From positions 124,001 through 188,000 of the forward strand of contig JAJECO010000053.1 of assembly GCA_022822005.1 (NCBI GenBank): DNA of 64,000 nt, given 5' to 3'. Of the stretch, positions 1 through 64,000 are shown piece by piece. The stretch comes from Candidatus Poribacteria bacterium. Lineage in GTDB: Bacteria; Poribacteria; WGA-4E; PCPOR2b. Position numbers and translations under genes: made by a program. Each line of letters starts with the position of its first letter. The first letter of the stretch is position 1. Under the pieces are notes generated by a model that was not told the DNA's origin, made no database searches, and was given only the letters and a program-made list of their open reading frames with translations.

Positions 1-996
1 TTCGCATTCTTCGAGCGCAGTATCAAAATCCGCCATGCCCGACGTATAAGGCGTCATAGAGGCGTGCTCCTGATAGGGACCAAAGCGTTCAATCAGCTCC
101 GCAGCGAGGTCAGCCGGATAGGTGAATCCGTCGGCGTAGGTGACCTGTGAACGGTAGAGTTTCAAATTGCTCCCGTCAGGCGTGAGTTCCATCAGCTTAA
201 ACCGAATCGACGCATCCTGCCTTCGACCATCGATCTGGAAGGGTTCAATCGCCCAATCGCTCCATTGCCCGACTGCTGTTTCGGCGACTCGTGCGCTCCC
301 GTCCTTCTCCTGACAGATCTGTATGCGATCATACCCTTGCCCACGGCTGTCGATCGCAAGGAGATGAAAGGTGTTGACCTCGTCGCCGAGACGCGCATGG
401 ACTTCGATCACGGATTCAAGAGGCGGCGATTGACTCGACGGAAGATTCTCCCATCCCGCAGCGGGACGTAGCGGGGGAATCGGTTGAACGCTGCGCTGGG
501 TCCGACGGACAGCCGTTCCATCATGGTCCATCTCAACAGTAGCAACCTGATCGCTCGTGGTATAGGCTTGGCAAGACGCCACCTCATAGTCGGTGCTCGC
601 ATGACCGGGGTGACCAAAGCCATCGACCACAAAACCGGATTTTATACCCGATGGATGGGCTGCTGGATAGTGGACCGCAACGCTTGTTTTCCCATCACGC
701 TCCAGCGCATTCCAGATCCGATCGGCATTCGGGGCGCGCCCGTCGAAGCTGTTAATTCGTTCACCGGGGGCAATCTCCACACGCCACCGGGTGACGCCAT
801 GTGTGCCGGTGTGAGCGCCGGTAGACAGGGTCGCCCAATTCGTCGGTGTCCAGACGGGGAAAGAGGGAAACGTCTGGTTCACCGTGCCGTCTGTGAGCAT
901 CCTCTCAAAGTTCGGCAAACACCCTTCAGCAACAAATTTTTTCATCATCGGGACGATAAAACCATCCATCCCGTAGGCATAGATTTTTTTTGACAT
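1..996 (-). CDS. Type I phosphodiesterase/nucleotide pyrophosphatase-like protein, 3' end cut by window edge
   Basis: The minus strand reads open from an ATG at 996 through base 1 (332 codons, no stop), so the gene continues outside the window. AAGGAA lies about 7 nt before the ATG. The N-terminus has the alkaline-phosphatase-superfamily layout: a GMDG metal-binding segment (Asp11) followed by a TPTNWATLSTG stretch (about residues 50-60) that would carry the nucleophilic Thr, then a GTHGV segment. Family members hydrolyse phosphodiesters or phosphonates using two metal ions; the substrate here cannot be read. The family call rests on these motifs. The opposite-strand ORF over the same bases is a shadow. 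Confidence 0.75.
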   Translation of the reverse strand, partial: MSKKIYAYGMDGFIVPMMKKFVAEGCLPNFERMLTDGTVNQTFPSFPVWTPTNWATLSTGAHTGTHGVTRWRVEIAPGERINSFDGRAPNADRIWNALERDGKTSVAVHYPAAHPSGIKSGFVVDGFGHPGHASTDYEVASCQAYTTSDQVATVEMDHDGTAVRRTQRSVQPIPPLRPAAGWENLPSSQSPPLESVIEVHARLGDEVNTFHLLAIDSRGQGYDRIQICQEKDGSARVAETAVGQWSDWAIEPFQIDGRRQDASIRFKLMELTPDGSNLKLYRSQVTYADGFTYPADLAAELIERFGPYQEHASMTPYTSGMADFDTALEECE

Positions 997-1124
997 AGTG
1001 ATTTCCTTTTTAGATCCCTTGAATAATCCTAAGACTTCGCCTTGGGTTAACAGAAAAAGTGGTTTGAGAGGTTAAACCCATATAACAAGAATTTATTTGA
1101 CAATAGACGCATTTTCTACCTTCG

Positions 1125-1505
1125 CTATGCGGGAACGCCGACCGAAGCGTGAATCTGAACAAACTTCCATGTCTCGCCCTCTTTTTCGAGTACACCCGTC
1201 AAACGTACTGCCAATTCTTCGGGGTTACCGAGCCACTTGAGCCGCCATATCTGTCGTGTGTAGAACCACGCCACATCGCCCCGTTCCTGAGTGTCAAGAT
1301 GTTCGTACTCAATTGTAATATCTGCTGCGTTTGCGACGATATTCTGGTAGTAATCTCTTGCATTTTCGCCACCTTCAATATGCTCCTCCGGCTCCGTGCC
1401 AATCTTTACATAATGATCCGCCAAGGACATCATATCGGCAAGTCGATCTGTGTCTCCTGCGATGAGTGCATCAAAGTAGGTTTTAACTGTTTGGCAGGCA
1501 TCCAT
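1125..1505 (-). CDS. SnoaL-like / NTF2-fold small protein
   Basis: A 126-residue protein with the DUF4440/SnoaL-like pattern: an N-terminal helix ending in YFDALIAGD, a central region that leads into a strand containing IEYEHLDTQERGDVAWF, and a C-terminal strand with GETWKFVQIHAS. These are cone-shaped alpha+beta folds used as small-molecule binding proteins or enzymes. I start at the ATG at 1505 (GAG about 10 nt upstream) rather than the TTG at 1520. The gene begins 24 nt after the stop of the deacetylase-fold gene on the same strand, so the two are probably co-transcribed. Ligand unknown. Confidence 0.7.
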   Translation of the reverse strand: MDACQTVKTYFDALIAGDTDRLADMMSLADHYVKIGTEPEEHIEGGENARDYYQNIVANAADITIEYEHLDTQERGDVAWFYTRQIWRLKWLGNPEELAVRLTGVLEKEGETWKFVQIHASVGVPA

Positions 1506-1528
1506 CACTGTTTTTCTCAAACGTTTGA

Positions 1529-2797
1529 TTAGATCGTTAAGACAATCTCGATTTCGTTTTTTCCTACCTGTAGATTGACCCGAGCAAACAATAACTGATC
1601 ACCTAACCACGTTATCTCCTGTGCATTTGAGGAGGCCAACGTGAGTCCAGCGTGATTTCCCCAGACAGCCAATCCGTACGGCATCGCTTTTGTGGATTCC
1701 AAGGTGAACTGCATTCGCAACCGGCTGCGCGAACGAGAAGGACGAAACTGTTCAATTTGTGGGATGTTCACTTCTGCACCGTTGCGTGAACTAACTGGCG
1801 GCGAGATGTAGTTTGTTACCTGAATCGGTTCTATCTTGCCTTCTTCAAAAACCAACTGACATTCGGTATCGTAATAGGAGAAGATTGATTTGTCCGAATT
1901 GGTTGACGCTCCCGCCTCACCTTCTAACTTGGGATTATTGAGCAGAAAAGTTGGCTGTGTCTGCTCACCGGCTTCTTGGCAGGCACCAACAAGGGCGGGC
2001 AGCGATAGGATCTGTGTATTGGGTGCCTCGCATACGTAAGCCAAGTATGCATCCAACTGATCGAGCTGCTCCTGTGTCAACGATGCGACCTCCACAGGGT
2101 CAATTCGCTGGATATAAGCCAACAACTGATTCCACCCCGCGTTTGCTGCATAACAATCGAATGCGTACTGCATTGCCCCGTTTGAGACTTGGCACTGAAG
2201 ATCGGTGCCTTCCGTTTCCTCGGATTCACGGGTTGCTTGGGTAGGAAGAATGGAGGTCTGGGGGAGACCAACAATTCGGCTTGTGGAAGTGCCGCAAAAA
2301 TTGTGCTTGTCTGCCGACGGAAAGAAGCAACCAAACGGACACCCATCATCTCCTCTATCTTCCCATTTGTACCCCCACAGTCCAGTAAATCCCACCTCTG
2401 CTAAAGCGTAGAGTAGAACGTGATTCTTTTTTACACCTCCCGCAACAGTTGGGTCCGCCCATTCAATTGCCTTTTGAACCCTCTCTCTTTCGGACGAGAT
2501 GTAACCGGGCAGCTTTTCACGCATCGTCACGATATGCTCTGCTGACCGGTTCAGGTCGTCAGAGTCCGCTTCCGATCCCCAAATCGGCGTAATATTAACC
2601 ATCAGCGCGAGTTCGTCGCCGTGGGATGTGTGCCATTCGGTTAAATCTGCGGCGAAAGATCGTGCAGCTGTCGCCCCAACTCCCCACGTAACAGGAATCT
2701 CGTGTTTATGGGCAACTTCGGCGAGGCGACGCATCCCCCGTCTCACCGCATTTCGATCCCCAGCAGTCAGGGGGCTAACAAGAGAATAAGTCAACAT
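1529..2797 (-). CDS. Putative polysaccharide-deacetylase-like fold protein
   Basis: About 422 residues from the ATG at 2797. A TTG 63 nt further upstream would add 21 residues but looks like leader sequence. The first half resembles a glycoside hydrolase/deacetylase barrel: MLTYSLVSPLTAGDR, then ruler-like phrases such as EIPVTWGVGATAA, HGDELALMVNI and a later region containing AEVGFTGLWGYKWEDRGDDG. The second half looks like an appended beta-rich domain ending in VNLQVGKNEIEIVLTI. I cannot place the catalytic Asp/His set with confidence, so activity is uncertain. No signal peptide is seen. It precedes the SnoaL-like gene on the same strand. Confidence 0.5.
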   Translation of the reverse strand: MLTYSLVSPLTAGDRNAVRRGMRRLAEVAHKHEIPVTWGVGATAARSFAADLTEWHTSHGDELALMVNITPIWGSEADSDDLNRSAEHIVTMREKLPGYISSERERVQKAIEWADPTVAGGVKKNHVLLYALAEVGFTGLWGYKWEDRGDDGCPFGCFFPSADKHNFCGTSTSRIVGLPQTSILPTQATRESEETEGTDLQCQVSNGAMQYAFDCYAANAGWNQLLAYIQRIDPVEVASLTQEQLDQLDAYLAYVCEAPNTQILSLPALVGACQEAGEQTQPTFLLNNPKLEGEAGASTNSDKSIFSYYDTECQLVFEEGKIEPIQVTNYISPPVSSRNGAEVNIPQIEQFRPSRSRSRLRMQFTLESTKAMPYGLAVWGNHAGLTLASSNAQEITWLGDQLLFARVNLQVGKNEIEIVLTI

Positions 2798-2867
2798 AAC
2801 AAACCAAATATAGTGAATTATAGAAATAAGTGGACATTTACCAATAGCTCCGCCCTTCAAGAAGGTT

Positions 2868-2902
2868 CCAAAGTCCCCCTGACAAGGGGGATTTAGGGGG
2901 TT
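2868..2902. repeat. G/C-run inverted repeat
   Basis: CCCCC (2875-2879) and GGGGG (2886-2890) form a short hairpin, followed by a second GGGGG run at 2896-2900. It sits in the promoter-proximal gap of the minus-strand deacetylase-like gene. Similar C5/G5 repeats are common dispersed elements in bacteria; only one copy is seen here. Confidence 0.4.
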
Positions 2903-3210
2903 AGTTGTACATCGAAAGTGTATAAGTAATTGTAGAATTCACCATAGTATCTTTCGTTCATGTCAAAAGAAAGTGCAAAGCACCAAGAGAAAGAAAAAAA
3001 CTTTGAATCCCGGGCCACCTGTGGGAGGGGCATCCTTGCCCCGATAAGCGGGTTACTGTCGCGCTAGACCCCGGTCTCAATGTATCGGACAACCGTCCTT
3101 GGCTTCTGTTGCACTCATTCTTCACATGAGCGTTCCGTTAAAGTTAAAGGACTCTGCCTTTCGCTCCAGCGGAGCGATATATCTATAGAATCGCGACACG
3201 ACATACAACT
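2903..3210. other. Gene-free stretch
   Basis: No convincing coding frame on either strand. It holds scattered repeat-like phrases, including a TTTGAATCCCGG segment near 3002 that is related to the repeats at 3211 and 5037 and to the 123-bp elements near 61.5 and 62.4 kb. Confidence 0.4.
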
Positions 3211-3244
3211 GCGCTCCAGTTGCTTTGAATCCCGATTTATCGGG
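3211..3244. repeat. Dispersed repeat with CCCGA/TCGGG hairpin, copy 1
   Basis: A 24-base core (3211-3234) is identical to bases 5037-5060. In each copy a short variable loop is followed by TCGGGG, so the end can fold as a CCCGA/TCGGG hairpin. The two copies are in the same orientation and bracket the DUF2779 nuclease gene. Confidence 0.75.
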
Positions 3245-3288
3245 GAGGAGCGCAACGTGTATAGTACAACCGCCTAACAGTAGATCAA

Positions 3289-4755
3289 TCACGGTTCATC
3301 AATCTCTCGATGTAAGGCGTTGTGGATTTCAACCGTAGCAAGTGTATCCATCTCACAATATGCTCTCAAGCTGTTAATCATATTGTTTCTTGCTTCTTCA
3401 TTTGCGGTATTTATCATCTCATCCCAGACAGCTTGAGCATCATTACCCTCTTGGATGTCCAAATCCTCGTAAGAAAGAGAAGGCACCAACACAGGGAGGA
3501 CATCCTTAAGAGAATTAGAACCGTAGAATTCCGGATGTCTATAGTGGTTTCTGAATATCACCAACTGGTCCCAAAGCCTAGAAATAATTGATTGAAGTGC
3601 TTCAGAATGTTCGGGGAAAAATTCAGCCAAGTCCTTAAGTATCCCACATTCAAAACGAGCGTTGTAAACAACCACCGAACCAACATCAGAAATATGGCTA
3701 AGCAAGGATTCCACCAGAGGCAATCTGGGATCGGTTGCATAAGTGTGTAGGTATTCGTGGTGGGTGAGCGAACCATCGGATTGCAGTATATGACAACTGT
3801 ACTGGAATGGAAATTGTTGGTATGCACTCAGCCCCTCAAACCTCGGAATCGCAGGATTAAGGGTTTCAAAATCAAAGAAGTGGATTGGATATTCTAACTT
3901 CGATAATAGATGTCTGATCGCTTCATTGTCAATCTCCGGTTGATTGTTGCGAATCATGTTGACGTAATCACGTTCGCTTGGATTCAATGGGAAATCGCTA
4001 GGAAGATCGCGAATACTAAGGTTATCCTTTCTGATCAGCTTATTTTTTTTATCCCAACTAAGTCGTGGAATGGTGAAAATGGAGCAGCATTCAGGAACGT
4101 CCCTCCAACAATAGTCCTTAAACGGACAGCGATGGGGCTTCTCACACTGCTCCCCAATCAGAACCTCTGGTTCAACGTCTTCGGCAAGTATTGCTTCGAA
4201 TGTTTCTATATTGTTGGGTACATCGTCCATCAGTCGATCAACTTTATCTGTTACGTCCTCAATAGTAAACAGATCGCAAAGATCTGGATAAACACACTCT
4301 CGATTTATATGCTTCACTTTCGTTCTAGAGATGGTTACCCCTTGTTCAGTCAAGACGTACTTTTGGAAAGCGAGGTCAGCTAGATGCTCTTTTTTGACAT
4401 CAGCTGATGCCTCAACTTCAATGATTTTCCACGAGTTTGAGTCTCTCTGAAGAATGTCACATCGTACCCACCAAGTGTCATTAAAAATAAAAGAGGCGTT
4501 AAAAATACACGAAATGTCGCTGTTTATAGCTTCTTGGGTTTGTTCTGCCGCTTCTCGAGGATCTGTGGTATCAATCAGCATGCCCTCTGGAAACCGACAC
4601 CGAGCCCGTCTCCTTACTTCTCTACTCTGATCGAGAAGCCGCCGCTGTGATCTGGAAGTAGGTGTCGCTCTCCCCGGATGGTTCTGTCCATACCAGAGGC
4701 GTCTGTGACATTGTAAACCGTGCAAGTAATTTGATCTTCTAAGGTAATTTGTCAT
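3289..4755 (-). CDS. DUF2779-type nuclease: PD-(D/E)XK-like domain plus DEDD exonuclease-like domain
   Basis: A 488-residue protein. The N-terminal half resembles a Cas4/RecB-like module: Cys16 near the start, Asp100, an IIEVEAS segment (113-117) and a Cys cluster at 204, 210 and 216, matching the four-cysteine iron-sulfur arrangement of Cas4/AddB-type nucleases. The C-terminal half has an RNase H-like 3'-5' exonuclease pattern: FFDFET (Asp295, Glu297), an internal Asp, and YCEMD near the end, matching a DEDDy YxxxD motif. Known DUF2779 proteins combine these two domains. The expected catalytic Lys of the first domain is Glu115 (GAG) here. The gene is AT-rich compared with its neighbours, stands alone and lies between two direct repeats, which together suggest acquisition. 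Confidence 0.8.
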   Translation of the reverse strand: MTNYLRRSNYLHGLQCHRRLWYGQNHPGRATPTSRSQRRLLDQSREVRRRARCRFPEGMLIDTTDPREAAEQTQEAINSDISCIFNASFIFNDTWWVRCDILQRDSNSWKIIEVEASADVKKEHLADLAFQKYVLTEQGVTISRTKVKHINRECVYPDLCDLFTIEDVTDKVDRLMDDVPNNIETFEAILAEDVEPEVLIGEQCEKPHRCPFKDYCWRDVPECCSIFTIPRLSWDKKNKLIRKDNLSIRDLPSDFPLNPSERDYVNMIRNNQPEIDNEAIRHLLSKLEYPIHFFDFETLNPAIPRFEGLSAYQQFPFQYSCHILQSDGSLTHHEYLHTYATDPRLPLVESLLSHISDVGSVVVYNARFECGILKDLAEFFPEHSEALQSIISRLWDQLVIFRNHYRHPEFYGSNSLKDVLPVLVPSLSYEDLDIQEGNDAQAVWDEMINTANEEARNNMINSLRAYCEMDTLATVEIHNALHREIDEP

Positions 4756-5036
4756 TGCTATGGTGCATCCTAAGATTTTATAAAATCGGGTGTTCAGAGG
4801 TGTATAGCTTCCTAACCTTTATAGCCATCTCTATTAGTCGTCGAGTATGGAAACCCGACCCACGAGTTACCGAGCAATTTGCGTTGTGTTATTATAAACC
4901 GTCTCGAATTTTCCGTCAACGCATTTCTATGGTGAAAACGAGCCACTCAATGACCGTCGAAAACAGTTATCTTAGCGCAAGTTGCTGGTGTTAAAACCCG
5001 AGCGGTTTGCGATTAAGATTGGAGGTTTTTAGCTTT

Positions 5037-5070
5037 CGCTCCAGTTGCTTTGAATCCCGACTCGTCGGGG
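5037..5070. repeat. Dispersed repeat with CCCGA/TCGGG hairpin, copy 2
   Basis: The 24-base core at 5037-5060 is identical to 3211-3234 and is followed by CTCGTCGGGG, which pairs with CCCGA. It lies upstream of the DUF2779 gene, in the same orientation as the copy downstream of that gene. Confidence 0.75.
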
Positions 5071-5113
5071 CGGGGCGACATGCGGTTTGGATCAATGGCG
5101 GTGCATTTGGTAA

Positions 5114-5122
5114 TTATCCACA
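5114..5122 (+). promoter_or_regulatory. DnaA box (perfect TTATCCACA)
   Basis: A perfect match to the bacterial DnaA consensus TTATNCACA. The match to the second site continues for 13 bases (TTATCCACAATGA), and CTAAC-containing repeats follow. Confidence 0.5.
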
Positions 5123-5290
5123 ATGATTCACACAATCTAACATTAGCTAACTTTTGGCAAAATGTGCGTGTAGGGTGGGTGATGGATCGCTGTAGGGACA
5201 GGTCTTGTACCGCTCCATCAGACAACTACCAACTGACGTAATGCGTAAGAAAAGAGCCGTGAATACCTCTGATAAATCGGCGTCGAAAAG

Positions 5291-5299
5291 TTATCCACA
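5291..5299 (+). promoter_or_regulatory. DnaA box (perfect TTATCCACA), second copy
   Basis: Same strand as the site at 5114 and 177 bp away. It is followed at once by two tandem AAAATCTAAC units and an A-rich run. Whether DnaA uses these sites is not shown by the sequence. Confidence 0.5.
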
Positions 5300-5640
5300 A
5301 TGACCTGGCAAAATCTAACAAAATCTAACACTTTTGAAAAAATTTCGACGTTTTCCAGTCGGTTTGTCGGGGTGACTTGCAAAATTTCCCGCCTCCTTCA
5401 AACCCGCGCCCTGCCTTGGTTTGGGCGGATTCGGCAACAGAAAAATTAAGGTGATTTTTGGCTAAATACTTAACATATATTAAGTTTTAGGGTGTTAGAA
5501 ATCAATATTAGGCATCAAAAAATGGCATAGAATCGATGCCGAAAACAACTCACATTTACCGTTAATTAACCCAAGTTGCGGGTTATAGAAAACATTGCAA
5601 ACCGAGCGTATGCAAGCTAAATTGAATCAATTATCGATCG

Positions 5641-5725
5641 CAGTGGATTGGCAAATCCACTACGGACGACAATGGCTCCGTTCCGAGAGTCTGGGACTTG
5701 GATATGTCTATCCAAGCCAAGCGGG
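5641..5725. repeat. Paired-hairpin repeat, copy A
   Basis: Two perfect 8-bp stems: 5642-5649 with 5654-5661 (loop GGCA), and 5697-5704 with 5709-5716 (loop TGTC). The same two-stem layout occurs in reverse orientation at 50561-50636, with paired changes in the first stem. Confidence 0.75.
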
Positions 5726-5911
5726 TATGACAACCAACAACTTGCGTTAGGTTAATACAAGTTCAGACGAGAAAATGAAGTACAATCACAAGTTGACACT
5801 GATTTCCTGTGCGATGATTTCTCTTGCAACTACCTGATATCTGTGTTACAATCTGAACTTCTTGAAATCACAAGTTGTGCGAATGACTCCATAGATATTA
5901 TTACCCAACAG

Positions 5912-7078
5912 ATGATGAGTGATACTGTTATGAGAAATTCGGGAAAAGCGTTACTGCGCTTCACAGCTTTGGGGCTTATTTCATTCCTTTCAATAACTGC
6001 TGCTACATCCGCTCAGAACGCTGAACAGGTTGCCGAAAAAGCGTTAGCGGCCACGGTGTATTTAGAGATGGCAGATAGGGATGGCAACACTCTCGGATTT
6101 GGCAGCGGTTTCCTTGTAGGATCAAGCCAGATTGCAACCAACTTTCATGTTGTTGTGGGAGCAGCAAAAGGCACGGCAAAGTTAGCTGGTAAGCCCACGA
6201 CCTATGCCATCGAGGGAATAACTGCAACTGACGAGCAAAATGATCTCGCCATCCTGAAGGTTACGGCGTTTGAGGGTGAACCCCTTCCCCTCGGCGATAG
6301 CGACGCAGTAGAAATTGGGGAGACAGTCTACGTCGCAGGCAATCCGAAAGGATTGGAAGGCGCAGTGTCAGATGACACCATCAATAACCTCCACGAAGAG
6401 GGGGGAAAAAAACGGTTCCAGATGACTGCCCTGATTCTTCCCGGAAGTAGCGGCGGACCCGTACTCAACCGAAACGGCGAAGTCATTGGGATCTCACTCA
6501 TAACACTTGAAGATGGCCAGAATCGCAATTTCGCCATTCCATCAAATAATCTCAAGGCGCTGCTCGGTCAGTCGGGAAGATCAAAACCTTCGTGGCCGCG
6601 CAAACAATCCATATCCGCCGAAACGCACCTCAGGCGAGGCTATGCCAAATACAGATTAGATCAATATCAGGAGGCCATTGCGGATTATGATGCCGCTATC
6701 AATCTCAAACCTGATCTTGCCTCCGCCTACTACTTTCGTGGAACTGTGAAGCGATCGCTGGGTCAATACAAGGAAGCAATCGAAGATTACGACATAGCTA
6801 TCGATCTCAAAGACAATTTCGCTTTCGCCTACTACTTTCGAGGAACGATAAGGGGTGACCTGGGCGAGCACTTTATCGCCATCCAAGACTATAACAAAGC
6901 GATCGATGCCAACCCTGATTATGCCTTCGCCTACCTCAGGCGGGGAATTGCGAATTACCTCTTGGATCGCAATTGGGCGGCAAAGAAGGATTGGAACACT
7001 GCGTTGGAACTCGCTGAACAGACCGGTAATAAACGTCTTAAAGCTCAAACTGAAAAACTTCTCAAGCGAGTCGACTAA
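5912..7078 (+). CDS. Secreted trypsin-like serine protease with C-terminal TPR repeats
   Basis: About 388 residues starting at an ATG cluster (5912, 5915 or 5930). The start is uncertain because none has a strong ribosome site; the GTG at 5843 would put extra residues ahead of the signal peptide. After a hydrophobic signal peptide ending near TSAQN comes a chymotrypsin-fold protease in the HtrA/DegP style: His in ATNFHVVVG, Asp in NDLAILKV and Ser in PGSSGGPVLN, giving a complete triad. In place of a PDZ domain, the C-terminal part holds about four TPR units (YRLDQYQEAIADYDAAI and related). It probably works in the periplasm or envelope on misfolded or specific proteins. Monocistronic. Confidence 0.85.
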   Translation: MMSDTVMRNSGKALLRFTALGLISFLSITAATSAQNAEQVAEKALAATVYLEMADRDGNTLGFGSGFLVGSSQIATNFHVVVGAAKGTAKLAGKPTTYAIEGITATDEQNDLAILKVTAFEGEPLPLGDSDAVEIGETVYVAGNPKGLEGAVSDDTINNLHEEGGKKRFQMTALILPGSSGGPVLNRNGEVIGISLITLEDGQNRNFAIPSNNLKALLGQSGRSKPSWPRKQSISAETHLRRGYAKYRLDQYQEAIADYDAAINLKPDLASAYYFRGTVKRSLGQYKEAIEDYDIAIDLKDNFAFAYYFRGTIRGDLGEHFIAIQDYNKAIDANPDYAFAYLRRGIANYLLDRNWAAKKDWNTALELAEQTGNKRLKAQTEKLLKRVD

Positions 7079-7185
7079 CATAGTCACCTGACGCGTGCCT
7101 TATAACACCAATCAATACAGAAACTTACGCACTAAAATGTAACTCCATACGACGAGGATATAGAAATCCTGAGGATAACCGCATC

Positions 7186-8448
7186 ATGAACAGATCATTG
7201 AGTGAAGCTGACCCACAGATTGTCCAGATAATGCTTCAAGATCTGGACCGGCTGCGAAATAGCCTGACACTGATTCCTTCGGAAAATTATGTAAGCCGGG
7301 CGGTCATGCAGATGCAAGCGAGCGTCCTGACCAGTAAATATGCCGAAGGAACACCCGGTGCCCGCTACTACAACGGTTGTGCAGCCGCAGATGGTGTGGA
7401 AAGCCTCGCGATCGAGCGTGCGAAGCAGCTTTTCGGTGTCGATCATGTCAACGTCCAGCCGCACGCCGGGAATTTAGCCAATATGGCAGCGTATAAAGCA
7501 CTCCTTGAGCCGGGCGATACAATTCTGTCGATGCGGTTGGATCACGGCGGTCATCTGAGCCATGGGCTTCCCCAGAACTTCTCGGGCCAATATTACAACA
7601 TAGTGTCTTACGGTGTTGATCCGGAAACGGAACAGATCGATATCAATACGATAGCCGACCTTGCAAAAGAGCACGGACCAAAACTGATTATTGTGGGCGG
7701 CAGTGCTTACCCACGCTGGTTCGACTTCGCCAAGTGGCGAGAAGTTGCCGATTCTGTTGACGCGTATCTGATGGCGGATATCGCCCATATCGCGGGGCTT
7801 ATTGCCGCAGACGTGCACCCGGATCCAGTCCCGTATTGCGACGTGCTTACCACCACAACCCACAAAACGTTGCGGGGTCCGCGGGGCGCAATTGTCATGT
7901 GTCGGACTGAATTGGCAGAAGCGGTAGATCGTGCGGTATTTCCGGGGATACAAGGCGGTCCCTTTATGCACACGATCGCGGCGAAGGCGGTCGCTTTCAA
8001 AGAAGCAATGGAACCCGATTTCAAAGCGTATCAGAGCCAAGTTGTGAAGAATGCCAACGCACTCGCCGAAGGGCTGATAGAAAACGGGTTCCGCTTGGTA
8101 AGCGGTGGCACGGATAACCACCTCATGCTGGTCGATTTAACGGCAACATACAAGCAGTTGAGCGGACGGCAAGCTGCAGACCACCTTGAAGATGCGGGGA
8201 TTATTGTCAACAAAAACACGATCCCGTTGGATAAACGGTCTGCGACCACAACGAGCGGTATCCGTCTTGGAACACCGATGCTGGCAGGACGCGGTATGAA
8301 AGAGCCGGAGATGCAGTTAATTGCTGATCTGATAAAGGAGACCCTTGAGGGACGTAGAAGCACGAAAACCAAGCAGGGGGTAAGGGAAAAAGTTCGAGAT
8401 CTTTGTGGGCAATTTCCGATCTACGAAGATCTGAATCTATGGACATAG
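7186..8448 (+). CDS. glyA: Serine hydroxymethyltransferase
   Basis: A 420-residue cytosolic PLP enzyme that interconverts serine and glycine with tetrahydrofolate. The diagnostic segments are present: [16 protein letters not shown], the DIAHIAG strand with the cofactor Asp, and the PLP-binding lysine in [13 protein letters not shown] (about Lys227). The usual YAEGYPG reads YAEGTPG here, and the following GGxEFVD-type segment is NGCAAAD, so this is a divergent member. GAGGATA lies just upstream of the ATG. folC starts 8 nt after the stop, placing two folate/one-carbon genes in one operon. Confidence 0.93.
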
Positions 8449-8455
8449 AACAAAG

Positions 8456-9787
8456 TTGAATTACGAAGCCGCTCTCGCCTATATTGATACATTTATTAAC
8501 TCCGAGAAAAGTCCAGACTTCTCAAGGCAGGCACGCTTTTATAATCTTGAACGGATCTCCCACCTACTGGCGTGTCTGGGGGATCCACATCGCCGCTTGA
8601 AAGTTATTCACGTCGCCGGTAGCAAAGGGAAAGGGTCAACGGCAGCACTGATCGCCTCAATCCTGACTCACGCAGGTTACAAAACTGGCTTGTTCACACA
8701 ACCTCATCTGATTACCCCGCGTGAACGGTGCCGGATCAACTCCCGACTCATTTCAGAGGCGAAATTTGCAGAATACGTTGACCGCCTCAAGCCGTCAATT
8801 GAGGCGATAACGGAATCGGAATCGACTGGACGTGTTTCATTTTTCGAGATTTATACCGCCCTTGCCTTCACCTATTTTGCAGATAACGCGGTCGACTTCG
8901 CGGTTATTGAAGTAGGGCTTGGTGGGCGGTTGGATGCAACGAATGTGGTAGATCCGCTTGTAAGCGTTATCACACCGATTAGCTTAGAGCACACAGCGAT
9001 ACTTGGAGATACGCACGAAGCGATAGCAAAAGAGAAAGCAGAGATTATAAAACCGAACCGTCCGGTTGTGGTAGCGCCACAAATCCCTGAAGCGCAGACG
9101 GTGTTTGAAACAGTCGCCGCAGACCGAGAGGCACCGATGGATGGGGTTGGGCGCGATTTTCACCTGAAACGTAAGGATTGGAGTATTAACGGTCAGTCCT
9201 TTGATCTGACAACGCCATCGGCGTGCTATTCGGACCTCTTTATACCGCTGCTTGGAGAACATCAGGCGATCAACGCAGCAACTGCCATCGCTTGTATTGA
9301 ACGTATACGCCAAGAAGGATATAGCGTTCCCCGAACCAGCGTCTATGGCGGTTTGAAAGCGGTTCATTGGGCAGGACGTATGCAGGTTGTGGGAGAATCA
9401 CCGATTATTTTGCTGGATGGCGCACACTCCCCAACTTCAGCGGAAGTACTGTGCAAAGCGATCCGTGAAGTCTTTTGCTACCGCCGTTTGATCCTTGTTG
9501 CGGGCTTGATGCGAGATAAAGACTTGCAAGCTATCGGTCAGATTTTCTGTCCGTTTGCAGATGAAATTATTACAACGCAGGCGTTCGATAACCCTCGTGT
9601 CACGCCTGCCGAAGAGATTGTGGGGGCATGGTCAGAGATAGGGACAAATTTCCATGTCCGTCCAAACGTCCGTGAGGCGATCGCGTTGGCACAATCCATC
9701 GCCACGACCTCAGATCTTATCTGCATCGCGGGATCCATCTATATCGTTGGAGAAGCGATGAAGGTACTTGGTATAAACGAAATATAA
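8456..9787 (+). CDS. folC: Folylpolyglutamate synthase / dihydrofolate synthase
   Basis: A 443-residue Mur-ligase-type enzyme that adds glutamate to folates, and in many bacteria also makes dihydrofolate. It has the P-loop GSKGKGST at about residues 55-62, a Mg-site segment in EVGLGGRLDATNVV, and the C-terminal LDGAHSPTSAE that is typical of FolC. It starts at TTG (8456), 8 nt after glyA, with no strong Shine-Dalgarno, which suggests translational coupling. Length and domain order are normal. It shares folate metabolism with glyA. Confidence 0.92.
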   Translation: MNYEAALAYIDTFINSEKSPDFSRQARFYNLERISHLLACLGDPHRRLKVIHVAGSKGKGSTAALIASILTHAGYKTGLFTQPHLITPRERCRINSRLISEAKFAEYVDRLKPSIEAITESESTGRVSFFEIYTALAFTYFADNAVDFAVIEVGLGGRLDATNVVDPLVSVITPISLEHTAILGDTHEAIAKEKAEIIKPNRPVVVAPQIPEAQTVFETVAADREAPMDGVGRDFHLKRKDWSINGQSFDLTTPSACYSDLFIPLLGEHQAINAATAIACIERIRQEGYSVPRTSVYGGLKAVHWAGRMQVVGESPIILLDGAHSPTSAEVLCKAIREVFCYRRLILVAGLMRDKDLQAIGQIFCPFADEIITTQAFDNPRVTPAEEIVGAWSEIGTNFHVRPNVREAIALAQSIATTSDLICIAGSIYIVGEAMKVLGINEI

Positions 9788-9804
9788 ACAGATAACGAGT
9801 AACG

Positions 9805-9848
9805 AGTAATACGTACAAGAGAAAGACGCTTACGCATTACGTATTACG
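9805..9848. repeat. Inverted repeat between folC and hppA
   Basis: GTAATACGT (9806-9814) pairs perfectly with ACGTATTAC (9839-9847) around a 24-base loop. GAGTAACGAGTAA just before it is a small tandem repeat. There is no T-run after the stem, so a Rho-independent terminator is unlikely. It may be a repeat remnant or a leader structure of hppA. Confidence 0.45.
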
Positions 9849-9881
9849 CATTATTCTTCATTTTGTTAAAGGAGATGTTTT

Positions 9882-12239
9882 ATGCTTGAAACAGTTTTCA
9901 AACGGCTCCGTGAAAGGAGCCGTGGATGTTATATATTTCTCGCTTCATTGGTGGGAATGGCAGTGGTAAATCCTGCTTTTGCAGAATCGGGATCGCTCCC
10001 ACCCCTACCCGTCGCGTGGTGGCTTGTTCCAATCGGCTCACTGATCGCTTTGGGGTTCGCATTTGTTTTCTATAAATCGGTCATGCGCCAGGGTGAAGGC
10101 ACAGATGTGATGCGTGAAATCGCCCAAGCTGTCCGCGAAGGGGCGATGGCTTACCTGAGACAGCAGTATAAAGTGGTAGGAATTGTCTTCGCTGTACTAT
10201 GCGTTATCTTTGTCATTATGGCTTTCGGACTGAATGCCCAAAACAAGGTGGTGCCTTTTGCGTTTTTGACGGGCGGATTTTTCTCAGGGCTTTGTGGTTT
10301 TCTCGGCATGAAGACCGCAACGAACGCATCGGCTCGCACGACAAGTGCTGCGATGGAGGGACTGAACTCAGGCTTGCGGATTTCTTTCCGCGCTGGCGCA
10401 GTGATGGGGTTAGTAGTCGTCGGCTTCGCGCTGTTGGACATCGCCGGTTGGTTTCTGATTCTCTATTACCTATTTCCAAAGATTTTTCCGGGGTTCTTGG
10501 GCACAAATCCGCTGCCCCAGATTACCGTAATCATGTTGAGTTTCGGTATGGGCGCCTCGACACAGGCACTCTTCGCACGTGTCGGCGGTGGAATCTACAC
10601 CAAAGCTGCTGATGTCGGCGCAGACCTTGTAGGGAAGGTGGAAGCTGGCATCCCTGAAGACGATCCGCGTAATCCGGCCGTCATTGCGGATAACGTCGGT
10701 GATAATGTTGGCGACGTAGCGGGGATGGGCGCTGACCTGTATGAATCTTATGCAGGATCAATCCTTGCCACCGCTGCCCTTGGCGTTGCGGCGGTTGCAG
10801 CGAAAGAACACGATAATATCGCGCTTCAGCTAAAGTATCTTTCCGCACCGATGATCATTGCGGGGATCGGTGTAATCCTCTCAATCTTAGGGATTTACAT
10901 GGTGCGCACGAAAGAGGGTGCCTCAATGCGACAGCTGATGGGGTCACTCAACCTCGGCATCAACGGAAGCGCAGTTGGTATCGCTATCTGCGCGATTCCC
11001 GTGTTGTGGATTCTTGATCTCCCGAACAAGTGGCAGATTTGGGGTGCTATTATAGCAGGCTTGGCAGCCGGTCTGATTATCGGTAAGGTGACAGAAATAT
11101 TTACCTCTCACGACTATAAACCCACACGTGCCATCGCCAAGCAAGCCGAAACGGGACCCGCAACGGTTATCATTGAAGGAATCGCTGTGGGTATGGAATC
11201 CACCGCTATTCCCGTGATAACAGTTATCGGCGCCGTCGCTACCAGTTTCTATCTGGCGGGTGGCGCGAGCAATGCGTTGATGGGGCTTTACGGTGTCGGT
11301 ATCGCCGCGGTGGGTATGCTTGCAACGCTTGGTATCACGCTGGCGACCGATGCGTACGGACCGATTGCAGATAATGCAGGTGGTAACGCGGAGATGGCCG
11401 AACTCGATCCGAGCGTCCGTCAACGCACGGATCAACTCGACGCACTTGGAAATACAACGGCTGCCACCGGGAAAGGATTCGCTATTGGATCCGCTGCATT
11501 GACCGCCCTCGCGCTCCTTGCGGCTTATCTTGAGGAGGTTCGATATGGGCTAATTCACATGGCGGAAAAAACGCAACTGAACATTCCCGGGGAGGGCATG
11601 GTGGATACCGTCAAGGTTAGTATTGCTCAGTTCATGTCCTATTACAATGTGACCCTGATGAACCCGAAAGTGCTGATCGGTCTGTTTATCGGTGCGGGGA
11701 TGGCGTTTTATTTCTGTGCTTTAACGATGAAAGCTGTAGGGCGTGCCGCCGGTGCGATGGTGCAAGAAGTCCGTCGTCAATTCCGCGAACGCCCCGGTAT
11801 CATGAAAAGCGAAGAGAAACCGGACTACGCACGATGCGTCGAAATCTCGACTGTGGGAGCGCAAAGAGAGATGATTCTCCCGTCGCTGATTGCTATTATC
11901 GTTCCGGTAATCGTCGGTTTGGTCTTTAACGTTGCAGGCGTTCTTGGCTTGCTTGCTGGCGGTTTGGCGACCGGATTCGTCTTGGCAGTGATGATGGCAA
12001 ACGCCGGCGGCGCATGGGACAATGCGAAGAAATACATCGAGGGCGGAGAGCATGGCGGTAAGGGTTCTGACAACCACAACGCAACCGTTGTCGGCGATAC
12101 CGTTGGTGATCCGTTCAAGGATACATCCGGTCCGTCGCTCAATATCCTCATCAAACTGATGTCGATGGTGTCGGTGGTATTCGCAGGACTCATTGCGAAA
12201 TACGGCGATGTGATTGGCGGTTTGTTGGGAATGGGATAA
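9882..12239 (+). CDS. hppA: Membrane-bound ion-translocating pyrophosphatase, K+-dependent type
   Basis: A 785-residue polytopic protein that couples pyrophosphate hydrolysis to Na+ and/or H+ export. The active-site run is present: TKAADVGADLVGKVEAGIPE (about 240-259), DNVGDNVGD (270-278), and the late DNHNATVVGDTVGDPFKDTSG. Ala527 and Gly530 in NTTAATGKG are the signature of K+-dependent enzymes; K+-independent ones have Lys and Thr there. Glu288 in ADLYESY sits where Na+-pumping and related K+-dependent enzymes carry their gate Glu, so Na+ transport is possible. An extra N-terminal hydrophobic segment resembles a signal peptide. A strong AAAGGAG precedes the ATG. Confidence 0.95.
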   Translation: MLETVFKRLRERSRGCYIFLASLVGMAVVNPAFAESGSLPPLPVAWWLVPIGSLIALGFAFVFYKSVMRQGEGTDVMREIAQAVREGAMAYLRQQYKVVGIVFAVLCVIFVIMAFGLNAQNKVVPFAFLTGGFFSGLCGFLGMKTATNASARTTSAAMEGLNSGLRISFRAGAVMGLVVVGFALLDIAGWFLILYYLFPKIFPGFLGTNPLPQITVIMLSFGMGASTQALFARVGGGIYTKAADVGADLVGKVEAGIPEDDPRNPAVIADNVGDNVGDVAGMGADLYESYAGSILATAALGVAAVAAKEHDNIALQLKYLSAPMIIAGIGVILSILGIYMVRTKEGASMRQLMGSLNLGINGSAVGIAICAIPVLWILDLPNKWQIWGAIIAGLAAGLIIGKVTEIFTSHDYKPTRAIAKQAETGPATVIIEGIAVGMESTAIPVITVIGAVATSFYLAGGASNALMGLYGVGIAAVGMLATLGITLATDAYGPIADNAGGNAEMAELDPSVRQRTDQLDALGNTTAATGKGFAIGSAALTALALLAAYLEEVRYGLIHMAEKTQLNIPGEGMVDTVKVSIAQFMSYYNVTLMNPKVLIGLFIGAGMAFYFCALTMKAVGRAAGAMVQEVRRQFRERPGIMKSEEKPDYARCVEISTVGAQREMILPSLIAIIVPVIVGLVFNVAGVLGLLAGGLATGFVLAVMMANAGGAWDNAKKYIEGGEHGGKGSDNHNATVVGDTVGDPFKDTSGPSLNILIKLMSMVSVVFAGLIAKYGDVIGGLLGMG

Positions 12240-12369
12240 GGAAGAATGAAAGCGAGAAAGTGAGCGGGTGTGAAAGTGTGAAGAAGCGTTAGCACGTAAA
12301 ATTGAACGTTTCCGCTCCCTTTCTTTTTTCGATTCAGGGCTGAACCGCTAACTTCCGGAGGGTCAAACA

Positions 12370-13749
12370 ATGTTTAAGAAAATCTTAATTGCAAATCGTG
12401 GTGAAATTGCGCTTAGGGTTATCCGTGCCTGCCGGGACATGGGTATCAAGACTGTTGCGGTCTATTCGACCGCCGACAAGGACTCACTACACGTCCAACA
12501 TGCGGACGAAGCCTACTGTATCGGACCACCCGCTTCAACGGAAAGCTATCTCAGACCCCCAAACATCATTACTGTCGCTGAGCTAACGGACGCTGATGCC
12601 ATTCACCCCGGTGCGGGGTTTCTATCCGAAGACGCACAATTTGCCGAAATCTGCGAAGCCCACGAGATCACCTTTATCGGTCCCACGGCAGAGAACTTGA
12701 GAACAATGGGCGACAAAGCGGAAGCAAGAGAAACAATGTCGAAAGCGGGCCTTAAGTTGGTGCCGGGAAGCGGCAGTATGCGTCGTCGGCTTCGGCGAAA
12801 TGTCCGAAAGGGCTTAGTTGAAAATGCTGAAGAAGCGGTTGAAATTGCAGACAAGATCGGCTATCCGGTTGGTATCAAGGCGGTTGCTGGCGGCGGTGGG
12901 CGTGGCATCCGAATTGCGCATGACGGCACCAGCTTGATGGACTTTTTCCACACGGTGAGAGCAGAAGCACAGTCTGCGTTCGGTAGCACCGAAGTCTACG
13001 TTGAAAAGTGGATTGAGAATGCACGCCACATTGAGGTCCAGATTTTGGCGGACAATCACGGAAATGCTATCCATCTTGGTGAACGGGAATGTTCCATCCA
13101 GCGCAAACATCAGAAGCTGGTTGAAGAATCCCCCGCTTGCTCCCTATCGTCGAAGACGCGTCATGACATCTGTAAGGCAGCCGCTAAAGCCGCGAAGTCG
13201 ATCGGCTATAACAATGTTGGGACGATTGAGTTCGTGGTAGACGCCGATGAGGAATTCTACTTCCTTGAGATGAACACGCGCATCCAGGTCGAGCATACGA
13301 TAACAGAGATGATCACGGGAACTGATCTACTCAAGGAGCAGATCCGGATGGCGTGGGGTGAAGAAATCGGATATAGCCAATCAGATGTTGAGATAACCGG
13401 GCACGCCATCGAGTGCCGGATTAATGCGGAAGACCCTGATAACGATCTCACGCCTTCGCCGGGGAAGGTTGAAGCGTATCTGCCACCGGGCGGAATCGGC
13501 GTCCGTGTGGATGGCTATCTCTATCCCGGCTACGCTGTGCCCCCCTTCTACGATTCACTGGTCGCGAAACTGATTGCCTACGGCAGAGACAGGGAAGAAG
13601 CGATCGCACGCATGAGGCGCGCTTTGGATGAGTTCACCATTGAAGGCATTAAGACAGTCATCCCACTCCACCGAAAGATTATGGACGACGAACGCTTTCT
13701 GAACGCACAGGTCTTTACCAACTTTTTGGAATCGGGATTCGGTTTGTAA
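12370..13749 (+). CDS. accC: Biotin carboxylase subunit of acetyl-CoA carboxylase (or a related biotin-dependent carboxylase)
   Basis: A 459-residue ATP-grasp enzyme that carboxylates biotin on a carrier protein. Signatures: KKILIANRGEIALR at the start, the glycine-rich loop AGGGGRGI, catalytic lysine in GIKAVAGG (Lys170), IHLGERECSIQRKHQK, FLEMNTRIQVEH and ECRINAEDP. Two oddities: the conserved HPGYGF reads HPGAGF, and about 12 extra residues rich in Arg (136-148, SMRRRLRRNVRKG) are inserted after VPGS, where E. coli AccC has a short loop. The carrier gene accB is not adjacent. CGGAGGG lies before the ATG. Confidence 0.9.
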   Translation: MFKKILIANRGEIALRVIRACRDMGIKTVAVYSTADKDSLHVQHADEAYCIGPPASTESYLRPPNIITVAELTDADAIHPGAGFLSEDAQFAEICEAHEITFIGPTAENLRTMGDKAEARETMSKAGLKLVPGSGSMRRRLRRNVRKGLVENAEEAVEIADKIGYPVGIKAVAGGGGRGIRIAHDGTSLMDFFHTVRAEAQSAFGSTEVYVEKWIENARHIEVQILADNHGNAIHLGERECSIQRKHQKLVEESPACSLSSKTRHDICKAAAKAAKSIGYNNVGTIEFVVDADEEFYFLEMNTRIQVEHTITEMITGTDLLKEQIRMAWGEEIGYSQSDVEITGHAIECRINAEDPDNDLTPSPGKVEAYLPPGGIGVRVDGYLYPGYAVPPFYDSLVAKLIAYGRDREEAIARMRRALDEFTIEGIKTVIPLHRKIMDDERFLNAQVFTNFLESGFGL

Positions 13750-13816
13750 ACTCGATTTGACCGCCACTCACCCCAAACTGTAGTACTACCACCCTGCTCC
13801 GCTCCGAGTATAAGCT

Positions 13817-14521
13817 ATGCCCACTTCCATTGATGTCGTTTTCACACCAGATCTCCTCCCTTTTTCTGACCTTACCGGCAAAACAGTTGTCGTCACCGAT
13901 ATTTTACGTGCGACAACTACCATCACCCTCGCTGTGGCAAACGGCGCAACAGCCATCACACCTGTCCTGACTCCAGAGGATGCGTTTCGTCTTGCTGCGG
14001 ATCAACCGAACACACTGATCGGCGGCGAACGGGGCGGGGTAAAAGTTGATGGGTTCGATCTTGGGAATTCACCGCGTGAATATACCCAAGCGGTTGTCTC
14101 AGACCGACAGATCGTTTTGACAACGACGAACGGAACACGCACCCTACAAGCCTGTCGTGCCGCGGAGCGGATTCTTGTCGGATCTTTCCTCAATCTCCGC
14201 GCAACTGTGGACCAGTTGGCACAGGTAGAAGGGGAACTTGTCATCGCTTGCTCTGGCAGGGAGGGTGGTTTCTGCACGGAAGACACTGTTTTTGCGGGTG
14301 CATGTGTGGCAGCATTGGAAGAGACTCAACTGACCGATGCCGCCGAAACAGCAAAGCTCCTCTATCAGACACATCGTGATGATCTGCTTGGAATGCTGAA
14401 AAATTGCTATCACGGTAGATCTCTTGCCCGCATTGGACTGGGGGAAGATCTCGAATTCTGCGCCCAAGTGGATCTCGTTGACGTTGCCCCCCATCTAATT
14501 GACGGACGGATTACTGCCTAA
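13817..14521 (+). CDS. comB: 2-phosphosulfolactate phosphatase family protein
   Basis: A 234-residue ComB-family protein. In methanogens the enzyme makes sulfolactate for coenzyme M; in bacteria its role is often unclear and may involve sulfolactate or sulfonate metabolism. Recognisable segments are VVTDILRATTTI, GGERGG followed by VDGFDLGNSPREY, TTNGTRTL and CSGREGGFCTED. Length matches the family. It follows accC by 67 nt on the same strand and may share its transcript. No other coenzyme M gene is nearby. Confidence 0.88.
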   Translation: MPTSIDVVFTPDLLPFSDLTGKTVVVTDILRATTTITLAVANGATAITPVLTPEDAFRLAADQPNTLIGGERGGVKVDGFDLGNSPREYTQAVVSDRQIVLTTTNGTRTLQACRAAERILVGSFLNLRATVDQLAQVEGELVIACSGREGGFCTEDTVFAGACVAALEETQLTDAAETAKLLYQTHRDDLLGMLKNCYHGRSLARIGLGEDLEFCAQVDLVDVAPHLIDGRITA

Positions 14522-14881
14522 AACCAGAGATGGATATCAAAAAATCCCCCCGTAGGTGCCGAGACTCACATTAAGAAAGCGTGCAACAGAAACCGTAGAC
14601 AGGGCATTTTGCACCGTCCCTCAACTCTATTCCTTCGCCGTAATGTCACTCCGTTTTCACATGAGCCGGTGCCGAAACTCCCAACGAATTGGAATAACCT
14701 TTACAACCAGACCTCAATTATCCTGACCGCCGCTTACAGTGCTCTTTTGAAGAAGACCGTATAACGACGTCTTCAAGACATGATTTTCCTCTTTAATACA
14801 GGTTAAATTTAGCTTTCGCGTAATCTCAAAAGGAAAAAATAAATATCTTCCACAACCATTTGCAATTGAAACCGAACGAAT
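14522..14881. other. Gene-free stretch between convergent genes
   Basis: No coding frame is supported. The region lies between the 3' ends of comB and the minus-strand propeller gene. It contains a weak 6-bp stem (GAAGAC/GTCTTC near 14753-14775) and nothing else I can name. Confidence 0.4.
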
Positions 14882-15697
14882 CTAGCGTTCCACTTTTGAT
14901 GGTGCTAAGAAAGATGCATCTTCTTTCATGTACTGACTGACCGCACCAAGCCATTCACCTCTTCCCCGAGTTGATTGGAATGCGATCTGCTTCCCATCAG
15001 GCACCCAAGCGGGGTACATATTGTCTTTGTGATCTATTGTGAATGGCTCCACCTGTCCTGTCTCCAAGGAAACAATGTAAATATCGCTATGTTTTCCTTC
15101 CCACGATACATAAGCGAGGGACCTCCCATCGGGAGACCAACTGAGCCCGCTCGGCAACAAAAGGAGTTCACCACCTTTGGAAACATCAAGATCTGCCGGA
15201 GCAAGAAAGCGCATATGATCTCCGGCAGCGGAGATCATATATACTCCATCTGGTTTCTCCAGCTTTATTGGTGACTGAGGCCGCCAGAAATCGCTTAGTT
15301 TCCTCTTGGCATACCTTGCAGGCAAATCCTCTCTACAATAAAATGCAATCCAGTTTCCGTCGGGAGACCAAGTTGGCTGGTAGTATCGCGCCCACAACCG
15401 GCTCGGTTCTTCGATTAATACTTGCGGTTCGCTTGGCGCGGAAAAGTCGTCCGCTGTAATGGATCTAACCACCAGTCGATGGACTTGACGAATTGGCTGC
15501 TCTGTTGAGAGCGATTGCTCTTCATAAACCAATTTTGTTCCATCAGGTGAGATATCAATATTCCACTCATTCAGCATGTCTTTTGGAATACTAAGTGGTG
15601 TCAAGGTTGCATTGTTGTTGACTGCATGAGCACTGAAATTGGAAAGGAATGGAAGAAATATCGCGGCTAGAAGGATTTTATGCGCTATAAATTTCAT
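14882..15697 (-). CDS. Secreted PD40/TolB-like beta-propeller protein
   Basis: A 271-residue protein with an N-terminal signal peptide (hydrophobic ILLAAIFLPFLSNFSAHA). It then has repeated WD40-like PD40 units, each with an SPDG turn: NIDISPDGTKLVYEE, PTWSPDGNWIAFY, LSWSPDGRSLAYVSW and PAWVPDGKQIAFQSTRG. Four or so blades are visible, fewer than a full six-bladed TolB propeller. GGAGAG lies upstream of the ATG. It is the last gene of the minus-strand array of exported proteins. Partner and ligand unknown. Confidence 0.8.
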   Translation of the reverse strand: MKFIAHKILLAAIFLPFLSNFSAHAVNNNATLTPLSIPKDMLNEWNIDISPDGTKLVYEEQSLSTEQPIRQVHRLVVRSITADDFSAPSEPQVLIEEPSRLWARYYQPTWSPDGNWIAFYCREDLPARYAKRKLSDFWRPQSPIKLEKPDGVYMISAAGDHMRFLAPADLDVSKGGELLLLPSGLSWSPDGRSLAYVSWEGKHSDIYIVSLETGQVEPFTIDHKDNMYPAWVPDGKQIAFQSTRGRGEWLGAVSQYMKEDASFLAPSKVER

Positions 15698-15880
15698 GAC
15701 AGCTCTCCAATTGCGTTAGGGATTGAGCACGTGCTAACCACTCTGTGGATAATCATCTTTTCCTCTAATTCGATAAATCCAGACGCGATCAATTCCATTT
15801 AAGCGGATCGCATGTTCTAAGTTCCCGTCATACTCGGATCAAAACGGATGATAATCGCTTGACCCACTTTCTGAAGTGGG

Positions 15881-16825
15881 TCACTTCACCCACTTTGAAT
15901 CATAAAGATTTAAGAATTCCTTTTTGGACAAGCGTTTTCTTAAATCACCTACCCAAATTTGGGAGTTCTCTGGAATATCAACGGTGAATGTTTCTTTGGG
16001 AATGTTGTGATTTACCCTAAAATATTTCATCTCGATTTGTGTCATCAAGAGAAGTTGCTTCTGTCCTTCTTGATTAATCGCAAATGTTTGAAAGAAAATT
16101 TGTTTGGGGAACCATACCTCCCCGTATTTTTGGTAAGAGGCTTCCTTGCGTTCGAGCATGGGGGTTCCCGCCTTCAGACCTCGATGCGGAAGATTTATTT
16201 TTAGTGCAAATCTATGCTCATATTGCAAAAGACGAAATCCTTGTTCGGGCGCAATCCACATTTTCTCTCCTTCTGTATTCTCAAGAACATAACAAGTGCC
16301 TTGTTTCAACTTTTGCTTTTGCTTAATCTTGAAGTTTTTTTTCTTTAAATGTCCATAGACACTACCTGCTTCCCATTGCGTCATTATCAATTTGGGATGC
16401 CAATCAGTAAAGGTATTCGCAGAACCAGTATAGTAGGCGGGTCGAGGAATACCTTGCTTGGTGTCAGGTAAATGCCACTCTCCCTCGCCTCTAGTATCAA
16501 TGAAAGTAAGTTTAGGGTGATGAGTATTACCTGAGAAGCGTTCAGGAATATCCATCCGGGTTTGACGTTGAGTAAAGATCAGGTAATACTCGCAGGTTAT
16601 GCGATGGCCAGCATCAGTAAGCCCTGGAGTTTGAACACGTTTGTAGACGACTTCTCCTTCGCCAGATTTGATGAGGGAATCATAATACTGTATCCCACTT
16701 AAAATCACTTTCAAATCCATGTCTACGTCTAATGAAAAGGTAACGGAGGGGAAACCTAACATAAAGGCAATAATAAGAAAACACAAAACTAATAAAAGAG
16801 TGTTTTTTCTACCAAAGAAGATCAT
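15881..16825 (-). CDS. Exported LolA-like fold protein (first of two in the array)
   Basis: A 314-residue protein with a hydrophobic N-terminal segment (about residues 10-32) that looks like a signal peptide. It is followed by a half-barrel pattern of the outer-membrane lipoprotein-sorting type: a helix with ILSGIQYYDSLIKSGEGEVVYKR, then alternating strands, and a C-terminal phrase IPKETFTVDIPENSQIW. The same order (helix ending in a SGE phrase, strands, F-x-VD-P-E-N/F ending) is seen in the protein at 19586-20638, so the two are probably distant paralogues. Transport of lipoproteins is not implied. AGAGGAAAA precedes the ATG. Confidence 0.6.
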   Translation of the reverse strand: MIFFGRKNTLLLVLCFLIIAFMLGFPSVTFSLDVDMDLKVILSGIQYYDSLIKSGEGEVVYKRVQTPGLTDAGHRITCEYYLIFTQRQTRMDIPERFSGNTHHPKLTFIDTRGEGEWHLPDTKQGIPRPAYYTGSANTFTDWHPKLIMTQWEAGSVYGHLKKKNFKIKQKQKLKQGTCYVLENTEGEKMWIAPEQGFRLLQYEHRFALKINLPHRGLKAGTPMLERKEASYQKYGEVWFPKQIFFQTFAINQEGQKQLLLMTQIEMKYFRVNHNIPKETFTVDIPENSQIWVGDLRKRLSKKEFLNLYDSKWVK

Positions 16826-16875
16826 ATTGTTTTCCTCTTTGAAAGCACATTATTAGAACCTACTTGTAAGAGAGT

Positions 16876-17580
16876 TTATCGAGTTGTTCCACCGTAGGTC
16901 ACGCCCATGGGCAAGGGTTCCATCAGTTCAGAAAGCCATCCTCCCTCGCGCAGCGGATTCTCCCGACCCGTTACGTTCAAATATGATGTATAACGCGGAA
17001 TTTTTTGACGCGCTGTTTCCTGGAAGAGTCGCTTCACCTCTGCCCATGTCTCGTCACGCCACTCAGCAATTCCCGGTGAACTTCCTGCCATCCCATCTGT
17101 ACTTATCAGATCTTTATAGAGCGTCACCGCCCGTGTCAGATTGGTGCGAATTTCTTCCTCAAGCACAGGTATCTCAGCTTCAATCTCAGAACGAGTCAAC
17201 CCTAAAAAAAGCTCTTCTTGAGACTCTGAAACCGCTTCGGACTCGGATAGCTCCCCAGTTGCCCCGTCTGCCGGAGCTGTCTGCCCTTCTGCCATCTCTG
17301 CGTTCTTAAACAAAGTTGCATCCGCGTCAGAAAACATCTCCGCTTGCCAATCATCAGGCTCTTCATTCTGGTGAGAAGGAGTGCTAGCAGATCGACTCAG
17401 AAGCCGCTGTGCCCCCGTTGAAGCGTCTGAGTCGAGGGGGAGCGTGGGCAGGCTTTCATTGAAAAACCGCTCATTAAAAAATATCAACGAAAAAATGGAA
17501 ATCAAAATTAACCCAATCCCAATAGCAAACATTGAGGTTGTTACCAACTTAAACCCGCTAAAACCCTTTTGCAGTTTCAT
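16876..17580 (-). CDS. Single-pass membrane-anchored protein of unknown function
   Basis: 234 residues: a short basic N-terminus, one transmembrane helix (about 12-36), a low-complexity acidic linker rich in Ser, Glu and Ala (about 45-125), then a helical region and a more conserved-looking C-terminus with LREGGWLSELMEPLPM. I do not recognise the family. The layout (anchor, acidic linker, compact tail) is shared with the proteins at 18014-18745 and 20697-21374 in this array. A strong AGGAGGGG lies upstream of the ATG. Confidence 0.65.
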   Translation of the reverse strand: MKLQKGFSGFKLVTTSMFAIGIGLILISIFSLIFFNERFFNESLPTLPLDSDASTGAQRLLSRSASTPSHQNEEPDDWQAEMFSDADATLFKNAEMAEGQTAPADGATGELSESEAVSESQEELFLGLTRSEIEAEIPVLEEEIRTNLTRAVTLYKDLISTDGMAGSSPGIAEWRDETWAEVKRLFQETARQKIPRYTSYLNVTGRENPLREGGWLSELMEPLPMGVTYGGTTR

Positions 17581-17628
17581 TATCCCCTCCTATATCATTC
17601 CAATGTTGAATCTTCGGCAGATAAACCT

Positions 17629-17770
17629 CGTAATCGAATTTCGGACTATTCTGCGTTGTGTGGCACGTCAAGCAATCCGCTTGGGTAACTTCTATGAACG
17701 ATCTGCTAAAACCGCTGAAGCTATGATATACATTGCTTCCATTTACTTGATGCGAAACCGTATCAAATGA
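17629..17770 (+). mobile_element. Possible C-terminal remnant of an IS5-like transposase
   Basis: The plus-strand frame ending in TGA at 17770 reads NFYERSAKTAEAMIYIASIYLM near its end. This matches the C-terminal tail of IS5-type DDE transposases (YER..ET/AEAMIYIA..LML). Nothing upstream in this frame looks like the rest of a transposase, and no terminal repeats are seen. It lies in the gap between two minus-strand genes of the exported-protein array. Recognition is by motif memory only. Confidence 0.4.
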
Positions 17771-17773
17771 CTT

Positions 17774-17929
17774 TTAAAACAGGCTCTTAGTGATTGATCC
17801 TGATCCACCGATACATTCGTCCCATATGGTTTCGCTATACTTGGGATCATTTTCTGCGACTAGAGGCAAAGCAACGATAAGAAACGCTGCGATAAAAGTG
17901 AGTGTGAGGATGAAACTTCTGGCTTTCAT
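17774..17929 (-). CDS. Small exported peptide with a Gly-Gly motif
   Basis: 51 residues from an ATG at 17929 with GGAGG 7 nt upstream, a better start than any further upstream. A hydrophobic signal segment (about 4-24, ending ALPLVAEN) is followed by a short polar tail containing DECIGGSGSITKS. The mature part would be only about 26 residues with one Cys and a double glycine. No family recognised. It sits in the exported-protein array, between two membrane-anchored proteins and about 1.5 kb downstream of a C39-peptidase-like fragment. Confidence 0.6.
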   Translation of the reverse strand: MKARSFILTLTFIAAFLIVALPLVAENDPKYSETIWDECIGGSGSITKSLF

Positions 17930-18013
17930 CCTAGAACCTCCTATTCCGCTTTGAGATCTCGTCATTCCTTTAAGTGACGCTGGAGCCTTGCAGCACGATC
18001 TCATGACACAGGC

Positions 18014-18745
18014 TCAAGGTAAGTCGAGAAATGAATACGGGTCAATTCCTGCACCTTCTAAAGGGACAACTTTTACCCAACTCGGTTGTGTTCCATTCTC
18101 TACTGATTCCTCGTATTGTCCTAGATCGCCATGGCAAGAAAACTTACTTAGGTATCTGTTACCTTCGTCGTCGGTTTGCCATTCGACGTAGACGGTATCA
18201 TCGTAGTGTGGAATGACACCATCCTGCTCGTTGTAGGTGGCAGCGGTTACTTTAGTCCCTTGATTCCAGAGTTTGATTAGCACTCGCTCGATAAGTTCAT
18301 GTCCAATACTTTCGTATCCGTCATAGTAGAGTTTTTCGATGTTGTCCCATACGTCCTGCTCTGGATAATCATGTGGAATCTCAGGATATGGGCCTAAACC
18401 GTATAGGGATTCACGAGGCGGAGTAACTTCTGAGGTTAAGGTCTGCTTTTCCGCCTCTGTCAACTCCGCGAGGAGATCCTCAATGGATAGTTCCCATGAC
18501 GGTGTGATCTCTGATTCTAACTGAGTTTGTTTGGTTTCAATGGGTTCCGGGAGTTCGCTGAAATCAAGTGCTGGTGGCGTGTAGTGTTGACTTGGTGTGT
18601 ATGCTAAGGGTTCAGGTGTCTCAACGACAACGGTTTCACCGTAGTAATAGTGACTGCCGAGGTATGCACCCACAACGATGAGCACGCCGATTACGATTGA
18701 TCCAATAAGCATGGGTTCACGTATAAGGTCAAATAGCGTTTTCAT
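18014..18745 (-). CDS. Single-pass membrane-anchored protein of unknown function
   Basis: 243 residues: one transmembrane helix (about 13-33), a Pro/Glu/Thr-rich linker to about residue 110, then a globular C-terminal domain of some 125 residues with DVWDNIEKLYYDGYESIG and DTVYVEWQTDDEGNRYLSKF. No family recognised. AGGAGA lies upstream of the ATG. It follows the short metallophosphatase-like gene by about 50 nt on the same strand. Confidence 0.65.
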   Translation of the reverse strand: MKTLFDLIREPMLIGSIVIGVLIVVGAYLGSHYYYGETVVVETPEPLAYTPSQHYTPPALDFSELPEPIETKQTQLESEITPSWELSIEDLLAELTEAEKQTLTSEVTPPRESLYGLGPYPEIPHDYPEQDVWDNIEKLYYDGYESIGHELIERVLIKLWNQGTKVTAATYNEQDGVIPHYDDTVYVEWQTDDEGNRYLSKFSCHGDLGQYEESVENGTQPSWVKVVPLEGAGIDPYSFLDLP

Positions 18746-18794
18746 GACGAGTCTCCTGTAGGTTGTGGAGACACCCGAAGGAGTCCTCGGTTAG

Positions 18795-19361
18795 TCAGAG
18801 TCGCCGAAGGCAGATGCTAACCCTTGATTGGGAGAGCACTCCTATAATCGCTATCTGTATCTGGCTGCCGTGGAGATTGACTGTGTGAAGCACAAAGGGT
18901 TGAAAGACTCGGCTTTCTCCGTGAAACAGATTTGCAGATAGAAACGGAATCCCCGACGCCTCTTGTAAATACTTCAATCGATCTATACCCAGCAGCAAAT
19001 CTCGGTCTCCAATGTTATAGACGGTGTAACCCATCTCTTTTAGGGCGGCAAACCCAATCTCTGCCCTCAATTCCGATTGGCGGGTTGCGTCCTCAATCAG
19101 ATCGCCGTTGGCAACCGGTACGAGTGTGTTGCCTTTGGCCCCAAGCTGTTGAATTACGCTGTCCCGTCTGGGAAACCCACCGAGCTGCCCTTCTGCACAA
19201 CCACATGGTTCAAGATAGCCCAACTCCTCCCCACTGATCAGCAGCGTCAAGTTAGGTCCACATTCAACTCTGGTTGGACGCATGGATTGGGAACTAAACC
19301 CCAACCTTAGTACCAAACCGATTAGGGCTAAAATCAGAAAAGGGGAAATTATCTTTGCCAA
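18795..19361 (-). CDS. Short membrane-anchored metallophosphatase / 5'-nucleotidase-like protein, C-terminally truncated
   Basis: 188 residues from a TTG at 19361, preferred over the TTG at 19385 because GAGGAG sits 9 nt before it. After an N-terminal transmembrane helix comes GYLEPCGCAEGQLGGFPRRD (about residues 48-67), a hallmark of a UshA/5'-nucleotidase-like calcineurin-fold group, then VANGDLIED and a TVYNIGDRDLLLG segment. The protein stops shortly after QIQIAIIGVLS, so the second half of the phosphoesterase domain, with its histidine metal ligands, is absent. The last residues (SRVSICLRRL) look out of frame. Probably non-functional or a novel short form. Confidence 0.6.
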   Translation of the reverse strand: MAKIISPFLILALIGLVLRLGFSSQSMRPTRVECGPNLTLLISGEELGYLEPCGCAEGQLGGFPRRDSVIQQLGAKGNTLVPVANGDLIEDATRQSELRAEIGFAALKEMGYTVYNIGDRDLLLGIDRLKYLQEASGIPFLSANLFHGESRVFQPFVLHTVNLHGSQIQIAIIGVLSQSRVSICLRRL

Positions 19362-19392
19362 TGAGAATATCTCCTCTGTGGACAATGATTAC

Positions 19393-19590
19393 TCAATGAA
19401 TAGCAATTGAACTTACATAAACACCTAGGCAAGTTGTACCATGATCGGGGTGGAAACGGGACAGTTGAGCCAGTTCGTCAAAGTTTGTATTAATTTTTAA
19501 CAACTCACAGATCCGTAGCAAACTGTTGGGGCCGCAAGTTAGCAGAAGAATATCAGCCTCGGGTGGAGTGCTGTTCTTTGGTGGCTCACC
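19393..19590 (-). pseudogene. Fragment of a C39-like cysteine peptidase
   Basis: A 65-codon open frame between two genes of the array, with no ATG, GTG or TTG before the key residues. It reads ILLLTCGPNSLLRICELL, then FDELAQL and HGTTCLGVY. This is the N-terminal pattern of C39/papain-like peptidases: catalytic Cys in CGPxxL, a helix, an LDELAxL helix and a GTTxLG turn. The His-containing second half is missing. I read it as a decayed or internally deleted gene. Programmed frameshifting from the upstream gene, whose stop lies in AAGGTGAG, is a weaker alternative. Confidence 0.5.
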
Positions 19591-20638
19591 TTATTTCGAT
19601 GTGACCAAATTCAGGGGAGATAATTTCAGAAAGAGGTGAGATCCTTAAGTGCGGATGATTAAAATAAAACTGCCGATCAATCTGAAAAAAATTCTCAGGG
19701 AAGTCAACATTAAACGCTCCCTCTTTTACGAGCACTGTGGTGGTTCTCATAGGACTACCATCCGGTTTGTTATGGGTCTTGCGAATGACCATCGGAAACC
19801 AGATATCGTCTAACTTCTGAAAATGTTCATACCTGTTCTCCCACTCTACAACCGATTCTTTATCCTGTAGGAATTCCTCTTTACGGATACAGAAGTTCTT
19901 CTCCGCATCAATCCAGATTCTCATAAAGTCAAAAATCCCCATATCGATGTTTGTTTCCGACCCTTGAAATTCAAGAATGTAGCAATCGGCTCCCGCAACT
20001 CTCTCTTTCCCGACCAACCGTGCATTCGCAGGTACACGACGGGCAGGTGCTCCATAAGCATCAAAACGCAGAAAGCCCGCATTTTTACGGACATTGAAAA
20101 GCTCAAAAGAGAAATGCGGTGCCAATGCTTCAATTCTTTCAAGGGCCTCGGTCTGACCATCATAAGTGAGAATTTCAAGAAAACCCGCCCAGAAATATTC
20201 TGCCCTTTCACTGTATAAATCACTCTCTGTCAAATCCACCCGGGTCATCTTATATTGGTAAACTTTTGGTGAGGAAGCGACAACTTGGTCGAAGATTTGA
20301 AAGGCAAAATTTGACTCTTTAGTTTCTTTATATCCGCTGTATAGTTCCGCCGCAAACGGGATGGTCCTGAGCTGACGCTCCAATTCAGCTTTACCATCGC
20401 GTGCAAAATCCTTCAAAGTCTGCTCTCTTTCTTCTCGCATCCATGCCTGAATTTCTTCTGGCGACTTTTCAGCGGCGTAGTCAACTGTCACGATAGCCCT
20501 GACTTCCCCACTTCTGATACGATTGCGAGTCAGATTTACGCCATGAATCAACTCATCAAGCGTTAGGTCTTTAGAGAAACATAATGCACTCATGAAAAAG
20601 ATGGAGTAACATAGGATGTAGAAAAATAGTCGGGACAT
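19586..20638 (-). CDS. Exported LolA-like fold protein (second of two)
   Basis: About 350 residues from the ATG at 20638, which has GGAGAG upstream; the longer frame adds 35 residues that overlap the neighbouring gene and precede the signal peptide. Signal peptide: FFYILCYSIFFMSALCFS. The mature part opens with LTLDELIHGVNLTRNRIRSGEVRAIV and ends with an FNVDFPENFFQIDR phrase, an arrangement like the protein at 15881-16825. Between them lie ADCYILEFQG and IWFPMVIRKTHNKPDG strands typical of LolA/LppX-like half barrels. Ligand unknown. Confidence 0.65.
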   Translation of the reverse strand: MSRLFFYILCYSIFFMSALCFSKDLTLDELIHGVNLTRNRIRSGEVRAIVTVDYAAEKSPEEIQAWMREEREQTLKDFARDGKAELERQLRTIPFAAELYSGYKETKESNFAFQIFDQVVASSPKVYQYKMTRVDLTESDLYSERAEYFWAGFLEILTYDGQTEALERIEALAPHFSFELFNVRKNAGFLRFDAYGAPARRVPANARLVGKERVAGADCYILEFQGSETNIDMGIFDFMRIWIDAEKNFCIRKEEFLQDKESVVEWENRYEHFQKLDDIWFPMVIRKTHNKPDGSPMRTTTVLVKEGAFNVDFPENFFQIDRQFYFNHPHLRISPLSEIISPEFGHIEIR

Positions 20639-20696
20639 AAAATCTCTCCTGAAAATGTATTTCCTAAGGTATTTCCAAGTCCTGAAGTGTCTTAGC

Positions 20697-21374
20697 TTAC
20701 AAACCTGCTTTCCAAGATTGATACGCTGCCTCGTGTTTGTCATGAAATTCTGTCATAGAAATTCCATACTTGTCCGCTAACTTCTCATACGCGTTATCAA
20801 TTTCACGTTGCTTCTCGTGAAATTCATTGAGTATAGGGACCAGCTCATTCTGTTGTTCGGTAAGTGACTTAAAGTCTTCATCCAGTTGCTGAGCAATTTG
20901 CTTGCCCTCTGTTGTGCCCATCGCTTCAGTAATTTCAAAAATGGCACGCCTCAGCTCAACAAAATCCTTAAAAAAGGGTTCCTCTTCTTGATTCAGTTTT
21001 TGCCGTCGATCGTCCAACTGTTTGACATCTATGAAAAGAGCTTCCAGTTCTGGACTACTTTGTTCTTCAGAAGGATTCGCTTCCAATTCCTCAAAACCCT
21101 CTGTATTGAAAGTAACTCCGGTCTCTTCCAATGCCGTATTTTCGGAAGTCTTCTCAGACACTTCCCACTCTTCCTCAGTCGATTCTGGGGTTGAGTGTTT
21201 CGGGGCTGAAGACTGAAAAAGACTGTTGGCCCCCCGAGCACCAATTAAAGGTGCTTCCGGTTCCACTTCTTGTAGATTTTTGTCTGCGATATGCAGTTGA
21301 TAACTGGTATAGATGTAATACACAATTGAACTCAACAGCACGAGGCATGAAAAAGCCAAGAATTTCCGTTCCAT
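20697..21374 (-). CDS. Membrane-anchored coiled-coil protein of unknown function
   Basis: 225 residues: transmembrane helix at the start (about 5-24), an acidic Ser/Glu-rich linker (about 50-105), then charged heptad-like helices (LDDRRQKLNQEEEPFFKDF, IAQQLDEDFKSLTEQQNEL, FHEKQREIDNAYEKLADKY) that probably form a coiled coil. No enzyme motif. AGGAGGAGA precedes the ATG. It lies 34 nt after the SUMF1-fold gene and precedes the LolA-like gene, all in one direction. Confidence 0.65.
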   Translation of the reverse strand: MERKFLAFSCLVLLSSIVYYIYTSYQLHIADKNLQEVEPEAPLIGARGANSLFQSSAPKHSTPESTEEEWEVSEKTSENTALEETGVTFNTEGFEELEANPSEEQSSPELEALFIDVKQLDDRRQKLNQEEEPFFKDFVELRRAIFEITEAMGTTEGKQIAQQLDEDFKSLTEQQNELVPILNEFHEKQREIDNAYEKLADKYGISMTEFHDKHEAAYQSWKAGL

Positions 21375-21407
21375 ATTCTCCTCCTTATGAAAGTGTTGCG
21401 AGCCCCT

Positions 21408-22235
21408 TTACTTATCAGTTACGTCCTGAGCACAACGAAATCCGACATTATAGGCTCTGCGATCTGCCTTATCGCAATGCCGATAAAAGGTTCGGAGTTG
21501 AAGCCGAATTGAATTCCATCCCCCGCCACGCAAAGCCCGATATTCTCCCCCATCTGGTCCTTTTGGGTTTTGCCGTGAACTTTGTGGATAGCAATCTTCA
21601 CTATACCAATCCGCACACCATTCCCATACGCTGCCCGCCATATCGAGCGCGCCATAAGGGCTCGCTCCGCTTGGAAAACTGCCAATTCCCAAAATCTTTT
21701 CGTGATGTGGAAAATAGTTGAGGCGAGAAAAATCCATCTTATTTCCCCACGGATAGGTACGTTCATCTGTTCCCCTTGCAGCTTTCTCCCACTCCGCTTC
21801 GGTCGGGAGTCTTTTTCCCGCCCAAGTCGCGTAAGCATAGGCTTCATACCAACTCACGCCAATCACCGGATGGTCTGGTTCCATTGACACTGAATTCTGA
21901 CCATGATGTAGTGGAGTTTTTATCTGATGGTTCTGGATAAAATTCCAACCCGCCGCTGTCCAAAGTTTCCGGTTTTGGTATCCACCGTCAACGATAAATG
22001 CCTCAAATTGGGCGTTGGTGACTTCGTGTTTATCAATATAGAAGACATCTAAATAGACCTGATGCGCGGGTTTCTGATCCGCGTTTGTCCCCTCAGAATC
22101 TGTTCCCATGATGAACTCACCCGCAGGAATTAAAACCATATCTTCGGGAGCCTCTGAAGCAATTGAAAAATGTTCACACACTGCAAGCACCGTCAGCATC
22201 AAACCAACGGTCAAACACCTTGCACATTTTCTCAT
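21408..22235 (-). CDS. Exported SUMF1/formylglycine-generating-enzyme-fold protein without the copper-binding cysteines
   Basis: 275 residues from the ATG at 22235 (AGGAGG upstream) with a signal peptide (CLTVGLMLTVLAVCEHFSIAS). The FGE-sulfatase fold is clear: MVLIPAGEFIMGTD, VTNAQFEAF, HPVIGVSWYEAYAYATWAGK, RLPTEAEWEKAARG, YPWGN, MAGSVWEWCADWY, LRGGGWNS and NVGFRC. True formylglycine-generating enzymes carry a Cys-x4-Cys pair just after the RGGSW-like motif; here that stretch reads WNSIRLQLR and has neither. It is therefore unlikely to activate the Cys-type sulfatases in this window and may instead be a binding or structural member. Confidence 0.82.
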   Translation of the reverse strand: MRKCARCLTVGLMLTVLAVCEHFSIASEAPEDMVLIPAGEFIMGTDSEGTNADQKPAHQVYLDVFYIDKHEVTNAQFEAFIVDGGYQNRKLWTAAGWNFIQNHQIKTPLHHGQNSVSMEPDHPVIGVSWYEAYAYATWAGKRLPTEAEWEKAARGTDERTYPWGNKMDFSRLNYFPHHEKILGIGSFPSGASPYGALDMAGSVWEWCADWYSEDCYPQSSRQNPKGPDGGEYRALRGGGWNSIRLQLRTFYRHCDKADRRAYNVGFRCAQDVTDK

Positions 22236-22281
22236 CACTGATATTCCTCCTTTTAAGTAATGCTGAATAACAACCAAATCC

Positions 22282-22850
22282 CTAGGCAAGCAACAAAACT
22301 CCCGTTCCCAACTTCATGGGCATCAGATGCCGTTGCAGCACACCACCGAGCTGCCCCGAGGTCGTTCCCCAATACACAAACCCAAACACCACCAGCAGCG
22401 GTACGATAAACATCAGATTATACAGAATCAGGTACGCCAGCGCATGACCCCGCATCCCCCCAACACCCATTACAAAGGTAATCGTCGGCAAATAGACCTG
22501 CCCCGTGCAAACCAACTCCAACACAGAGATTGCGAACCCTATGACCAACGCACCGATAATTACCCCCGATGTCCGCGTCTGCTCGCGGATCGCTTTGTGG
22601 ATACGCTGCTTCAACGACTTGGGCAGCTGCAATGTAATCTCTTTTACCTTCCCCTGCTTTGCTTTATAAACGTCGTACAGACTCAAAAACGCCAGTGCAA
22701 ACGTCCCAATCGCAGCAAGCAGATAAACACACTTGGCAAGGACCGAAAATTCGTTGAGAAAGGAGAGAACTTGAGCAGTCCCGTCCCCAAGAGCAGGTAC
22801 GTCACAAACACGGCTGCGGCGAATGCACCTTCTGTACTAGCAATTACCGC
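22282..22850 (-). pseudogene. CcdA/DsbD-like thiol-disulfide transporter remnant
   Basis: Two frames together read as a CcdA/DsbD-type membrane protein. The upstream frame gives AFAAAVFVTYLLLGTGLLK. The downstream frame continues with VLSFLNEFSVLAKCVYLL, then SLYDVYKAKQGKVKEITLQL and the Cys-bearing helix LELVCTGQVYLPTI. They are joined by a missing base at about 22770-22772 (AAGTT where AAGGTT would restore the frame). A second disruption near 22830 (about five extra bases) and loss of the N-terminal helix with its Cys mean the gene is dead. It lies at the upstream end of the exported-protein array. Confidence 0.65.
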
Positions 22851-22860
22851 GCCAAAATAA

Positions 22861-23596
22861 ACAACAGCGTCCCAAAACCGGTATAAAGTTTTTAACGGAG
22901 AGCGCTTAAAAAGCAACCGCAGCGATTAGAACAGTTATATCGGACGATAAATTTGCTATATTACAAGCTGAAGGGTGTAACTCCTACTGTTTATTGTTGA
23001 TTTGAGTGGACTTTCATCACATTTTTATCACTTCTCATGTTCTGGTCCTGTAACTTCGCCATTTTTGGCGACGCGAATTTCGCATCATGGAGGCAAATTG
23101 CCCCTAAAGCCTTGTGGCCACTGGGTTTGACAGCTTCGCCATTTTTGGCGACGCAAATTCTCATTATCGCGGTCAATTCTCCCCTAAAGCCTTGTGGCCA
23201 TTGAGTTTGACAGCTTCGCCATTTTTGGCGACGCAAATTCTTGATGATGTGCTGTCATTGTCGCTGAGTTGGTGGATTGTTGTACGAACGGTTTACATGG
23301 CATCGCTTTCGCCAAGTAGCATAGAATACCTCCTATGAAGATGAAGTCATGCCAAGCAATTTCTCGTTTCGGGCTCATCAAGACTCAAAGATAGATAGGT
23401 AGGATTATACAATCAATGGTGCTAGTTTAATGCGAGGGCATGAATCGGTTTTCGTAATTCTATCGTTAATCGGCGTAACAAACCATATTCGATTAACCAA
23501 TGTAGATTTTTTCACACAATCGTTCTGTTGGATAGATGATAAAGTTAGGGGAAAAATAGACAAGATATCAGCTTATTTCCGGGAGGGTATGCAGGG
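22861..23596. other. Gene-free region holding the 80-bp tandem repeat
   Basis: No supported gene apart from the repeat at 23054-23240 and a 9-codon minus-strand frame (23293-23322, MLLGESDAM) with a perfect AGGAGG before it. The frames crossing the repeat are not coding: the 80-base period is not a multiple of three. Confidence 0.5.
23054..23240. repeat. 80-bp tandem direct repeat, about 2.3 copies
   Basis: The motif CTTCGCCATTTTTGGCGA starts at 23054, 23134 and 23214, an exact 80-base period. Each unit also carries CCCCTAAAGCCTTGTGGCCA near its end. CGCCA/TGGCG within the motif can form a 5-bp hairpin with a T-rich loop. The array lies in the gap between the CcdA remnant and the SGNH hydrolase. 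Confidence 0.9.
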
Positions 23597-24325
23597 ATGA
23601 AAAAGGATTGGTGGGCAAAAGAGTTTCAGAAGCTAGTTACCATTGGAGAGAGTACAACCGCTGGTGGTTGGTCTAGCATTCGCGAGCGGTGTTGGGCAAA
23701 TCAGTTGGCGCAACTCATCAACGAGTTTCAGCGTGTCCCTGTGGAGTTGGTCAATGTGGGTATCGGTGCGAACCTGATCTCGACCAAAGGTCCCGCCTAT
23801 CTCGAATCCGATCGAAATCCTCCCGCCAACGAGCGCATCGACAGACACGTTATCAAGAACAACCCAGATTTATTGGTCATTTCGTATGGACTCAACGATG
23901 CACGCGGCGGCACACCCATTGACCTCTTTTGCACCGAGATGCGCGACATCATCCAGCGTGTACGGGAGCAAATTCAGCCGTTAATCGTCTTACCTGGTCC
24001 GTATTACATGACCGACTTTACTGCTGGCGGTGAACGCTGGAGTCACGCAGATCTCGATCTCTTCTATCGTTACAACGATGCGATCAAAGGGGTTGCCGAT
24101 GCGTGCGACTGTCTTTTCGTTGACCTGCTGGGGTCATACCGCGATGCGGACTGGCTCGTCCACCATGACGGCGTACATGCCAACGATCTCGGACACCGCA
24201 TTGTGGCAAACAAGATCTTTGAGGTGTTAGCCTCCAACTGCTCCGGGTTGGCTCTGGAAACGAAAACGTTAGAAGCGCACATCCCGCCGTGGCGCGACGA
24301 ATCCGTGCTCCGAGGCGTGAAATAA
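23597..24325 (+). CDS. SGNH/GDSL-family hydrolase
   Basis: A 242-residue esterase-like enzyme. Block I is TIGESTTAGG (catalytic Ser in GES rather than GDS), block II is NVGIGAN with the oxyanion Gly, block III is SYGLNDA with the Asn, and block V is HHDGVHANDLGH with the catalytic Asp/His pair. No signal peptide. Families of this kind remove acetyl groups or other esters from carbohydrates or lipids; the substrate is not evident. GGGAGGG lies upstream. It converges with the GH-like gene at 24376. Confidence 0.85.
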   Translation: MKKDWWAKEFQKLVTIGESTTAGGWSSIRERCWANQLAQLINEFQRVPVELVNVGIGANLISTKGPAYLESDRNPPANERIDRHVIKNNPDLLVISYGLNDARGGTPIDLFCTEMRDIIQRVREQIQPLIVLPGPYYMTDFTAGGERWSHADLDLFYRYNDAIKGVADACDCLFVDLLGSYRDADWLVHHDGVHANDLGHRIVANKIFEVLASNCSGLALETKTLEAHIPPWRDESVLRGVK

Positions 24326-24375
24326 AAGCCTACCCCTTCCTCAATGACACCTTCTGGACGGAGGGTCATGGGGTT

Positions 24376-26043
24376 TCAGGGACACCGATATTCTACATGT
24401 GCCTCGACTTTTTCCACGGTCATCGCTTCCCCTTGCGAATCCCGGTCCGTAACTCGGAGGCCAATCAAATTGATACCCACCGCAAATAGCTTCGGATTTG
24501 TGTCGAAGACAAACCAACCGGAATTGAGAGTCGCCCTATCCAACAGCACACCGTTGAGACGCACTTCGAGCCGATCAATGATATTCCTTCGCGCCGGTGA
24601 AGTGAACAACTGCAGCCGATCCCAGAAAGGATTGATAGACACAGCGTCAATTTTCTGACCCTCCGGCAGATTTTCTATCTCCGGATCGGAAAGCAGGATG
24701 CGAAGGGTCAATCGCTCAATCCGTTCCGCTTCAGCGGTGAAATCATCCGAGACGCGAAGCCTAATCAGCGTGTCAACCAATCCTAAGTTATCTAAGGTGA
24801 TGGGCAGCTGTCCCAGCATGTTCGTGTTCTGGTAACTGAACCGCGGGGTCTGCCACTCGTTGACGTTGGCGCCACCGGATCCACCGCCGCCCCGGCGCTG
24901 GACGACGAAATGTTTGTCTAAATATTTCAGTTTTTTCGGATCGCCAAGTTCACCATATGCCTGCTGATACACAGGAATCATCCGCGTACCGTCAAAGTAG
25001 GCACCGTGTGTCTTAACGTTCAGCCCCCGGGCAACTTCGGACGGTGCGACACCCCAATTGAAGGTCTGAATTGCGTCCACCCCCTGCTGCCACCAGTTAG
25101 CAACGACACCGCGCCACACTTCGATTGGAGGCCAGGAATAACCATCCGTGCAGTGATGGTCGTCGAGCGTTCCAAAGATTTGAATCGGCTTGTCACCGAC
25201 GATGGCACGAAACTGATCAATCGCCAGTTCATACGATCGCACACCCAAGACCAGAAAGTCAACGAGATGCTCACGTACCCACGTTTCTACGTCGAGCCCG
25301 TCGAAATGACAGCCGATGAGATTATCTGGGATGCGCGCCACCAGCAAAACAGGTCGTCCACGCTTCTGCTCCACTTCAAGTGTTTCTTGTCGAACCCGGC
25401 AAAGAAATTCTGTGATATTCTCACGCTGCTCCCATTGATGCCCCGGCGGTGTCTGGATAGGCCCGCGTGCAAAATCGATCTCCAATCCATCGAAATTGTA
25501 CCGCTCCACCAGTTCTCGGCAGATAGCGACCTTGTAATCGCGCACACCCGGCACAGCAAAGTTCCAGAGCGGCTGCTCCCACTCACCTGTAATCAGCCAA
25601 TCGGGATGCGCTTCCGCCAATTCACGATGCTCGGTATATGGATCCTCGTTAAGTCGATAGGTATAGAAGCATTCGAGACCCCGTTTCTTCGTTTCCTCGA
25701 TATAAACCTCGGCGATGTTGACCCCATCATCCAACCATTGCTGGAAAATTTTGACGCGTTCCGGGGTTATATATTTTGGCACGGACGGACTTGTCTCGTC
25801 TATTAGGGGGCGTCCTTTCAATGGGAAGGTATTATCAAATGACCACCACTGTGCGTCAATGTGACTCTCCGGTGCATCGGCAAATGCGAATTCATACGCC
25901 ATGATCTGCTCGACGGTCAGCCCCTGTTCAACGGCACACAATAACCCGTCTACTTGGTGGTTCACAACGATTCGCCGTTTCCGATTGACGGCGGCGAGAT
26001 GCTCCGGCGAGAGCCTGAAAGCGTAGTTAGTAGCATCGTTCAT
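24376..26043 (-). CDS. Glycoside-hydrolase-like TIM-barrel protein with C-terminal beta domain (paralogue A)
   Basis: 555 residues without a signal peptide. The first 370 or so look like a GH10-like/GHL10 barrel: VYIEETKKRGLECFYTYRLN, ELVERYNFDGLEIDFARGP, the phrase LLVARIPDNL, and LGVRSYELAIDQF. The acidic residues in DGLEIDF lie where such barrels carry catalytic carboxylates. A beta-sandwich of about 150 residues follows (LEVRLNGVLLDRATL). The gene at 59877 has the same architecture and related motifs, so the two are paralogues. Substrate unknown; carbohydrate is likely. Confidence 0.65.
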   Translation of the reverse strand: MNDATNYAFRLSPEHLAAVNRKRRIVVNHQVDGLLCAVEQGLTVEQIMAYEFAFADAPESHIDAQWWSFDNTFPLKGRPLIDETSPSVPKYITPERVKIFQQWLDDGVNIAEVYIEETKKRGLECFYTYRLNEDPYTEHRELAEAHPDWLITGEWEQPLWNFAVPGVRDYKVAICRELVERYNFDGLEIDFARGPIQTPPGHQWEQRENITEFLCRVRQETLEVEQKRGRPVLLVARIPDNLIGCHFDGLDVETWVREHLVDFLVLGVRSYELAIDQFRAIVGDKPIQIFGTLDDHHCTDGYSWPPIEVWRGVVANWWQQGVDAIQTFNWGVAPSEVARGLNVKTHGAYFDGTRMIPVYQQAYGELGDPKKLKYLDKHFVVQRRGGGGSGGANVNEWQTPRFSYQNTNMLGQLPITLDNLGLVDTLIRLRVSDDFTAEAERIERLTLRILLSDPEIENLPEGQKIDAVSINPFWDRLQLFTSPARRNIIDRLEVRLNGVLLDRATLNSGWFVFDTNPKLFAVGINLIGLRVTDRDSQGEAMTVEKVEAHVEYRCP

Positions 26044-26094
26044 CTGCTGTCCGTCCCCCTAATCGCTTGGCAGCCTGCTCACTCAGGAGGTCCT

Positions 26095-26955
26095 TTAGTC
26101 TGGCGATGACTCGGAAATATGCGCGTCCATCCACGCAGCAAAAAAGGCCGCCATTGAGTCGTATCGTTTTCCCGGATCTTCGCAGCAGGCGCGGCGGACC
26201 ACCTCGTACAGCCCATCGCTTCCACGAAATGGACGACGCGTCAACGTACCGTCTGACAGCAGCACAGCTGCAACCCTCCCCATAGTGAACACGGTGGTAC
26301 GCTCATCAATGCGTACACCCCGCTCGAACTCTTCGGGAGCCATAAAACGCGATGAACCGAACATCCGTCCCATCTCGTTTATAAACGATCCCTCGCAGTA
26401 GTGGTCTAGGTCTACGATGTGTAATTCCCCACGGTCAAAGTCATAAATCATGCAGCCATCGTAAAAATCGACAGCAATCCACCCTAATTGCGCGAGTTGG
26501 TGGTGCAATTCGTAGATAAGATCCAGAGCACGGATTATCTCACGGGATGGGAGCCGTCGGAAACGCTGAAAGGTTGATCGCGGATCGTCGCGCATTGCAG
26601 CAGCCGTTCTAATCAACTCGCCATCGACCCATTGATAGACAAGCAGTGGACCAGTAGGCGACTCTATTACCTGATGCAGCGATGGCAGAGTGGGGTGGTT
26701 GCAACTTCGCCGAAGTTGGACTGCGTTTCGAAGCAGCGAAACCCGCTCGGAATGCTTCAGAAAGGGATTTGGATCATCAGGGTAGCCTGCGGTCTTTACG
26801 AAATAGCGTCCCTGTGCGGTTTGTACCCCGTAGGATATGTTTCCTGAATCCTGGGTGTGTTCATCAAAAACTGCAAAGACAGAACCTACGACATTGAGAT
26901 AAACGTCCGGCGTCTGTTCAATGCGTTCAATATTTTGCAACGGATGGTGATTCAT
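26095..26955 (-). CDS. Atypical serine/threonine-kinase-like protein
   Basis: A 286-residue kinase fold. The ATP-site Lys lies in RYFVKTAG, the hinge region in GPLLVYQWVDGEL, and the activation-segment end in SSRFMAPEEF. The catalytic loop is divergent: where HRDxKxxN is expected it reads VDFYDGC, keeping an Asp but with Cys instead of Asn, and the DFG position reads DLDHY. A similar small kinase group with the DFYDG motif is known to me from Firmicutes. It could be an active small-molecule or protein kinase or a sensor pseudokinase. GGAGAAA precedes the ATG. Confidence 0.7.
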   Translation of the reverse strand: MNHHPLQNIERIEQTPDVYLNVVGSVFAVFDEHTQDSGNISYGVQTAQGRYFVKTAGYPDDPNPFLKHSERVSLLRNAVQLRRSCNHPTLPSLHQVIESPTGPLLVYQWVDGELIRTAAAMRDDPRSTFQRFRRLPSREIIRALDLIYELHHQLAQLGWIAVDFYDGCMIYDFDRGELHIVDLDHYCEGSFINEMGRMFGSSRFMAPEEFERGVRIDERTTVFTMGRVAAVLLSDGTLTRRPFRGSDGLYEVVRRACCEDPGKRYDSMAAFFAAWMDAHISESSPD

Positions 26956-27024
26956 GTATTTTTCTCCAGCGGACAGGCATAGACATCATACCTGACACGC
27001 ACTTGCCATCTGTTTCCACCGTTC

Positions 27025-27789
27025 TTAAACTTCCACTACCAAGCCATCGTAGGCAAGCTGGACATTTTCTGGCAGGCGTGCGCTCGTTGAATCATGGTCC
27101 ACATCGTGGGTCATGTGAGTAAAATAGGTCTGTTTGGGGTTGAGTTCTTTCACGATCTCCAACGATTCTGGAATCGTGAAATGGGTTGGATGCCGTGGCT
27201 CCCATCGGATAGCATCAAGCACTAGCACTTCAAGACCTCTCAGGAGATCCATTGAGGCAGGCACAATCGCGTTACAGTCTGTAGCGTATGCGAAATTACC
27301 AATCCGAAACCCAAGCACCGTTGTCCATCCATGCAGCAGATCAACTGGAAGAAATTCAACATCAAACAGCTGAAAAGGACCGTCAATTGTCACCAGTTCC
27401 AGCTGCGGGATACCGCCGCCGAGGTGCTGAAGCCGAAAGGCATATTCAAAAACAGTGCTGAGCCGTTCAAGGGTTTCCGGGTTGCCATAACAGGGGATGA
27501 CGGTTCCCTGCACCTCAGAAAAAGCGCGGACATCATCAAGGCCGTGCAGGTGGTCTGCGTGGGCATGCGTAAAAAGGATGGCATCGATATGATCAATGCC
27601 ACATCGGAGAACTTGGAGCCGAAGCTCCGGTGAGGTATCTACGAGGATGTTTTTGTTATTGTCAAGGGTAATGACAATTGAGGGACGGGTGCGGTGATTT
27701 TTAGGATCTTTCGATTGGCAGACGGCACAACGACAAGCGATCATCGGAACACCGTGCGATGTGCCTGTACCGAGAAACGTGATTTTCAT
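27025..27789 (-). CDS. Metallo-beta-lactamase-fold hydrolase, PhnP-like
   Basis: 254 residues starting MKITFLGTGTSHGVP; a longer frame adds 13 residues without support. It has the MBL metal motif THAHADHLHG, an upstream CxCxxC-like segment (ACRCAVC) as in PhnP, the DTSPELR strand, and C-terminal TDCN and THMTHDVDH metal ligands. PhnP-type enzymes hydrolyse cyclic phosphodiesters such as phosphoribosyl 1,2-cyclic phosphate. Its start codon overlaps the stop of the small zinc-ribbon gene (ATGA), so the two are translationally coupled. Confidence 0.85.
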   Translation of the reverse strand: MKITFLGTGTSHGVPMIACRCAVCQSKDPKNHRTRPSIVITLDNNKNILVDTSPELRLQVLRCGIDHIDAILFTHAHADHLHGLDDVRAFSEVQGTVIPCYGNPETLERLSTVFEYAFRLQHLGGGIPQLELVTIDGPFQLFDVEFLPVDLLHGWTTVLGFRIGNFAYATDCNAIVPASMDLLRGLEVLVLDAIRWEPRHPTHFTIPESLEIVKELNPKQTYFTHMTHDVDHDSTSARLPENVQLAYDGLVVEV

Positions 27790-27965
27790 GAATGCGACCT
27801 TTCCTTCCTCGGAAAAACCATCCCGCACTCAGGGCACTCAGGGGTATACGATCGGATTGAAAAACCGCATTGAGGACAGATCCGCTTGGTTTGGCGGCGG
27901 GAAATTAGGAGGATACCCAGAAAAATCACCAGCAGAATCAGAACTTCCAAAGGACCTATGGACAT
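27786..27965 (-). CDS. Small membrane protein with a zinc ribbon
   Basis: A 59-residue ORF, easily missed because of its size. ATG at 27965 with GGAGAG about 8 nt upstream. One transmembrane helix (about residues 5-22, LEVLILLVIFLGILLI) is followed by CPQCG at 30-34 and CPECG at 44-48, a classic two-knuckle zinc ribbon. The stop overlaps the start of the PhnP-like gene by two bases. No function can be assigned; coupling suggests a partner role for the hydrolase. Confidence 0.75.
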   Translation of the reverse strand: MSIGPLEVLILLVIFLGILLISRRQTKRICPQCGFSIRSYTPECPECGMVFPRKERSHS

Positions 27966-28050
27966 ACTAAGGCTCTCCGATGGCTGAATCGTAACACATA
28001 AATCGTCAATGTCCTTATGGACACTCTATACTCCCTTCGTCCCACAACCT

Positions 28051-28896
28051 TCAATTCTTTACTAACCCTCTCAACACGGCAAGATTGGTCGCGTGCATTG
28101 TTGCCATCTTTGGCGTTTCGATAACCATTGGAACGTTCTCAAAGCGTGGGTCGTTGGCGAGTAGTTGGAAAGGTGTTATCCCGATGTTGCCTTCCCCGAT
28201 ATGTTCGTGGCGATCAACCCGGCTGCCGTATTGCGATTTTGCATCGTTGAGATGGAACGCAAGCAATCGATCCAACCCGACAATTTTGTCAAATTGATCG
28301 AACGTCTGGCGATAGTCCTCCTCTGTCCGCAAATCGTATCCCGCAGCAAAGACATGGCAGGTATCGAAACAAACGCCCAACCTTTCAGGATATTCCGAGT
28401 CATCGATAATCTCACGCAGGTGCTCAAAACAGTATCCCAGATTCGTCCCTTGCCCCGCAGTTGTTTCCAATAAGACGACAACGCTTCCGTCCGCCGTTTG
28501 TTCAAAGAGCGCGTTGAAACTATCGCTCAATACCTTCAAGCCCTCCGCTTCGCCGGTGTCGAGATGCGCTCCCAGATGGGTCACGATATACCGAAGTCCA
28601 CAGGCGGCCGCGAGCTCCATCTGGGAAAGAAACACGTCGCGAGAGTTCTCAAGGACATCCGGCTTGGGCGAAGCGAGATTGGACAAGTGGATGTCGTGGA
28701 CAAGCCCCTCGCGAACGATGTCAGACGCCTCCCACGCCTCCCGGAATTGCGCTATGTCCGAGTCGTTGGGCTCTTTGCCGACCCAGCGATTTGGATTTCT
28801 TAGGAAAATCTGGATGGCTTCACATTCCAATTTTTCCCCGTTCCGAATTGAATTGTGTAAACCGCCGGCGGCGGAAACATGTGCGCCTAGCATCAT
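28051..28896 (-). CDS. nfo: Endonuclease IV (AP endonuclease)
   Basis: A 281-residue TIM-barrel enzyme that cleaves DNA at abasic sites in base excision repair, using three zinc ions. Signatures in order: GAHVSAAGGL at the N-terminus, HDIHLSNLASP, LLETTAGQGTNLG with the metal Glu, CFDTCHVFAAGYD, FHLNDAKSQYGSRVDRHEHIGEGNIG, and VIETPK near the end. The length is standard. GGAGG is upstream of the ATG pair (28896 and 28893). Monocistronic or loosely grouped with its minus-strand neighbours. Confidence 0.95.
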   Translation of the reverse strand: MMLGAHVSAAGGLHNSIRNGEKLECEAIQIFLRNPNRWVGKEPNDSDIAQFREAWEASDIVREGLVHDIHLSNLASPKPDVLENSRDVFLSQMELAAACGLRYIVTHLGAHLDTGEAEGLKVLSDSFNALFEQTADGSVVVLLETTAGQGTNLGYCFEHLREIIDDSEYPERLGVCFDTCHVFAAGYDLRTEEDYRQTFDQFDKIVGLDRLLAFHLNDAKSQYGSRVDRHEHIGEGNIGITPFQLLANDPRFENVPMVIETPKMATMHATNLAVLRGLVKN

Positions 28897-28992
28897 TGAC
28901 GGTGATCCTCCAATATTTTAAAACAGTCAGATATACTCAACATGACTCCTGCGCTATTATCAAAAAAACAGAACGACGCATACTAAAGCAAT

Positions 28993-30129
28993 TTAGCTGG
29001 TGAGCACAGCCTTCAGCCGATCCACGACTATTTCTTCCTCGCCCTCGTTCAGGGTATGGGCGTGAATTATGATGCTATCGTCGCTCCCACCGACCCTGAT
29101 ACGGGGTACGCCGTTATTAAGTTCAGCAACCACCTGCCCCGCATCCTTTCCAGCAACCTCTGAATCGACACCGACGTGTAGGGTTGATCCGGTATGTGCC
29201 CCGACGTGCACTATCTCCATCTCTCCTACACCCGCGGTATCTTCCAACGCCTGCTGCATACCAGCGAGCGTCGCCTCATCCTTCGCATGACGTTCAGCGT
29301 GGTCTGCGTTTAACCACCACTCCAGTGCTGCCACCAAGCCGATTACATCATGCCGGCCTATCTTAAAGCCCCTCCCAAATGAACGTCCGTCAGGGTTGTA
29401 GAAGCCGATATAACCGTGATCCGCAACAGCATCCATCAGTTCCTTTTTACCAAGAGCAATTCCAACTGCCGGCGGTGCATTGAAGTACTTCCCGCTAAAA
29501 CACACCAGATCCGCCGATTGCGCAAGCCCTCGGAAATAGTCTACCGGATAGATATGGGTCGCAGCGTCAACGATAACAGGTACGCCGTGGGCGTGAGCCG
29601 TCTTGACCACATCTGCCAACGGTATAATCGAGCTGTCGGCATCCCTTCTTGCAAGGTAAGCAACGGCTGCGGTGTTGGGTCCTATCGCCCCATTCAACAC
29701 ATCAACGGTGCATCCGTCTGTATCTCCCACTTCCACAAGCACTCCACCGGGCACGGGAAATTCTCGGTCATAACTGTTACGGTGTTTCGCTTGGATGAGC
29801 ACTTCGTGCTTGATGCCAACGATCTCCGGGAGTTGACTGATTTTCTGGCGATCCCTCCCGGTCATACAGGCGGCGGTGCTAAGTGCAAGCGCGGCAAAGC
29901 AGCCGGAGGTTATGTAGGCAGCCTCAACGCCCATCAGTTTCGCAACATGCTCACCTGCTTTGTCGAGAAGTTCCTCCATCTCCACATAGTTGGAGTTGGC
30001 ATCCACCATAGCACCCATCACTTCAGGGGACAGTGTCGAACCGCCCCAAAGCGTCTGCGTTCCCCCGGCGTTAATGAGCGGGCGTACGCCGAGTCTTTTG
30101 TAGACTTCACTACCAAAATTGTTAGTCAT
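28993..30129 (-). CDS. SelA-like PLP-dependent enzyme
   Basis: A 378-residue type-I fold PLP enzyme of the SelA/DgaE-like group: LGVRPLINAGGTQTLWGGS at the start, AAYITSGCFAALALSTAACM, the PIVDAAT-like strand VIVDAATHIYP, and the likely cofactor lysine in LVCFSGKYF. Many family members are not selenocysteine synthases but lyases or aldolases acting on amino sugars or amino acids, such as D-glucosaminate-6-phosphate ammonia lyase. No selB or selD is nearby, so a catabolic role is more likely. It is followed upstream by an aldo/keto reductase in the same direction. Confidence 0.8.
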   Translation of the reverse strand: MTNNFGSEVYKRLGVRPLINAGGTQTLWGGSTLSPEVMGAMVDANSNYVEMEELLDKAGEHVAKLMGVEAAYITSGCFAALALSTAACMTGRDRQKISQLPEIVGIKHEVLIQAKHRNSYDREFPVPGGVLVEVGDTDGCTVDVLNGAIGPNTAAVAYLARRDADSSIIPLADVVKTAHAHGVPVIVDAATHIYPVDYFRGLAQSADLVCFSGKYFNAPPAVGIALGKKELMDAVADHGYIGFYNPDGRSFGRGFKIGRHDVIGLVAALEWWLNADHAERHAKDEATLAGMQQALEDTAGVGEMEIVHVGAHTGSTLHVGVDSEVAGKDAGQVVAELNNGVPRIRVGGSDDSIIIHAHTLNEGEEEIVVDRLKAVLTS

Positions 30130-30197
30130 TACGATTGTCTTACTCCTACCTTTTCATTCTATACAAGGCTTGCAGTTACAGCCGACTATTTAGAGAG

Positions 30198-31136
30198 CTA
30201 CACATTTTCGAGCGATTCCGCTGGGATCATCCCGACCGCATCAAGGCGACGCTTTGCCTCTGTGTAAACATCTGGTGCCAGCGGTCCCCGTTCAGCGGTC
30301 CGAACGTTCTCAAGCAGATGGTCGACGTTCCGCGTTCCCACGATTGTTGTATGAACATATGGATGGCTTAGGGTGAAACGTAAGATGAACGCAGTTCGGC
30401 TTTCGCCCTCCTCGCGGAGTTCATCCAACTTGGCTTCGTCGAACGCCTGTTGCCATCTGTCAGCATTCCCTCTCCCTTCCCCCGGCTCGCCTTGCGCCAC
30501 ACCGCCTCGGATAATCATCCCGGTGCCCGCGTTTGCTGCCTCAGTGATAAAGTTTTCGGTGGTACGGTCAAGCGCAGAATATCCGAGCTGAAACACATCG
30601 AACGAACCCCATTCAAGGAAGGTCGGCTTATGTTCAAGGGCGGAGGAGGTGCCGATCCAGCGCACTTTTCCTTGGTCTCGTGCCTCGTTCAACGCATCGA
30701 TCACCGCGCCCTGTTCACAATCTTCGACCGTCGCGCCGTGAAACTGCATCACATCCAGATAGTCGGTTTTCAGTCGTCGCAGGCTTTCGTCCACGCCGCG
30801 GTGAACATTCTCCTTCGTCCAAATTTTGCCGACCCATCCCAAGCCCTTCTGTCCGTGATCCGGGTGACAGCCACACTTGCTCGCCAAGTAGTATTCGTCA
30901 CGACGGTGGGAGATAAATCTGCCGATGTACTCTTCACTGCGACCGTAGCAATCCGCGGTATCAATGAAGTTGATTCCGGCATCTAACAGGGCATTGAGGA
31001 CGGTCTCAGCCTGCGTTTCGGTCAGTGGACGATCATCGTTACCCGCCCACTCCGACCGAATCTCCATGGCACCGTAGCTCAAGCGAGTCACATCAAGTCC
31101 CGTCCGTCCGAGGGTTGCTTTAGATAACTGAGCCAT
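30198..31136 (-). CDS. Aldo/keto reductase
   Basis: A 312-residue NAD(P)H-dependent oxidoreductase with the AKR tetrad: Asp and Tyr in DTADCYGRSEEYIG, Lys in YYLASKCG, and His in DVMQFHGATVED. The C-terminal cofactor-binding segment is TTIVGTRNVDHL. The fold and length are standard. AAAGGAAGGA precedes the ATG. It may work with the downstream SelA-like enzyme on a sugar or amino-sugar, which is inference from adjacency. Confidence 0.92.
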   Translation of the reverse strand: MAQLSKATLGRTGLDVTRLSYGAMEIRSEWAGNDDRPLTETQAETVLNALLDAGINFIDTADCYGRSEEYIGRFISHRRDEYYLASKCGCHPDHGQKGLGWVGKIWTKENVHRGVDESLRRLKTDYLDVMQFHGATVEDCEQGAVIDALNEARDQGKVRWIGTSSALEHKPTFLEWGSFDVFQLGYSALDRTTENFITEAANAGTGMIIRGGVAQGEPGEGRGNADRWQQAFDEAKLDELREEGESRTAFILRFTLSHPYVHTTIVGTRNVDHLLENVRTAERGPLAPDVYTEAKRRLDAVGMIPAESLENV

Positions 31137-31235
31137 TTGAATCCTTCCTTTCTCATTCCGTTTTCAGATCAGATCATGTATTAGCAATGGAAGGGGATGC
31201 TGAGATTCCAGCAGAAGACCAAATTTCATCGAAGG

Positions 31236-32249
31236 TTAAACATTCTCATTTGATTTCGCCTTCAATCCCTCTAACTTCTCCAACGCCCGCCCGGAATCGA
31301 TAGATTCCGCTGCCGCTGCGAGGCCTGCTGTTATGTCGTCAGCCTTACCACCCGCAACAATCGCCGCTGCATTGAGCAACACGATGTCCCGTCTGGGACC
31401 CTTTTCACCTTTCAAGACGCTCAACGTCATTTCTGCGTTTTCTTCCGGTGTACCCCCTTTGAGGTCACTCGGCTGTGCCGTTGGGATGCCCAATTCCGTC
31501 GGATCGAGCGTGTATGTATTGACCGCACCATCTGCCAGCTCCGAAACCTGAGTCGTCGTTGTCGTTGTGATTTCGTCCAAACCATCTCCGCCATGCACAA
31601 CAAACGCACACTGGGATCCAAAATTCTTGAGGACATGCGCTAGAGGTTCCGTCAGAGTTGGTGCGTAAACACCAAGAACTTGCGCTTGTGCATCAGCAGG
31701 ATTTGTGAGCGGTCCAAGCGCGTTGAAAATTGTGCGGATACCGACTTCTTGGCGAGGTCCAATCGCATACTTCATCGCGCTGTGTAATGTAATTGTAAAG
31801 AGAAAACCGATTCCTGCATCATCAATACACGCCCCAATCTGTTCTGGTCCGATTTCGATGTTCACGCCCAACGCGTTGAGGACATCGGCAGCTCCGCTCC
31901 GGCTCGAAATGGCGCGGTTACCATGTTTTGCCACTGCAATGCCTGTTCCTGCTACAACAAATGCCGCAGTTGTTGAGATATTGAACGTATGCGACCCGTC
32001 CCCGCCCGTGCCGGAAGTATCAACAACAAAGGCGTGTTTGGTGTGAACCTTCGTCGATTTTTCACGCATCACACGCGCCGCACCGGTGATTTCTTCAATC
32101 GTCTCGCCCTTGATTCGGAGAGCAGTGATGAACGAAGCCACTTGTGCCGGCGTCGCTTTGCCGCTCATGATTTCGTTCATGGTGTCAACGGTTTCACGCT
32201 CGGTTAAGTTTTGTCCATCAACAACCTTTTGGATCGTCTCACGGATCAC
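31236..32249 (-). CDS. trpD: Anthranilate phosphoribosyltransferase, tandem copy 1
   Basis: 337 residues from a GTG at 32249 (GAGAGG upstream), which matches the start of its tandem paralogue; a TTG 24 nt upstream is less likely. It transfers phosphoribosyl to anthranilate in tryptophan synthesis. Motifs: SGTGGDGSHTFNIST, KHGNRAISSRSGAADVL, GIRTIFNALGPLTNP and VHGGDGLDEI. Its 3' part is almost identical in DNA to the upstream copy while the middle differs considerably. No other trp gene is in the window. Confidence 0.9.
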   Translation of the reverse strand: MIRETIQKVVDGQNLTERETVDTMNEIMSGKATPAQVASFITALRIKGETIEEITGAARVMREKSTKVHTKHAFVVDTSGTGGDGSHTFNISTTAAFVVAGTGIAVAKHGNRAISSRSGAADVLNALGVNIEIGPEQIGACIDDAGIGFLFTITLHSAMKYAIGPRQEVGIRTIFNALGPLTNPADAQAQVLGVYAPTLTEPLAHVLKNFGSQCAFVVHGGDGLDEITTTTTTQVSELADGAVNTYTLDPTELGIPTAQPSDLKGGTPEENAEMTLSVLKGEKGPRRDIVLLNAAAIVAGGKADDITAGLAAAAESIDSGRALEKLEGLKAKSNENV

Positions 32250-32308
32250 TGTAATATCCTCTCGTTTCAGCAAATTTCTATTTGCAGAAAATCAGATGAT
32301 ACTCAAGG

Positions 32309-33325
32309 TTAAAATCCCTCATTCGATTTCGCTTTCAACCCTTCTAACTTCTCCAACGCTTGCCCGGAATCGATAGATTCCGCTGCCGCTGCAAGTCCCG
32401 CTGTTATGTCGTCAGCCTTACCACCCGCAACAATCGCCGCCGCTGCATTGAGCAATACGATGTCTCGTTTGGGACCCTTTTCGCCCTTCAGGACGCTCAA
32501 CGTCATTTCTGCGTTTTCTTCCGGTGTACCCCCTTTGAGGTCACTCGGCTGTGCCGTTGGGATGCCCAATTCCGTCGGATCGAGCGTGTATGTATTGACC
32601 GCACCATCTGCCAACTCCGAAACCTGAGTCGTCGTTGTCGTTGTAATCTCGTCTAAACCGTCTCCGCCGTGAACAATAAAAGCACGTTGGCTGCCAAGAT
32701 TCTTGAGTACATTTGCTAGAGGTTGCGTCAGGGCGGGTGCGTAGACACCAATGACCTGCGCCTGTGTACCAGCGGGATTCGTGAGCGGACCGAGTACATT
32801 GAAAATTGTACGAATGCCGATTTCTCGGCGGGGACCAATCGCATATTTCATCGCACCGTGCAACGTAACGGCAAAGAGAAAACCGATCCCTACATCATCA
32901 ATACACGCGCCAACCTGCTCCGGTCCGATTTCAATATTTATGCCCAACGCTTTGAGAACGTCCGCGCTACCACTTTGGCTCGAAGCGGCTCGGTTACCGT
33001 GTTTTGCCACCGGAATTCCCGTTCCCGCCACAACAAATGCTGCGGTCGTTGAGATATTGAATGAGTGTGAGCCATCTCCACCTGTGCCGCAAGTATCAAC
33101 AGCAAAAGGGTGTTTGGTGTGGATCTTTGTCGATTTTTCGCGCATAACGCGTGCGGCGCCGGTGATTTCTTCAATCGTCTCGCCCTTGATTCGGAGAGCG
33201 GTAATGAACGATGCAACTTGCGCCGGCGTCGCCTCACCGCTCATGATTTCGTTCATGGTATCAACGGTTTCAGGCTCGGTTAAATCGTGTCCATCGACAA
33301 CTTTTTGTATTGTTTCGCGGATCAT
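32309..33325 (-). CDS. trpD: Anthranilate phosphoribosyltransferase, tandem copy 2
   Basis: 338 residues with ATG at 33325 and GAGGAGA upstream. It has the same family motifs as copy 1: CGTGGDGSHSFNIST, GIRTIFNVLGPLTNP, VHGGDGLDEI. It differs at NRAASSQSGSADVL, where the residue after SS is Gln instead of the usual Lys/Arg. The two genes are head-to-tail, about 60 nt apart. One may have shifted in substrate, or the duplication may raise dosage. Confidence 0.9.
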   Translation of the reverse strand: MIRETIQKVVDGHDLTEPETVDTMNEIMSGEATPAQVASFITALRIKGETIEEITGAARVMREKSTKIHTKHPFAVDTCGTGGDGSHSFNISTTAAFVVAGTGIPVAKHGNRAASSQSGSADVLKALGINIEIGPEQVGACIDDVGIGFLFAVTLHGAMKYAIGPRREIGIRTIFNVLGPLTNPAGTQAQVIGVYAPALTQPLANVLKNLGSQRAFIVHGGDGLDEITTTTTTQVSELADGAVNTYTLDPTELGIPTAQPSDLKGGTPEENAEMTLSVLKGEKGPKRDIVLLNAAAAIVAGGKADDITAGLAAAAESIDSGQALEKLEGLKAKSNEGF

Positions 33326-33403
33326 TGTAATGTCTCCTCACTTCGGTGATTTTTTAGTTTCGGCTGTTGATAAAATTTAGAATAGTACAAATATAAAAAA
33401 ACT

Positions 33404-34348
33404 CTACCCTCGGACGGGTGGGTTCGCCGAATATCCGAGCAGATACCGCAATTCCGGTGAGAAGGTTTGCGCGATCTCCGGGGCTAATGATGTATAATCG
33501 GTGAACGGCTTGATCCATGAGCGAGAGTAATAGCAGAGGATTGCCCGACGGGGGTTATCTGTTGCATTTGGTCCTGACCGATGCCATGTATTCGAGAGCC
33601 AGATAGCGACCGAGCCGGCAGATCCCGTCAGTATCTTCCCGTCCTCCTGCGCTTCTCCCCACACAGGCTTCCTGCGAGTGCGATGGCTGTCAGGAACAAT
33701 CTGCGTTGCTCCGTTAGTCGTTGTGAACGCATCGAGCATCCACGCATTCTGGATCGTCAGCGGAAAGTCCGGCAAAGGCTCCGGCAACTGACCGAGCGGC
33801 ACATCGACATGCCATGCCCCACCTTCGTCGGTGTGGGGACCAATACTGGTCGCGCTACAGTCAGCGAGCACACAATCGTCGCCGAGAATCCCTCGCACCA
33901 ACGAGAGCACGACCGGATGCGCTACCAGTTTTCCGAAATCCGGGGCTTTGTTGACCAAGTTCCAGATACGCTGAGACCGGTCATAATCGAATAGAGTCGG
34001 CAGATGAAGAAAATTCTTAACTACCTCTGCCGGGGGAACGGGCCACGGTGTGCCTTGATTTTGTGCACGTGAATGGCGGATGCGCCGCATGAGTCGAGCC
34101 CGTTCTGCTTCACTGATCTGGTAACTTTCTTTCAGATACGCTTCCATGTCGGTATCTTCCGGCAACGCGGGACCGTCCTCCGGCTCAAAGGGGTGTCCCC
34201 GTTCCCGCTCAAAAAGTTCCTCCACAAGTCCCCGGTAGTGCTGGATTTCATCTTCGCTGAGTACGCCTTCAATTACTGCGTATCCGTGTTCAGACAGATG
34301 CGTGAGGGCAGACTTTAGCATTTCGCTTGAAATTCCATGAGTTCCCAT
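33404..34348 (-). CDS. Phytanoyl-CoA dioxygenase (PhyH) family protein
   Basis: 314 residues from the ATG at 34348 (GGAGT upstream); the longer frame adds 44 residues without support. A 2-oxoglutarate/Fe(II) dioxygenase: the HxD pair is in GAWHVDVPLG, the distal His in NTWHRSGPN, and the 2-oxoglutarate Arg in NPRRAILCYY. The N-terminus has the usual EHGYAVIEGVLSEDEI helix-strand. Substrate unknown; the family hydroxylates many small molecules. It diverges from the PhyH-like gene at 34516. Confidence 0.87.
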   Translation of the reverse strand: MGTHGISSEMLKSALTHLSEHGYAVIEGVLSEDEIQHYRGLVEELFERERGHPFEPEDGPALPEDTDMEAYLKESYQISEAERARLMRRIRHSRAQNQGTPWPVPPAEVVKNFLHLPTLFDYDRSQRIWNLVNKAPDFGKLVAHPVVLSLVRGILGDDCVLADCSATSIGPHTDEGGAWHVDVPLGQLPEPLPDFPLTIQNAWMLDAFTTTNGATQIVPDSHRTRRKPVWGEAQEDGKILTGSAGSVAIWLSNTWHRSGPNATDNPRRAILCYYSRSWIKPFTDYTSLAPEIAQTFSPELRYLLGYSANPPVRG

Positions 34349-34515
34349 AATCTTACTCCGATGATAAGCGTCTGAATTGTATATCGACTTGCCGGAGGAA
34401 CCGGCAGAGATCCATAGGAGAGGAAAACCAATTATACGCCAGAAGCGATTAGGTGTCAACAAACAACTCTCCGTTAACATTTTTGGAACTGCATCCCATC
34501 GTTGAAGGTCCCCCT
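34349..34515. promoter_or_regulatory. Divergent promoter region of two PhyH-like genes
   Basis: A 167-base gap between two divergently transcribed dioxygenase-like genes. It must hold both promoters. I see no clear operator or perfect -35/-10 pair. Confidence 0.4.
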
Positions 34516-35319
34516 ATGATGACATCTGAACAGCATTACCTTTTCGATTTGACCGGATACCTACACCTGAGAAATGTCCTCAACGCCGAAGAACTACACA
34601 GTGCCCAAGAGGCAGCCGACCGCTATATTCAGACCCCGCCCGATGCTTTGCCGGCCGGATTTGAAGCCGACCAAGGAAACTATACACACGGCTTTGCGTT
34701 CGATAAGGGGCTGGAGGTACTGACCATGCACCCGACGACCTGGCCAATTATCAAAGAATTAACCAACAATAAACCGCAGCTTGTCGGCGGTTCCTTGCGC
34801 GTTAATACGCACGAAAATCGTCGTTTCTTTGAGCTGCACTGCCGTCGGGAAGAGGATGACTGTGTGGAGTGGCCACGCTATTTTTGTCAGGATGGGCGTA
34901 TCTACTGTGACGATTTAGTGTTCTTCGTCTATCTTACCGATGTATTCCCCGGCGACGGCGGTTTAGTTGTCGTTCCGGGCTCTCATAAAAGTGAGTTCAA
35001 ACGTCCCGAAGATTTTTTCGTCCCCGACAGCGAGGATACTGACCCGCAACCCCATCCGGCGGTCGTCAATATCACACCGCGCGCCGGGGATGTGGTAGCC
35101 ATCACAGAGCTGCTCACCCACGGCGTCTTAATCTGGAAACCCCAAGACCGGGATCGCCGCTTTCTGATCCTGCGATATAGACCGCAGCACATGCTCTCCT
35201 TGAATACATTTCCCGAAGAAATCAAAGCCCGATTATCGCCGGAAACGCTGGAACTGATAGAGGCTGCTCCGTATTATCATGTCAAAGAGATTGTTAAATC
35301 GGGTCGCGAGACAGCCTGA
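34516..35319 (+). CDS. PhyH-like protein with an incomplete iron site
   Basis: 267 residues from the ATG at 34516 (GAAGG upstream). The family fold is clear: YLFDLTGYLHLRNVLNAEEL at the start, FVYLTDVFPGDGGLVVVPGSHKSEF in the core, and a distal His/Arg pair in ELLTHGVLIW and RRFLILRYRP. The usual HxD motif is not evident; the corresponding strand reads FELHCRREEDD, so the first Asp ligand may be missing or displaced. It may be a non-haem-iron-independent member or use another carboxylate. Confidence 0.75.
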   Translation: MMTSEQHYLFDLTGYLHLRNVLNAEELHSAQEAADRYIQTPPDALPAGFEADQGNYTHGFAFDKGLEVLTMHPTTWPIIKELTNNKPQLVGGSLRVNTHENRRFFELHCRREEDDCVEWPRYFCQDGRIYCDDLVFFVYLTDVFPGDGGLVVVPGSHKSEFKRPEDFFVPDSEDTDPQPHPAVVNITPRAGDVVAITELLTHGVLIWKPQDRDRRFLILRYRPQHMLSLNTFPEEIKARLSPETLELIEAAPYYHVKEIVKSGRETA

Positions 35320-35391
35320 ACCTACCGCGATGAAATGTATTCCCCCAAAAATTCAGGGAAATGTGATATACTCTACACATCAAAGGTAATC

Positions 35392-35532
35392 ATGGCGCGG
35401 CGTCGCATCTTCGCCTCGACACGATGCGCGTCCGTTAGGTCAGAGATTGGACTCACAGAACTCACCCCAGACGAGGAGGACGAACTCACCGAACTGTTGC
35501 GGCCGTTGATGCCTTATCGAAAACTCCTTTAG
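35392..35532 (+). CDS. Small hypothetical protein next to the TnpB element
   Basis: 46 residues from the ATG at 35392 (AAAGG upstream): an Arg-rich start (MARRRIF) and an acidic helical end (LTPDEEDELTELLRPLMPYRK). Its stop falls inside the left end of the TnpB element, so the original reading frame may have been cut by the insertion. No family recognised. Confidence 0.35.
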   Translation: MARRRIFASTRCASVRSEIGLTELTPDEEDELTELLRPLMPYRKLL

Positions 35533-35665
35533 GTCTAAGCCCCAAATATTTATGTTTGGGATACAGATTGCTTTAGCAGTATTTGTATTGCAATTGTATG
35601 TGAAATTCGGTGTCCTCCACAGCCCACGCTACGGGACATGAGAGCCAGAAAGCCGAATCCCTTTG

Positions 35666-36805
35666 ATGAAAACCTACAAGTTCAAACTGTATTCCAATCA
35701 CGGCAATCGTGAGTTGCACAAGACGATAGACGGACACGCTGAAGTGTGGAATCATTGCGTTGCCGTTCAGCGTCGTTACTATGGCATCTATGGCAAATAT
35801 ATCAGCAAGTTTAGATTGATTAACCATATCTCTAAACTGAAACGGTTGCCGAAGTTTGCACATTGGAATCAGTTACCGAGCCAAGCAATACAGGATGTTG
35901 TAGTCCGAATAGATAAAGGCTACAAGGCAATGTTTGAAGCCCGTGCTTCCGGCAAGAAATGGGGGCGTCCCCGTTTCAAGCCTCGTCGCAAGTATAAGTC
36001 GTTCACACTGCTTCAAGCGGGGTGGAAGATTCTCCCCGGCAATCGTATCAAAATAGGAAAGTGTATCTACTCCTATTTCAAGTCCCGTGATATTTGTGGC
36101 AACCCTAAGCGTTGCACAATTAAACGGGACGCTCTTGGTGATGTCTATATCTGTGTGCTGACTGACCATGAGGAACCAGACCTGAACCGGCTCACGACGG
36201 GTAAAATCGCGGGGTTTGATTTCGGTCTCAAACGGTATCTTACCGGTCATAACGGACACGATATAGACTCACCGCAGTTTTTCAAACGCAGCCTCAACGC
36301 AGTTAAGAACGCCAATCGTAACCACTCACGGAAACAGAAGCGGTCAAGCAATCGTGAACGTGCACGACTTGACTTGGCACGAAAGCACCGTAAGATTGAA
36401 CGGCAACGAGAGGATTTCCACTGGAAACTTGCACACCGCCTCACTGATGAATACGATGAGATACGGCTTGAGAACTTAAACCTACAAGGCATGAAAGCAC
36501 TTTGGGGTCGCAAAGTCAGTGATTTAGGCTTTGCTGATTTCATTGATAAGTTGAAATACATTGCAGCAAAAAAGGGTGTCAAAATCACTTTCATTGATAA
36601 GTGGTACCCTTCCAGTAAAACTTGCTCGGTTTGTGGCTGTGTTAACGAGGCGTTGAACCTGCGGGATAGAAATTGGCAGTGTAACGATTGTAGCACGGTG
36701 CATGACCGTGACCGAAACGCCGCAATTAACATTTTTCGGGTAGGGGCGTCTACCCATGAAGGAGAGGATATAAGACCCGATTCGTCGGGCAATCCTTGTG
36801 GATAG
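35666..36805 (+). CDS. tnpB: TnpB, RNA-guided nuclease of an IS200/IS605 element (OrfB family)
   Basis: 379 residues. RuvC-like catalytic residues are intact: Asp in IAGFDFGLKRYLT, Glu in IRLENLNLQGM and Asp in HDRDRNAAINI. A zinc ribbon with CSVCG and CNDC lies between the second and third. TnpB proteins cut DNA next to a TAM under guidance of an RNA made from the element's right end, which helps keep the element in place. The start is the ATG at 35666; a TTG precedes it directly. The reading frame looks undamaged. Confidence 0.93.
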   Translation: MKTYKFKLYSNHGNRELHKTIDGHAEVWNHCVAVQRRYYGIYGKYISKFRLINHISKLKRLPKFAHWNQLPSQAIQDVVVRIDKGYKAMFEARASGKKWGRPRFKPRRKYKSFTLLQAGWKILPGNRIKIGKCIYSYFKSRDICGNPKRCTIKRDALGDVYICVLTDHEEPDLNRLTTGKIAGFDFGLKRYLTGHNGHDIDSPQFFKRSLNAVKNANRNHSRKQKRSSNRERARLDLARKHRKIERQREDFHWKLAHRLTDEYDEIRLENLNLQGMKALWGRKVSDLGFADFIDKLKYIAAKKGVKITFIDKWYPSSKTCSVCGCVNEALNLRDRNWQCNDCSTVHDRDRNAAINIFRVGASTHEGEDIRPDSSGNPCG

Positions 36806-36873
36806 CATAATTCCACTCCTATTGGCAAGGGATTCGTAAGAATCCCAATCCTTTAGGTTTGGGAGTACGTCAA
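36700..36873 (+). ncRNA. Predicted omega (reRNA) guide RNA at the TnpB right end
   Basis: In this family the guide RNA scaffold overlaps the 3' end of tnpB and ends at the right boundary, with the guide in flanking DNA. Here the region holds CCGATTCGTCGG and GGGATTC-GTAA-GAATCCC stems and a CCCAATCC-TTTA-GGTTTGGG structure just before the boundary, the usual layout. The guide would start near 36874. Exact ends are inferred. Confidence 0.5.
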
Positions 36874-36919
36874 TTCACCAAGTACCCACCAAGCCCACCC
36901 GCATGAGAGGAACAGTTCC

Positions 36920-37918
36920 GTGAGCCAAGAAACGCAGAGGGGCCTGTCTCAGGGGGAAGACATAGAGTTTTTCGAGCGTGAACTCGCTTCGTTTGTCCCC
37001 GACTCGGTGTTCGATGCACACTGTCATGTATGGCAACGCGGCGCCTTTGCACTTCCCGACTCGCTTGCGGCGTTTCACACTGTTGGCTTTGAAGGATATT
37101 TGGAGCTGATGGAGGACCTGCACCCCGGTCGGCGCATGGCAGCCCTGTTTATCCCGTTCCCACCGCAGCCGGATCGACTGCATCAGGCGAATCAGTGGAC
37201 GGCCGAGCAAGCTGCAGTGCATCCTGACTTTCGGTGCCTGTTCTTCGTTGCGCCGGACGATGATCCGGAATGGGTTCGGGAAGAGGTCAAGCGGCTTGGG
37301 GCTGCCGGATTGAAATGCTATCATACCTACGCAGATGTAAAACCGACTTGGGAGGCACAGATTCCGGATTTTCTCCCTGAGAAGTTTATCAAAGTCGCAG
37401 ACGAGGAGGCGTGGGTGATTACCCTTCATATGGTGAGGTCTCGCGCTGCAGCAGATCCGGGCAACATCAAATGGATTCGCCACTACTGCGAAGGTTATCC
37501 GAATATGAAACTTATTCTCGCACATTCGGCACGGGGATTTCAACCGGCGCACAATTTGGAAGGACTTTCCCAGTTGACGGGACTCGATAACCTCTATTTT
37601 GACACAAGCGCTAACTGCGAGCAGATGGCACATCAATCGATTATTCGCATCTTGGGACACGAGAAACTGATGTACGGATCTGATCTCATGGCAAGCCACG
37701 GGCGCGGCAGATCGGTCGGTATAGCGGACACCTTTCTCTGGCTCGGCGACGAGTCGCCTGTATGGGTCGAGAAACACACAACCATCAAACCGGTGCTGGT
37801 CGGGCTAGAACATCTGCGATCACTCAAATGGGCATGCTGGTCGGAACGGCTCAGCGACAGCGCAGTAGAAGATATTTTCTGGAACAACGCGGCGAAACTC
37901 TTCAACGTTAATTCCTAA
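36920..37918 (+). CDS. Amidohydrolase-family metal-dependent hydrolase
   Basis: A 332-residue TIM-barrel protein of the amidohydrolase-2 type starting at GTG. Metal-site motifs: DAHCHVW (strand 1), GLKCYHTYAD (a possible Lys ligand in strand 4), LHMVRS, LILAHSARGF, and YGSDLMASHG (strand 8 Asp). Family members hydrolyse or decarboxylate small carboxylates or lactones. It lies 14 nt upstream of a sulfatase and shares its transcript, so a role in processing a desulfated product is possible. It begins just beyond the TnpB element. Confidence 0.82.
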   Translation: MSQETQRGLSQGEDIEFFERELASFVPDSVFDAHCHVWQRGAFALPDSLAAFHTVGFEGYLELMEDLHPGRRMAALFIPFPPQPDRLHQANQWTAEQAAVHPDFRCLFFVAPDDDPEWVREEVKRLGAAGLKCYHTYADVKPTWEAQIPDFLPEKFIKVADEEAWVITLHMVRSRAAADPGNIKWIRHYCEGYPNMKLILAHSARGFQPAHNLEGLSQLTGLDNLYFDTSANCEQMAHQSIIRILGHEKLMYGSDLMASHGRGRSVGIADTFLWLGDESPVWVEKHTTIKPVLVGLEHLRSLKWACWSERLSDSAVEDIFWNNAAKLFNVNS

Positions 37919-37932
37919 TCGGAGGATTGTGA

Positions 37933-39222
37933 ATGACAAGACCCAACATTATCTTACTTATGACTGACCAGCAACGTTGGGACAGTCTGGGTTGTAACGG
38001 CAACAAGTTCGTTTCTACGCCAAATATAGACCGGTTAGCAGCGGGTGGTGCGAACTGCACAAACAGTTTTACTCCGTGGCCAGTCTGCACCCCTGTACGC
38101 GCCACTATGTGGACCGGCGTCTATCCACATCAGCATCAGGTGATTTATAACTCCTACAACATGGATAACCTGCTCAAAGAGACCTCCCACGAGCAGCGAA
38201 CGGTTTTCGAGTCCATGCGGGCGGGCGGTTATACAGCCGCGTATTTTGGAAAGTGGCATCTGGGCGAAAAGGACCCGGGACTGTTCGACCTGTGGGAAGG
38301 ATTTAACTCACTGGGCGGGCATTGGGTAGATAATAGGCGGGATGGTGTCTACAAGCCCCATCAACAGACAGATCAGATGATTGAGTTCATCAAGGAGCAG
38401 GAGACAAGCGGGAAGCCTTTCTTTGCGGTGAACGGCTATTACCCACCCCACGATCCCTACACCGCCCCCAAAGAATTCTATGAGCCGTATCGGGGCAAGG
38501 GGGTGCCGTATGCCGGCTATTACGCTGCCGTCAGCGCCATTGACTACAATGTGGGACGGCTGATGACCGCACTGGATGAACTGGGCATCGCCGAAAACAC
38601 CATCGTCGTATACTACTCCGACCACGGGGATATGTTCTCCTATCGTGGCTCGGACCACAAGTTCACCTGCCATGAGGATTCGATCAAGGTGCCTATGATC
38701 TTTAGCCAACCGGGAACCATCGAAGCTGGCTCGGTTATCGAGGACTTTGTGGGGTTACAGGATCTGATGCCCACGATTCTCGATTGGGCAGGATTGGAAA
38801 TCCCCGACTATCTTCACGGCAGAAGCATGACACCGCTGTTAGGGGATGAATCCGTTCCGTGGCGGGAAGCCCACTACACTCAGAACATCACCCGTGACCA
38901 ATTCGTCGACCAGCGCTGTATTCGCACCAACGAATGGAAGCTGATCCTGAGCAGACCTGTGGGTGGGTTGCGCAGCTATACGGGCAACCATGAGTTATAT
39001 GATCTGGTCAACGACCCGGAAGAGGAATTGAACCTGTATAATACACCGCGGACAGACGGTCACAACCAGTATCTCCACTTTCCGCCATATACCGACGTCA
39101 CTGCCGAACTGGCACAGTTACTCAAACGCTACGCGCTGGAGATAGATGATCCGTTGGGCAGCGATCTGGCAGACCTGTGTCTACTGGAAATGCAGAAACG
39201 CCGCGAGGATGCGGGCACGTGA
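37933..39222 (+). CDS. Cys-type sulfatase
   Basis: A 429-residue sulfatase of the alkaline-phosphatase superfamily. Metal Asp12 is in LLMTDQQRW; the formylglycine precursor is Cys52 in VCTPVRATMWTG; FGKWHLGEKD and YYSDHGDMF supply further metal and sulfate ligands. Activation needs a formylglycine-generating enzyme or a radical-SAM maturase; none is in this window. No signal peptide, so it probably acts in the cytoplasm. GGAGG precedes the ATG. Confidence 0.93.
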   Translation: MTRPNIILLMTDQQRWDSLGCNGNKFVSTPNIDRLAAGGANCTNSFTPWPVCTPVRATMWTGVYPHQHQVIYNSYNMDNLLKETSHEQRTVFESMRAGGYTAAYFGKWHLGEKDPGLFDLWEGFNSLGGHWVDNRRDGVYKPHQQTDQMIEFIKEQETSGKPFFAVNGYYPPHDPYTAPKEFYEPYRGKGVPYAGYYAAVSAIDYNVGRLMTALDELGIAENTIVVYYSDHGDMFSYRGSDHKFTCHEDSIKVPMIFSQPGTIEAGSVIEDFVGLQDLMPTILDWAGLEIPDYLHGRSMTPLLGDESVPWREAHYTQNITRDQFVDQRCIRTNEWKLILSRPVGGLRSYTGNHELYDLVNDPEEELNLYNTPRTDGHNQYLHFPPYTDVTAELAQLLKRYALEIDDPLGSDLADLCLLEMQKRREDAGT

Positions 39223-39340
39223 TGATATGAGCAATTGTCATACGTGAAGCCATTGCCCCCAAGGCACGATGAACGCGGATTGATGAAGTTGTGATCTGTC
39301 CACCGTCCCGATGTAACGCAGCATTAGAAAGTATTGAGCC

Positions 39341-39377
39341 AAAAAAGCCCTGTGCATAACACATAGGGCTTTTTTTG
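39341..39377 (+). terminator. Rho-independent terminator
   Basis: AAAGCCCTGTG and CACATAGGGCTTT form a strong, nearly perfect stem with a short CATAA loop followed by a run of seven T residues. It closes the amidohydrolase-sulfatase operon just before the next gene. Confidence 0.85.
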
Positions 39378-39398
39378 TACCAAAAGGAAGCGCGGATA

Positions 39399-41366
39399 AT
39401 GGTCGAAAAGGCAGAGGTACATCAAACAACAACTGTGAACGTGACGTTTCGAGCGGTGCTCCTTGGATTGTTGTTGATTCCGGTCAACACCTATTTTATC
39501 ATGGCAAACCATCTGAGGTTTTGGAGCACACTACCGACCACAATGGCACTCATTTACAATGTGGTGATCACCTTAACAGTATTGATCACCTTCAACCTCC
39601 TCCTCAAGCGTCTCCTACCACGTTTTGCCCTTAAACAGCAAGAGTTTTTGACGATCTTTGTGATGCTGTCAATTTCCTCAGCGATCTCCGGACACGACAT
39701 GATGCAAACGGTTGTGCCGACAGTTCCCGACGGCTTTTGGTTCGCCACCCCTGAAAATGAATGGAAAGCCCTCTTTTGGCGATACCTCCCGTCCTGGTTA
39801 ACGATAAATAACTTTTCAGGGCTGGAAGATTTCTATGCTGGAGAAAGCACATTTTACACCGAAACGCATGTCCGGGCTTGGCTGCGCTCTATCTTTTGGT
39901 GGACGCTGTTTTTGACGGTGCTTATCTGGGTAATGATCTGCCTAAATGTCTTGGTTCGCAGACAGTGGATCGAACATGAACGGTTGGCATATCCAATCGT
40001 CCAGTTACCGTTGGAAATGACCCGCCCTGATGGTCGGCTTTTTCGATCAAAGATGATGTGGATCGGATTTGCTATCGCAGGTGGAATTAATCTGATCAAC
40101 GGATTCCATTTCTTTTTTCCAGCACTGCCCGAGCTCCCAGTCCGCCACGCAGAGATCGGTCAATACTTCACCCAAAAACCGTACAACGCTATTGGCTGGA
40201 CACCTGTCTATATTCGCTCCTTCGCGGTTGGACTCGCTTTTCTGACACCGTTGGAGATGTCTTTCTCGCTATGGTTTTTTTATTGGTTCTGGAAAGGGGA
40301 ACGGGTATTGGGAAGCGCGCTTGGGCTGGCAGCGCTGCCTGACTTTCCCTATGATTGGTCACAGGTTATGGGCGGCTATCTGGCGCTCGCGTGTTTTGCG
40401 CTTTATGGTGGAAGGCGCTACTTTTTTTCGATCTGTCAGAATATCTTCTCATTTCAGCGACGACACAACGGAAATGGAGCAGGCACAGAAATCGGTGTTG
40501 ACAACGCGCATCGGCTTAGCGAGGCAAAAGAGCCGATACCGTATCGGTGGGCGTTTATTGGATTGATCTGTGGGTTGATTTTTTTGTTGGCTTTTTCGTA
40601 TAAAGGTGGCATGGCACTGTGGACCGTAGGAATTTATTTTCTAATCTATTATCTTTTGGGACTGAGTATCACGCGGGTTCGCGCCGAAGTGGGCCCACCG
40701 ATGAATCGCGTCAGATCTACGCCGCATGAATTTATCATCAATCTATTTGGCGCGCGCCGGTTGTCCCCCGGTAGCCTTACCATGATGCGGTTCTATTTTA
40801 CGTTTAATCGTGGTTCCCGCGCCCATCCGATGCCTCATACCCTCGAAGGGTTAAAAATCGCCGAAGAATCAAATATGAATTCAGGCGGACTGATCGTCGC
40901 CATGATGTTAGCGATAGTCGTGGGAATTCTTGCGGCTTTCTGGGCGTATCTGGTCGTCGGTTATGAAATTGGCGTGGTCAGTGGGTTGGGCACTGGTGGA
41001 TATAATCTTCTGCAAAGTTGGCTTTATCATCCGACCGACACAGACATTCCGGGCATCGTTTTTACGGGATTTGGTTTTCTCTTTACCGGCGCCCTCTGGT
41101 GGCTACGAACACGGTTTCCGCTCCTGCCCTTTCATCCAGCGGGCTACCTCCTCAGTGTTGAGCGTTGGACAATGGGAAGGCTCTGGTTTTCGATATTCAT
41201 TGCGTGGGCAATCAAGACTATATTGCTCAAAGCGGGTGGAATCCGGCTGTATCGAAAAGCGTTCCCACTCTTTTTGGGATTGATTCTTGGAGAGTTTATT
41301 GTGGGCGGGACGTGGGTGATTATCCGACTCCTGTGGGACATTGAAGTGTATTCGTTTTATCGGTGA
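39399..41366 (+). CDS. Large polytopic membrane protein, DUF6785/DUF6784-like
   Basis: 655 residues from the ATG at 39399 (AAAAGGAAG upstream) with about 12-14 hydrophobic helices. Recognisable phrases: LLLIPVNTYFIMAN in the first helix, QEFLTIFVMLSISSAISGHDMMQ, ERLAYPIVQLPLEM, and RVRAEVGPP in a central loop followed by a helix-rich C-terminus. These match a family of uncharacterised membrane proteins that resemble oligopeptide-transporter-like folds. The transported substrate is unknown; sulfatase neighbours make a sugar or small organic plausible. Confidence 0.7.
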   Translation: MVEKAEVHQTTTVNVTFRAVLLGLLLIPVNTYFIMANHLRFWSTLPTTMALIYNVVITLTVLITFNLLLKRLLPRFALKQQEFLTIFVMLSISSAISGHDMMQTVVPTVPDGFWFATPENEWKALFWRYLPSWLTINNFSGLEDFYAGESTFYTETHVRAWLRSIFWWTLFLTVLIWVMICLNVLVRRQWIEHERLAYPIVQLPLEMTRPDGRLFRSKMMWIGFAIAGGINLINGFHFFFPALPELPVRHAEIGQYFTQKPYNAIGWTPVYIRSFAVGLAFLTPLEMSFSLWFFYWFWKGERVLGSALGLAALPDFPYDWSQVMGGYLALACFALYGGRRYFFSICQNIFSFQRRHNGNGAGTEIGVDNAHRLSEAKEPIPYRWAFIGLICGLIFLLAFSYKGGMALWTVGIYFLIYYLLGLSITRVRAEVGPPMNRVRSTPHEFIINLFGARRLSPGSLTMMRFYFTFNRGSRAHPMPHTLEGLKIAEESNMNSGGLIVAMMLAIVVGILAAFWAYLVVGYEIGVVSGLGTGGYNLLQSWLYHPTDTDIPGIVFTGFGFLFTGALWWLRTRFPLLPFHPAGYLLSVERWTMGRLWFSIFIAWAIKTILLKAGGIRLYRKAFPLFLGLILGEFIVGGTWVIIRLLWDIEVYSFYR

Positions 41367-41409
41367 TGTAGTTTGCAACCGAATAAAGAGAAGCATTCCA
41401 AACTTTTTT

Positions 41410-41434
41410 GAAACATATACTGACCATCTGTGTC
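41410..41434 (+). promoter_or_regulatory. Candidate ECF-sigma promoter
   Basis: GAAAC (41410-41414), a 17-base spacer and GTC (41432-41434) resemble the GGAAC/GTC elements of ECF promoters, 43 nt before the sigma gene. Autoregulation would be typical. The match is short and could be chance. Confidence 0.3.
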
Positions 41435-41476
41435 TATCTATTTTGAACGTTAAATTGCCATAAACGAGATAAGCCG

Positions 41477-42097
41477 ATGCCACAAACAGATTGTCAGAAA
41501 GACGGTGGAACTGTATCCCACTCAGCCGATGCGAGTCAAGCGGAGGAGAACGAATTAGTCAAACGGGTGTGTATGGGCGAGACACAGCTGTTCAGGCTGT
41601 TGATTGAGCGTCACCAAGGGCATATCTTCAACCTGTGCTATCGTATGCTCCGACAGTTTGAAGAGGCGGATGATGCAACACAGGATACGTTCCTGAAGGC
41701 ATATCGTTCCCTGAAGCAATTTCGCGGTGACGCCCGCCTAAAAACGTGGCTATGTCAAATTGCTCGAAACGAGTGCCTTAATCGCTTGCGCCATGAAAAT
41801 ATGGCTTCACTTGATCAGCTACTGACAACAGATTATAGTTTTCAGATTGCCGATTCAACGCCATCGCCGTTGGAGTTGATTGAGCAGCAGGAAACCCAAT
41901 CCATCGTTCACGAGGCAATTAACAAACTCCCACACCAGTATCGGTTGGTTATCACGCTCTTCCACCTCAACGGACTTTCCTACGAAGAGATTTCGCAGGT
42001 GATGGAAATTCCGATGGGAACAGTGAAAACCCATATCTTTCGCGCAAGAGAACTTCTAAAATCGAAGTTGCAAGCCTTTGTAGAAGGAAAAATATAA
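41477..42097 (+). CDS. ECF-type RNA polymerase sigma factor
   Basis: 206 residues with the two-domain ECF layout. Region 2: ERHQGHIFNLCYRML, DATQDTFLKAYRSLKQFRGDARLKTWLCQIARNE. Region 4: LPHQYRLVITLFHLNGLSYEEISQVMEIPMGTVKTHIFRARELLK, a helix-turn-helix. The next gene is a zinc-finger anti-sigma factor that starts 3 nt after the stop, so the pair is an envelope- or redox-responsive switch. Regulon unknown. Confidence 0.95.
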   Translation: MPQTDCQKDGGTVSHSADASQAEENELVKRVCMGETQLFRLLIERHQGHIFNLCYRMLRQFEEADDATQDTFLKAYRSLKQFRGDARLKTWLCQIARNECLNRLRHENMASLDQLLTTDYSFQIADSTPSPLELIEQQETQSIVHEAINKLPHQYRLVITLFHLNGLSYEEISQVMEIPMGTVKTHIFRARELLKSKLQAFVEGKI

Positions 42098-42100
42098 ACC

Positions 42101-42697
42101 ATGGATTGTAGAAACTTTGAAGAGTTGTCTCAATTATACATAGATGCGGAGCTCGATGACGAACGTATCTCTCAGTTTGAAGCCCATCTGCTCACCTGTA
42201 ATGGTTGCAAGCTGAAGATGGAATACCTACAAGCGACTCTCCGCGGCATCGAAAGCTACCCACAGCTTGACGCCCCTTCAGATTTGGTAGATAACGTGAT
42301 GGCGCGAATAGAGGGGTCGGCATCGTCGTGGGACTTTTCTCAAGAACTAGTGTACATCACAAGTATATCAAGACAACTTGCCAGCGGACAATTGACAAGG
42401 TTCCCCAAAGCGTTCGCCACAATGATTGTTGGTTTAATTTTATTACCGCCCAGAATCTACCTTCGTGCTTTTGCAATTGTATTCCAGCGAATCCGCACCG
42501 TGCTAGCGAGATGGAGTCATCTCTCGAAAACCCAAACACTGCATTTGATTGAATCATCACGCCGTTCACTCGCAAAATCTCATCGAAATCCGCTGAGACG
42601 GATTTATCCACATCTGTTGTATCACTTGAATCCGCTGACGAAATTGACATATCAACCGATGATTAACAGTCTGAAGCGTTACACCTTATTCAATTAA
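42101..42697 (+). CDS. Zinc-finger anti-sigma factor with a transmembrane helix
   Basis: 198 residues. The N-terminus has the ZAS/zf-HC2 motif HLLTCNGCK preceded by LSQLYIDAELDD. It is followed by a linker and one hydrophobic segment (about 104-125, ATMIVGLILLPPRIYLRAFAIVF). Such proteins hold ECF factors at the membrane until a signal releases them. The basic C-terminal tail is unusual. It is translationally coupled to the sigma gene. Confidence 0.85.
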   Translation: MDCRNFEELSQLYIDAELDDERISQFEAHLLTCNGCKLKMEYLQATLRGIESYPQLDAPSDLVDNVMARIEGSASSWDFSQELVYITSISRQLASGQLTRFPKAFATMIVGLILLPPRIYLRAFAIVFQRIRTVLARWSHLSKTQTLHLIESSRRSLAKSHRNPLRRIYPHLLYHLNPLTKLTYQPMINSLKRYTLFN

Positions 42698-42728
42698 CTC
42701 AACCCTAAAAGCAGTAGGAGGAACAACA

Positions 42729-43115
42729 ATGGATACACAAACCACATCAATGCAGCCAGAATCTGGCAGTTACAAAGGGAAATTACTGAAGATTCTCGTA
42801 TTCGACGGTGATTTAGAAGCGCCAGCCGTGTGTGTTGCACTGCCGCTATCTCTTGTAAAGTTGGCAGGACGGCTCCTGCCGCCGTCCGCCAAGCTGATAC
42901 CACTCATGGTCGATCTCGCAATAAGTAAAAATAAACAATTTGAGGGCTCTGCCGAACTGATCCGTGAGAAATACGCCGATTTTGACTTCGTTGAGACTTT
43001 CACCGCCATCTGTGAAGTAATTGAAGAAGGGATTGACGAACTCAAAGATATCGGGACATTTGACTTTGTGTCGGTACTTGATGGAAGTGACGGTGTGGTA
43101 ATTCGCATCGAGTAA
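42729..43115 (+). CDS. Small protein of the sigma operon, unknown function
   Basis: 128 residues. A short N-terminal strand (LLKILVFDGD) leads to a mid-region rich in Leu and Pro (VALPLSLVKLAGRLLPPSAK), an acidic helical part (EVIEEGIDELKDIG), and a last strand (VSVLDGSDGVVIRIE). The flanking strand pattern resembles the next protein. No known family recognised with confidence; it may relate to YvlB/LiaX-like N-terminal domains. AGTAGGAGG precedes the ATG. Probably a target or modulator of the sigma switch. Confidence 0.6.
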   Translation: MDTQTTSMQPESGSYKGKLLKILVFDGDLEAPAVCVALPLSLVKLAGRLLPPSAKLIPLMVDLAISKNKQFEGSAELIREKYADFDFVETFTAICEVIEEGIDELKDIGTFDFVSVLDGSDGVVIRIE

Positions 43116-43134
43116 TGTTACAACTGGAGGGAAG

Positions 43135-43485
43135 ATGAGTAGGTCAAGTCACCGGCGTGTCGCACTCGTTCTAAGAGTTCGCATCCTCAACGGAGACGCA
43201 GTCAAACCGGAACGGAATATCTGGATTCCTCTTCCGCTTCTCTTTCTCGTTGCGTTCGCCCTGGATATGTTTGCCTGCGTTTCTGTTCACGTGGCTTCAA
43301 TCGTGCTCCTCACCTTTGGCAAGAAAAGATGGAAGGAGACACTTCGGAAACCGCTCTCGCTTGCAAGAGCTGCAACGCGCATTTTTTATCTGACGCGATT
43401 AAGTTACGGTTTGCTGCGCAATGGGAACGCACTGGAAATCCGTGTGGTTGATGAAGGAAGCGGTTTCGTTGTTTCGGCAGAATGA
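43135..43485 (+). CDS. Small membrane protein of the sigma operon, unknown function
   Basis: 116 residues with a central hydrophobic segment (about 30-60, IPLPLLFLVAFALDMFACVSVH), framed by an N-terminal strand (VALVLRVRILNGD) and a C-terminal strand (ALEIRVVDEGSGFVVSAE). The same strand-hydrophobic-strand plan is seen in the preceding gene, so the two may be diverged duplicates. CTGGAGGG lies just upstream of the ATG. Last gene of the ECF operon. Confidence 0.6.
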   Translation: MSRSSHRRVALVLRVRILNGDAVKPERNIWIPLPLLFLVAFALDMFACVSVHVASIVLLTFGKKRWKETLRKPLSLARAATRIFYLTRLSYGLLRNGNALEIRVVDEGSGFVVSAE

Positions 43486-43536
43486 TCCACGATTTCAAGT
43501 CTAATATCGGCGATCCGAGTGCCTTCGCAAGAAATT

Positions 43537-44997
43537 TTAGGAGACAGATAAGCCTTCCCAGTAAACTCTCAGACTGTCCCCCCAATTCGATATGACCTGA
43601 CGCGGATTTGGATGCTCAATGCGCCGTCGGTTCAGTCTCGCTTCTTGGGCAAGTAAATTTGCGCGGCACGAATCAATTGCATCTTCGTACCCCGGTTGAC
43701 TCGCCAGATTCTGTGTTTCCCACGGATCTTCTCCCAGATCGAAAAGCTGCACACGACCAAGACGCGATGCGTCCGGTCCCGGTGGACGAAAATCCTCCGG
43801 GTCAGCAGGCTTATATTCCGTGACATATTTATACCGGTCCGCGACCACCGCACGTCCCCAGTAGTTGCTCTCAACATATGCGAATTCGCGCCACGGCACT
43901 CTGTCGCCTTCTGCCAGCGGACGCACGCTCATGCCTCCGAGGCTTGGGCCGTCGCTTCGATTAACTTGCGTGGCTTGAGATGGATCGATCCCAGCGTAGT
44001 CGTAGACTGTAGGGACTACATCTACGCCTGAGATGAAATGTGCCCGGTCAAAGCGGTTTTTCTGCACAGGTACACCGTCTCCCAAGCAAGCAACGATAAA
44101 CGGAACACGAATGCTCTCCTCGTATAGCGTGAATTTTTGGAACATCTGATGACTCCCACACGCTTCGCCGTGATCTGCACTGAAGACAATAACCGTGTCC
44201 TCACAGAAGGGCGTCCCTTCAAGTGTGTTGAGCACGACACCGATCTCCGCATCAACCTTTTCGATGAATCGATAATAATTCCAGATAAGATACCGCCAAT
44301 GGAACTCGTCCCAATCGCGTATCCCGTTTAGGATCGGCGCATGGATGAGGGCGTCATCAGTTCTACGGCAAACTTGCTGCAGCACAGTTTCGCTTTCATC
44401 GTAATGGAAGTTTTCGGGCAGCGGTGGCAATTCATCTTCAGTGATAATCCCCTGCTGCAACGGATTTGGGATGCGCTTTTCCTCATGGTTATGCAGATAT
44501 TCGCACACATCGTGCGGATTGAGGTAACCTATTTGTAGATAGAATGGTGCGTCACCATCGTAGGCCGTCAAAAAATCTATCACAGCGTGTGTAGACGCGG
44601 AATCGTAATATTCTCCACCTCCCGCACCGATGTCACGCGCCCCGTAATACAGGGTGTGGAAACTCTCGCGCACATTTCTGCCCGGTACGTGCCACTTCCC
44701 ACAGTGGAAAGCGGCGTATCCGTTGGTATTCAGAACTTGTCCAACATCCGGAATTCCCTCGTGCATATATCCACCGTTAAACGGCACCCCCGTCTCTGAA
44801 GTGTAAAGTCCCGTTGCCCAACTGGATCGTGTAGCGGCGCACACCGGGTCGCTGCAGTAAGAACGCATGAAAGATGTACCGTTTCGGTGGAGGCGGTCGA
44901 TGTTCGGCGTGTGTAGGTACGGATTTCCATAAGCTGAAACAGCGTTCCACGATTGCTGATCCGTATTGATAAATAAGATATTCGGTCGGTCGTTCAT
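43537..44997 (-). CDS. Cys-type sulfatase
   Basis: 486 residues. Metal Asp13 is in FINTDQQSW; the formylglycine precursor Cys53 lies in VCAATRSSWATG (the CxAxR form); HCGKWHVPG and FSADHGEACG follow. No signal peptide is visible. Its ATG overlaps the stop of the preceding gene (ATGA), so it is the last gene of a tightly coupled operon: mscS, GH172, unknown, sulfatase. The partners suggest cleavage and desulfation of a glycan-derived substrate. Confidence 0.93.
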   Translation of the reverse strand: MNDRPNILFINTDQQSWNAVSAYGNPYLHTPNIDRLHRNGTSFMRSYCSDPVCAATRSSWATGLYTSETGVPFNGGYMHEGIPDVGQVLNTNGYAAFHCGKWHVPGRNVRESFHTLYYGARDIGAGGGEYYDSASTHAVIDFLTAYDGDAPFYLQIGYLNPHDVCEYLHNHEEKRIPNPLQQGIITEDELPPLPENFHYDESETVLQQVCRRTDDALIHAPILNGIRDWDEFHWRYLIWNYYRFIEKVDAEIGVVLNTLEGTPFCEDTVIVFSADHGEACGSHQMFQKFTLYEESIRVPFIVACLGDGVPVQKNRFDRAHFISGVDVVPTVYDYAGIDPSQATQVNRSDGPSLGGMSVRPLAEGDRVPWREFAYVESNYWGRAVVADRYKYVTEYKPADPEDFRPPGPDASRLGRVQLFDLGEDPWETQNLASQPGYEDAIDSCRANLLAQEARLNRRRIEHPNPRQVISNWGDSLRVYWEGLSVS

Positions 44998-45788
44998 GCG
45001 CTAACCTCCACTACTTCTTTAAGCACGAGGGTTTGGAAGAAATTGGCAGAAATAGCCACGTTGCCGTTCCTATCAAGCCACCAGTAGGACGGAAGAAGCC
45101 CTTCCCCGTACAGGTAATAGCCATCGAGTTGTGTTTCGCCCATCTCTATCGATTCGAGGAAACCGATGCGGTTCACAGGTCTCAACTTCTCAAGGTCTTC
45201 CAAGATAGCCATTTCCACGACTTCGCCCGATTCCTGAATCTCCCTACTGAGCGCGGGAATCACGTCGAACAGTGCCCAATTACAGGTGAACGGTATCTCT
45301 TTTTCTATCAGACCAACGGCAACTTCATTCTGGTTGACGGTCAACCGGATTTCGTCCGCAACTTGTTGCCCTTCACCAATGAACGTAGAATAGCTGTCCT
45401 GACAGTCGTTCTGCGCTTGGATATGCCACTTACCCCTGAGTGATCGATACAGATCGTTAGCGGTATGAAAACGGAGTTGGAGCTCCTCACCGCTCGTCCC
45501 ATTGGTGTATTGAATCGTGTAGTCCCAACGTCCATTGTCCGCTTGCTGCCGTCTGATAATCGCCTCACCGAGGCTCAGATTATCTTGCAGATGCTCCCTT
45601 ATCGCGTAACCACGCCAATAATTTGGAAATATATTATAAATATGCTCGGTGGTTCCGGCACCTATTCGGTCTGTTTTGGGGCCCCCATAAAATTTGAGGA
45701 ACGTCTCGACCAATTGTTGTGCGAACTGGGGGTTTTGTGCGCCATAATTGTAATCAAACGACCAATGCAATGCCTCGCTATTTTCCAT
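44994..45788 (-). CDS. Conserved-looking hypothetical protein of the GH172-sulfatase operon
   Basis: 264 residues, no signal peptide or membrane helix. The first part has HWSFDYNYGAQNPQFAQQLV and an all-beta look (SGEELQLRFHTANDLYRS), with a final strand-rich region (GYYLYGEGLLPSYWWLDRNGNVAISA). No motif I recognise. It starts 19 nt after the GH172 stop and its own stop overlaps the sulfatase start by 4 bases, which points to a shared pathway. Confidence 0.65.
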   Translation of the reverse strand: MENSEALHWSFDYNYGAQNPQFAQQLVETFLKFYGGPKTDRIGAGTTEHIYNIFPNYWRGYAIREHLQDNLSLGEAIIRRQQADNGRWDYTIQYTNGTSGEELQLRFHTANDLYRSLRGKWHIQAQNDCQDSYSTFIGEGQQVADEIRLTVNQNEVAVGLIEKEIPFTCNWALFDVIPALSREIQESGEVVEMAILEDLEKLRPVNRIGFLESIEMGETQLDGYYLYGEGLLPSYWWLDRNGNVAISANFFQTLVLKEVVEVSA

Positions 45789-45807
45789 CGGCTAACCTCG
45801 CTTTCCG

Positions 45808-47346
45808 CTATTCCGCACGGGGGATCAGGACGCTACCATCAGGTAATGTGGCGCGAAATGCAAATGCCCAACCACAATAATTGGATCCCAGTGTATTGCT
45901 CAGTTTGAGGACGATTGTGTTCTGCCCCTTCTTTAGATCGACTTGGAGGGTCTGCTTACGAAAGGCACCGTGGTGTCCGAGATCCATCCGATCATCCCTA
46001 TTCACTCGCAGAATCAACCGGTCGTCCCACGCCAAACGGAGGCTCGCCGCTGTGTCCTCCGCTACCTCTAAAACACATCTCGCTATAGCCATCGCATCCC
46101 GACTGTTGCTGGGCGTACCTCGTATGTGGGGGCGAAAGATATGATTGAAATCTACGAACCCACGAAGTGCGAACCGCTTCTGCCAACGGGCGACATCTCT
46201 GCCGATCTCACGAGATTCCTCTGTAAGCCAAGGAGATTGTTCGTCGTGCATACCGTCGAAAGTTGCCTCGGGGTCAAAATCGGTCTCCGCTTCCAGATTG
46301 GCTTCCATGGCACGCTCCTCACGATTCCAGAACGGACCGCATACCCACCAGCTGCCGGTGTCCGGCAGCGGAAGGTCATGGGTCCCCTTAGGCAGCTCAC
46401 CCCACGGCGATTCAAATCGCTCGGCAGGTTGGAGTCGTTCCCAATCCGGCATCTCGAAAAAGGGTCTGACCGGTCCTTCCTGATACCAGTACGATGTCGC
46501 ACAGATGTCATTGCGCATCGAGCCAAACCGCACATGGATCGACTTCCTGAATTCAATCGTATCCCGCTCAAAGAACCGGTAACCCACCAATCGCTGTGCA
46601 GGTCGGGCTTGACCGACATCGGCGTGTGTGTAATAGGGCATACCTGCGTAAAGATGTGTTTCTGGATCGTGTAACGCACCACCGAACGATGAACCGAATG
46701 TATCCTCGCCTCCAACCCCTCGAAGGTAGGCAGGGTGATCGCCATCGCCGTCTATGTAGATGTTGTCTCCTCCACCGTGGCTCCAGCGGTCTGTATCGTC
46801 GTAAAGCCGTACGCCGTAGGAAAACCCGATCAGTTGCCCCGGTCCGTCCGCGTCCAAGAGCAAGAAGTCCTCCCCATAGCGTTCCGTCGGTGCCTCGCGC
46901 CGCCACCGGGCACAGAAGCGGCGTGGTTCTTCAAGTTCTTGATTCGGGAAACGATGCCAATTCACGAACATATAAACCGAGCCATCCCCGCCGCCAGACT
47001 CCACCTCGACTCGGGCAGACCGTGCGAAAGGCATGTCGAAATAACAGTTGTAACCGCTGAAACCTTGCACGGACAGGTAGCGCGTGTTCACTGGATACCA
47101 AGGGAGTCCGTGCATCACCCCAAAAAAGTCGCCGAACGGCGCCTCGACGTAGGGCACGGATTCATCGTCAAAATAGATACGCATGATAGCGTTCCGACCA
47201 TTCCCCTCGCGCCCGGCTGTTCCCCACATATGGCGTATGCAGCCCGGTCCCTCCAAGTTCGCGAAAGTTGTCCGCTCATTCGTTTTCACCCGTTGAACTA
47301 CACTGATCCGGTCCGATACAGCGACCTTCGGCAGGTTCAAATTCAT
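45808..47346 (-). CDS. DUF2961 / GH172-family protein
   Basis: 512 residues. Signature phrases of DUF2961: LEGPGCIRHMWGT near the start, FDDESVPYVEAPFGDFFG, FARSARVEVES and NIYIDGDGDHPAYLRGVGGEDTFGSSFGG. GH172 enzymes include difructose-dianhydride-forming and other furanosidase activities, with catalytic carboxylates in this beta-jelly-roll fold. A C-terminal beta domain ends in KGQNTIVLKLSN. No signal peptide. The start codon overlaps the mscS stop (ATGA). Confidence 0.85.
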   Translation of the reverse strand: MNLNLPKVAVSDRISVVQRVKTNERTTFANLEGPGCIRHMWGTAGREGNGRNAIMRIYFDDESVPYVEAPFGDFFGVMHGLPWYPVNTRYLSVQGFSGYNCYFDMPFARSARVEVESGGGDGSVYMFVNWHRFPNQELEEPRRFCARWRREAPTERYGEDFLLLDADGPGQLIGFSYGVRLYDDTDRWSHGGGDNIYIDGDGDHPAYLRGVGGEDTFGSSFGGALHDPETHLYAGMPYYTHADVGQARPAQRLVGYRFFERDTIEFRKSIHVRFGSMRNDICATSYWYQEGPVRPFFEMPDWERLQPAERFESPWGELPKGTHDLPLPDTGSWWVCGPFWNREERAMEANLEAETDFDPEATFDGMHDEQSPWLTEESREIGRDVARWQKRFALRGFVDFNHIFRPHIRGTPSNSRDAMAIARCVLEVAEDTAASLRLAWDDRLILRVNRDDRMDLGHHGAFRKQTLQVDLKKGQNTIVLKLSNTLGSNYCGWAFAFRATLPDGSVLIPRAE

Positions 47347-48284
47347 CGAATCTCTCCTCCCTGTGCAGGTGTAGAAAGATCTGTCGGCAGTTCGTCTGAG
47401 ATTGCAACGGGCGGAGGATTTTTCAACGAGTAGAGCACCTCGGAGTGTGGATAGCAGAATTCCACCTTGTCATTTGCGCCGAACGCCCTATGGATGATTT
47501 TTACAATATCACTGACATTCTCTGCGTAATCCTCAGGGGTTGTCCTATAGCGTAAACGCATCAGCACCCCCGCATCAAATAGCTCTGCCCTGATGAAAGG
47601 TTCTTCACCAGTTATCTCAATCGTGTCCGCTGTAACCTGTTTTGCTGCCTCAACTAAAATCTTTTCCGCCTCATCCCAATCGGATTGGAATGTTAGGCGT
47701 ACCGGCACCTCACTCAGGATATACTCCACATCAAAGGTATAATTCGTAATTGTCTGACTGAAAAGGATCGCATTCGGGATCAGTATCCCACGACCGGAAC
47801 GCTCCTCACCCGCCACAGTGCCACCAACCTGATTCAGGATCACATGGGTGAGTGTGATGTCCTCCACATCCCCCTTGATACCAGCAATAATGACCCGTTG
47901 CCCAATTCTAAAAGGACGTTTCAGAATCAGCATGAGCCATGCAGCAACGCCAGTTACAGGGGCTTGCAATGACCAACCGACAACCATTCCCAAAAAGCCT
48001 GCGGAAATACCGAGCGCTTGGATCGAACCACTCAAGCTGATCACACCGAAGATTACAATGATGATCACCCAGACAAACGTCCATGTCAGCATGAAATTAT
48101 CGGCGTTTTCCGTTTTCAATGCCCGCCTATAGACATATGCTCTTATAGGGCGTGTCAAAATTGCTTTAACTAACAGCAGCGTAGCGATGGTTGTAACACT
48201 TAGCATTACCCCACGGTATTGGGATTGACTCAGCGTAACAAAAAGATCTCTGACGATGTTCCACGCTTCCAATAACATTTCCAT
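47343..48284 (-). CDS. MscS-family mechanosensitive channel
   Basis: 313 residues: three or so N-terminal transmembrane helices (YRGVMLSVTTIATLLLV, TWTFVWVIIIVIFGV, the pore helix ISAGFLGMVVGWSLQ), then the beta domain with RPFRIGQRVIIAGIKGDVEDITLTHV and IPNAILFSQTITNYTF, and a C-terminal alpha/beta vestibule. It releases solutes on hypo-osmotic shock. It is the first gene of the operon with GH172 and sulfatase, an unusual partner for these catabolic genes. Confidence 0.92.
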   Translation of the reverse strand: MEMLLEAWNIVRDLFVTLSQSQYRGVMLSVTTIATLLLVKAILTRPIRAYVYRRALKTENADNFMLTWTFVWVIIIVIFGVISLSGSIQALGISAGFLGMVVGWSLQAPVTGVAAWLMLILKRPFRIGQRVIIAGIKGDVEDITLTHVILNQVGGTVAGEERSGRGILIPNAILFSQTITNYTFDVEYILSEVPVRLTFQSDWDEAEKILVEAAKQVTADTIEITGEEPFIRAELFDAGVLMRLRYRTTPEDYAENVSDIVKIIHRAFGANDKVEFCYPHSEVLYSLKNPPPVAISDELPTDLSTPAQGGEIR

Positions 48285-48512
48285 CCGTATTCACCCTTCT
48301 TATCAATTTTTTTGAGAATATGTATATCAAGATCGATACAACCATCTGCTTCTTTCGTTCAAAGAATTATACCATAAATCTATCCTCAACCTGAATCGAT
48401 ATTTCCGATTTCTTGGTTTGAACTTGACCGTTATCAGTCCCTATGATACCATCTGTCCTCACATGGTCTCATTATACCTATCACCACAATTTCCCACACA
48501 AGGAGCAAACCG

Positions 48513-49634
48513 TTGAAACAGAATCCAAACACCGTCGCTGTCAAAGTCGATGCCGGCGCCATAGATCGAAATAACGACCTAATCCGACTCCCTTTCAATC
48601 CGAAAGATCACTTTCCCGATTGGCAGGAAGGAACTGCAACACTCGCCATTTCCCAAACGGATGCGGATGGATCGCCGTTAGATACGGAAATCCCTGCTCA
48701 GTTTGAACCGACAACCCGTGAGTTAGCGTGGCAAACCGGTTCCCTGAGTGCGGGGGAATCTGCACGGTACGCTATCCGGGTCGTTGACCTACCACCCAAC
48801 AACCGATACGCTATCGAGCAGAAGCCGGCACATCTCCTGATTACCGTCGATAATCAGGTGTTCGCACGATACAATTTCTTGGGCGTCTGGAAGCCGTACT
48901 TTTGGCCCGTGAATGGAACTCACGGCACGGTTGTGCGCGGAGCAGGCGGCGGCGATCATCCACACCACACAGGGCTCTATCTCGCCTACGGTGGGCATGG
49001 CGAAGGTGGATCGGCGAATATCTGGTCGGATTGGGATGAACCACCTTATGGTCCCTGCGGGAAAATGCTGCACCAACGGTTTATCCGACTCACCGCTGGA
49101 CCTGTGTACGCGGAATTCGTGGAAGACCTGATCTATGTCAAAGGAAACGGCGATCAGATCCTAACGGAGACTCGAACGGCGCGTGCTTGGTACGCCGACA
49201 ACGGGAGGCGTTTTCTGGATATTACTCACGAAACCACGCCGCCGATAGATATTGGGGACAGACAGTTTCTCCTCGTTGCACGGTTGAATCCATCTATGAA
49301 TCTGCCAGATGAAGGGCATGTCGAAAATTCGGAGGGACTGATCGGTCGACAGGAGGTCCATCATCAGCGAGCGCGGTGGTGCGATCTCGGCGGCACTGTA
49401 GGCGATGGTGTGAACGGACTCGCGTTGTTTGATCACCCAGAAAACATCGAACACCCCGGCTTCTTCGGCGAGATTGCCGTTCAGCAACAGATGAGCATCC
49501 TCCATCATCCACCACACAATAACGTCCGTCTCCAATTCCGCACCTATATTCACGAAGGCATTACGCCGGATGCAGCGGTCGAATCCCATTATCAGTGTTA
49601 CGCCAATCCACCGAAGGCTGAAATTTGCGCCTGA
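48513..49634 (+). CDS. PmoA-family (DUF6807-like) protein
   Basis: 373 residues starting at TTG with AAGGAG 7 nt upstream. The family signature is HGTVVRGAGGGDHPHHTGLYLAYG in the middle with NIWSDWDEPP, plus a late HPENIEHPGFFGE. Despite the name, family members are not methane oxygenase subunits; they look like beta-sandwich proteins of carbohydrate-utilisation loci. It overlaps the long reading of the creatininase gene, whose likely start is 32 nt after this stop. Confidence 0.8.
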   Translation: MKQNPNTVAVKVDAGAIDRNNDLIRLPFNPKDHFPDWQEGTATLAISQTDADGSPLDTEIPAQFEPTTRELAWQTGSLSAGESARYAIRVVDLPPNNRYAIEQKPAHLLITVDNQVFARYNFLGVWKPYFWPVNGTHGTVVRGAGGGDHPHHTGLYLAYGGHGEGGSANIWSDWDEPPYGPCGKMLHQRFIRLTAGPVYAEFVEDLIYVKGNGDQILTETRTARAWYADNGRRFLDITHETTPPIDIGDRQFLLVARLNPSMNLPDEGHVENSEGLIGRQEVHHQRARWCDLGGTVGDGVNGLALFDHPENIEHPGFFGEIAVQQQMSILHHPPHNNVRLQFRTYIHEGITPDAAVESHYQCYANPPKAEICA

Positions 49635-49666
49635 TAAAGAGACCACCCGAAACTGAGGAGAATCTA

Positions 49667-50512
49667 ATGAAATATCGTTTCGCTGAAATGATCTGGTACG
49701 AAACCAAAGCGGCTGCCGAACAGGACCGCGTCGCTGTCCTCCCCGTTGCAACCTATGAAGATCACGGTCCCCATCTCCCCGTTGATACGGATGTCGTCCT
49801 CTGCACGGGCATCTGTGAACGCGCCGTAGCACGCATCCCATCGGAAGCGGTGCTTGCGCCGCCAGTCCCGCACGGCTACAGTCCGCACCACATGGATTTC
49901 CACGGCACACTCACCATCGGTTGGGACACCTTTATCAAGTATGTCAGGGATGTCTGTTGCAGTCTTGCCCACCACGGGTTCAAGCGAATCCTCATCGTCA
50001 ACGGTCACGGGAGTAACGCGTCTCCCCTCGACCTCGCGGCACGGCTGACGAATATCGAATATGAGGGGAAGATCCTCTGTGCCTCAGTAAATCATTGGGA
50101 CACCCGTAAAATTAAGGATGTCGGTGCCGAGGTCAGGGATTCCGAATATGGTGGAACGTCGCACGGCGGGGAATACGAAACCGCGCTCTATCTTGCCCTA
50201 AAGCCAGATTTGGTCGATATGAGTCGAGCGGTTGACGAAAGGTCGCCGTTGCCACCGAGTTTCAAGACAGATCTGCTCGCGGGCACACATCCCCAAGGGT
50301 CGGCGGCGCGTTTGATACCGTATTGGAGTTCACAGACCGCAAGCGGTGTGTTAGGCGATGCGACCAAAGCCACCGTGGAAAAAGGGGAGAAATTCTTGGA
50401 GGCAGCGACGGAGGGGCTTGTTGAATTGATCCGTGAATTGAGGGGAACGGAAATCCCGCCTCGCCGTGACCAGCACGAGGAGCATATGTCAAGAAAGACC
50501 GCATGGACGTAG
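49667..50512 (+). CDS. Creatininase-family amidohydrolase
   Basis: 281 residues from the ATG at 49667 (GAGGAGAA upstream), which removes 14 residues from the longest frame. Metal-binding phrases are typical: VLPVATYEDHGPHLPVDTD, PHGYSPHHMDFHGTLT, LIVNGHGSNASPLDLA and GGTSHGGEYETALYLAL. Family enzymes hydrolyse cyclic amides such as creatinine or formamide-type intermediates. It follows a PmoA-like gene on one transcript. Substrate unknown. Confidence 0.88.
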   Translation: MKYRFAEMIWYETKAAAEQDRVAVLPVATYEDHGPHLPVDTDVVLCTGICERAVARIPSEAVLAPPVPHGYSPHHMDFHGTLTIGWDTFIKYVRDVCCSLAHHGFKRILIVNGHGSNASPLDLAARLTNIEYEGKILCASVNHWDTRKIKDVGAEVRDSEYGGTSHGGEYETALYLALKPDLVDMSRAVDERSPLPPSFKTDLLAGTHPQGSAARLIPYWSSQTASGVLGDATKATVEKGEKFLEAATEGLVELIRELRGTEIPPRRDQHEEHMSRKTAWT

Positions 50513-50560
50513 GAATAATTTAAGCTGCTGCTTAAAGCGTGCCGTATTGCGTTTCTCAAC

Positions 50561-50636
50561 CCCGCTCGGCTTGGATAGACATATCCAAGCCATCTTGGGT
50601 GGGATGCAGCGGATTTGTCAATCCGCTGCGAGCGGT
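50561..50636. repeat. Paired-hairpin repeat, copy B (inverted relative to copy A)
   Basis: Two perfect 10-bp stems: 50568-50577 with 50582-50591 (loop GACA) and 50606-50615 with 50620-50629 (loop TGTC). On the complementary strand the order, loops and flanking GAGCGGG match copy A at 5641-5725. The pair changes in stem one (GTGGATT versus GCGGATT, with the complement altered too). Confidence 0.75.
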
Positions 50637-50738
50637 GATTTTCTCATTTTCATTCTTATCTACCCAAGCTGCGCGCTATTTTTAAGCGTCCATAGACTCA
50701 ACGCAGGGAAGGCAGATCCCAATTTATCAAACGAGCCT

Positions 50739-51713
50739 TTAGGCAAGTCGCTTCAGCAGAGTAGACGGCACCTGCCGTTCGCCCAGCGTGAATGCCTCAC
50801 CCTCGCCAGTCGCATCAAACCCCAACGATTCAAACAGTGCGCGCTTATCTTCATCCTCGACGGAAAGCGTTGCCTGCCATTCCGTTGCCCCACGGTCACC
50901 GCCCCAGTCCATTGCTGCCTGGATTAAATACCCCCAAGCGTCCAGTCGGGATTGATGCGTAAAACCGTCTACATGACACACACCTGACTCGTCAAGCCGG
51001 GCAGTCCCCAAGCCAATCAGATGGCCGCTGTCCGCCCCCGCCCCAAACCATGCGCCGTTCTGTTCTTGGAGGAGTGCATCGTATTTTGGATACAGCCCCA
51101 TACACGAGGATTGTAGGGCGTAGCGGGTCGAAAATATGCCCGCATTCGCGTCTAACACCTGCCAGTCGTGCGGACAAACGATCAGCGGAATCATGGGGAC
51201 TCGGTGTGCCGCTGTGCCCGGTATGACGGTAGTTTGTCCCGCCGCTTCCCTGAAATAGTCCACCAGAAACGCTTCCGGTGACTTGCCAGATACGATCAGT
51301 GCCATCACATTGGCACCGGCGAGTTTCCGCCAACCGAGTCGATAATATATCCGTGCTGCCGCGGGGTTTCCTGTGCCGAGAAAAAATGCTTCACCGCCCT
51401 GCTCTCGAAAATCGTTCAGAGCACATTCACAGAGCTGGGCAGCGATTCCCTGACGCCGAAACGTAGGCGGCGTCGCGACCTCTCCCAGCCCGCCCAAGCG
51501 TGGTTCTGCTTTGCCAACTGTGAGATGAGAGGTGCCCGCCAGGTCTTCCTCCTCCCGCATCAGGTAAAGGATATCTTCGTTATCTTCGATTTCATTGCCA
51601 GCAAAGATGGGTTTGAAGTCTTCATAAGAAGTCTCGAAAATTTCCTCCCAGAATGCGGTCAGCTCTGGAATAAGCGCCTCCGGTAGGGGCACGCTGATCC
51701 TCGTAAAATCCAT
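50739..51713 (-). CDS. GNAT-family N-acetyltransferase (double-domain)
   Basis: 324 residues from the ATG at 51713 (GGAGGG upstream); the longest frame would run 58 residues into the sulfatase. The N-terminal domain has the acetyl-CoA loop VATPPTFRRQGIAAQLCECALNDF and GTGNPAAARIYYRLGWRKLA. The C-terminal half is a second, degenerate GNAT-like domain with WQATLSVEDEDKRALFESLGF. Acceptor unknown. It follows the sulfatase by 32 nt and is probably co-transcribed. Confidence 0.85.
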   Translation of the reverse strand: MDFTRISVPLPEALIPELTAFWEEIFETSYEDFKPIFAGNEIEDNEDILYLMREEEDLAGTSHLTVGKAEPRLGGLGEVATPPTFRRQGIAAQLCECALNDFREQGGEAFFLGTGNPAAARIYYRLGWRKLAGANVMALIVSGKSPEAFLVDYFREAAGQTTVIPGTAAHRVPMIPLIVCPHDWQVLDANAGIFSTRYALQSSCMGLYPKYDALLQEQNGAWFGAGADSGHLIGLGTARLDESGVCHVDGFTHQSRLDAWGYLIQAAMDWGGDRGATEWQATLSVEDEDKRALFESLGFDATGEGEAFTLGERQVPSTLLKRLA

Positions 51714-51745
51714 AATTTCCCTCCATCCCAACAAAATCGGGACGA

Positions 51746-53230
51746 TTAAAGATTCATGTGTTCTTCTTCTGGTAAGGACACAGGCTTCGCATCCTCCGTC
51801 CCAATGCTCCAGTCCGCCAAACGCAACCGCAGGTCTGCCAGTACGTCCCGGTGGGCGGGATTGTCTACCACATTCTCCAATTCCCACGGATCGTTTTCCA
51901 GATCATACAGTTCGTCCCGATCGCCCATCGGATCGTGCACATATTTCCACGACCGGGTACGCGCCATCTTGCGCCTGCCCTCTGCTTCTCGCCACTGCAA
52001 GGACTGTATCAACGCCCGCCTGCCGTAAGGTTGAGGCAGTTTTTCCAAATCTGCCAAGCGGAAGGGCGGTCCCCCGCTGCCGTATTCAGAAAAAGTAACA
52101 TCTCGCGGTTCCGTATCGGTGACGGTTGGCAGGCTCTCACCGTGCATCGAGCGGGGTATATCTAACCCTTGAAGCTCCAGCAGCGTCGGCACGATGTCGA
52201 TTAGGTTCGCCATGCTGTCGTCACGCACATTGGTAGGAACCTCTCCGGGCAAAGAGACAATCAGCGGCACACGGGTCAGGCAGTCGTAGAAGACACCGCC
52301 CTTGCACTGCATCCGGTGCTCACCGATGAAGTCCCCGTGGTCAGAGCAGAACACCACAATCGTGTTTTCGCGGAGACCGAGATTTTCCAGTGCGTCCAGA
52401 ATCTGTCCCAACGCATCGTCAATAAAGCGGACCATGCCGTAATACACCCCCATAACGCCATACACATCTTCAAGCGCATCCGCTTCCACCCCCAGCATCT
52501 GATGCAGCACACGATTCCGCTCAGGAGCGCGTTCATCAAACTCGTTCTCCCGCCAAGGGGGCAGATCGATTTTCTCAGGCGGGAACATCGCAGCGTACCG
52601 CTCCGGTACCACCCAAGGCTCGTGCGGATCTGGAAACGAGACCCATAACGCAAACGGGTCATCTCGGTGGGCTTCCAGAAATCGAGTTGTCTGACCCGCA
52701 ATCAACCCTGTGGAGTAGTCCTCTAACGGAAAATCGGAGGTAGCATAACCGAAGCGCGGGTTCTGGGGCGTCATTGTCCGCCGCAGTTCATGGGCGGCCC
52801 GGATCCCTTCTATTGGACGAAACCATTCCATGCCGCGAGTCTCCGCGTGTCCCGACATCCAACCGTGACCGACCTCGCACCACGTATCGAAAAGTCCTAA
52901 ATCCTCCGTACTCTCGAAACAGTGGTTCTTGCCAATCAAGCCGGTGTGGTATCCCGCATCCTTCCAGAGTTGGAACGCATGGGTCGCATCCTCTGGCATC
53001 AGGGTCTGATTGCGTCTGCCACCATGCGAATGTGGGAACTGCGACGTCCAGAGCGAAATTCGAGCTGGAACGCACAGGGGATGGGGCGTAAAGGCATTTT
53101 CAAAGAGCACCCCTTCGTTCGCCAAGCGTTCCATGGATGGCGTTTCGCAAAAAGTATTGCCGTAGAGGTGGCTGGCGGTGGCTTTCTGCTGATCTGTCAT
53201 AATCACCAAGACGTTGGGTCTGTCGGACAT
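51746..53230 (-). CDS. Cys-type sulfatase
   Basis: 494 residues. Metal Asp13 in VIMTDQQKA; formylglycine precursor Cys53 in LCVPARISLWTS; GLIGKNHCF and FCSDHGDFIGEHRM follow. The C-terminal part contains MARTRSWKYVHDPMG and NDPWELENVVDNP, common in sulfatases of choline- and glycan-type groups. No signal peptide. First gene of a two-gene unit with the GNAT protein. Confidence 0.93.
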   Translation of the reverse strand: MSDRPNVLVIMTDQQKATASHLYGNTFCETPSMERLANEGVLFENAFTPHPLCVPARISLWTSQFPHSHGGRRNQTLMPEDATHAFQLWKDAGYHTGLIGKNHCFESTEDLGLFDTWCEVGHGWMSGHAETRGMEWFRPIEGIRAAHELRRTMTPQNPRFGYATSDFPLEDYSTGLIAGQTTRFLEAHRDDPFALWVSFPDPHEPWVVPERYAAMFPPEKIDLPPWRENEFDERAPERNRVLHQMLGVEADALEDVYGVMGVYYGMVRFIDDALGQILDALENLGLRENTIVVFCSDHGDFIGEHRMQCKGGVFYDCLTRVPLIVSLPGEVPTNVRDDSMANLIDIVPTLLELQGLDIPRSMHGESLPTVTDTEPRDVTFSEYGSGGPPFRLADLEKLPQPYGRRALIQSLQWREAEGRRKMARTRSWKYVHDPMGDRDELYDLENDPWELENVVDNPAHRDVLADLRLRLADWSIGTEDAKPVSLPEEEHMNL

Positions 53231-53502
53231 GTCGCGCTAACTCCTATCGTGGTTTGTCATATCAAATTTTGGTTATGGTAGTAGATATCCAGTAGTTTGT
53301 CGAGCATAAAATTTGCTTGCGTTCCCAAAATAGTCTCGGATGTCGGTATACTATTGACAACGACCTACGCCTCTGCTAAAATTAGGTTTCGCGGGAAAAA
53401 GTGACCTGCGAGCCAAACCAAATGCAATAATGCTAAGACGCAAAAAAATAAAAGCACTCTGCACCATTGCGACTTTGCATTCAACTGGACGGGTGGACAA
53501 TC
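53231..53502. promoter_or_regulatory. Divergent promoter region, sulfatase and nusB
   Basis: A 272-base gap between divergent genes with no coding frame of substance. It must contain both promoters. The half near nusB has A-rich tracts (53433-53455). No operator is recognised. Confidence 0.4.
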
Positions 53503-53952
53503 ATGAGAAACACGCGCACACAATCCCGGGTTCTTGCCCTTCAGATGCTGTATCAGATAGAAGTCACGAAAGTTCCAATTCGCGCTGTCCAAGAATGTTT
53601 CTGGCAGGTCAACGACGCGTCAAAGACCGTTAAAGAATTCGCCGATCTGTTGGCGGAGGGTACAATGGAACATCTCGGCACGATTGATCCGGCGATTCGC
53701 TCGGCAGCGACCCATTGGAAGATCGACCGTATGCCGGTTGTTGACCGATGTCTGCTGCGGAGTACCACGTATGAGCTGCTCTATCTCATTGACATTCCGC
53801 CCGCTGTTTCAATCAATGAAGCCATCGAATTGGCAAAGAAATACAGTACCGAGGATTCACCACAGTTTATCAACGCGATCTTGGATAAAATCAAAGATAT
53901 GGGAACCGAAATGGTTGGCTTAGCAGATCTACGAACAAGTAGGAGTGAATAG
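53503..53952 (+). CDS. nusB: Transcription antitermination factor NusB
   Basis: 149 residues from the ATG at 53503; 12 extra upstream residues in the longer frame are not family-like. The all-helical NusB fold is recognisable: SRVLALQMLYQIEV at the start, VDRCLLRSTTYELLYLIDIPPAVSINEAIELAKKYS and FINAILDKI near the end. It binds boxA RNA with NusE during rRNA antitermination. The next gene starts at its stop codon (TAGTTG), giving coupling with a propeller protein, which is an unusual partner. Confidence 0.92.
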   Translation: MRNTRTQSRVLALQMLYQIEVTKVPIRAVQECFWQVNDASKTVKEFADLLAEGTMEHLGTIDPAIRSAATHWKIDRMPVVDRCLLRSTTYELLYLIDIPPAVSINEAIELAKKYSTEDSPQFINAILDKIKDMGTEMVGLADLRTSRSE

Positions 53953-55746
53953 TTGGTAATATTTCGCACGGTGTTTTGGGCACTGATTTTAAGTCTCCTA
54001 ATATATCCACTTGCTGATGCACATAAGGAAGTCGAATTTATCAGGGAGTTCGGGGGAAAAGGCGAGGGAGAGGGCGAATTCGCGAAGAAAATGTCTTTCG
54101 CATTCGATCAGGACGGCGGGATTTATATCGCTGATACCGAAAATCTTCGCATCCAAAAACTCGACCCCGATGGACGCTTCCTATTTGAGATTCGGGGGAC
54201 TGACCCCGACAAGTTTCTTTTTGGCAACCCGATGGACATCGCTGTTGGGCTGGACGGAACAATTTATGTCGTGGATTGGATCACCGTACATGTAGACAAC
54301 ACAGAATCCCCGCGCATCTTCAATTACGCCCCTTGTGTCCACCGATTCGATTCGCAAGGAAACTTCATTGCAAGCTATCCGCTTCAAGATTTAAGCAAAC
54401 GGATTGGAACGCTTGAAGCCGCGGCACCGGCACTCGACGCCCAAGGGAATTACGCCCTCATCATTCCGCAGGGGGACACACAGAGATCGCTCCTGTTGAC
54501 GGTCGACGATGAGGGAGGTATCTACGTCTTCGATGATGGCTATATTTATAAATTAGACGCAGATGGCAAGGCTGCGGGGACCTTCACCACAGCCCAACCC
54601 AGCACCGGGCAGTTGAGCAAACCCGCGGATATGACTGTTGATCGTGAGGGAAATCTCTACATCGTAGATGAGGATGCACATCGCGTTCTGAAATATGATC
54701 GGGAGGGACAATTCTTACTCTCATTCGGTGAGTACGGTGATCGCGCAGGACAGTTTATATCGCCTTTCCATCTCATCGCGTTAGACGATGGCACCGTCCT
54801 CGTCGCAGACAGAGCGAAATACAAAAAGGATTACGCCTCCGATCTACCCAGACAGCGATACCATCCGTTTCAGTTTGGACACGTTCCCTATCGCATTTTT
54901 CGCAGCCGTTTGCGCCGTGTTCAGCGATTTTACGCGGACGGGGAATATGCCGAGAAAATCCTAATCCGTTTCCAGCGTGAGAATGAGGAGCACGCATATC
55001 TTAGTCTGAAAGCTATTGATTACACCGGTAATCTCTATTTCGTTGATAGTGAAACCCTGAAGTTTAGGGTGTTCGGTCCCACCTCTCCGCTGATAGCTTC
55101 TGCGTTTCAAACAGAAACAAAGTTGCGCTACATTTATGACTTTGAGGATATCGAGATAGACAATCAGGATGACCTAGATCCCAACCTTGGCACGAAAGCG
55201 GACTTTGATGAACGGATTAAATGGAATCAGATCGGGGCGGAAATCTCTTTGACCTACGACATAAACGAGGATCTGCGATTCGCCATTTCCAACGATTTGA
55301 CATACCTGAGATTGACTGATACCAGTTTTTTTCGAACGCCGGATTTTGAGGATTTCCGGGGCAGCTTTAATCAGGACGACGAAACCACCGAAACATCGTG
55401 GGAAGACCAGATTCAGATCGACTTTACACTAATTCAGAACCATAATCCCTACCGCTATCGGGAGGCAGGAGCGTTTGCGTATCTCAATGTAACCCGAGAC
55501 GATTTTATCAACGAAGCACTCCATCCACAAAACGATCGACGTTTGGACTTTAAGGTCCGGATTTCCAGTTGGGGTGCGGGGATGCGCTACGATCTCGGCA
55601 GGGCATTTCAACTTCAGTTTATGGTTGCGCACTCTTACGGCTATAACGAATACACCTATATCGATGAGACAAGCGTTCTGTATGCGACAGGCTTCTTGCA
55701 AATTGTCGGCACCGTCGTGCTGTTGAGCATCAATGGCGTATTTTAA
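53953..55746 (+). CDS. Exported NHL-repeat propeller fused to a C-terminal beta-barrel-like domain
   Basis: 597 residues starting at TTG directly after nusB (AGGAG upstream). Signal peptide TVFWALILSLLIYPLADAH. Residues about 25-370 carry NHL-type blades (KKMSFAFDQDGGIYIADTENLRIQKLDPDG, GNLYIVDEDAHRVLKYDREGQF). From about 400 on, alternating amphipathic strands appear (ISLTYDINEDLRFAISNDLTYLRL, GAGMRYDLGRAFQLQFMVAHSYGYNEY), like half of an outer-membrane barrel. The combination suggests an outer-membrane-anchored propeller. The very end (LQIVGTVVLLSINGVF) would be a final strand. Confidence 0.7.
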   Translation: MVIFRTVFWALILSLLIYPLADAHKEVEFIREFGGKGEGEGEFAKKMSFAFDQDGGIYIADTENLRIQKLDPDGRFLFEIRGTDPDKFLFGNPMDIAVGLDGTIYVVDWITVHVDNTESPRIFNYAPCVHRFDSQGNFIASYPLQDLSKRIGTLEAAAPALDAQGNYALIIPQGDTQRSLLLTVDDEGGIYVFDDGYIYKLDADGKAAGTFTTAQPSTGQLSKPADMTVDREGNLYIVDEDAHRVLKYDREGQFLLSFGEYGDRAGQFISPFHLIALDDGTVLVADRAKYKKDYASDLPRQRYHPFQFGHVPYRIFRSRLRRVQRFYADGEYAEKILIRFQRENEEHAYLSLKAIDYTGNLYFVDSETLKFRVFGPTSPLIASAFQTETKLRYIYDFEDIEIDNQDDLDPNLGTKADFDERIKWNQIGAEISLTYDINEDLRFAISNDLTYLRLTDTSFFRTPDFEDFRGSFNQDDETTETSWEDQIQIDFTLIQNHNPYRYREAGAFAYLNVTRDDFINEALHPQNDRRLDFKVRISSWGAGMRYDLGRAFQLQFMVAHSYGYNEYTYIDETSVLYATGFLQIVGTVVLLSINGVF

Positions 55747-55813
55747 CCGGATGCTTCCAAATTGACTTTCTCAGCGACAACCTTATTTACCATCCTTCGG
55801 AAGGATACCAATC

Positions 55814-56647
55814 ATGACAGAACCCCAGCCATGGACACCCGTTGAAGGCGATTTAACAAACATACTGAAACAGTATCCGCAGCCGCTCATGGCACTCGCA
55901 GCCGGTGAGATGCCAGCCGTCCTCCTGCGGCAAGCCTACAATCCCAACCATTGTGCGGAACTTATACAGCGATTCTATGAGCGCGGGTTGATGTATGACC
56001 CGCACAAAGTCGGAGAAGGAAAACCGCACCGTGTGGACATCGGCACCAGTTTGGGACGGTACAATTCTAACCGTGAGGAGTTTTTTGCCCACTCCGCCGG
56101 AACTCATGAACTATTCAACGTCCTGTTCGACGGGTACGACGATCCGGTGAAGACCATGTACGACAATCTGTCCCGACTCGCACCGGGCAAGAATGTGATG
56201 ACAGCGAGGGAGCCGGATGGCAGCCTTTACGGGCCCGCCATCTTCCGTATCTACCACGATGGTTTGGGACACGGTCCCCACTACGACTCCGTAGCGAAAC
56301 GATCGAAACTGTTCACTTATGCAGTGTCTCGATTTAAGCATCAATTCGCCGGTGTGCTCTGCTTCCAAAACTCTAATGATGCCGGCGAGAGCGGCGAACC
56401 CTTTCTATACAACTGTACCTGGTCGGATGACGTGCAGGAGGCACGCGAGAACGACGCCTTCCGGGAATACGTCGCTGAGCAAAATATTGCCCGTACGCAA
56501 GTCCAATTAGAGCCGGGCGACCTCTACTTTTTCTATTCCGAAAACCTGCACGAAGTGCCCTTCGTCGTAGGCGACCGACCGCGGGCTGTCCTCGCAATCT
56601 TCTTCGCGATGTCCCCGGACGATGATGAGATTTTTGTCTGGTCATAG
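55814..56647 (+). CDS. 2-oxoglutarate/Fe(II) oxygenase, prolyl-hydroxylase-like
   Basis: 277 residues. The iron triad is visible: His and Asp in GHGPHYDSV and the distal His in YSENLHEVPFVVGDRPRAVLAIFF, where Arg also provides 2-oxoglutarate binding. The beta-helix core phrase FAGVLCFQNSNDAGESGEPFLYNC fits 2OG-Fe(II) hydroxylases rather than PhyH. GGAAGGATA lies upstream. It opens a plus-strand run of catabolic-type genes that includes a PhyH protein. Confidence 0.8.
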   Translation: MTEPQPWTPVEGDLTNILKQYPQPLMALAAGEMPAVLLRQAYNPNHCAELIQRFYERGLMYDPHKVGEGKPHRVDIGTSLGRYNSNREEFFAHSAGTHELFNVLFDGYDDPVKTMYDNLSRLAPGKNVMTAREPDGSLYGPAIFRIYHDGLGHGPHYDSVAKRSKLFTYAVSRFKHQFAGVLCFQNSNDAGESGEPFLYNCTWSDDVQEARENDAFREYVAEQNIARTQVQLEPGDLYFFYSENLHEVPFVVGDRPRAVLAIFFAMSPDDDEIFVWS

Positions 56648-56711
56648 TCAACCTTCAAACAAATAACTATCGGACGTTTCCAGTACGCTCCCATCTGATA
56701 AGGAGGATCCC

Positions 56712-57617
56712 ATGCAAGAGACCACTACTCCCGAACAACAGACTACCATTATCCCTGAAATCCATCCAGACGAAGTCATCGACTTCATGAACATTGATGA
56801 GACAGATTTCAGTTCGTTCACGATGGCACAGCAAATCCGCCATTTCGAGGTGGAAGGCTATGTTGTACTGCCCGACGTATTAGACGCGGACCTCATCGCA
56901 AAACTCAAAGCAGAGCTCGCGGACGTTCCTATGAGGCCAAAACCGTATAGCGAGTACCAAACCACCGGAGCGATACAACCGCAATGGCACAGTCGCGCAA
57001 CAGCGGAGCTGATTGGACATCCACCGACGATTGAGTTTCTCACAGAGCTAATGGGACCCGACATCGTATTCACGCGTGGTTTCTTTCAGCGCACGCATCC
57101 CGGCTCACCCGGGATTTCGGTGCACACCGACGGTCAACCCCACGGCTCATCGATCTTCGACTACGAAGGTAGTTCCCCACGGTTGCTGCGGATTCTCTAC
57201 TACCTTGACGATCTTATCCCAGAACGCGCACCGTTTCGACTGATCCCGCGTAGCCATCTCTCCTTCCACGCGCAGGCAAGTCCTTACGTGCGCTACAAGT
57301 CCCATCCGGAAGAACTCACCCTCTGTCTGAAAGCCGGGTCGGCGGTCATCATTCCAAGCACTATGTTCCACGCCACGCACCCGAATACGGACACGTCGCC
57401 AAGAGAGTTGATCCAGTTCGGTTATCGACCAGCTTGGGCGGGACCGATCCAACCGATGGACGAGTGGGATCCAGAATTGGTAGCCGCCGCACCTGATCAA
57501 GCCAAGCCTTTCTTGCAGAGCCTCAACACCACCGGAGATACGTGGAAACTTGAACATAAGCCGGAGGGCATGACGACCGACGCGCCCGGAATCAACCCGA
57601 GTCGTTGGGACGGCTGA
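56712..57617 (+). CDS. Phytanoyl-CoA dioxygenase (PhyH) family protein
   Basis: 301 residues. N-terminal HFEVEGYVVLPDVLDADLIAKLK, iron motif ISVHTDGQPHG (His, Asp), distal His in STMFHATHPN, 2-oxoglutarate Arg in SPRELIQFGYRP. The intact triad makes it likely active. AAGGAGGATCCC precedes the ATG. The stop lies 18 nt before the likely start of the enolase-superfamily gene, so the two are coupled. Substrate unknown. Confidence 0.88.
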   Translation: MQETTTPEQQTTIIPEIHPDEVIDFMNIDETDFSSFTMAQQIRHFEVEGYVVLPDVLDADLIAKLKAELADVPMRPKPYSEYQTTGAIQPQWHSRATAELIGHPPTIEFLTELMGPDIVFTRGFFQRTHPGSPGISVHTDGQPHGSSIFDYEGSSPRLLRILYYLDDLIPERAPFRLIPRSHLSFHAQASPYVRYKSHPEELTLCLKAGSAVIIPSTMFHATHPNTDTSPRELIQFGYRPAWAGPIQPMDEWDPELVAAAPDQAKPFLQSLNTTGDTWKLEHKPEGMTTDAPGINPSRWDG

Positions 57618-57634
57618 ACGGAAAAGCAAACCAG

Positions 57635-58675
57635 ATGAAAATCACACAGCTGGAACGCACTGTTGTCTGTGTACCGTTTCTGCCCGGCATTCTGCCACCG
57701 CCCGAATACGAGGAGTTCACCGAATCTTATCCCGCACCACTTGGGGAAAGAAGGCAGGATGTGCTGCGTATTCATACGGACGAGGGAATTACCGGGCTCG
57801 GCATGAGCGGCCCCTACTTTGGCGATCGCGATGAACAGCCTCCAGATTTAATCGGTAAGAACCCGCTCGATTTCGAGCCTCGCAATTTGGGAGGCGGTGG
57901 ATACGATATCGCTCTGCTAGATCTAATCGGTAAAGCGACTGGCTTGCCCTTGTATCGGTTCTTCGGTGGCAAATTCCAAGATCGTGTGCTCGTTGATTAC
58001 TGGATCGCGCGGATGGGACCGGAGGCATCCGCCGCTGCTGCCAAACGGGCATCCGAATTGGGCTTCCACGGCATCAAGATAAAATGCACTATCGACGACG
58101 GAAATGTGGCAGACCGGGTACACGCCATGCACGAAGCTGCACCGTCGCTACGTATCGTCCTAGATCCCGGTCACCGCTTCCACACGGTCGAGCAAGCATT
58201 GGCGTTGGCACGTGAAATTGAAGCGTACGATATCATCTTTGAAGACCCAATCCCTAAAGACAACATAAAAGATTACCGACGGCTCAAGGAAGAGACATCG
58301 ATCCTCATTGCACCCCATCTCCAGAATCCACGTCAAGTCATTGAAATGGTGTATCTGGAGGCTGTAGACGGGATTAATGTCGCACCTTCGGACTGGGGCT
58401 TTTTGGATATGGCACGGATTGCGGATGCCGCCGATATTCCCGTGTGGCAAGCCTCCAACGTTGACCTTGGAATCTTCGATGTTTTCCGTCTCCACGCCTC
58501 CGCCGCAACCCCAAACTGCACCTTGGGGAGTGACCTATGCGGCAACTTCGTCCATGAGCACAGCCTACTCGCCGAGCCTTTGGTCCAAGATGGATATGCA
58601 ATAGTCCCGGACAAACCGGGGTTGGGGGTTGAACTCGACGAGGAGGCGGTACAACAATACACACTCCGTTCATAG
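57635..58675 (+). CDS. Enolase-superfamily (mandelate racemase/muconate lactonizing) enzyme
   Basis: 346 residues from ATG at 57635 (MKITQLERTVV). The N-terminal capping domain ends near DLIGKATGLPLYRFFGG. The barrel has GIKIKCT (a Lys-x-Lys base pair), RIVLDPGH with the first metal Asp and IIFEDPIP with the Glu. The third metal-ligand position, usually GE or DE, reads IAPHLQNP, so a His or no ligand takes its place. WQASNVDLG follows on a later strand. Family members abstract a proton alpha to a carboxylate; an acid sugar is likely. Confidence 0.85.
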   Translation: MKITQLERTVVCVPFLPGILPPPEYEEFTESYPAPLGERRQDVLRIHTDEGITGLGMSGPYFGDRDEQPPDLIGKNPLDFEPRNLGGGGYDIALLDLIGKATGLPLYRFFGGKFQDRVLVDYWIARMGPEASAAAAKRASELGFHGIKIKCTIDDGNVADRVHAMHEAAPSLRIVLDPGHRFHTVEQALALAREIEAYDIIFEDPIPKDNIKDYRRLKEETSILIAPHLQNPRQVIEMVYLEAVDGINVAPSDWGFLDMARIADAADIPVWQASNVDLGIFDVFRLHASAATPNCTLGSDLCGNFVHEHSLLAEPLVQDGYAIVPDKPGLGVELDEEAVQQYTLRS

Positions 58676-58765
58676 AGCCACGGTTAAAAAACCGCTGAAC
58701 GACTCTCAGCAGAATAGTAACTAATACCCCAATCCGTATAACCCAAACAGAGGAGGTCTCACCGG

Positions 58766-59812
58766 ATGACCCCGTCTACACCGATTCGTGCTGCTGTAAT
58801 TGGTCTGGGTCGTGCTGGCTGGAATATCCATGTCCGCACAATGCAGGGGCGCGTGGATTTTGATGTGGTTGCTGTCGCTGACCCCGACCCCGACCGCCAA
58901 CAACAGGCAAAAGAGGAAGCCGGAGCGCAGCCGTTCGATGATCTTGATTCTTTACTAAAGGGCTGCGATGCTGAACTCATCGTCGTTGCGACCGCATCGG
59001 CAGATCACGCGAACCACTCGATCGCCGCACTTGAAACCGGGCGACACGTCCTGACCGAAAAACCGATGGCGACCGCTCTGGGAGACGCGGACCGTATGCT
59101 TGCCGCAGCCGAGAATGCGGGCAAGATTCTAACTGTCCATCAGAGTCGCCGGTGGGGCGAAGACTTTATCTTCATCCAACAGATGCTCCAAGACGAACGC
59201 TTAGGGCATGTCTTCTTCATCCGTTCAGGTGGTTACGGCTATCGTCGTCGTAACGATTGGCAGACATTGCAGAAATATGGCGGCGGACTGCTCAATAACA
59301 ACGGCGTACACGTGGTCGATCAGTGTGTCCTCCTCATGGAATCGCCCATCGTGGATGTCTTCGGAGACCTTCAGCAAATCCTTCAACCGGGCGATACAGA
59401 AGACCATCTCAAAGTGGTAATGCGCGGCGAAAATGGTCGGGTGATAGATCTGGAACTCACAAGCGCATGTGCAGCCTCCCTACCTTCGTGGACACTCATG
59501 GGAGCGCGCGGCACACTGACTATTGCAGGTGGGGGACCGGCAGTGCTACAGTACGTGAAGGACGATCTAGCACCGCTCGAATCAGTTGACAGGCCCCTGG
59601 CAACTGGTCGCAGCTATGGCGTCGAGGGCGGTGATGAGATCGAATTCGAGACAGTGGAACTCGAACCCAAAGCACCGTCAGGTCCATCGTTCTATGACCA
59701 GCTCTACAACGCCATTCGCAATGGTGGGCCACCGCCGGTCGACCCGGCGACCTCACGTGAAACCATCCGTGTCATGTCCGAAGCGCGGAAGGGAACACAG
59801 TTTACAGATTGA
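58766..59812 (+). CDS. Gfo/Idh/MocA-family oxidoreductase
   Basis: 348 residues. Rossmann start RAAVIGLGRAGWNIHV, the cofactor site EKPMATALGDADRML with the conserved EKP, then the alpha/beta domain with GGGLLNNNGVHVVDQ where a His/Asp pair is typical. Members oxidise or reduce sugars and cyclitols with NAD(P). GAGGAGG precedes the ATG. It continues the run of catabolic-type genes, between the enolase-superfamily gene and a GH-like gene. Confidence 0.92.
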   Translation: MTPSTPIRAAVIGLGRAGWNIHVRTMQGRVDFDVVAVADPDPDRQQQAKEEAGAQPFDDLDSLLKGCDAELIVVATASADHANHSIAALETGRHVLTEKPMATALGDADRMLAAAENAGKILTVHQSRRWGEDFIFIQQMLQDERLGHVFFIRSGGYGYRRRNDWQTLQKYGGGLLNNNGVHVVDQCVLLMESPIVDVFGDLQQILQPGDTEDHLKVVMRGENGRVIDLELTSACAASLPSWTLMGARGTLTIAGGGPAVLQYVKDDLAPLESVDRPLATGRSYGVEGGDEIEFETVELEPKAPSGPSFYDQLYNAIRNGGPPPVDPATSRETIRVMSEARKGTQFTD

Positions 59813-59876
59813 CCGCGAATCGATCCGAATCTCCGCTAACCGTCAATTGATATCATAGACTCGAAAGGAAATTACC

Positions 59877-61460
59877 ATGCCACAACCACGCATCATGTTC
59901 TATCACGATGGACGCCATCCGCTCATCTATATGTACGAGCCACCGATGCAGAAGGAGGAGTATGAGGCAGCGGTCGACGAGCTGGTAGGTACGCCGGTGG
60001 AGGCGCTCATGTTCTGCTTGGGGGATGGGCGCACAGTCCTGCACGATACAAAGGTTGGCGAGTTGTGGGGGCATAACGTCGATAAATGGCCCCACATCAT
60101 CTTTCGACGTGCACATCAGAACGCCAGAGATCTGATCGAATCGGGTAACGATCCGTTACGGATCGTCTGCGACCGCGCCCACGCAAAGGGAATGCGGATC
60201 TATCCCACCCTGCTGGTACAACAGGGCCGAGCTCCCCGTGACCAAGATGTGCGCTGCTCTAACTTCCGTTTTGATAACCCGCACCTGGAGATTGGTGCGC
60301 GCGGCGATCTGGATGCCGACTTCCCCGGGCTGACCTGCCTCGACTTCAAGCACGAGGAGGTACGCGAGGAACGGTTCGCCCTCATTGAGGAGACCGTGAA
60401 CAACTATTCCATTGACGGCTTTGAACTGCAACTGAATTACACCCCGTATTACTTTCATCCGGACGAGGTCGAAGCGGGGCGCGAGATTATGACTGCGTGG
60501 GTTCGGCGGGTATATGAAGCCGTCAAGGGGAGTGGGGCAGACCGTGAATTAGCGATTCGTATCCCCGCAAGCCTCGAAGGTTGTCTACAGGTAGGCATGG
60601 ATGTGCGCGATTGGATGGAGCAGGGTATTGCAGATGTCGTTATTGGACAGACGTTTTCAGGACCGGAATTGGTAGATTCGACAGTCGATTTTCGTCCGCT
60701 GGTCGAAGCTGCCGAAGGGACGAGCTGTCGCGTTCACGCCGCCATTCAGAGCCATGTAGACTCTGACCGATTGGGCGAAGCCTCCATTGAAATGGTCCGT
60801 GCCACCGCCTGTAACTACTGGGCACAGGGAGTTGACGGACTCTATCTTGCACACTGGTTCGGTAATTGGCCCTACCAAGCGGACTTCTACGAAAAGCTGC
60901 GGGAGTTGCCGTATCCGGAGGTGATGGCACCCAAGGATAAGTACTACTATGTTCCGACGGAAACGGGTCGCTATCCGAAGCCGCCCACGGAACCCGGCAT
61001 CGCCATGTCACTGCCAGCGGGACTGGCGGTCGACCGCCCCACTGAGGTGAAATTTAAGATCAGCGATGATCTGCCGCGCTGGAATCAGGTTGGGCGCATC
61101 CACGAGGTCCTCCTCCGCGTACGGATCATGAATACGACGGAACTCGATAGCCTCCGCTTTCGACTGAATGGAGCGGATTTGCCAACTGAACTGCTACGCA
61201 AACTGAACGAGATGTACCGGATGAGCGCGCCGCGTTACCGGACCGGATCGGGTTACTGGTTCATCTACCAATTGGACGAAGCACACTGGCCCCACAACGG
61301 CGACAATACACTCGAAGTCACGCTGCTGGAGCGCGATCCGGACGTGATCCCTAAGTGCTATATCCGCGATGTTGAATTAGAGATCCAGTACCTGATGGGT
61401 AAGCATTTTCATCGGGGACAGGATGCGGATTTAGGTCCATACGAATATTCTGGAATTTAG
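59877..61460 (+). CDS. Glycoside-hydrolase-like TIM-barrel protein with C-terminal beta domain (paralogue B)
   Basis: 527 residues, no signal peptide. The barrel has AKGMRIYPTLLVQQGRAP, YSIDGFELQLNYTPYYF, IRIPASLEGCLQVGMDVRDW and YWAQGVDGLYLAHWFGNWP. The C-terminal beta domain has MNTTELDSLRFRLNGADL. The architecture and phrases match the protein at 24376-26043; in that one the catalytic-looking strand reads DGLEIDF, here DGFELQL. The Asp of IDF is therefore Gln-Leu here, so activity may differ. GAAAGGAAA lies upstream of the ATG. Confidence 0.65.
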   Translation: MPQPRIMFYHDGRHPLIYMYEPPMQKEEYEAAVDELVGTPVEALMFCLGDGRTVLHDTKVGELWGHNVDKWPHIIFRRAHQNARDLIESGNDPLRIVCDRAHAKGMRIYPTLLVQQGRAPRDQDVRCSNFRFDNPHLEIGARGDLDADFPGLTCLDFKHEEVREERFALIEETVNNYSIDGFELQLNYTPYYFHPDEVEAGREIMTAWVRRVYEAVKGSGADRELAIRIPASLEGCLQVGMDVRDWMEQGIADVVIGQTFSGPELVDSTVDFRPLVEAAEGTSCRVHAAIQSHVDSDRLGEASIEMVRATACNYWAQGVDGLYLAHWFGNWPYQADFYEKLRELPYPEVMAPKDKYYYVPTETGRYPKPPTEPGIAMSLPAGLAVDRPTEVKFKISDDLPRWNQVGRIHEVLLRVRIMNTTELDSLRFRLNGADLPTELLRKLNEMYRMSAPRYRTGSGYWFIYQLDEAHWPHNGDNTLEVTLLERDPDVIPKCYIRDVELEIQYLMGKHFHRGQDADLGPYEYSGI

Positions 61461-61467
61461 TTCTTAT

Positions 61468-61590
61468 AGGACTGACGGACTTGCGGGGCAAGTTCCTTTG
61501 AATCCCGGCTGTCTCCCTGGTCTCGGAACGGACGATGTGTCGGGGATTTATCGGGGAGACCCCGCCTACGGGTGGTTTTGCGTCAGTCCT
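61468..61590. mobile_element. 123-bp MITE-like element, copy 1
   Basis: Perfect 10-bp terminal inverted repeats AGGACTGACG (61468-61477) and CGTCAGTCCT (61581-61590). The interior is GC-rich and contains TTTGAATCCCGGC and GTCTCGGAACGGACGATGTG. It has the same length as, and nearly the same sequence as, the element at 62361-62483. A further AGGACTGACG (61600-61609) lies just beyond its right end. No coding capacity. Confidence 0.85.
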
Positions 61591-61701
61591 GTCTTAGCTA
61601 GGACTGACGCACTGCAGGTTGTAATGAATGCAGATCGGGAAATCTGTGCCACGTTATGTCAACTGCGCAACTCCTAAAGAAAATCAAAGGAGAGGATTGA
61701 A

Positions 61702-61959
61702 ATGAATTTAACCGTTGAATTAACAACTGATCAGGTCGTTGGTTTTGTTCAACAGATGCCAGCAGAAGAAAGACGGGCACTACTACTCGCCATTGCAGAG
61801 CAGGCAGCAGTCAATCGAGAGGCACGTATAGACTATGCTGAAACACAATTTCGGCAGTTATGTGCGGACCGGGGGTTGGATTGGGATACGATGACCGAAG
61901 CGGAGCGCGAAAATTTTGTTGATGACCTCATCCACGAGGATCGCGAATGCAGCCAATAG
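61702..61959 (+). CDS. Antitoxin-like protein of the PIN toxin pair
   Basis: 85 residues: a short strand (NLTVELTTDQVVGFV), a helical region (AEERRALLLAIAEQAAVNREARIDYAETQF) and an acidic C-terminus (DLIHEDRECSQ). It precedes the PIN toxin with a 13-base overlap, the usual antitoxin-first order. GGAGAGGA lies upstream of the ATG. I do not recognise a DNA-binding domain, so the antitoxin family is unassigned. The pair lies between two copies of a 123-bp element. Confidence 0.75.
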   Translation: MNLTVELTTDQVVGFVQQMPAEERRALLLAIAEQAAVNREARIDYAETQFRQLCADRGLDWDTMTEAERENFVDDLIHEDRECSQ

Positions 61960-62354
61960 CCGTTTACGATACAAACATTCTGTTGTCGGGTATCGGTTGG
62001 AGGGGCAGTCCTTATCACTGTCTTGAACTCGCACGGCACGGCGGCATTGAAGGATTGACCTGTTCTGAAATACTGGACGAATTAGGAGAGAAATTAACGA
62101 CTAAACTCAACTTTTCACTGTCCGAAACTACCGATATCATTGCGGATCTCCTTGGTTTCTTGGGGGTAGTCAAGATCACCAACACGCTTAAAGCCATCCC
62201 CGCCGATTCGGAGGACGATAAAGTAATTGAATGTACCGTTGTAGGGGAGGCGACCTACATTGTGACCGGCGATCGCCGTCATCTGTTGCCACTTGGCAGC
62301 TATCAAGGCATCCTTATTGTCACAGCAGCAGACTTTCTTACACAATTTGGATAA
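61947..62354 (+). CDS. PIN-domain toxin (VapC-like putative RNase)
   Basis: 135 residues with a complete PIN acidic set: Asp8 in VYDTNILLS, Glu in SEILDELGEKL, Asp in DSEDDKVIECTV, and Asp in VTGDRRHLLPL. Such RNases cleave tRNA or rRNA when free of antitoxin. It overlaps the antitoxin gene by 13 bases and stops 6 nt before the second 123-bp element. The length is normal and there is no sign of decay. Confidence 0.88.
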   Translation: MQPIAVYDTNILLSGIGWRGSPYHCLELARHGGIEGLTCSEILDELGEKLTTKLNFSLSETTDIIADLLGFLGVVKITNTLKAIPADSEDDKVIECTVVGEATYIVTGDRRHLLPLGSYQGILIVTAADFLTQFG

Positions 62355-62360
62355 AAAGTA

Positions 62361-62483
62361 GGACTGACGGACTTGCGGGGGAAGTTCCTTTGAATCCCGA
62401 CTGTCCCCCTGGTCTCGGAACGGACGATGTGTCGGGGATTCATCGCGGATACCCCGCCTACGGAGGGTTTTGCGTCAGTCCTG
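62361..62483. mobile_element. 123-bp MITE-like element, copy 2
   Basis: AGGACTGACG (62361-62370) and CGTCAGTCCT (62474-62483) are perfect 10-bp terminal inverted repeats. The interior differs from copy 1 at only a few positions. It is a direct copy of the element 0.9 kb upstream and lies between the PIN toxin and the next gene. Confidence 0.85.
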
Positions 62484-62508
62484 TTAGTTTGGAATGAGGA
62501 GAAACTAT

Positions 62509-63936
62509 ATGTCTCAACCTAATCCTTTAACCTTGGGAACAACCAAACAACTCCTCTTCGATGACGCGCTTATTGAAGCTAAGGAGGGATTCACCACCAC
62601 CATGAACCCCGCCGTGCGGTCCAATACACCGGTGCTGACATCGGAAAAATCGTGGGAACGACACGGATGCAGTTGTCCCACAGTGATGCTCGATGAAGGC
62701 GTCTATAAGATGTGGTACACCGCCAACGGTGAGGATGGCGCCATGCGGGAGTGCTACGCCACTTCTACAGACGGGATTCACTGGGAACGACCTAACCTGG
62801 GACTGATTGACTACCAAGGCTCCCGTAACAACAATATCATCCCGCTCAGGCATGAAACTATCTTCAAAGATCCATCCGCCGAGCCCGAACGACGCTTCAA
62901 ATCCATTTCTGGCGGCGGGAAGTATGATTATGTAGCGGTATATGGGGGCGGTGCCCGATTCCGGTACGACGAAAATCCGCCAGAGACATGGCATTATGGC
63001 AGTGTCGCAGGCGCATATTCGCCTGACGGAATCCATTGGACGGCTTGCGAAAAACTGCTTATGCCGTGGTATACGGATACCCGAAATGTGGCTTTCTGGG
63101 ATGATCGCATTCAGAAATATGTGGCGTATGTCCGCTGGAACGAATACCTGCGGGTAGAGGATGGGGCACAGCGAGGGTCTTTTGATTACCGCGCTATCGC
63201 CCGTGCAGAAAGCGCAGACTACGAGAACTTTCCCGTGCCAGAAAAGATCTTAGAACCTGATTTCGATGACCCCGAAGATGCGGATATGTGGGGCGGTGGA
63301 TTATACGACACGGCAGCGGTAAAGTATCCCTTTGCGGACGACGCGTACTTCATCTTCACCGCCGCTTATTACCACACCACCGACGCGTTAGACATACAAC
63401 TTGCGACCAGCCGTGACGGAATCAATTTCACACGATGGCGCGAACCCTTTGTGAGGCTCGGTCCTGCCGGTGCTTTCGACTCAATGATGATCTATATGGG
63501 GGTCGGTATGTTGCCCGTCGGCGACGAACTCTGGATGTATTACGGCGGTTTCGACCAACCCCACGACAAGGTCACCGGCGAAGACTACCGCCCAGCTATC
63601 GGCTGCGCCCGTCTGAGGCTCGATGGTTTTGTCTCTCAAGATGCCGCCGGACAGGGCGGTTCGCTCACGACGCTGCCCTTTACCGTTGAAGGGAATCATT
63701 TGGAAGTGAACATGGACGGCAGCGCCAGAGGATGGATCAAGGCCGAAATCTTGGACGAGGGGATGCAGCCGTTGGCAGGTTTCGCGGAAGCAGACGCGGA
63801 TCGTCTCGGCGGGAGCAGCACAGCCCAGACCGTAACATGGAACGGCGAACACGATCTCTCAGCGCTCCAAGGAAAAATGGTGCGCTTGCGATTCGTAGGG
63901 CAGTCAGTCAAATTGTATGCGTTCCAGCTTCAATAA
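62509..63936 (+). CDS. Glycosidase-like five-bladed-propeller protein (GH32/43-like fold)
   Basis: 475 residues from the ATG at 62509, since AGGAG lies inside the frame that would start at 62494. Blade-like repeats: KMWYTANGEDGAMRECYATSTDGIHWERP, GAYSPDGIHWTACE, YVAYVRWNEYL, LATSRDGINFTRWREP and LWMYYGGFDQPHD. The S/TDG-I-H/N pattern is typical of GH43/32/130-like propellers, and a beta-sandwich tail ends the protein (LRFVGQSVKLYAF). No signal peptide. I cannot place the three catalytic acids with certainty. Confidence 0.65.
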   Translation: MSQPNPLTLGTTKQLLFDDALIEAKEGFTTTMNPAVRSNTPVLTSEKSWERHGCSCPTVMLDEGVYKMWYTANGEDGAMRECYATSTDGIHWERPNLGLIDYQGSRNNNIIPLRHETIFKDPSAEPERRFKSISGGGKYDYVAVYGGGARFRYDENPPETWHYGSVAGAYSPDGIHWTACEKLLMPWYTDTRNVAFWDDRIQKYVAYVRWNEYLRVEDGAQRGSFDYRAIARAESADYENFPVPEKILEPDFDDPEDADMWGGGLYDTAAVKYPFADDAYFIFTAAYYHTTDALDIQLATSRDGINFTRWREPFVRLGPAGAFDSMMIYMGVGMLPVGDELWMYYGGFDQPHDKVTGEDYRPAIGCARLRLDGFVSQDAAGQGGSLTTLPFTVEGNHLEVNMDGSARGWIKAEILDEGMQPLAGFAEADADRLGGSSTAQTVTWNGEHDLSALQGKMVRLRFVGQSVKLYAFQLQ

Positions 63937-63951
63937 CCGAAGGAGCTCCTT

Positions 63952-64000
63952 ATGAAGGGACAGCTTTCCTCAGAACACATCAACGCGTTGAATCGACCTC
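63952..64000 (+). CDS. Start of a gene cut by the window end
   Basis: ATG at 63952 with AAGGAG 7 nt upstream opens a frame (MKGQLSSEHINALNRP) that runs off the window after 16 codons. The helix-like start resembles many PhyH or kinase N-termini, but it is too short to name. It follows the propeller gene by 15 nt, so an operon is likely. Confidence 0.55.
   Translation, partial: MKGQLSSEHINALNRP

Follow-up and report, generated by a model that had tools for sequence, protein, structure and literature searches.

The available text of PMC3985635 lists DUF2779 (PF11074) as family F.17 within the RNase H-like superfamily, counts it among the presumed 3′–5′ exonucleases, and mentions the DUF83 part that it contains. 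Its two-domain architecture is already known. In the literature searched, which represented two papers by parts of their text, we found no biochemical study of DUF2779; a table entry in PMC7373297 records a Mycoplasma bovis transposon mutant in the DUF2779 gene Mbov_0804. The Poribacteria protein described here (P0001) shares with the family the domain order, the exonuclease residues, four Cys residues, D100, and E113, but it carries Glu in place of K115 and Arg in place of K7. With Cas4 (DUF83, PF01930; 7mi5_A and 8d3l_J), it shares the fold of residues 1–229, the four-Cys set, and the D…E-x core; unlike Cas4, it is fused to an exonuclease, the catalytic Lys is gone, and its genome has no Cas1 match. 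The inactivated RecB-like nuclease domain of RecC has the PD-(D/E)XK fold without the catalytic means, belongs to a machine with another nuclease, and forms a hoop for ssDNA, according to the part of PMC1185551 that treats it. If silent, as is most likely, the N-terminal half of P0001 would be comparable to this domain, although RecC has no metal site left, whereas P0001 retains both metal-binding acids and the four Cys residues. BamHI, which is an active restriction enzyme, is not known to have a four-Cys set. It has the D…E-x-E motif (PMC4081073, in the portion available) that is also found in P0001.

The window, which is the whole 64,000-nucleotide stretch that we analysed, encodes P0001 (488 aa) on the minus strand, from position 4755 down to 3289, with an ATG start and no internal stops. 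The initial annotation had placed a DUF2779 nuclease at 3289–4755 with no mention of the strand. The PF11074 match covers residues 292–415 (E = 3.3e-43) and scores 147.4 bits, far above the gathering cut-off of 23.3. The match to Cas4 (PF01930, residues 97–217, E = 6.8e-5) lies just over its cut-off (23.5 versus 22.7 bits). The score of 64.9 bits for the UU173 family (NF045869) is below the NCBIfam cut-off of 225, which leaves P0001 outside that family. No other DUF2779 match was obtained in the 6.0 Mb genome of P0001.

The AlphaFold model has a mean pLDDT of 96.6. We divided it into an N-terminal Cas4-like PD-(D/E)XK domain (residues 1–226, window 4078–4755, minus strand) and a C-terminal DUF2779/RNase H-like exonuclease domain (residues 280–488, window 3292–3918, minus strand), both boundaries being our choice. 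For the first domain, the Cas4 matches are joined by a fold match of residues 1–229 to the Cas4–Cas1 fusion 7mi5_A (Z = 14.5, rmsd 4.1 over 195 residues). Residues 288–488 match the exonuclease domains of B-family polymerases, with Z values of 13.5–15.4 among the matches listed. Polymerase alpha gives the best of these, and the archaeal KOD and Tgo polymerases score almost equally. The exonuclease domain of polymerase alpha is inactive. By sequence, the search for a solved homologue gave two hits, at E = 0.63 and 0.7, and none that reached 0.001.

The nuclease motif IIEVEAS (residues 111–117, window 4405–4425, minus strand) was examined in an alignment of 220 DUF2779 rows including P0001, 219 of which are distinct, with one identical pair. 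We left out 12 duplicates or fragments (L001, L022, L024, L025–L029, L037, L073, L109, and L139). The partial L108, the rediscovered L240–L255 and L257, six plasmid copies fetched as regions, and partial, distant, or unlisted matches from the score-based genome searches also stand outside the set. The alignment sets the Lys of the E-x-K motif exactly at residue 115, where P0001 has Glu. The replacement of the catalytic Lys is therefore as the initial annotation described it, and so is the codon: GAG (4411–4413) is one base from the AAG found in both same-genus orthologues (L002 and L003, 74% and 70% identical to P0001). Three further genomes of the genus gave no DUF2779 match. Residue 115 is Lys in 209 rows, Arg in 8, His in 1, and Glu in 2 (P0001 and L307). 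In the first alignment of 99 rows, the counts were 88 Lys, 8 Arg, 1 His, 1 Glu, and 1 gap, and all ten non-Lys residues belonged to Poribacteria; 157 rows gave 146, 8, 1, 1, and 1, respectively. The nine proteins with Arg or His form one Poribacteria clade. Of the Cas4-type catalytic D…E-x-K, P0001 has D100 and E113, with Glu at residue 115. D100, the metal-binding Asp of the PD-(D/E)XK fold (4456–4458, minus strand), is Asp in 219 of the 220 rows. The nuclease half of P0001 also retains the conserved helix residues D127 to Q131 (4363–4377, minus strand). P0001 thus keeps D100, E113, D127, and Q131, whereas the Arg/His clade does not keep all four.

It had also been suggested that the E-V-E variants might form a clade. 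They do not: P0001 and L307 are two unrelated singletons whose near relatives have Lys (L002 and L306, respectively), and the change at residue 115 in P0001 sits on a terminal branch. The initial annotation named a common occurrence of E-V-E in active members as an argument against its reading; in this alignment, E-x-E is rare (2/220 rows). On these sequences, E-x-E is a repeated, isolated change and not the mark of a clade. L307 is encoded together with L306 in genome G581, and these paralogues read E-I-E and E-I-K, respectively, which represents a second independent Lys-to-Glu change. Position 131 is Thr in the two paralogues and in their nearest relatives alike.

Residue 7 of P0001 is Arg (AGA, window 4735–4737, minus strand). 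This residue is Lys in all 206 rows with an intact D-ExK motif. We called a motif broken at any departure from D100, E113, or K115, which applied to 14 of the 220 rows: P0001, the nine members of the Arg/His clade, L039, L290, L307, and L320. Lys7 was lost in 12 of these 14 rows as against none of the 206 intact ones; the two that retain it are L039 (D100N) and L307 (E-x-E). On the FastTree tree, the fewest changes needed were six for D-ExK breakage and four for K7, so that breakage occurred repeatedly and independently. All four independent pairs agree, four being too few for the test to reach 0.05, and we claim no significance for it. We also compared columns conserved to 90% or more across 83 rows from outside Poribacteria. 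Of the six Poribacteria rows that do not belong to the Arg/His clade, P0001 alone departs there at residues 7 and 115 (K7R and K115E), and it has no other departure to itself. The Arg/His clade has also lost D127 (9/9), Q131 (4/9), and E113 (2/9). In a tree built without the motif columns, and without L020, L021, and L108, P0001 grouped with L002 (support 98), and the nine-genome clade stood apart (100). These well-supported branches force two separate losses among Poribacteria. The co-change of Lys7 and the nine-genome clade are additions to what the initial annotation contained. Lys7 is not known as an active-site residue of these nucleases. In L290 and L320, which retain Lys115, the four Cys, and the exonuclease residues, E113 is replaced by Leu or Ala and K7 by Arg or Glu, and Q131 is lost.

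The four Cys residues are putative ligands of an Fe–S cluster, a feature of Cas4-like nucleases. C16 (4708–4710, Cys in 219/220 rows) and C204, C210, and C216 (4108–4146), all on the minus strand, are present in P0001, as noted earlier from its sequence, and the set is complete in all 14 broken-motif proteins. In the exonuclease half, motif I, D295-F-E297 (3865–3873), was found in 220/220 rows. E369 (3649–3651), which we take to be the motif II acid in our assignment of the DEDDy positions, is Glu in 220/220 rows, and the conserved acid D396 (3568–3570) is Asp in 219. Motif III, Y466-C-x-x-D470 (3346–3360; these features also lie on the minus strand), was present in 219 rows, the remaining row ending earlier. 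The residues of the DFE, FE, and YCxxD motifs are all found in P0001, and each is invariant in 219 or 220 of the 220 rows. The DEDD-like residues of the initial annotation are hence in place (D295, E297, E369, D396, Y466, and D470), but the second-motif acid is Glu, not Asp, throughout the alignment. The full set of six occurs in 218/220 rows; L143 stops short of motif III, and L265 has Asn at 396. All 14 broken-motif proteins have it complete, a count biased towards intact exonucleases since 80 loci, the best 80 of 544 relatives, were found via the exonuclease motifs; the remaining loci came from genome searches and were chosen by score. We infer that the C-terminal half is a 3′–5′ exonuclease, as presumed for the family.

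We compared the evolutionary rates of the two halves on a fixed topology, with the motif columns removed. The branch of P0001 measured 0.266 in the N-terminal half and 0.095 in the C-terminal half. The N/C ratio was 2.85 (95% 1.50–6.11, 100 bootstraps) for P0001, 2.50 (1.49–4.66) for the stem of the Arg/His clade, and 1.56 (1.28–2.00) inside it, as compared with 0.78 (0.61–0.99) for the Lys-retaining Poribacteria and 1.06 (0.82–1.33) for the outgroups, on a topology weakly supported at several forks within Poribacteria. For the sister L002 it was 1.32 (0.75–2.47), and the P0001/L002 quotient exceeded 1 in 97/100 bootstraps. The nuclease half thus evolves faster than the exonuclease half on the P0001 branch and in the Arg/His clade, unlike in the Lys-retaining Poribacteria. 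Tajima tests of P0001 against L002 in the N-terminal half were not significant with L003, L004, or L005 as the outgroup (36 versus 22, 29 versus 19, and 29 versus 18 changes; χ² = 3.38, 2.08, and 2.57, respectively). Of the columns on which four or more of five Lys-retaining Poribacteria agree, P0001 had derived changes at 24/226 in the N-terminal half and 4/209 in the C-terminal half. Sites changed in both P0001 and the Arg/His clade numbered 8 in the N-terminal half, against 2.87 expected (hypergeometric P = 0.003, a value that ignores rate differences between sites), and 0 in the C-terminal half, against 0.15 expected. The dN/dS values were below 0.45 in both halves for every computable pair, two C-terminal values being saturated.

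With slightly more confidence than doubt, we propose that the N-terminal half of P0001 has fallen catalytically silent and now serves to hold DNA for the 3′–5′ exonuclease of the C-terminal half. The ancestor would have been a two-headed nuclease, combining a Cas4-like four-Cys PD-(D/E)XK head with a DEDDy-type 3′–5′ exonuclease. The first head would have lost catalysis in the P0001 lineage through Lys115→Glu and Lys7→Arg, while keeping its fold, the four Cys, and the two metal-binding acids; the retention of these suggests a binding role. It could then act as a holder of a DNA end or branch that feeds the active exonuclease. The initial annotation had likewise suggested a binding module beside an active exonuclease half, a reading that our results support in part. 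The loss of Lys115 alone does not prove inactivity, because Glu replaces this Lys in BamHI (PMC4081073, as far as its available text goes). We read the half as silent because K7 changed as well, because the N-terminal half is relaxed, and because a like event occurred in a clade that is eroding E113, D127, and Q131. Against this reading, K7R is a conservative change, Lys7 is retained in the E-x-E protein L307 and the D100N protein L039, and all four of D100, E113, D127, and Q131 are kept in P0001, for which the evidence comes from one MAG. The non-significant Tajima tests, the N/C ratio of the sister L002, and the top fold match of the exonuclease half to polymerase alpha also count against it.

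The same four residues, and the Lys7 of the isolated L307, would suit an E-V-E site that is active, with Glu115 standing in for Lys as in BamHI and perhaps with an altered use of metal. In the available part of PMC8845596, the E113K mutant of BamHI cleaves poorly and yet binds DNA, which adds to the case for a working Glu at this position. We nevertheless consider an active site unlikely, given the concurrent change of K7, the acceleration of the N-terminal half, and its changes at sites shared with the Arg/His clade. Moreover, BamHI and the Cas4 branch are no more than distant relatives. A Lys that has migrated was also considered, since K122 is found in P0001 and 8/9 clade members as compared with 4/146 Lys115 rows, and K118 in 9/9 clade members. 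P0001 has no K118, however, K122 occurs in 17/220 rows of the wider set, and the clade has lost further motif residues, as listed above; substitution by either Lys is very unlikely. Least probable of all is a base-call or assembly error that turned AAG into GAG. A single MAG and a one-base distance to the codon of L002 and L003 would allow it, but the change at K7 would need a separate explanation, and the acceleration was measured with both codons excluded.

The gene may instead be decaying, the nuclease half first and the whole gene after, with no positive role for the silent half. The distribution of DUF2779 keeps this explanation alive, because many relatives lack the gene and remnants of it occur. 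When matches of every length were counted, with fragments, DUF2779 was found in 51/200, 108/395, and 55/386 genomes (the third set overlaps the first search), which makes the family widespread across the genome sets searched. In the phylum, it was matched in only 16 of 84 genomes, the genome of P0001 and one fragment included. Of the 38 genomes from the genus that contains the Arg/His clade, 10 carry the gene in full. We inspected 20 regions from 20 of the 28 copy-less genomes: 19 showed no trace, and one had a 35-aa C-terminal remnant (L224 in G030). G033, from another genus of the same order, retains only short N- and C-terminal pieces (L182). A malate/lactate dehydrogenase gene was present in all 20 copy-less regions, and dnaK lay within the region in 15. 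We also read eight loci of the Lys-less clade (G015, G026, G037, G040, G042, G047, G060, and G064). The dehydrogenase gene adjoins the copy in each of them, and dnaK flanks it opposite in all but G042, which starts near a contig end. The Lys-retaining copy of G070 is flanked by the same dehydrogenase family. Set against decay are the open frames, dN/dS values well below 1 in both halves, and the four Cys and six exonuclease residues retained in all 10 Lys-less Poribacteria proteins, which make it improbable in our view.

Returning to the silent, DNA-holding half, a broader version is conceivable, though we hold it with more doubt than belief: in DUF2779 proteins, the Cas4-like nuclease may repeatedly become a module that reads DNA for the fused 3′–5′ trimming exonuclease without cutting it, and Lys7 may be one more part of the nuclease site, dispensable once the D-ExK core is broken. 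If true, the turning of a nuclease domain to another use would be a replicated event here. Natural lineages with one head stripped of catalytic residues and an intact second head would let the two activities be separated, and Lys7 offers a new residue for testing.

Four genes were scanned near P0001, namely a phosphodiesterase-like gene, a SnoaL-like gene, the gene of a 443-aa protein, and a trypsin-TPR gene that also matches protease models of PADLOC. These four neighbours do not support a defence island. A phage origin of this copy is not supported either: the phage collection gave no match, and neither did a single-sequence viral scan; an alignment-based viral scan for DUF2779 returned four distant loci. 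The trimmer–integrase system in the available text of PMC10284694 served as a comparison case for CRISPR adaptation, and such a link was not supported for P0001, with no Cas1 match in its genome (estimated 97.78% complete). In the six plasmid regions read, out of 30 matching records, the surroundings of the DUF2779 copies include ATPase, helicase, and WYL genes and one for phospholipase D; for L183, L184, L187, and L188, the nearby genes are those of ATPase, helicase, WYL, PD-(D/E)XK, and phospholipase D proteins. These plasmid neighbourhoods may indicate a role in defence. The 443-aa neighbour of P0001 (window 1532–2860, minus strand) has no Pfam match at E = 0.001, and a homologue of it also adjoins the DUF2779 gene in G003 (L169).

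Follow-up and report, generated by a model that had tools for sequence, protein, structure and literature searches.

Gene content of the comB-SGNH interval

The window (the whole 64,000-nucleotide stretch analysed) belongs to a 6.0 Mb Candidatus Poribacteria genome (G000; other G-numbers designate the genomes of relatives, and L-numbers designate loci). Eleven to twelve minus-strand units were located, by ORF calling and from the raw sequence, in the approximately 9 kb between comB and a gene for an SGNH hydrolase. The preliminary description of this array of mostly exported proteins was essentially right in its list of units and in attributing strong Shine-Dalgarno sequences to them: good ones were seen in the raw sequence upstream of nearly all intact genes. 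The features were as follows (types I and II are operon arrangements, described below):

13817..14521, plus strand: comB, left border, 2-phosphosulfolactate phosphatase-like by sequence
14882..15697, minus strand: exported PD40 propeller protein (Pfam supports PD40)
15881..16825, minus strand: LolA-like protein 2, type I, intact, 95% identical to G002
16876..17580, minus strand: anch3, anchored protein, type I, intact, 90% identical to anch3 of the intact G003 operon
17558..17691, minus strand: UshA-like/cytochrome c554 C-terminal remnant with a CLTCH haem motif (CxxCH)
17692..17789, no strand given: end of an IS5-like element (transposase C-terminus plus terminal sequence), 86-90% identical at 4 other places in the genome
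17774..17929, minus strand: 51-aa ORF, the former "Gly-Gly peptide", what is left, at the N-terminal end, of an exported protein encoded by the anch2 cassette
18014..18745, minus strand: anch2, anchored protein of an inserted cassette, one of a family whose members number up to 19 per genome
18795..19385, minus strand: UshA-like metallophosphatase/cytochrome c554 N-terminal remnant (homology at 18826-19373)
19408..19584, minus strand: C39 peptidase stub, CGPNSLLRICELLKINTNFDELAQLSRFHPDHGTT, 59 codons, frameshifted, in a different frame directly behind lolA1
19586..20638, minus strand: LolA-like protein 1, type II (PF17131, 1.3e-8)
20697..21374, minus strand: anch1, anchored protein, type II; the order SUMF1-anch1-LolA1 also occurs in L043 and L044
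21408..22235, minus strand: SUMF1/FGE-fold exported protein, type II (PF03781, 6e-66), with the same neighbours in relatives
22267..22829, minus strand: C-terminal end, frameshifted, of a fusion of UshA-like, glutaredoxin and CcdA parts; 86% identity with the G006 fusion over its residues 497-668
23257..23322, minus strand: sigma-54 activator remnant with an internal stop; 77% identity with the G002 gene over residues 1-22
23597..24325, plus strand: SGNH hydrolase, right border; same borders in G001-G004, directly beside comB in G005

The array had been taken for one system; it is instead a compound ruin, made up of the remains of two related operon types, an unrelated cassette (anch2 and its partner) and a PD40 gene. 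The identities proposed for the SUMF1-fold, both LolA-like and the PD40 proteins were upheld, but the CcdA, C39 and metallophosphatase pieces turned out to be stubs of larger genes. PD40 was rejected as a member of the C39 operon, as it lies outside that operon in relatives.

Remains of type I and the inserted cassette

LolA-like protein 2 had no Pfam match, and LolA/LolB structures were the top class of PDB matches to its AlphaFold model (pLDDT 76.8). The segment at 17558-17691 aligned with nt 1367-1500 of the UshA-like/cytochrome c554 gene of G002 at 95% nucleotide identity, and this alignment ruled out the reading of CLTCH as mere transposase sequence. The other remnant of this gene matched the G002 protein over residues 1-183, with 90% identity: what had been called a short metallophosphatase-like protein is a UshA-like metallophosphatase remnant, comprising only the N-terminal ~183 residues of a protein of ~460-500 aa. 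The intervening nt 642-1366 (G002 numbering) were replaced in the window by an insert of approximately 1.1 kb carrying anch2, the 51-aa ORF and the 98-bp IS5-like end. The sigma-54 activator remnant, missing from the earlier unit list, corresponds to the gene which heads the operon in G002.

Residues 48-51 and the stop codon of the 51-aa ORF were supplied by the IS5-like terminal sequence, and the “Gly-Gly peptide” is therefore a truncated gene. Of 40 relatives, 33 had members of the anch2 family, with a maximum of 19 per genome, and many copies were followed by a short exported protein, mostly of about 105-180 aa; most likely, the stub is a former partner of this kind. Neither anch2, whose loci in relatives contained no C39, DUF1573, UshA-like or SUMF1 genes, nor the 51-aa ORF, which ends in IS sequence and sits in the anch2 cassette, was retained as part of the C39 system, and the suggestion that the 51-residue peptide is the conserved peptide of that system was abandoned.

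Remains of type II

The “CcdA/DsbD remnant” does contain decayed CcdA sequence, but a separate gene was ruled out: it is the C-terminal end of the UshA-like/glutaredoxin/CcdA fusion. Human FGE has an active-site Cys pair; by eye, this pair appears to be absent from the C-terminal region of the SUMF1-fold protein. LolA-like protein 1 is severed by a frameshift from its C39-DUF1573 part, LolA1-C39-DUF1573 being one ORF in relatives. The “C39-peptidase fragment” is a genuine C39 remnant, located at 19408-19584, derived from this ORF and 47-50% identical to the C39 of G061 and G012. The window contained this stub but no intact C39 gene, and no match to C39-DUF1573 was found anywhere in the G000 assembly; the C39 system is thus dead in this strain. 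A second, partly decayed cluster was present on contig 7 of the same genome.

The same site in congeners

The single-copy comB gene (89-91% identity in 5 congeners) allowed the same interval to be compared. It was empty in G005 (55 bp) and G004 (about 460 bp); it carried a sigma-54 activator, two anch2 and one PD40 in G001; and it was partly eroded in G002 (activator, UshA-like-c554, anch3, LolA2, a C39 stub, a transposase and further genes). A complete operon was found in G003: activator, UshA-like-c554 (interrupted by the contig end only), anch3, a Cys-rich exported protein, LolA2 and C39-DUF1573. The C39 peptidase-DUF1573 protein of G003 bears a signal, and its UshA-like metallophosphatase is fused to a tetraheme cytochrome c554.

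The preliminary description had interpreted the array as what remains of an envelope system that exported and processed peptides and had a redox component, eroding here and perhaps intact in relatives. Relatives held conserved arrays, not unordered singletons; these included intact ones, one of them at the same site (G003), and intact C39, UshA-like-cytochrome, UshA-like-CcdA, LolA-like, anchored and SUMF1 genes were all recovered. That reading was right in outline and wrong on the peptide.

Operon arrangements across Poribacteria

Four arrangements of the operon were distinguished across Poribacteria:

Type I: UshA-like-c554, anchor, Cys-rich peptide, LolA2, C39-DUF1573, STT3 (G003, where the next gene is comB instead of STT3, G039, PCPOR1 and PNGco_C_bin3; partial in G043)
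Type II: UshA-like-glutaredoxin-CcdA, SUMF1, anchor, peptide, LolA1-C39-DUF1573, STT3 (complete in G061; variants in G006, G012 and G019)
Type III: as type II, without C39
Type IV: UshA-like-c554, GspC-like protein, C39-DUF1573, peptide, LolA2 (C39 Cys lost in 1 of 3 members)

Of 35 C39 loci, 33 had a LolA-like gene no more than 5 kb from C39; a few of these loci had been retrieved through LolA or UshA-like matches (21 of 22 agreed among those retrieved through C39-DUF1573 alone). Control loci (309 kb) gave 1 LolA match. UshA-like and DUF1573 genes were adjacent in 69 of 80 loci, a pairing which reaches Scalindua and other Planctomycetota and therefore probably predates the addition of C39.

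Peptidase and redox families

In relatives, Pfam domains were recognised for C39 (2.5e-20), DUF1573 (2.7e-27), cytochrome c554 and glutaredoxin. The C39 proteins had an N-terminal hydrophobic segment (signal peptides were judged from hydrophobicity only) and no ABC/TM domain, and were fused to DUF1573 or LolA domains. The catalytic Cys (CG.xxL) and the downstream His-Phe and Asp were kept in G003, G006, G012, G061 and others; the Cys was lost in G029 C81 and in a TGA-bearing C39 group, and one large C39 group without it was also without the peptide. The AlphaFold model of C39 matched the ComA peptidase domain (5xe9; TM 0.86, 1.5 A) and also PCAT1.

The UshA-like part of G002 scored 300.1 bits against NCBIfam NF041198, passing the cut-off of 275; the CcdA-type fusion (80.5 bits) was under this cut-off. 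Against OS_HP2 (NF041425), the DUF1573 of G061 scored 75, under the cut-off of 100. The literature searched yielded no description of a C39, LolA or peptide context for the UshA-like and OS_HP2 families, and no papers on Poribacteria with C39 peptidase or DUF1573, on DUF1573 with peptidase C39, on NVEALA or on FilB.

A double-glycine leader in Cys-rich exported proteins

The peptides linked to C39 mostly had lengths of 118-182 aa and contained 8-15 Cys; one of them, L046, is a 68-aa piece left by a frameshift. Neither Pfam nor NCBIfam gave a reliable family for these peptides. Most had a layout of a Sec-type signal, a canonical double-glycine leader (LSxxEMxxLxGG) that agreed with the classical one at each position, and a variable Cys-rich core; the hydrophobic signal segment upstream of the leader was seen in all peptides listed (from hydropathy only). 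Examples of the leader behind the hydrophobic N-terminus are LNDAEMSQLVGG (G019), LSMEDMGSLAGG (G012), ISDAEMAQHVGG (G061) and LSDSQMEQLSGT (G003). Signal plus leader were 54-66% identical among the three closest peptides, versus 34-42% for the core.

The strict leader (LxxxE[LM]xxLxG[GAST] after the signal) was present in 9 of 11 peptides with a linked C39, and in 12 of 13 by relaxed criteria set by eye, versus 0 of 11 where C39 was missing or lacked its catalytic Cys (Fisher 2e-4 and 1e-5, values which overstate significance, the loci being related by descent). Since related loci are not independent, these counts indicate rather than prove the association. The strict motif arose in 0.15% of shuffles, and among 342 signal-like ORFs it matched only these peptides and one homologous SUMF1 N-terminus. 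The exceptions were two C39-linked peptides missing the strict motif (L048, L053), some C39 loci with no recognisable peptide (L059, L161) and G019 (L052), where the C39 linked to the peptide is truncated. One more leader, LDEETMQNLVGG, came from a blind scan of C39 loci; it lies next to C39 in G051, a relative at class level. On this sequence evidence, the C39 substrate is likely to be the Cys-rich protein, which is absent from the window.

Proposed function and alternative explanations

We consider it quite probable that what remains in the interval is the wreckage of a single Poribacterial operon, present in two of its types, which serves the maturation of Sec-exported, Cys-rich small proteins in the periplasm. 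Gene content, order, decay, leader motif and predicted C39 fold are sequence-based; from them we infer the localisation, cleavage, redox action, escort and glycosylation outlined here. The sigma-54 activator would turn the operon on, and Sec would export the small Cys-rich protein by means of its N-terminal signal/anchor. The signal-bearing C39-DUF1573 would cleave it after the double-glycine leader just outside the membrane. Its cysteines would be handled by CxC/haem/CcdA redox proteins (UshA-like-c554 or UshA-like-glutaredoxin-CcdA, and DUF1573), the LolA-fold carrier and the membrane-anchored protein would escort the product through the periplasm, and the neighbouring STT3/PMT-like enzyme may glycosylate it.

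An unlikely alternative is a Fap/Fil-like surface fibre, in which C39 would license secretion of the structural subunit and the Cys-rich proteins would be fibre or matrix components, not free peptides. FapD, a C39 peptidase needed for Fap amyloid secretion in Pseudomonas, is proven to be periplasmic and active, with a substrate and recognition site reported as unknown (PMC5557850); NCBIfam includes a pilus-system C39 peptidase, FilB, to which the match here was weak (0.075), and GspC-like and anchored proteins accompany the operon. However, ORF listings of the intact loci, inspected by eye, included no FapF-like trimeric barrel or amyloid repeat protein, and the cores differ from Fap repeats in being variable and rich in Cys.

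The leader itself fits the classical double-glycine consensus, and L052 weakly matched the rSAM-RiPP leader model TIGR04149 (E 0.52), as would suit a classical bacteriocin/RiPP system with its ABC exporter (PCAT) encoded elsewhere and its leader cut in the cytoplasm. We regard this as very improbable: a strong hydrophobic N-terminus precedes the leader, and the C39 protein has an N-terminal signal of its own and DUF1573 or LolA domains, but no ABC/TM domains. That unrelated exported genes merely piled up in a hot spot and share no function is scarcely credible. The interval is indeed variable (empty, anch2/PD40 only, or operon), and anch2 and PD40 are unrelated additions; however, other genomes repeat the same gene set, identically ordered, at many unlinked sites, and LolA-C39-DUF1573 and UshA-like-CcdA occur as fusions. 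For the core genes this explanation is contradicted by gene order; anch2, the 51-aa stub and PD40 are the only parts to which it still applies.

Periplasmic maturation of a Cys-rich protein is retained as the preferred reading. A C39 that carries a signal of its own, lacks an ABC part and has a ComA-like predicted fold implies that leader and enzyme would meet in the periplasm, and the best reading of the sequences is that double-glycine leader processing may have moved there. We lean slightly towards a new peptide-maturation route, in which a periplasmic double-glycine leader behind a Sec signal would be removed by a secreted C39-DUF1573(-LolA) and this step coupled to a thiol/haem redox relay. 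If true, this would be a periplasmic counterpart of PCAT systems across Poribacteria, with a varying redox module. A signal-bearing C39 gene adjoins the gene for an exported protein with a textbook double-glycine leader, and the leader is gone where the protease is gone; such a defined candidate enzyme-substrate pair bears on what periplasmic C39 peptidases cut. Two selenoprotein-type families, UshA-like and OS_HP2/DUF1573, would also be linked to the maturation of Cys-rich secreted proteins.

Comparison with known systems

C39 cleavage in PCAT transporters takes place in the cytoplasm, after a double-glycine leader. The systems described here have in common with PCAT1/ComA the C39 domain (TM 0.86 to the ComA PEP domain) and a leader of the LSxxELxxIxGG type; unlike in PCAT1/ComA, C39 comes without an ABC transporter, the leader follows a Sec-type signal, and cleavage would be extracytoplasmic.

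In other bacteria, the UshA-like and DUF1573 families include variants with selenocysteine in their CxC motif, as CxU and UxC (PMC2398784, PMC13188914). The UshA-like part here has the same CxC motif as the UshA-like (seleno)protein NF041198 and passes its NCBIfam cut-off, and the DUF1573 part resembles the OS_HP2/DUF1573 (seleno)protein NF041425. The fold of LolA/LolB carriers is shared by LolA-like protein 2 (top PDB matches), and LolA-like protein 1 has a Pfam match; unlike those carriers, the LolA-like proteins here are longer, and fused to C39 or nearly always beside it.

The closest proven precedent is FapD (PMC5557850): it is a stand-alone C39 fold with a Sec signal that acts in the periplasm on small exported proteins, as the signal-bearing C39 protein described here, free of ABC and TM domains, would do. 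Fap proteins are without the canonical C39 site, whereas the linked exported protein here has a canonical double-glycine leader. LolA, DUF1573 and redox partners accompany C39 here; the available part of the Fap report mentions none of them.

In-frame TGA in C39-DUF1573 homologues

Homologues of C39-DUF1573, the signal-bearing C39 peptidase fused to DUF1573 in intact operons of relatives, contained one in-frame TGA in 14 Poribacteria genomes (L061-L066 and L175-L182). It fell at an identical position in the first DUF1573 domain, inside its CxC region (..GNT-TGA-HTV..). Coding-type conservation persisted downstream of this codon, and the Cys on both sides of it were missing in the TGA-bearing homologues. 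A tRNA-Sec scoring above the cut-off was present in 29 of the 30 genomes tested; no convincing SECIS was found. Judged from sequence, this TGA is a candidate selenocysteine codon.

Related clusters and modules

Contig 7 of the window's genome, L043 87-7218: second cluster
Window 18014-18745: anch2, an anchored protein

The second cluster comprised an UshA-like fragment, SUMF1, two anchors, LolA1, a VWA-like protein and an LVIVD-like propeller. DNA identity to the window cluster was 73% over the 5' part of this second cluster, whose UshA-like-CcdA gene was broken too.

The anch2 family (also at L019-L038; up to 19 copies per genome) combines an anchor, a Pro-rich linker and an unknown C-terminal domain, and is a separate, unnamed exported module. 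Its genes often precede one for a short, variable exported protein and, in some loci, one for a GspC-like protein.

Adjoining the sigma-54 activator remnant (window 23257-23322, minus strand), GCGTCGCCAAAAATGGCGAAG, a potential hairpin by its sequence, occurred three times with similar flanks (23080-23240); a single additional near match was found elsewhere in the genome.

In nearly all of the loci L084-L154, covering Planctomycetota, Scalindua, TA06 and Omnitrophica, the UshA-like-cytochrome protein immediately adjoined a DUF1573 protein; the two form a two-gene unit, both families being of known selenoprotein type.
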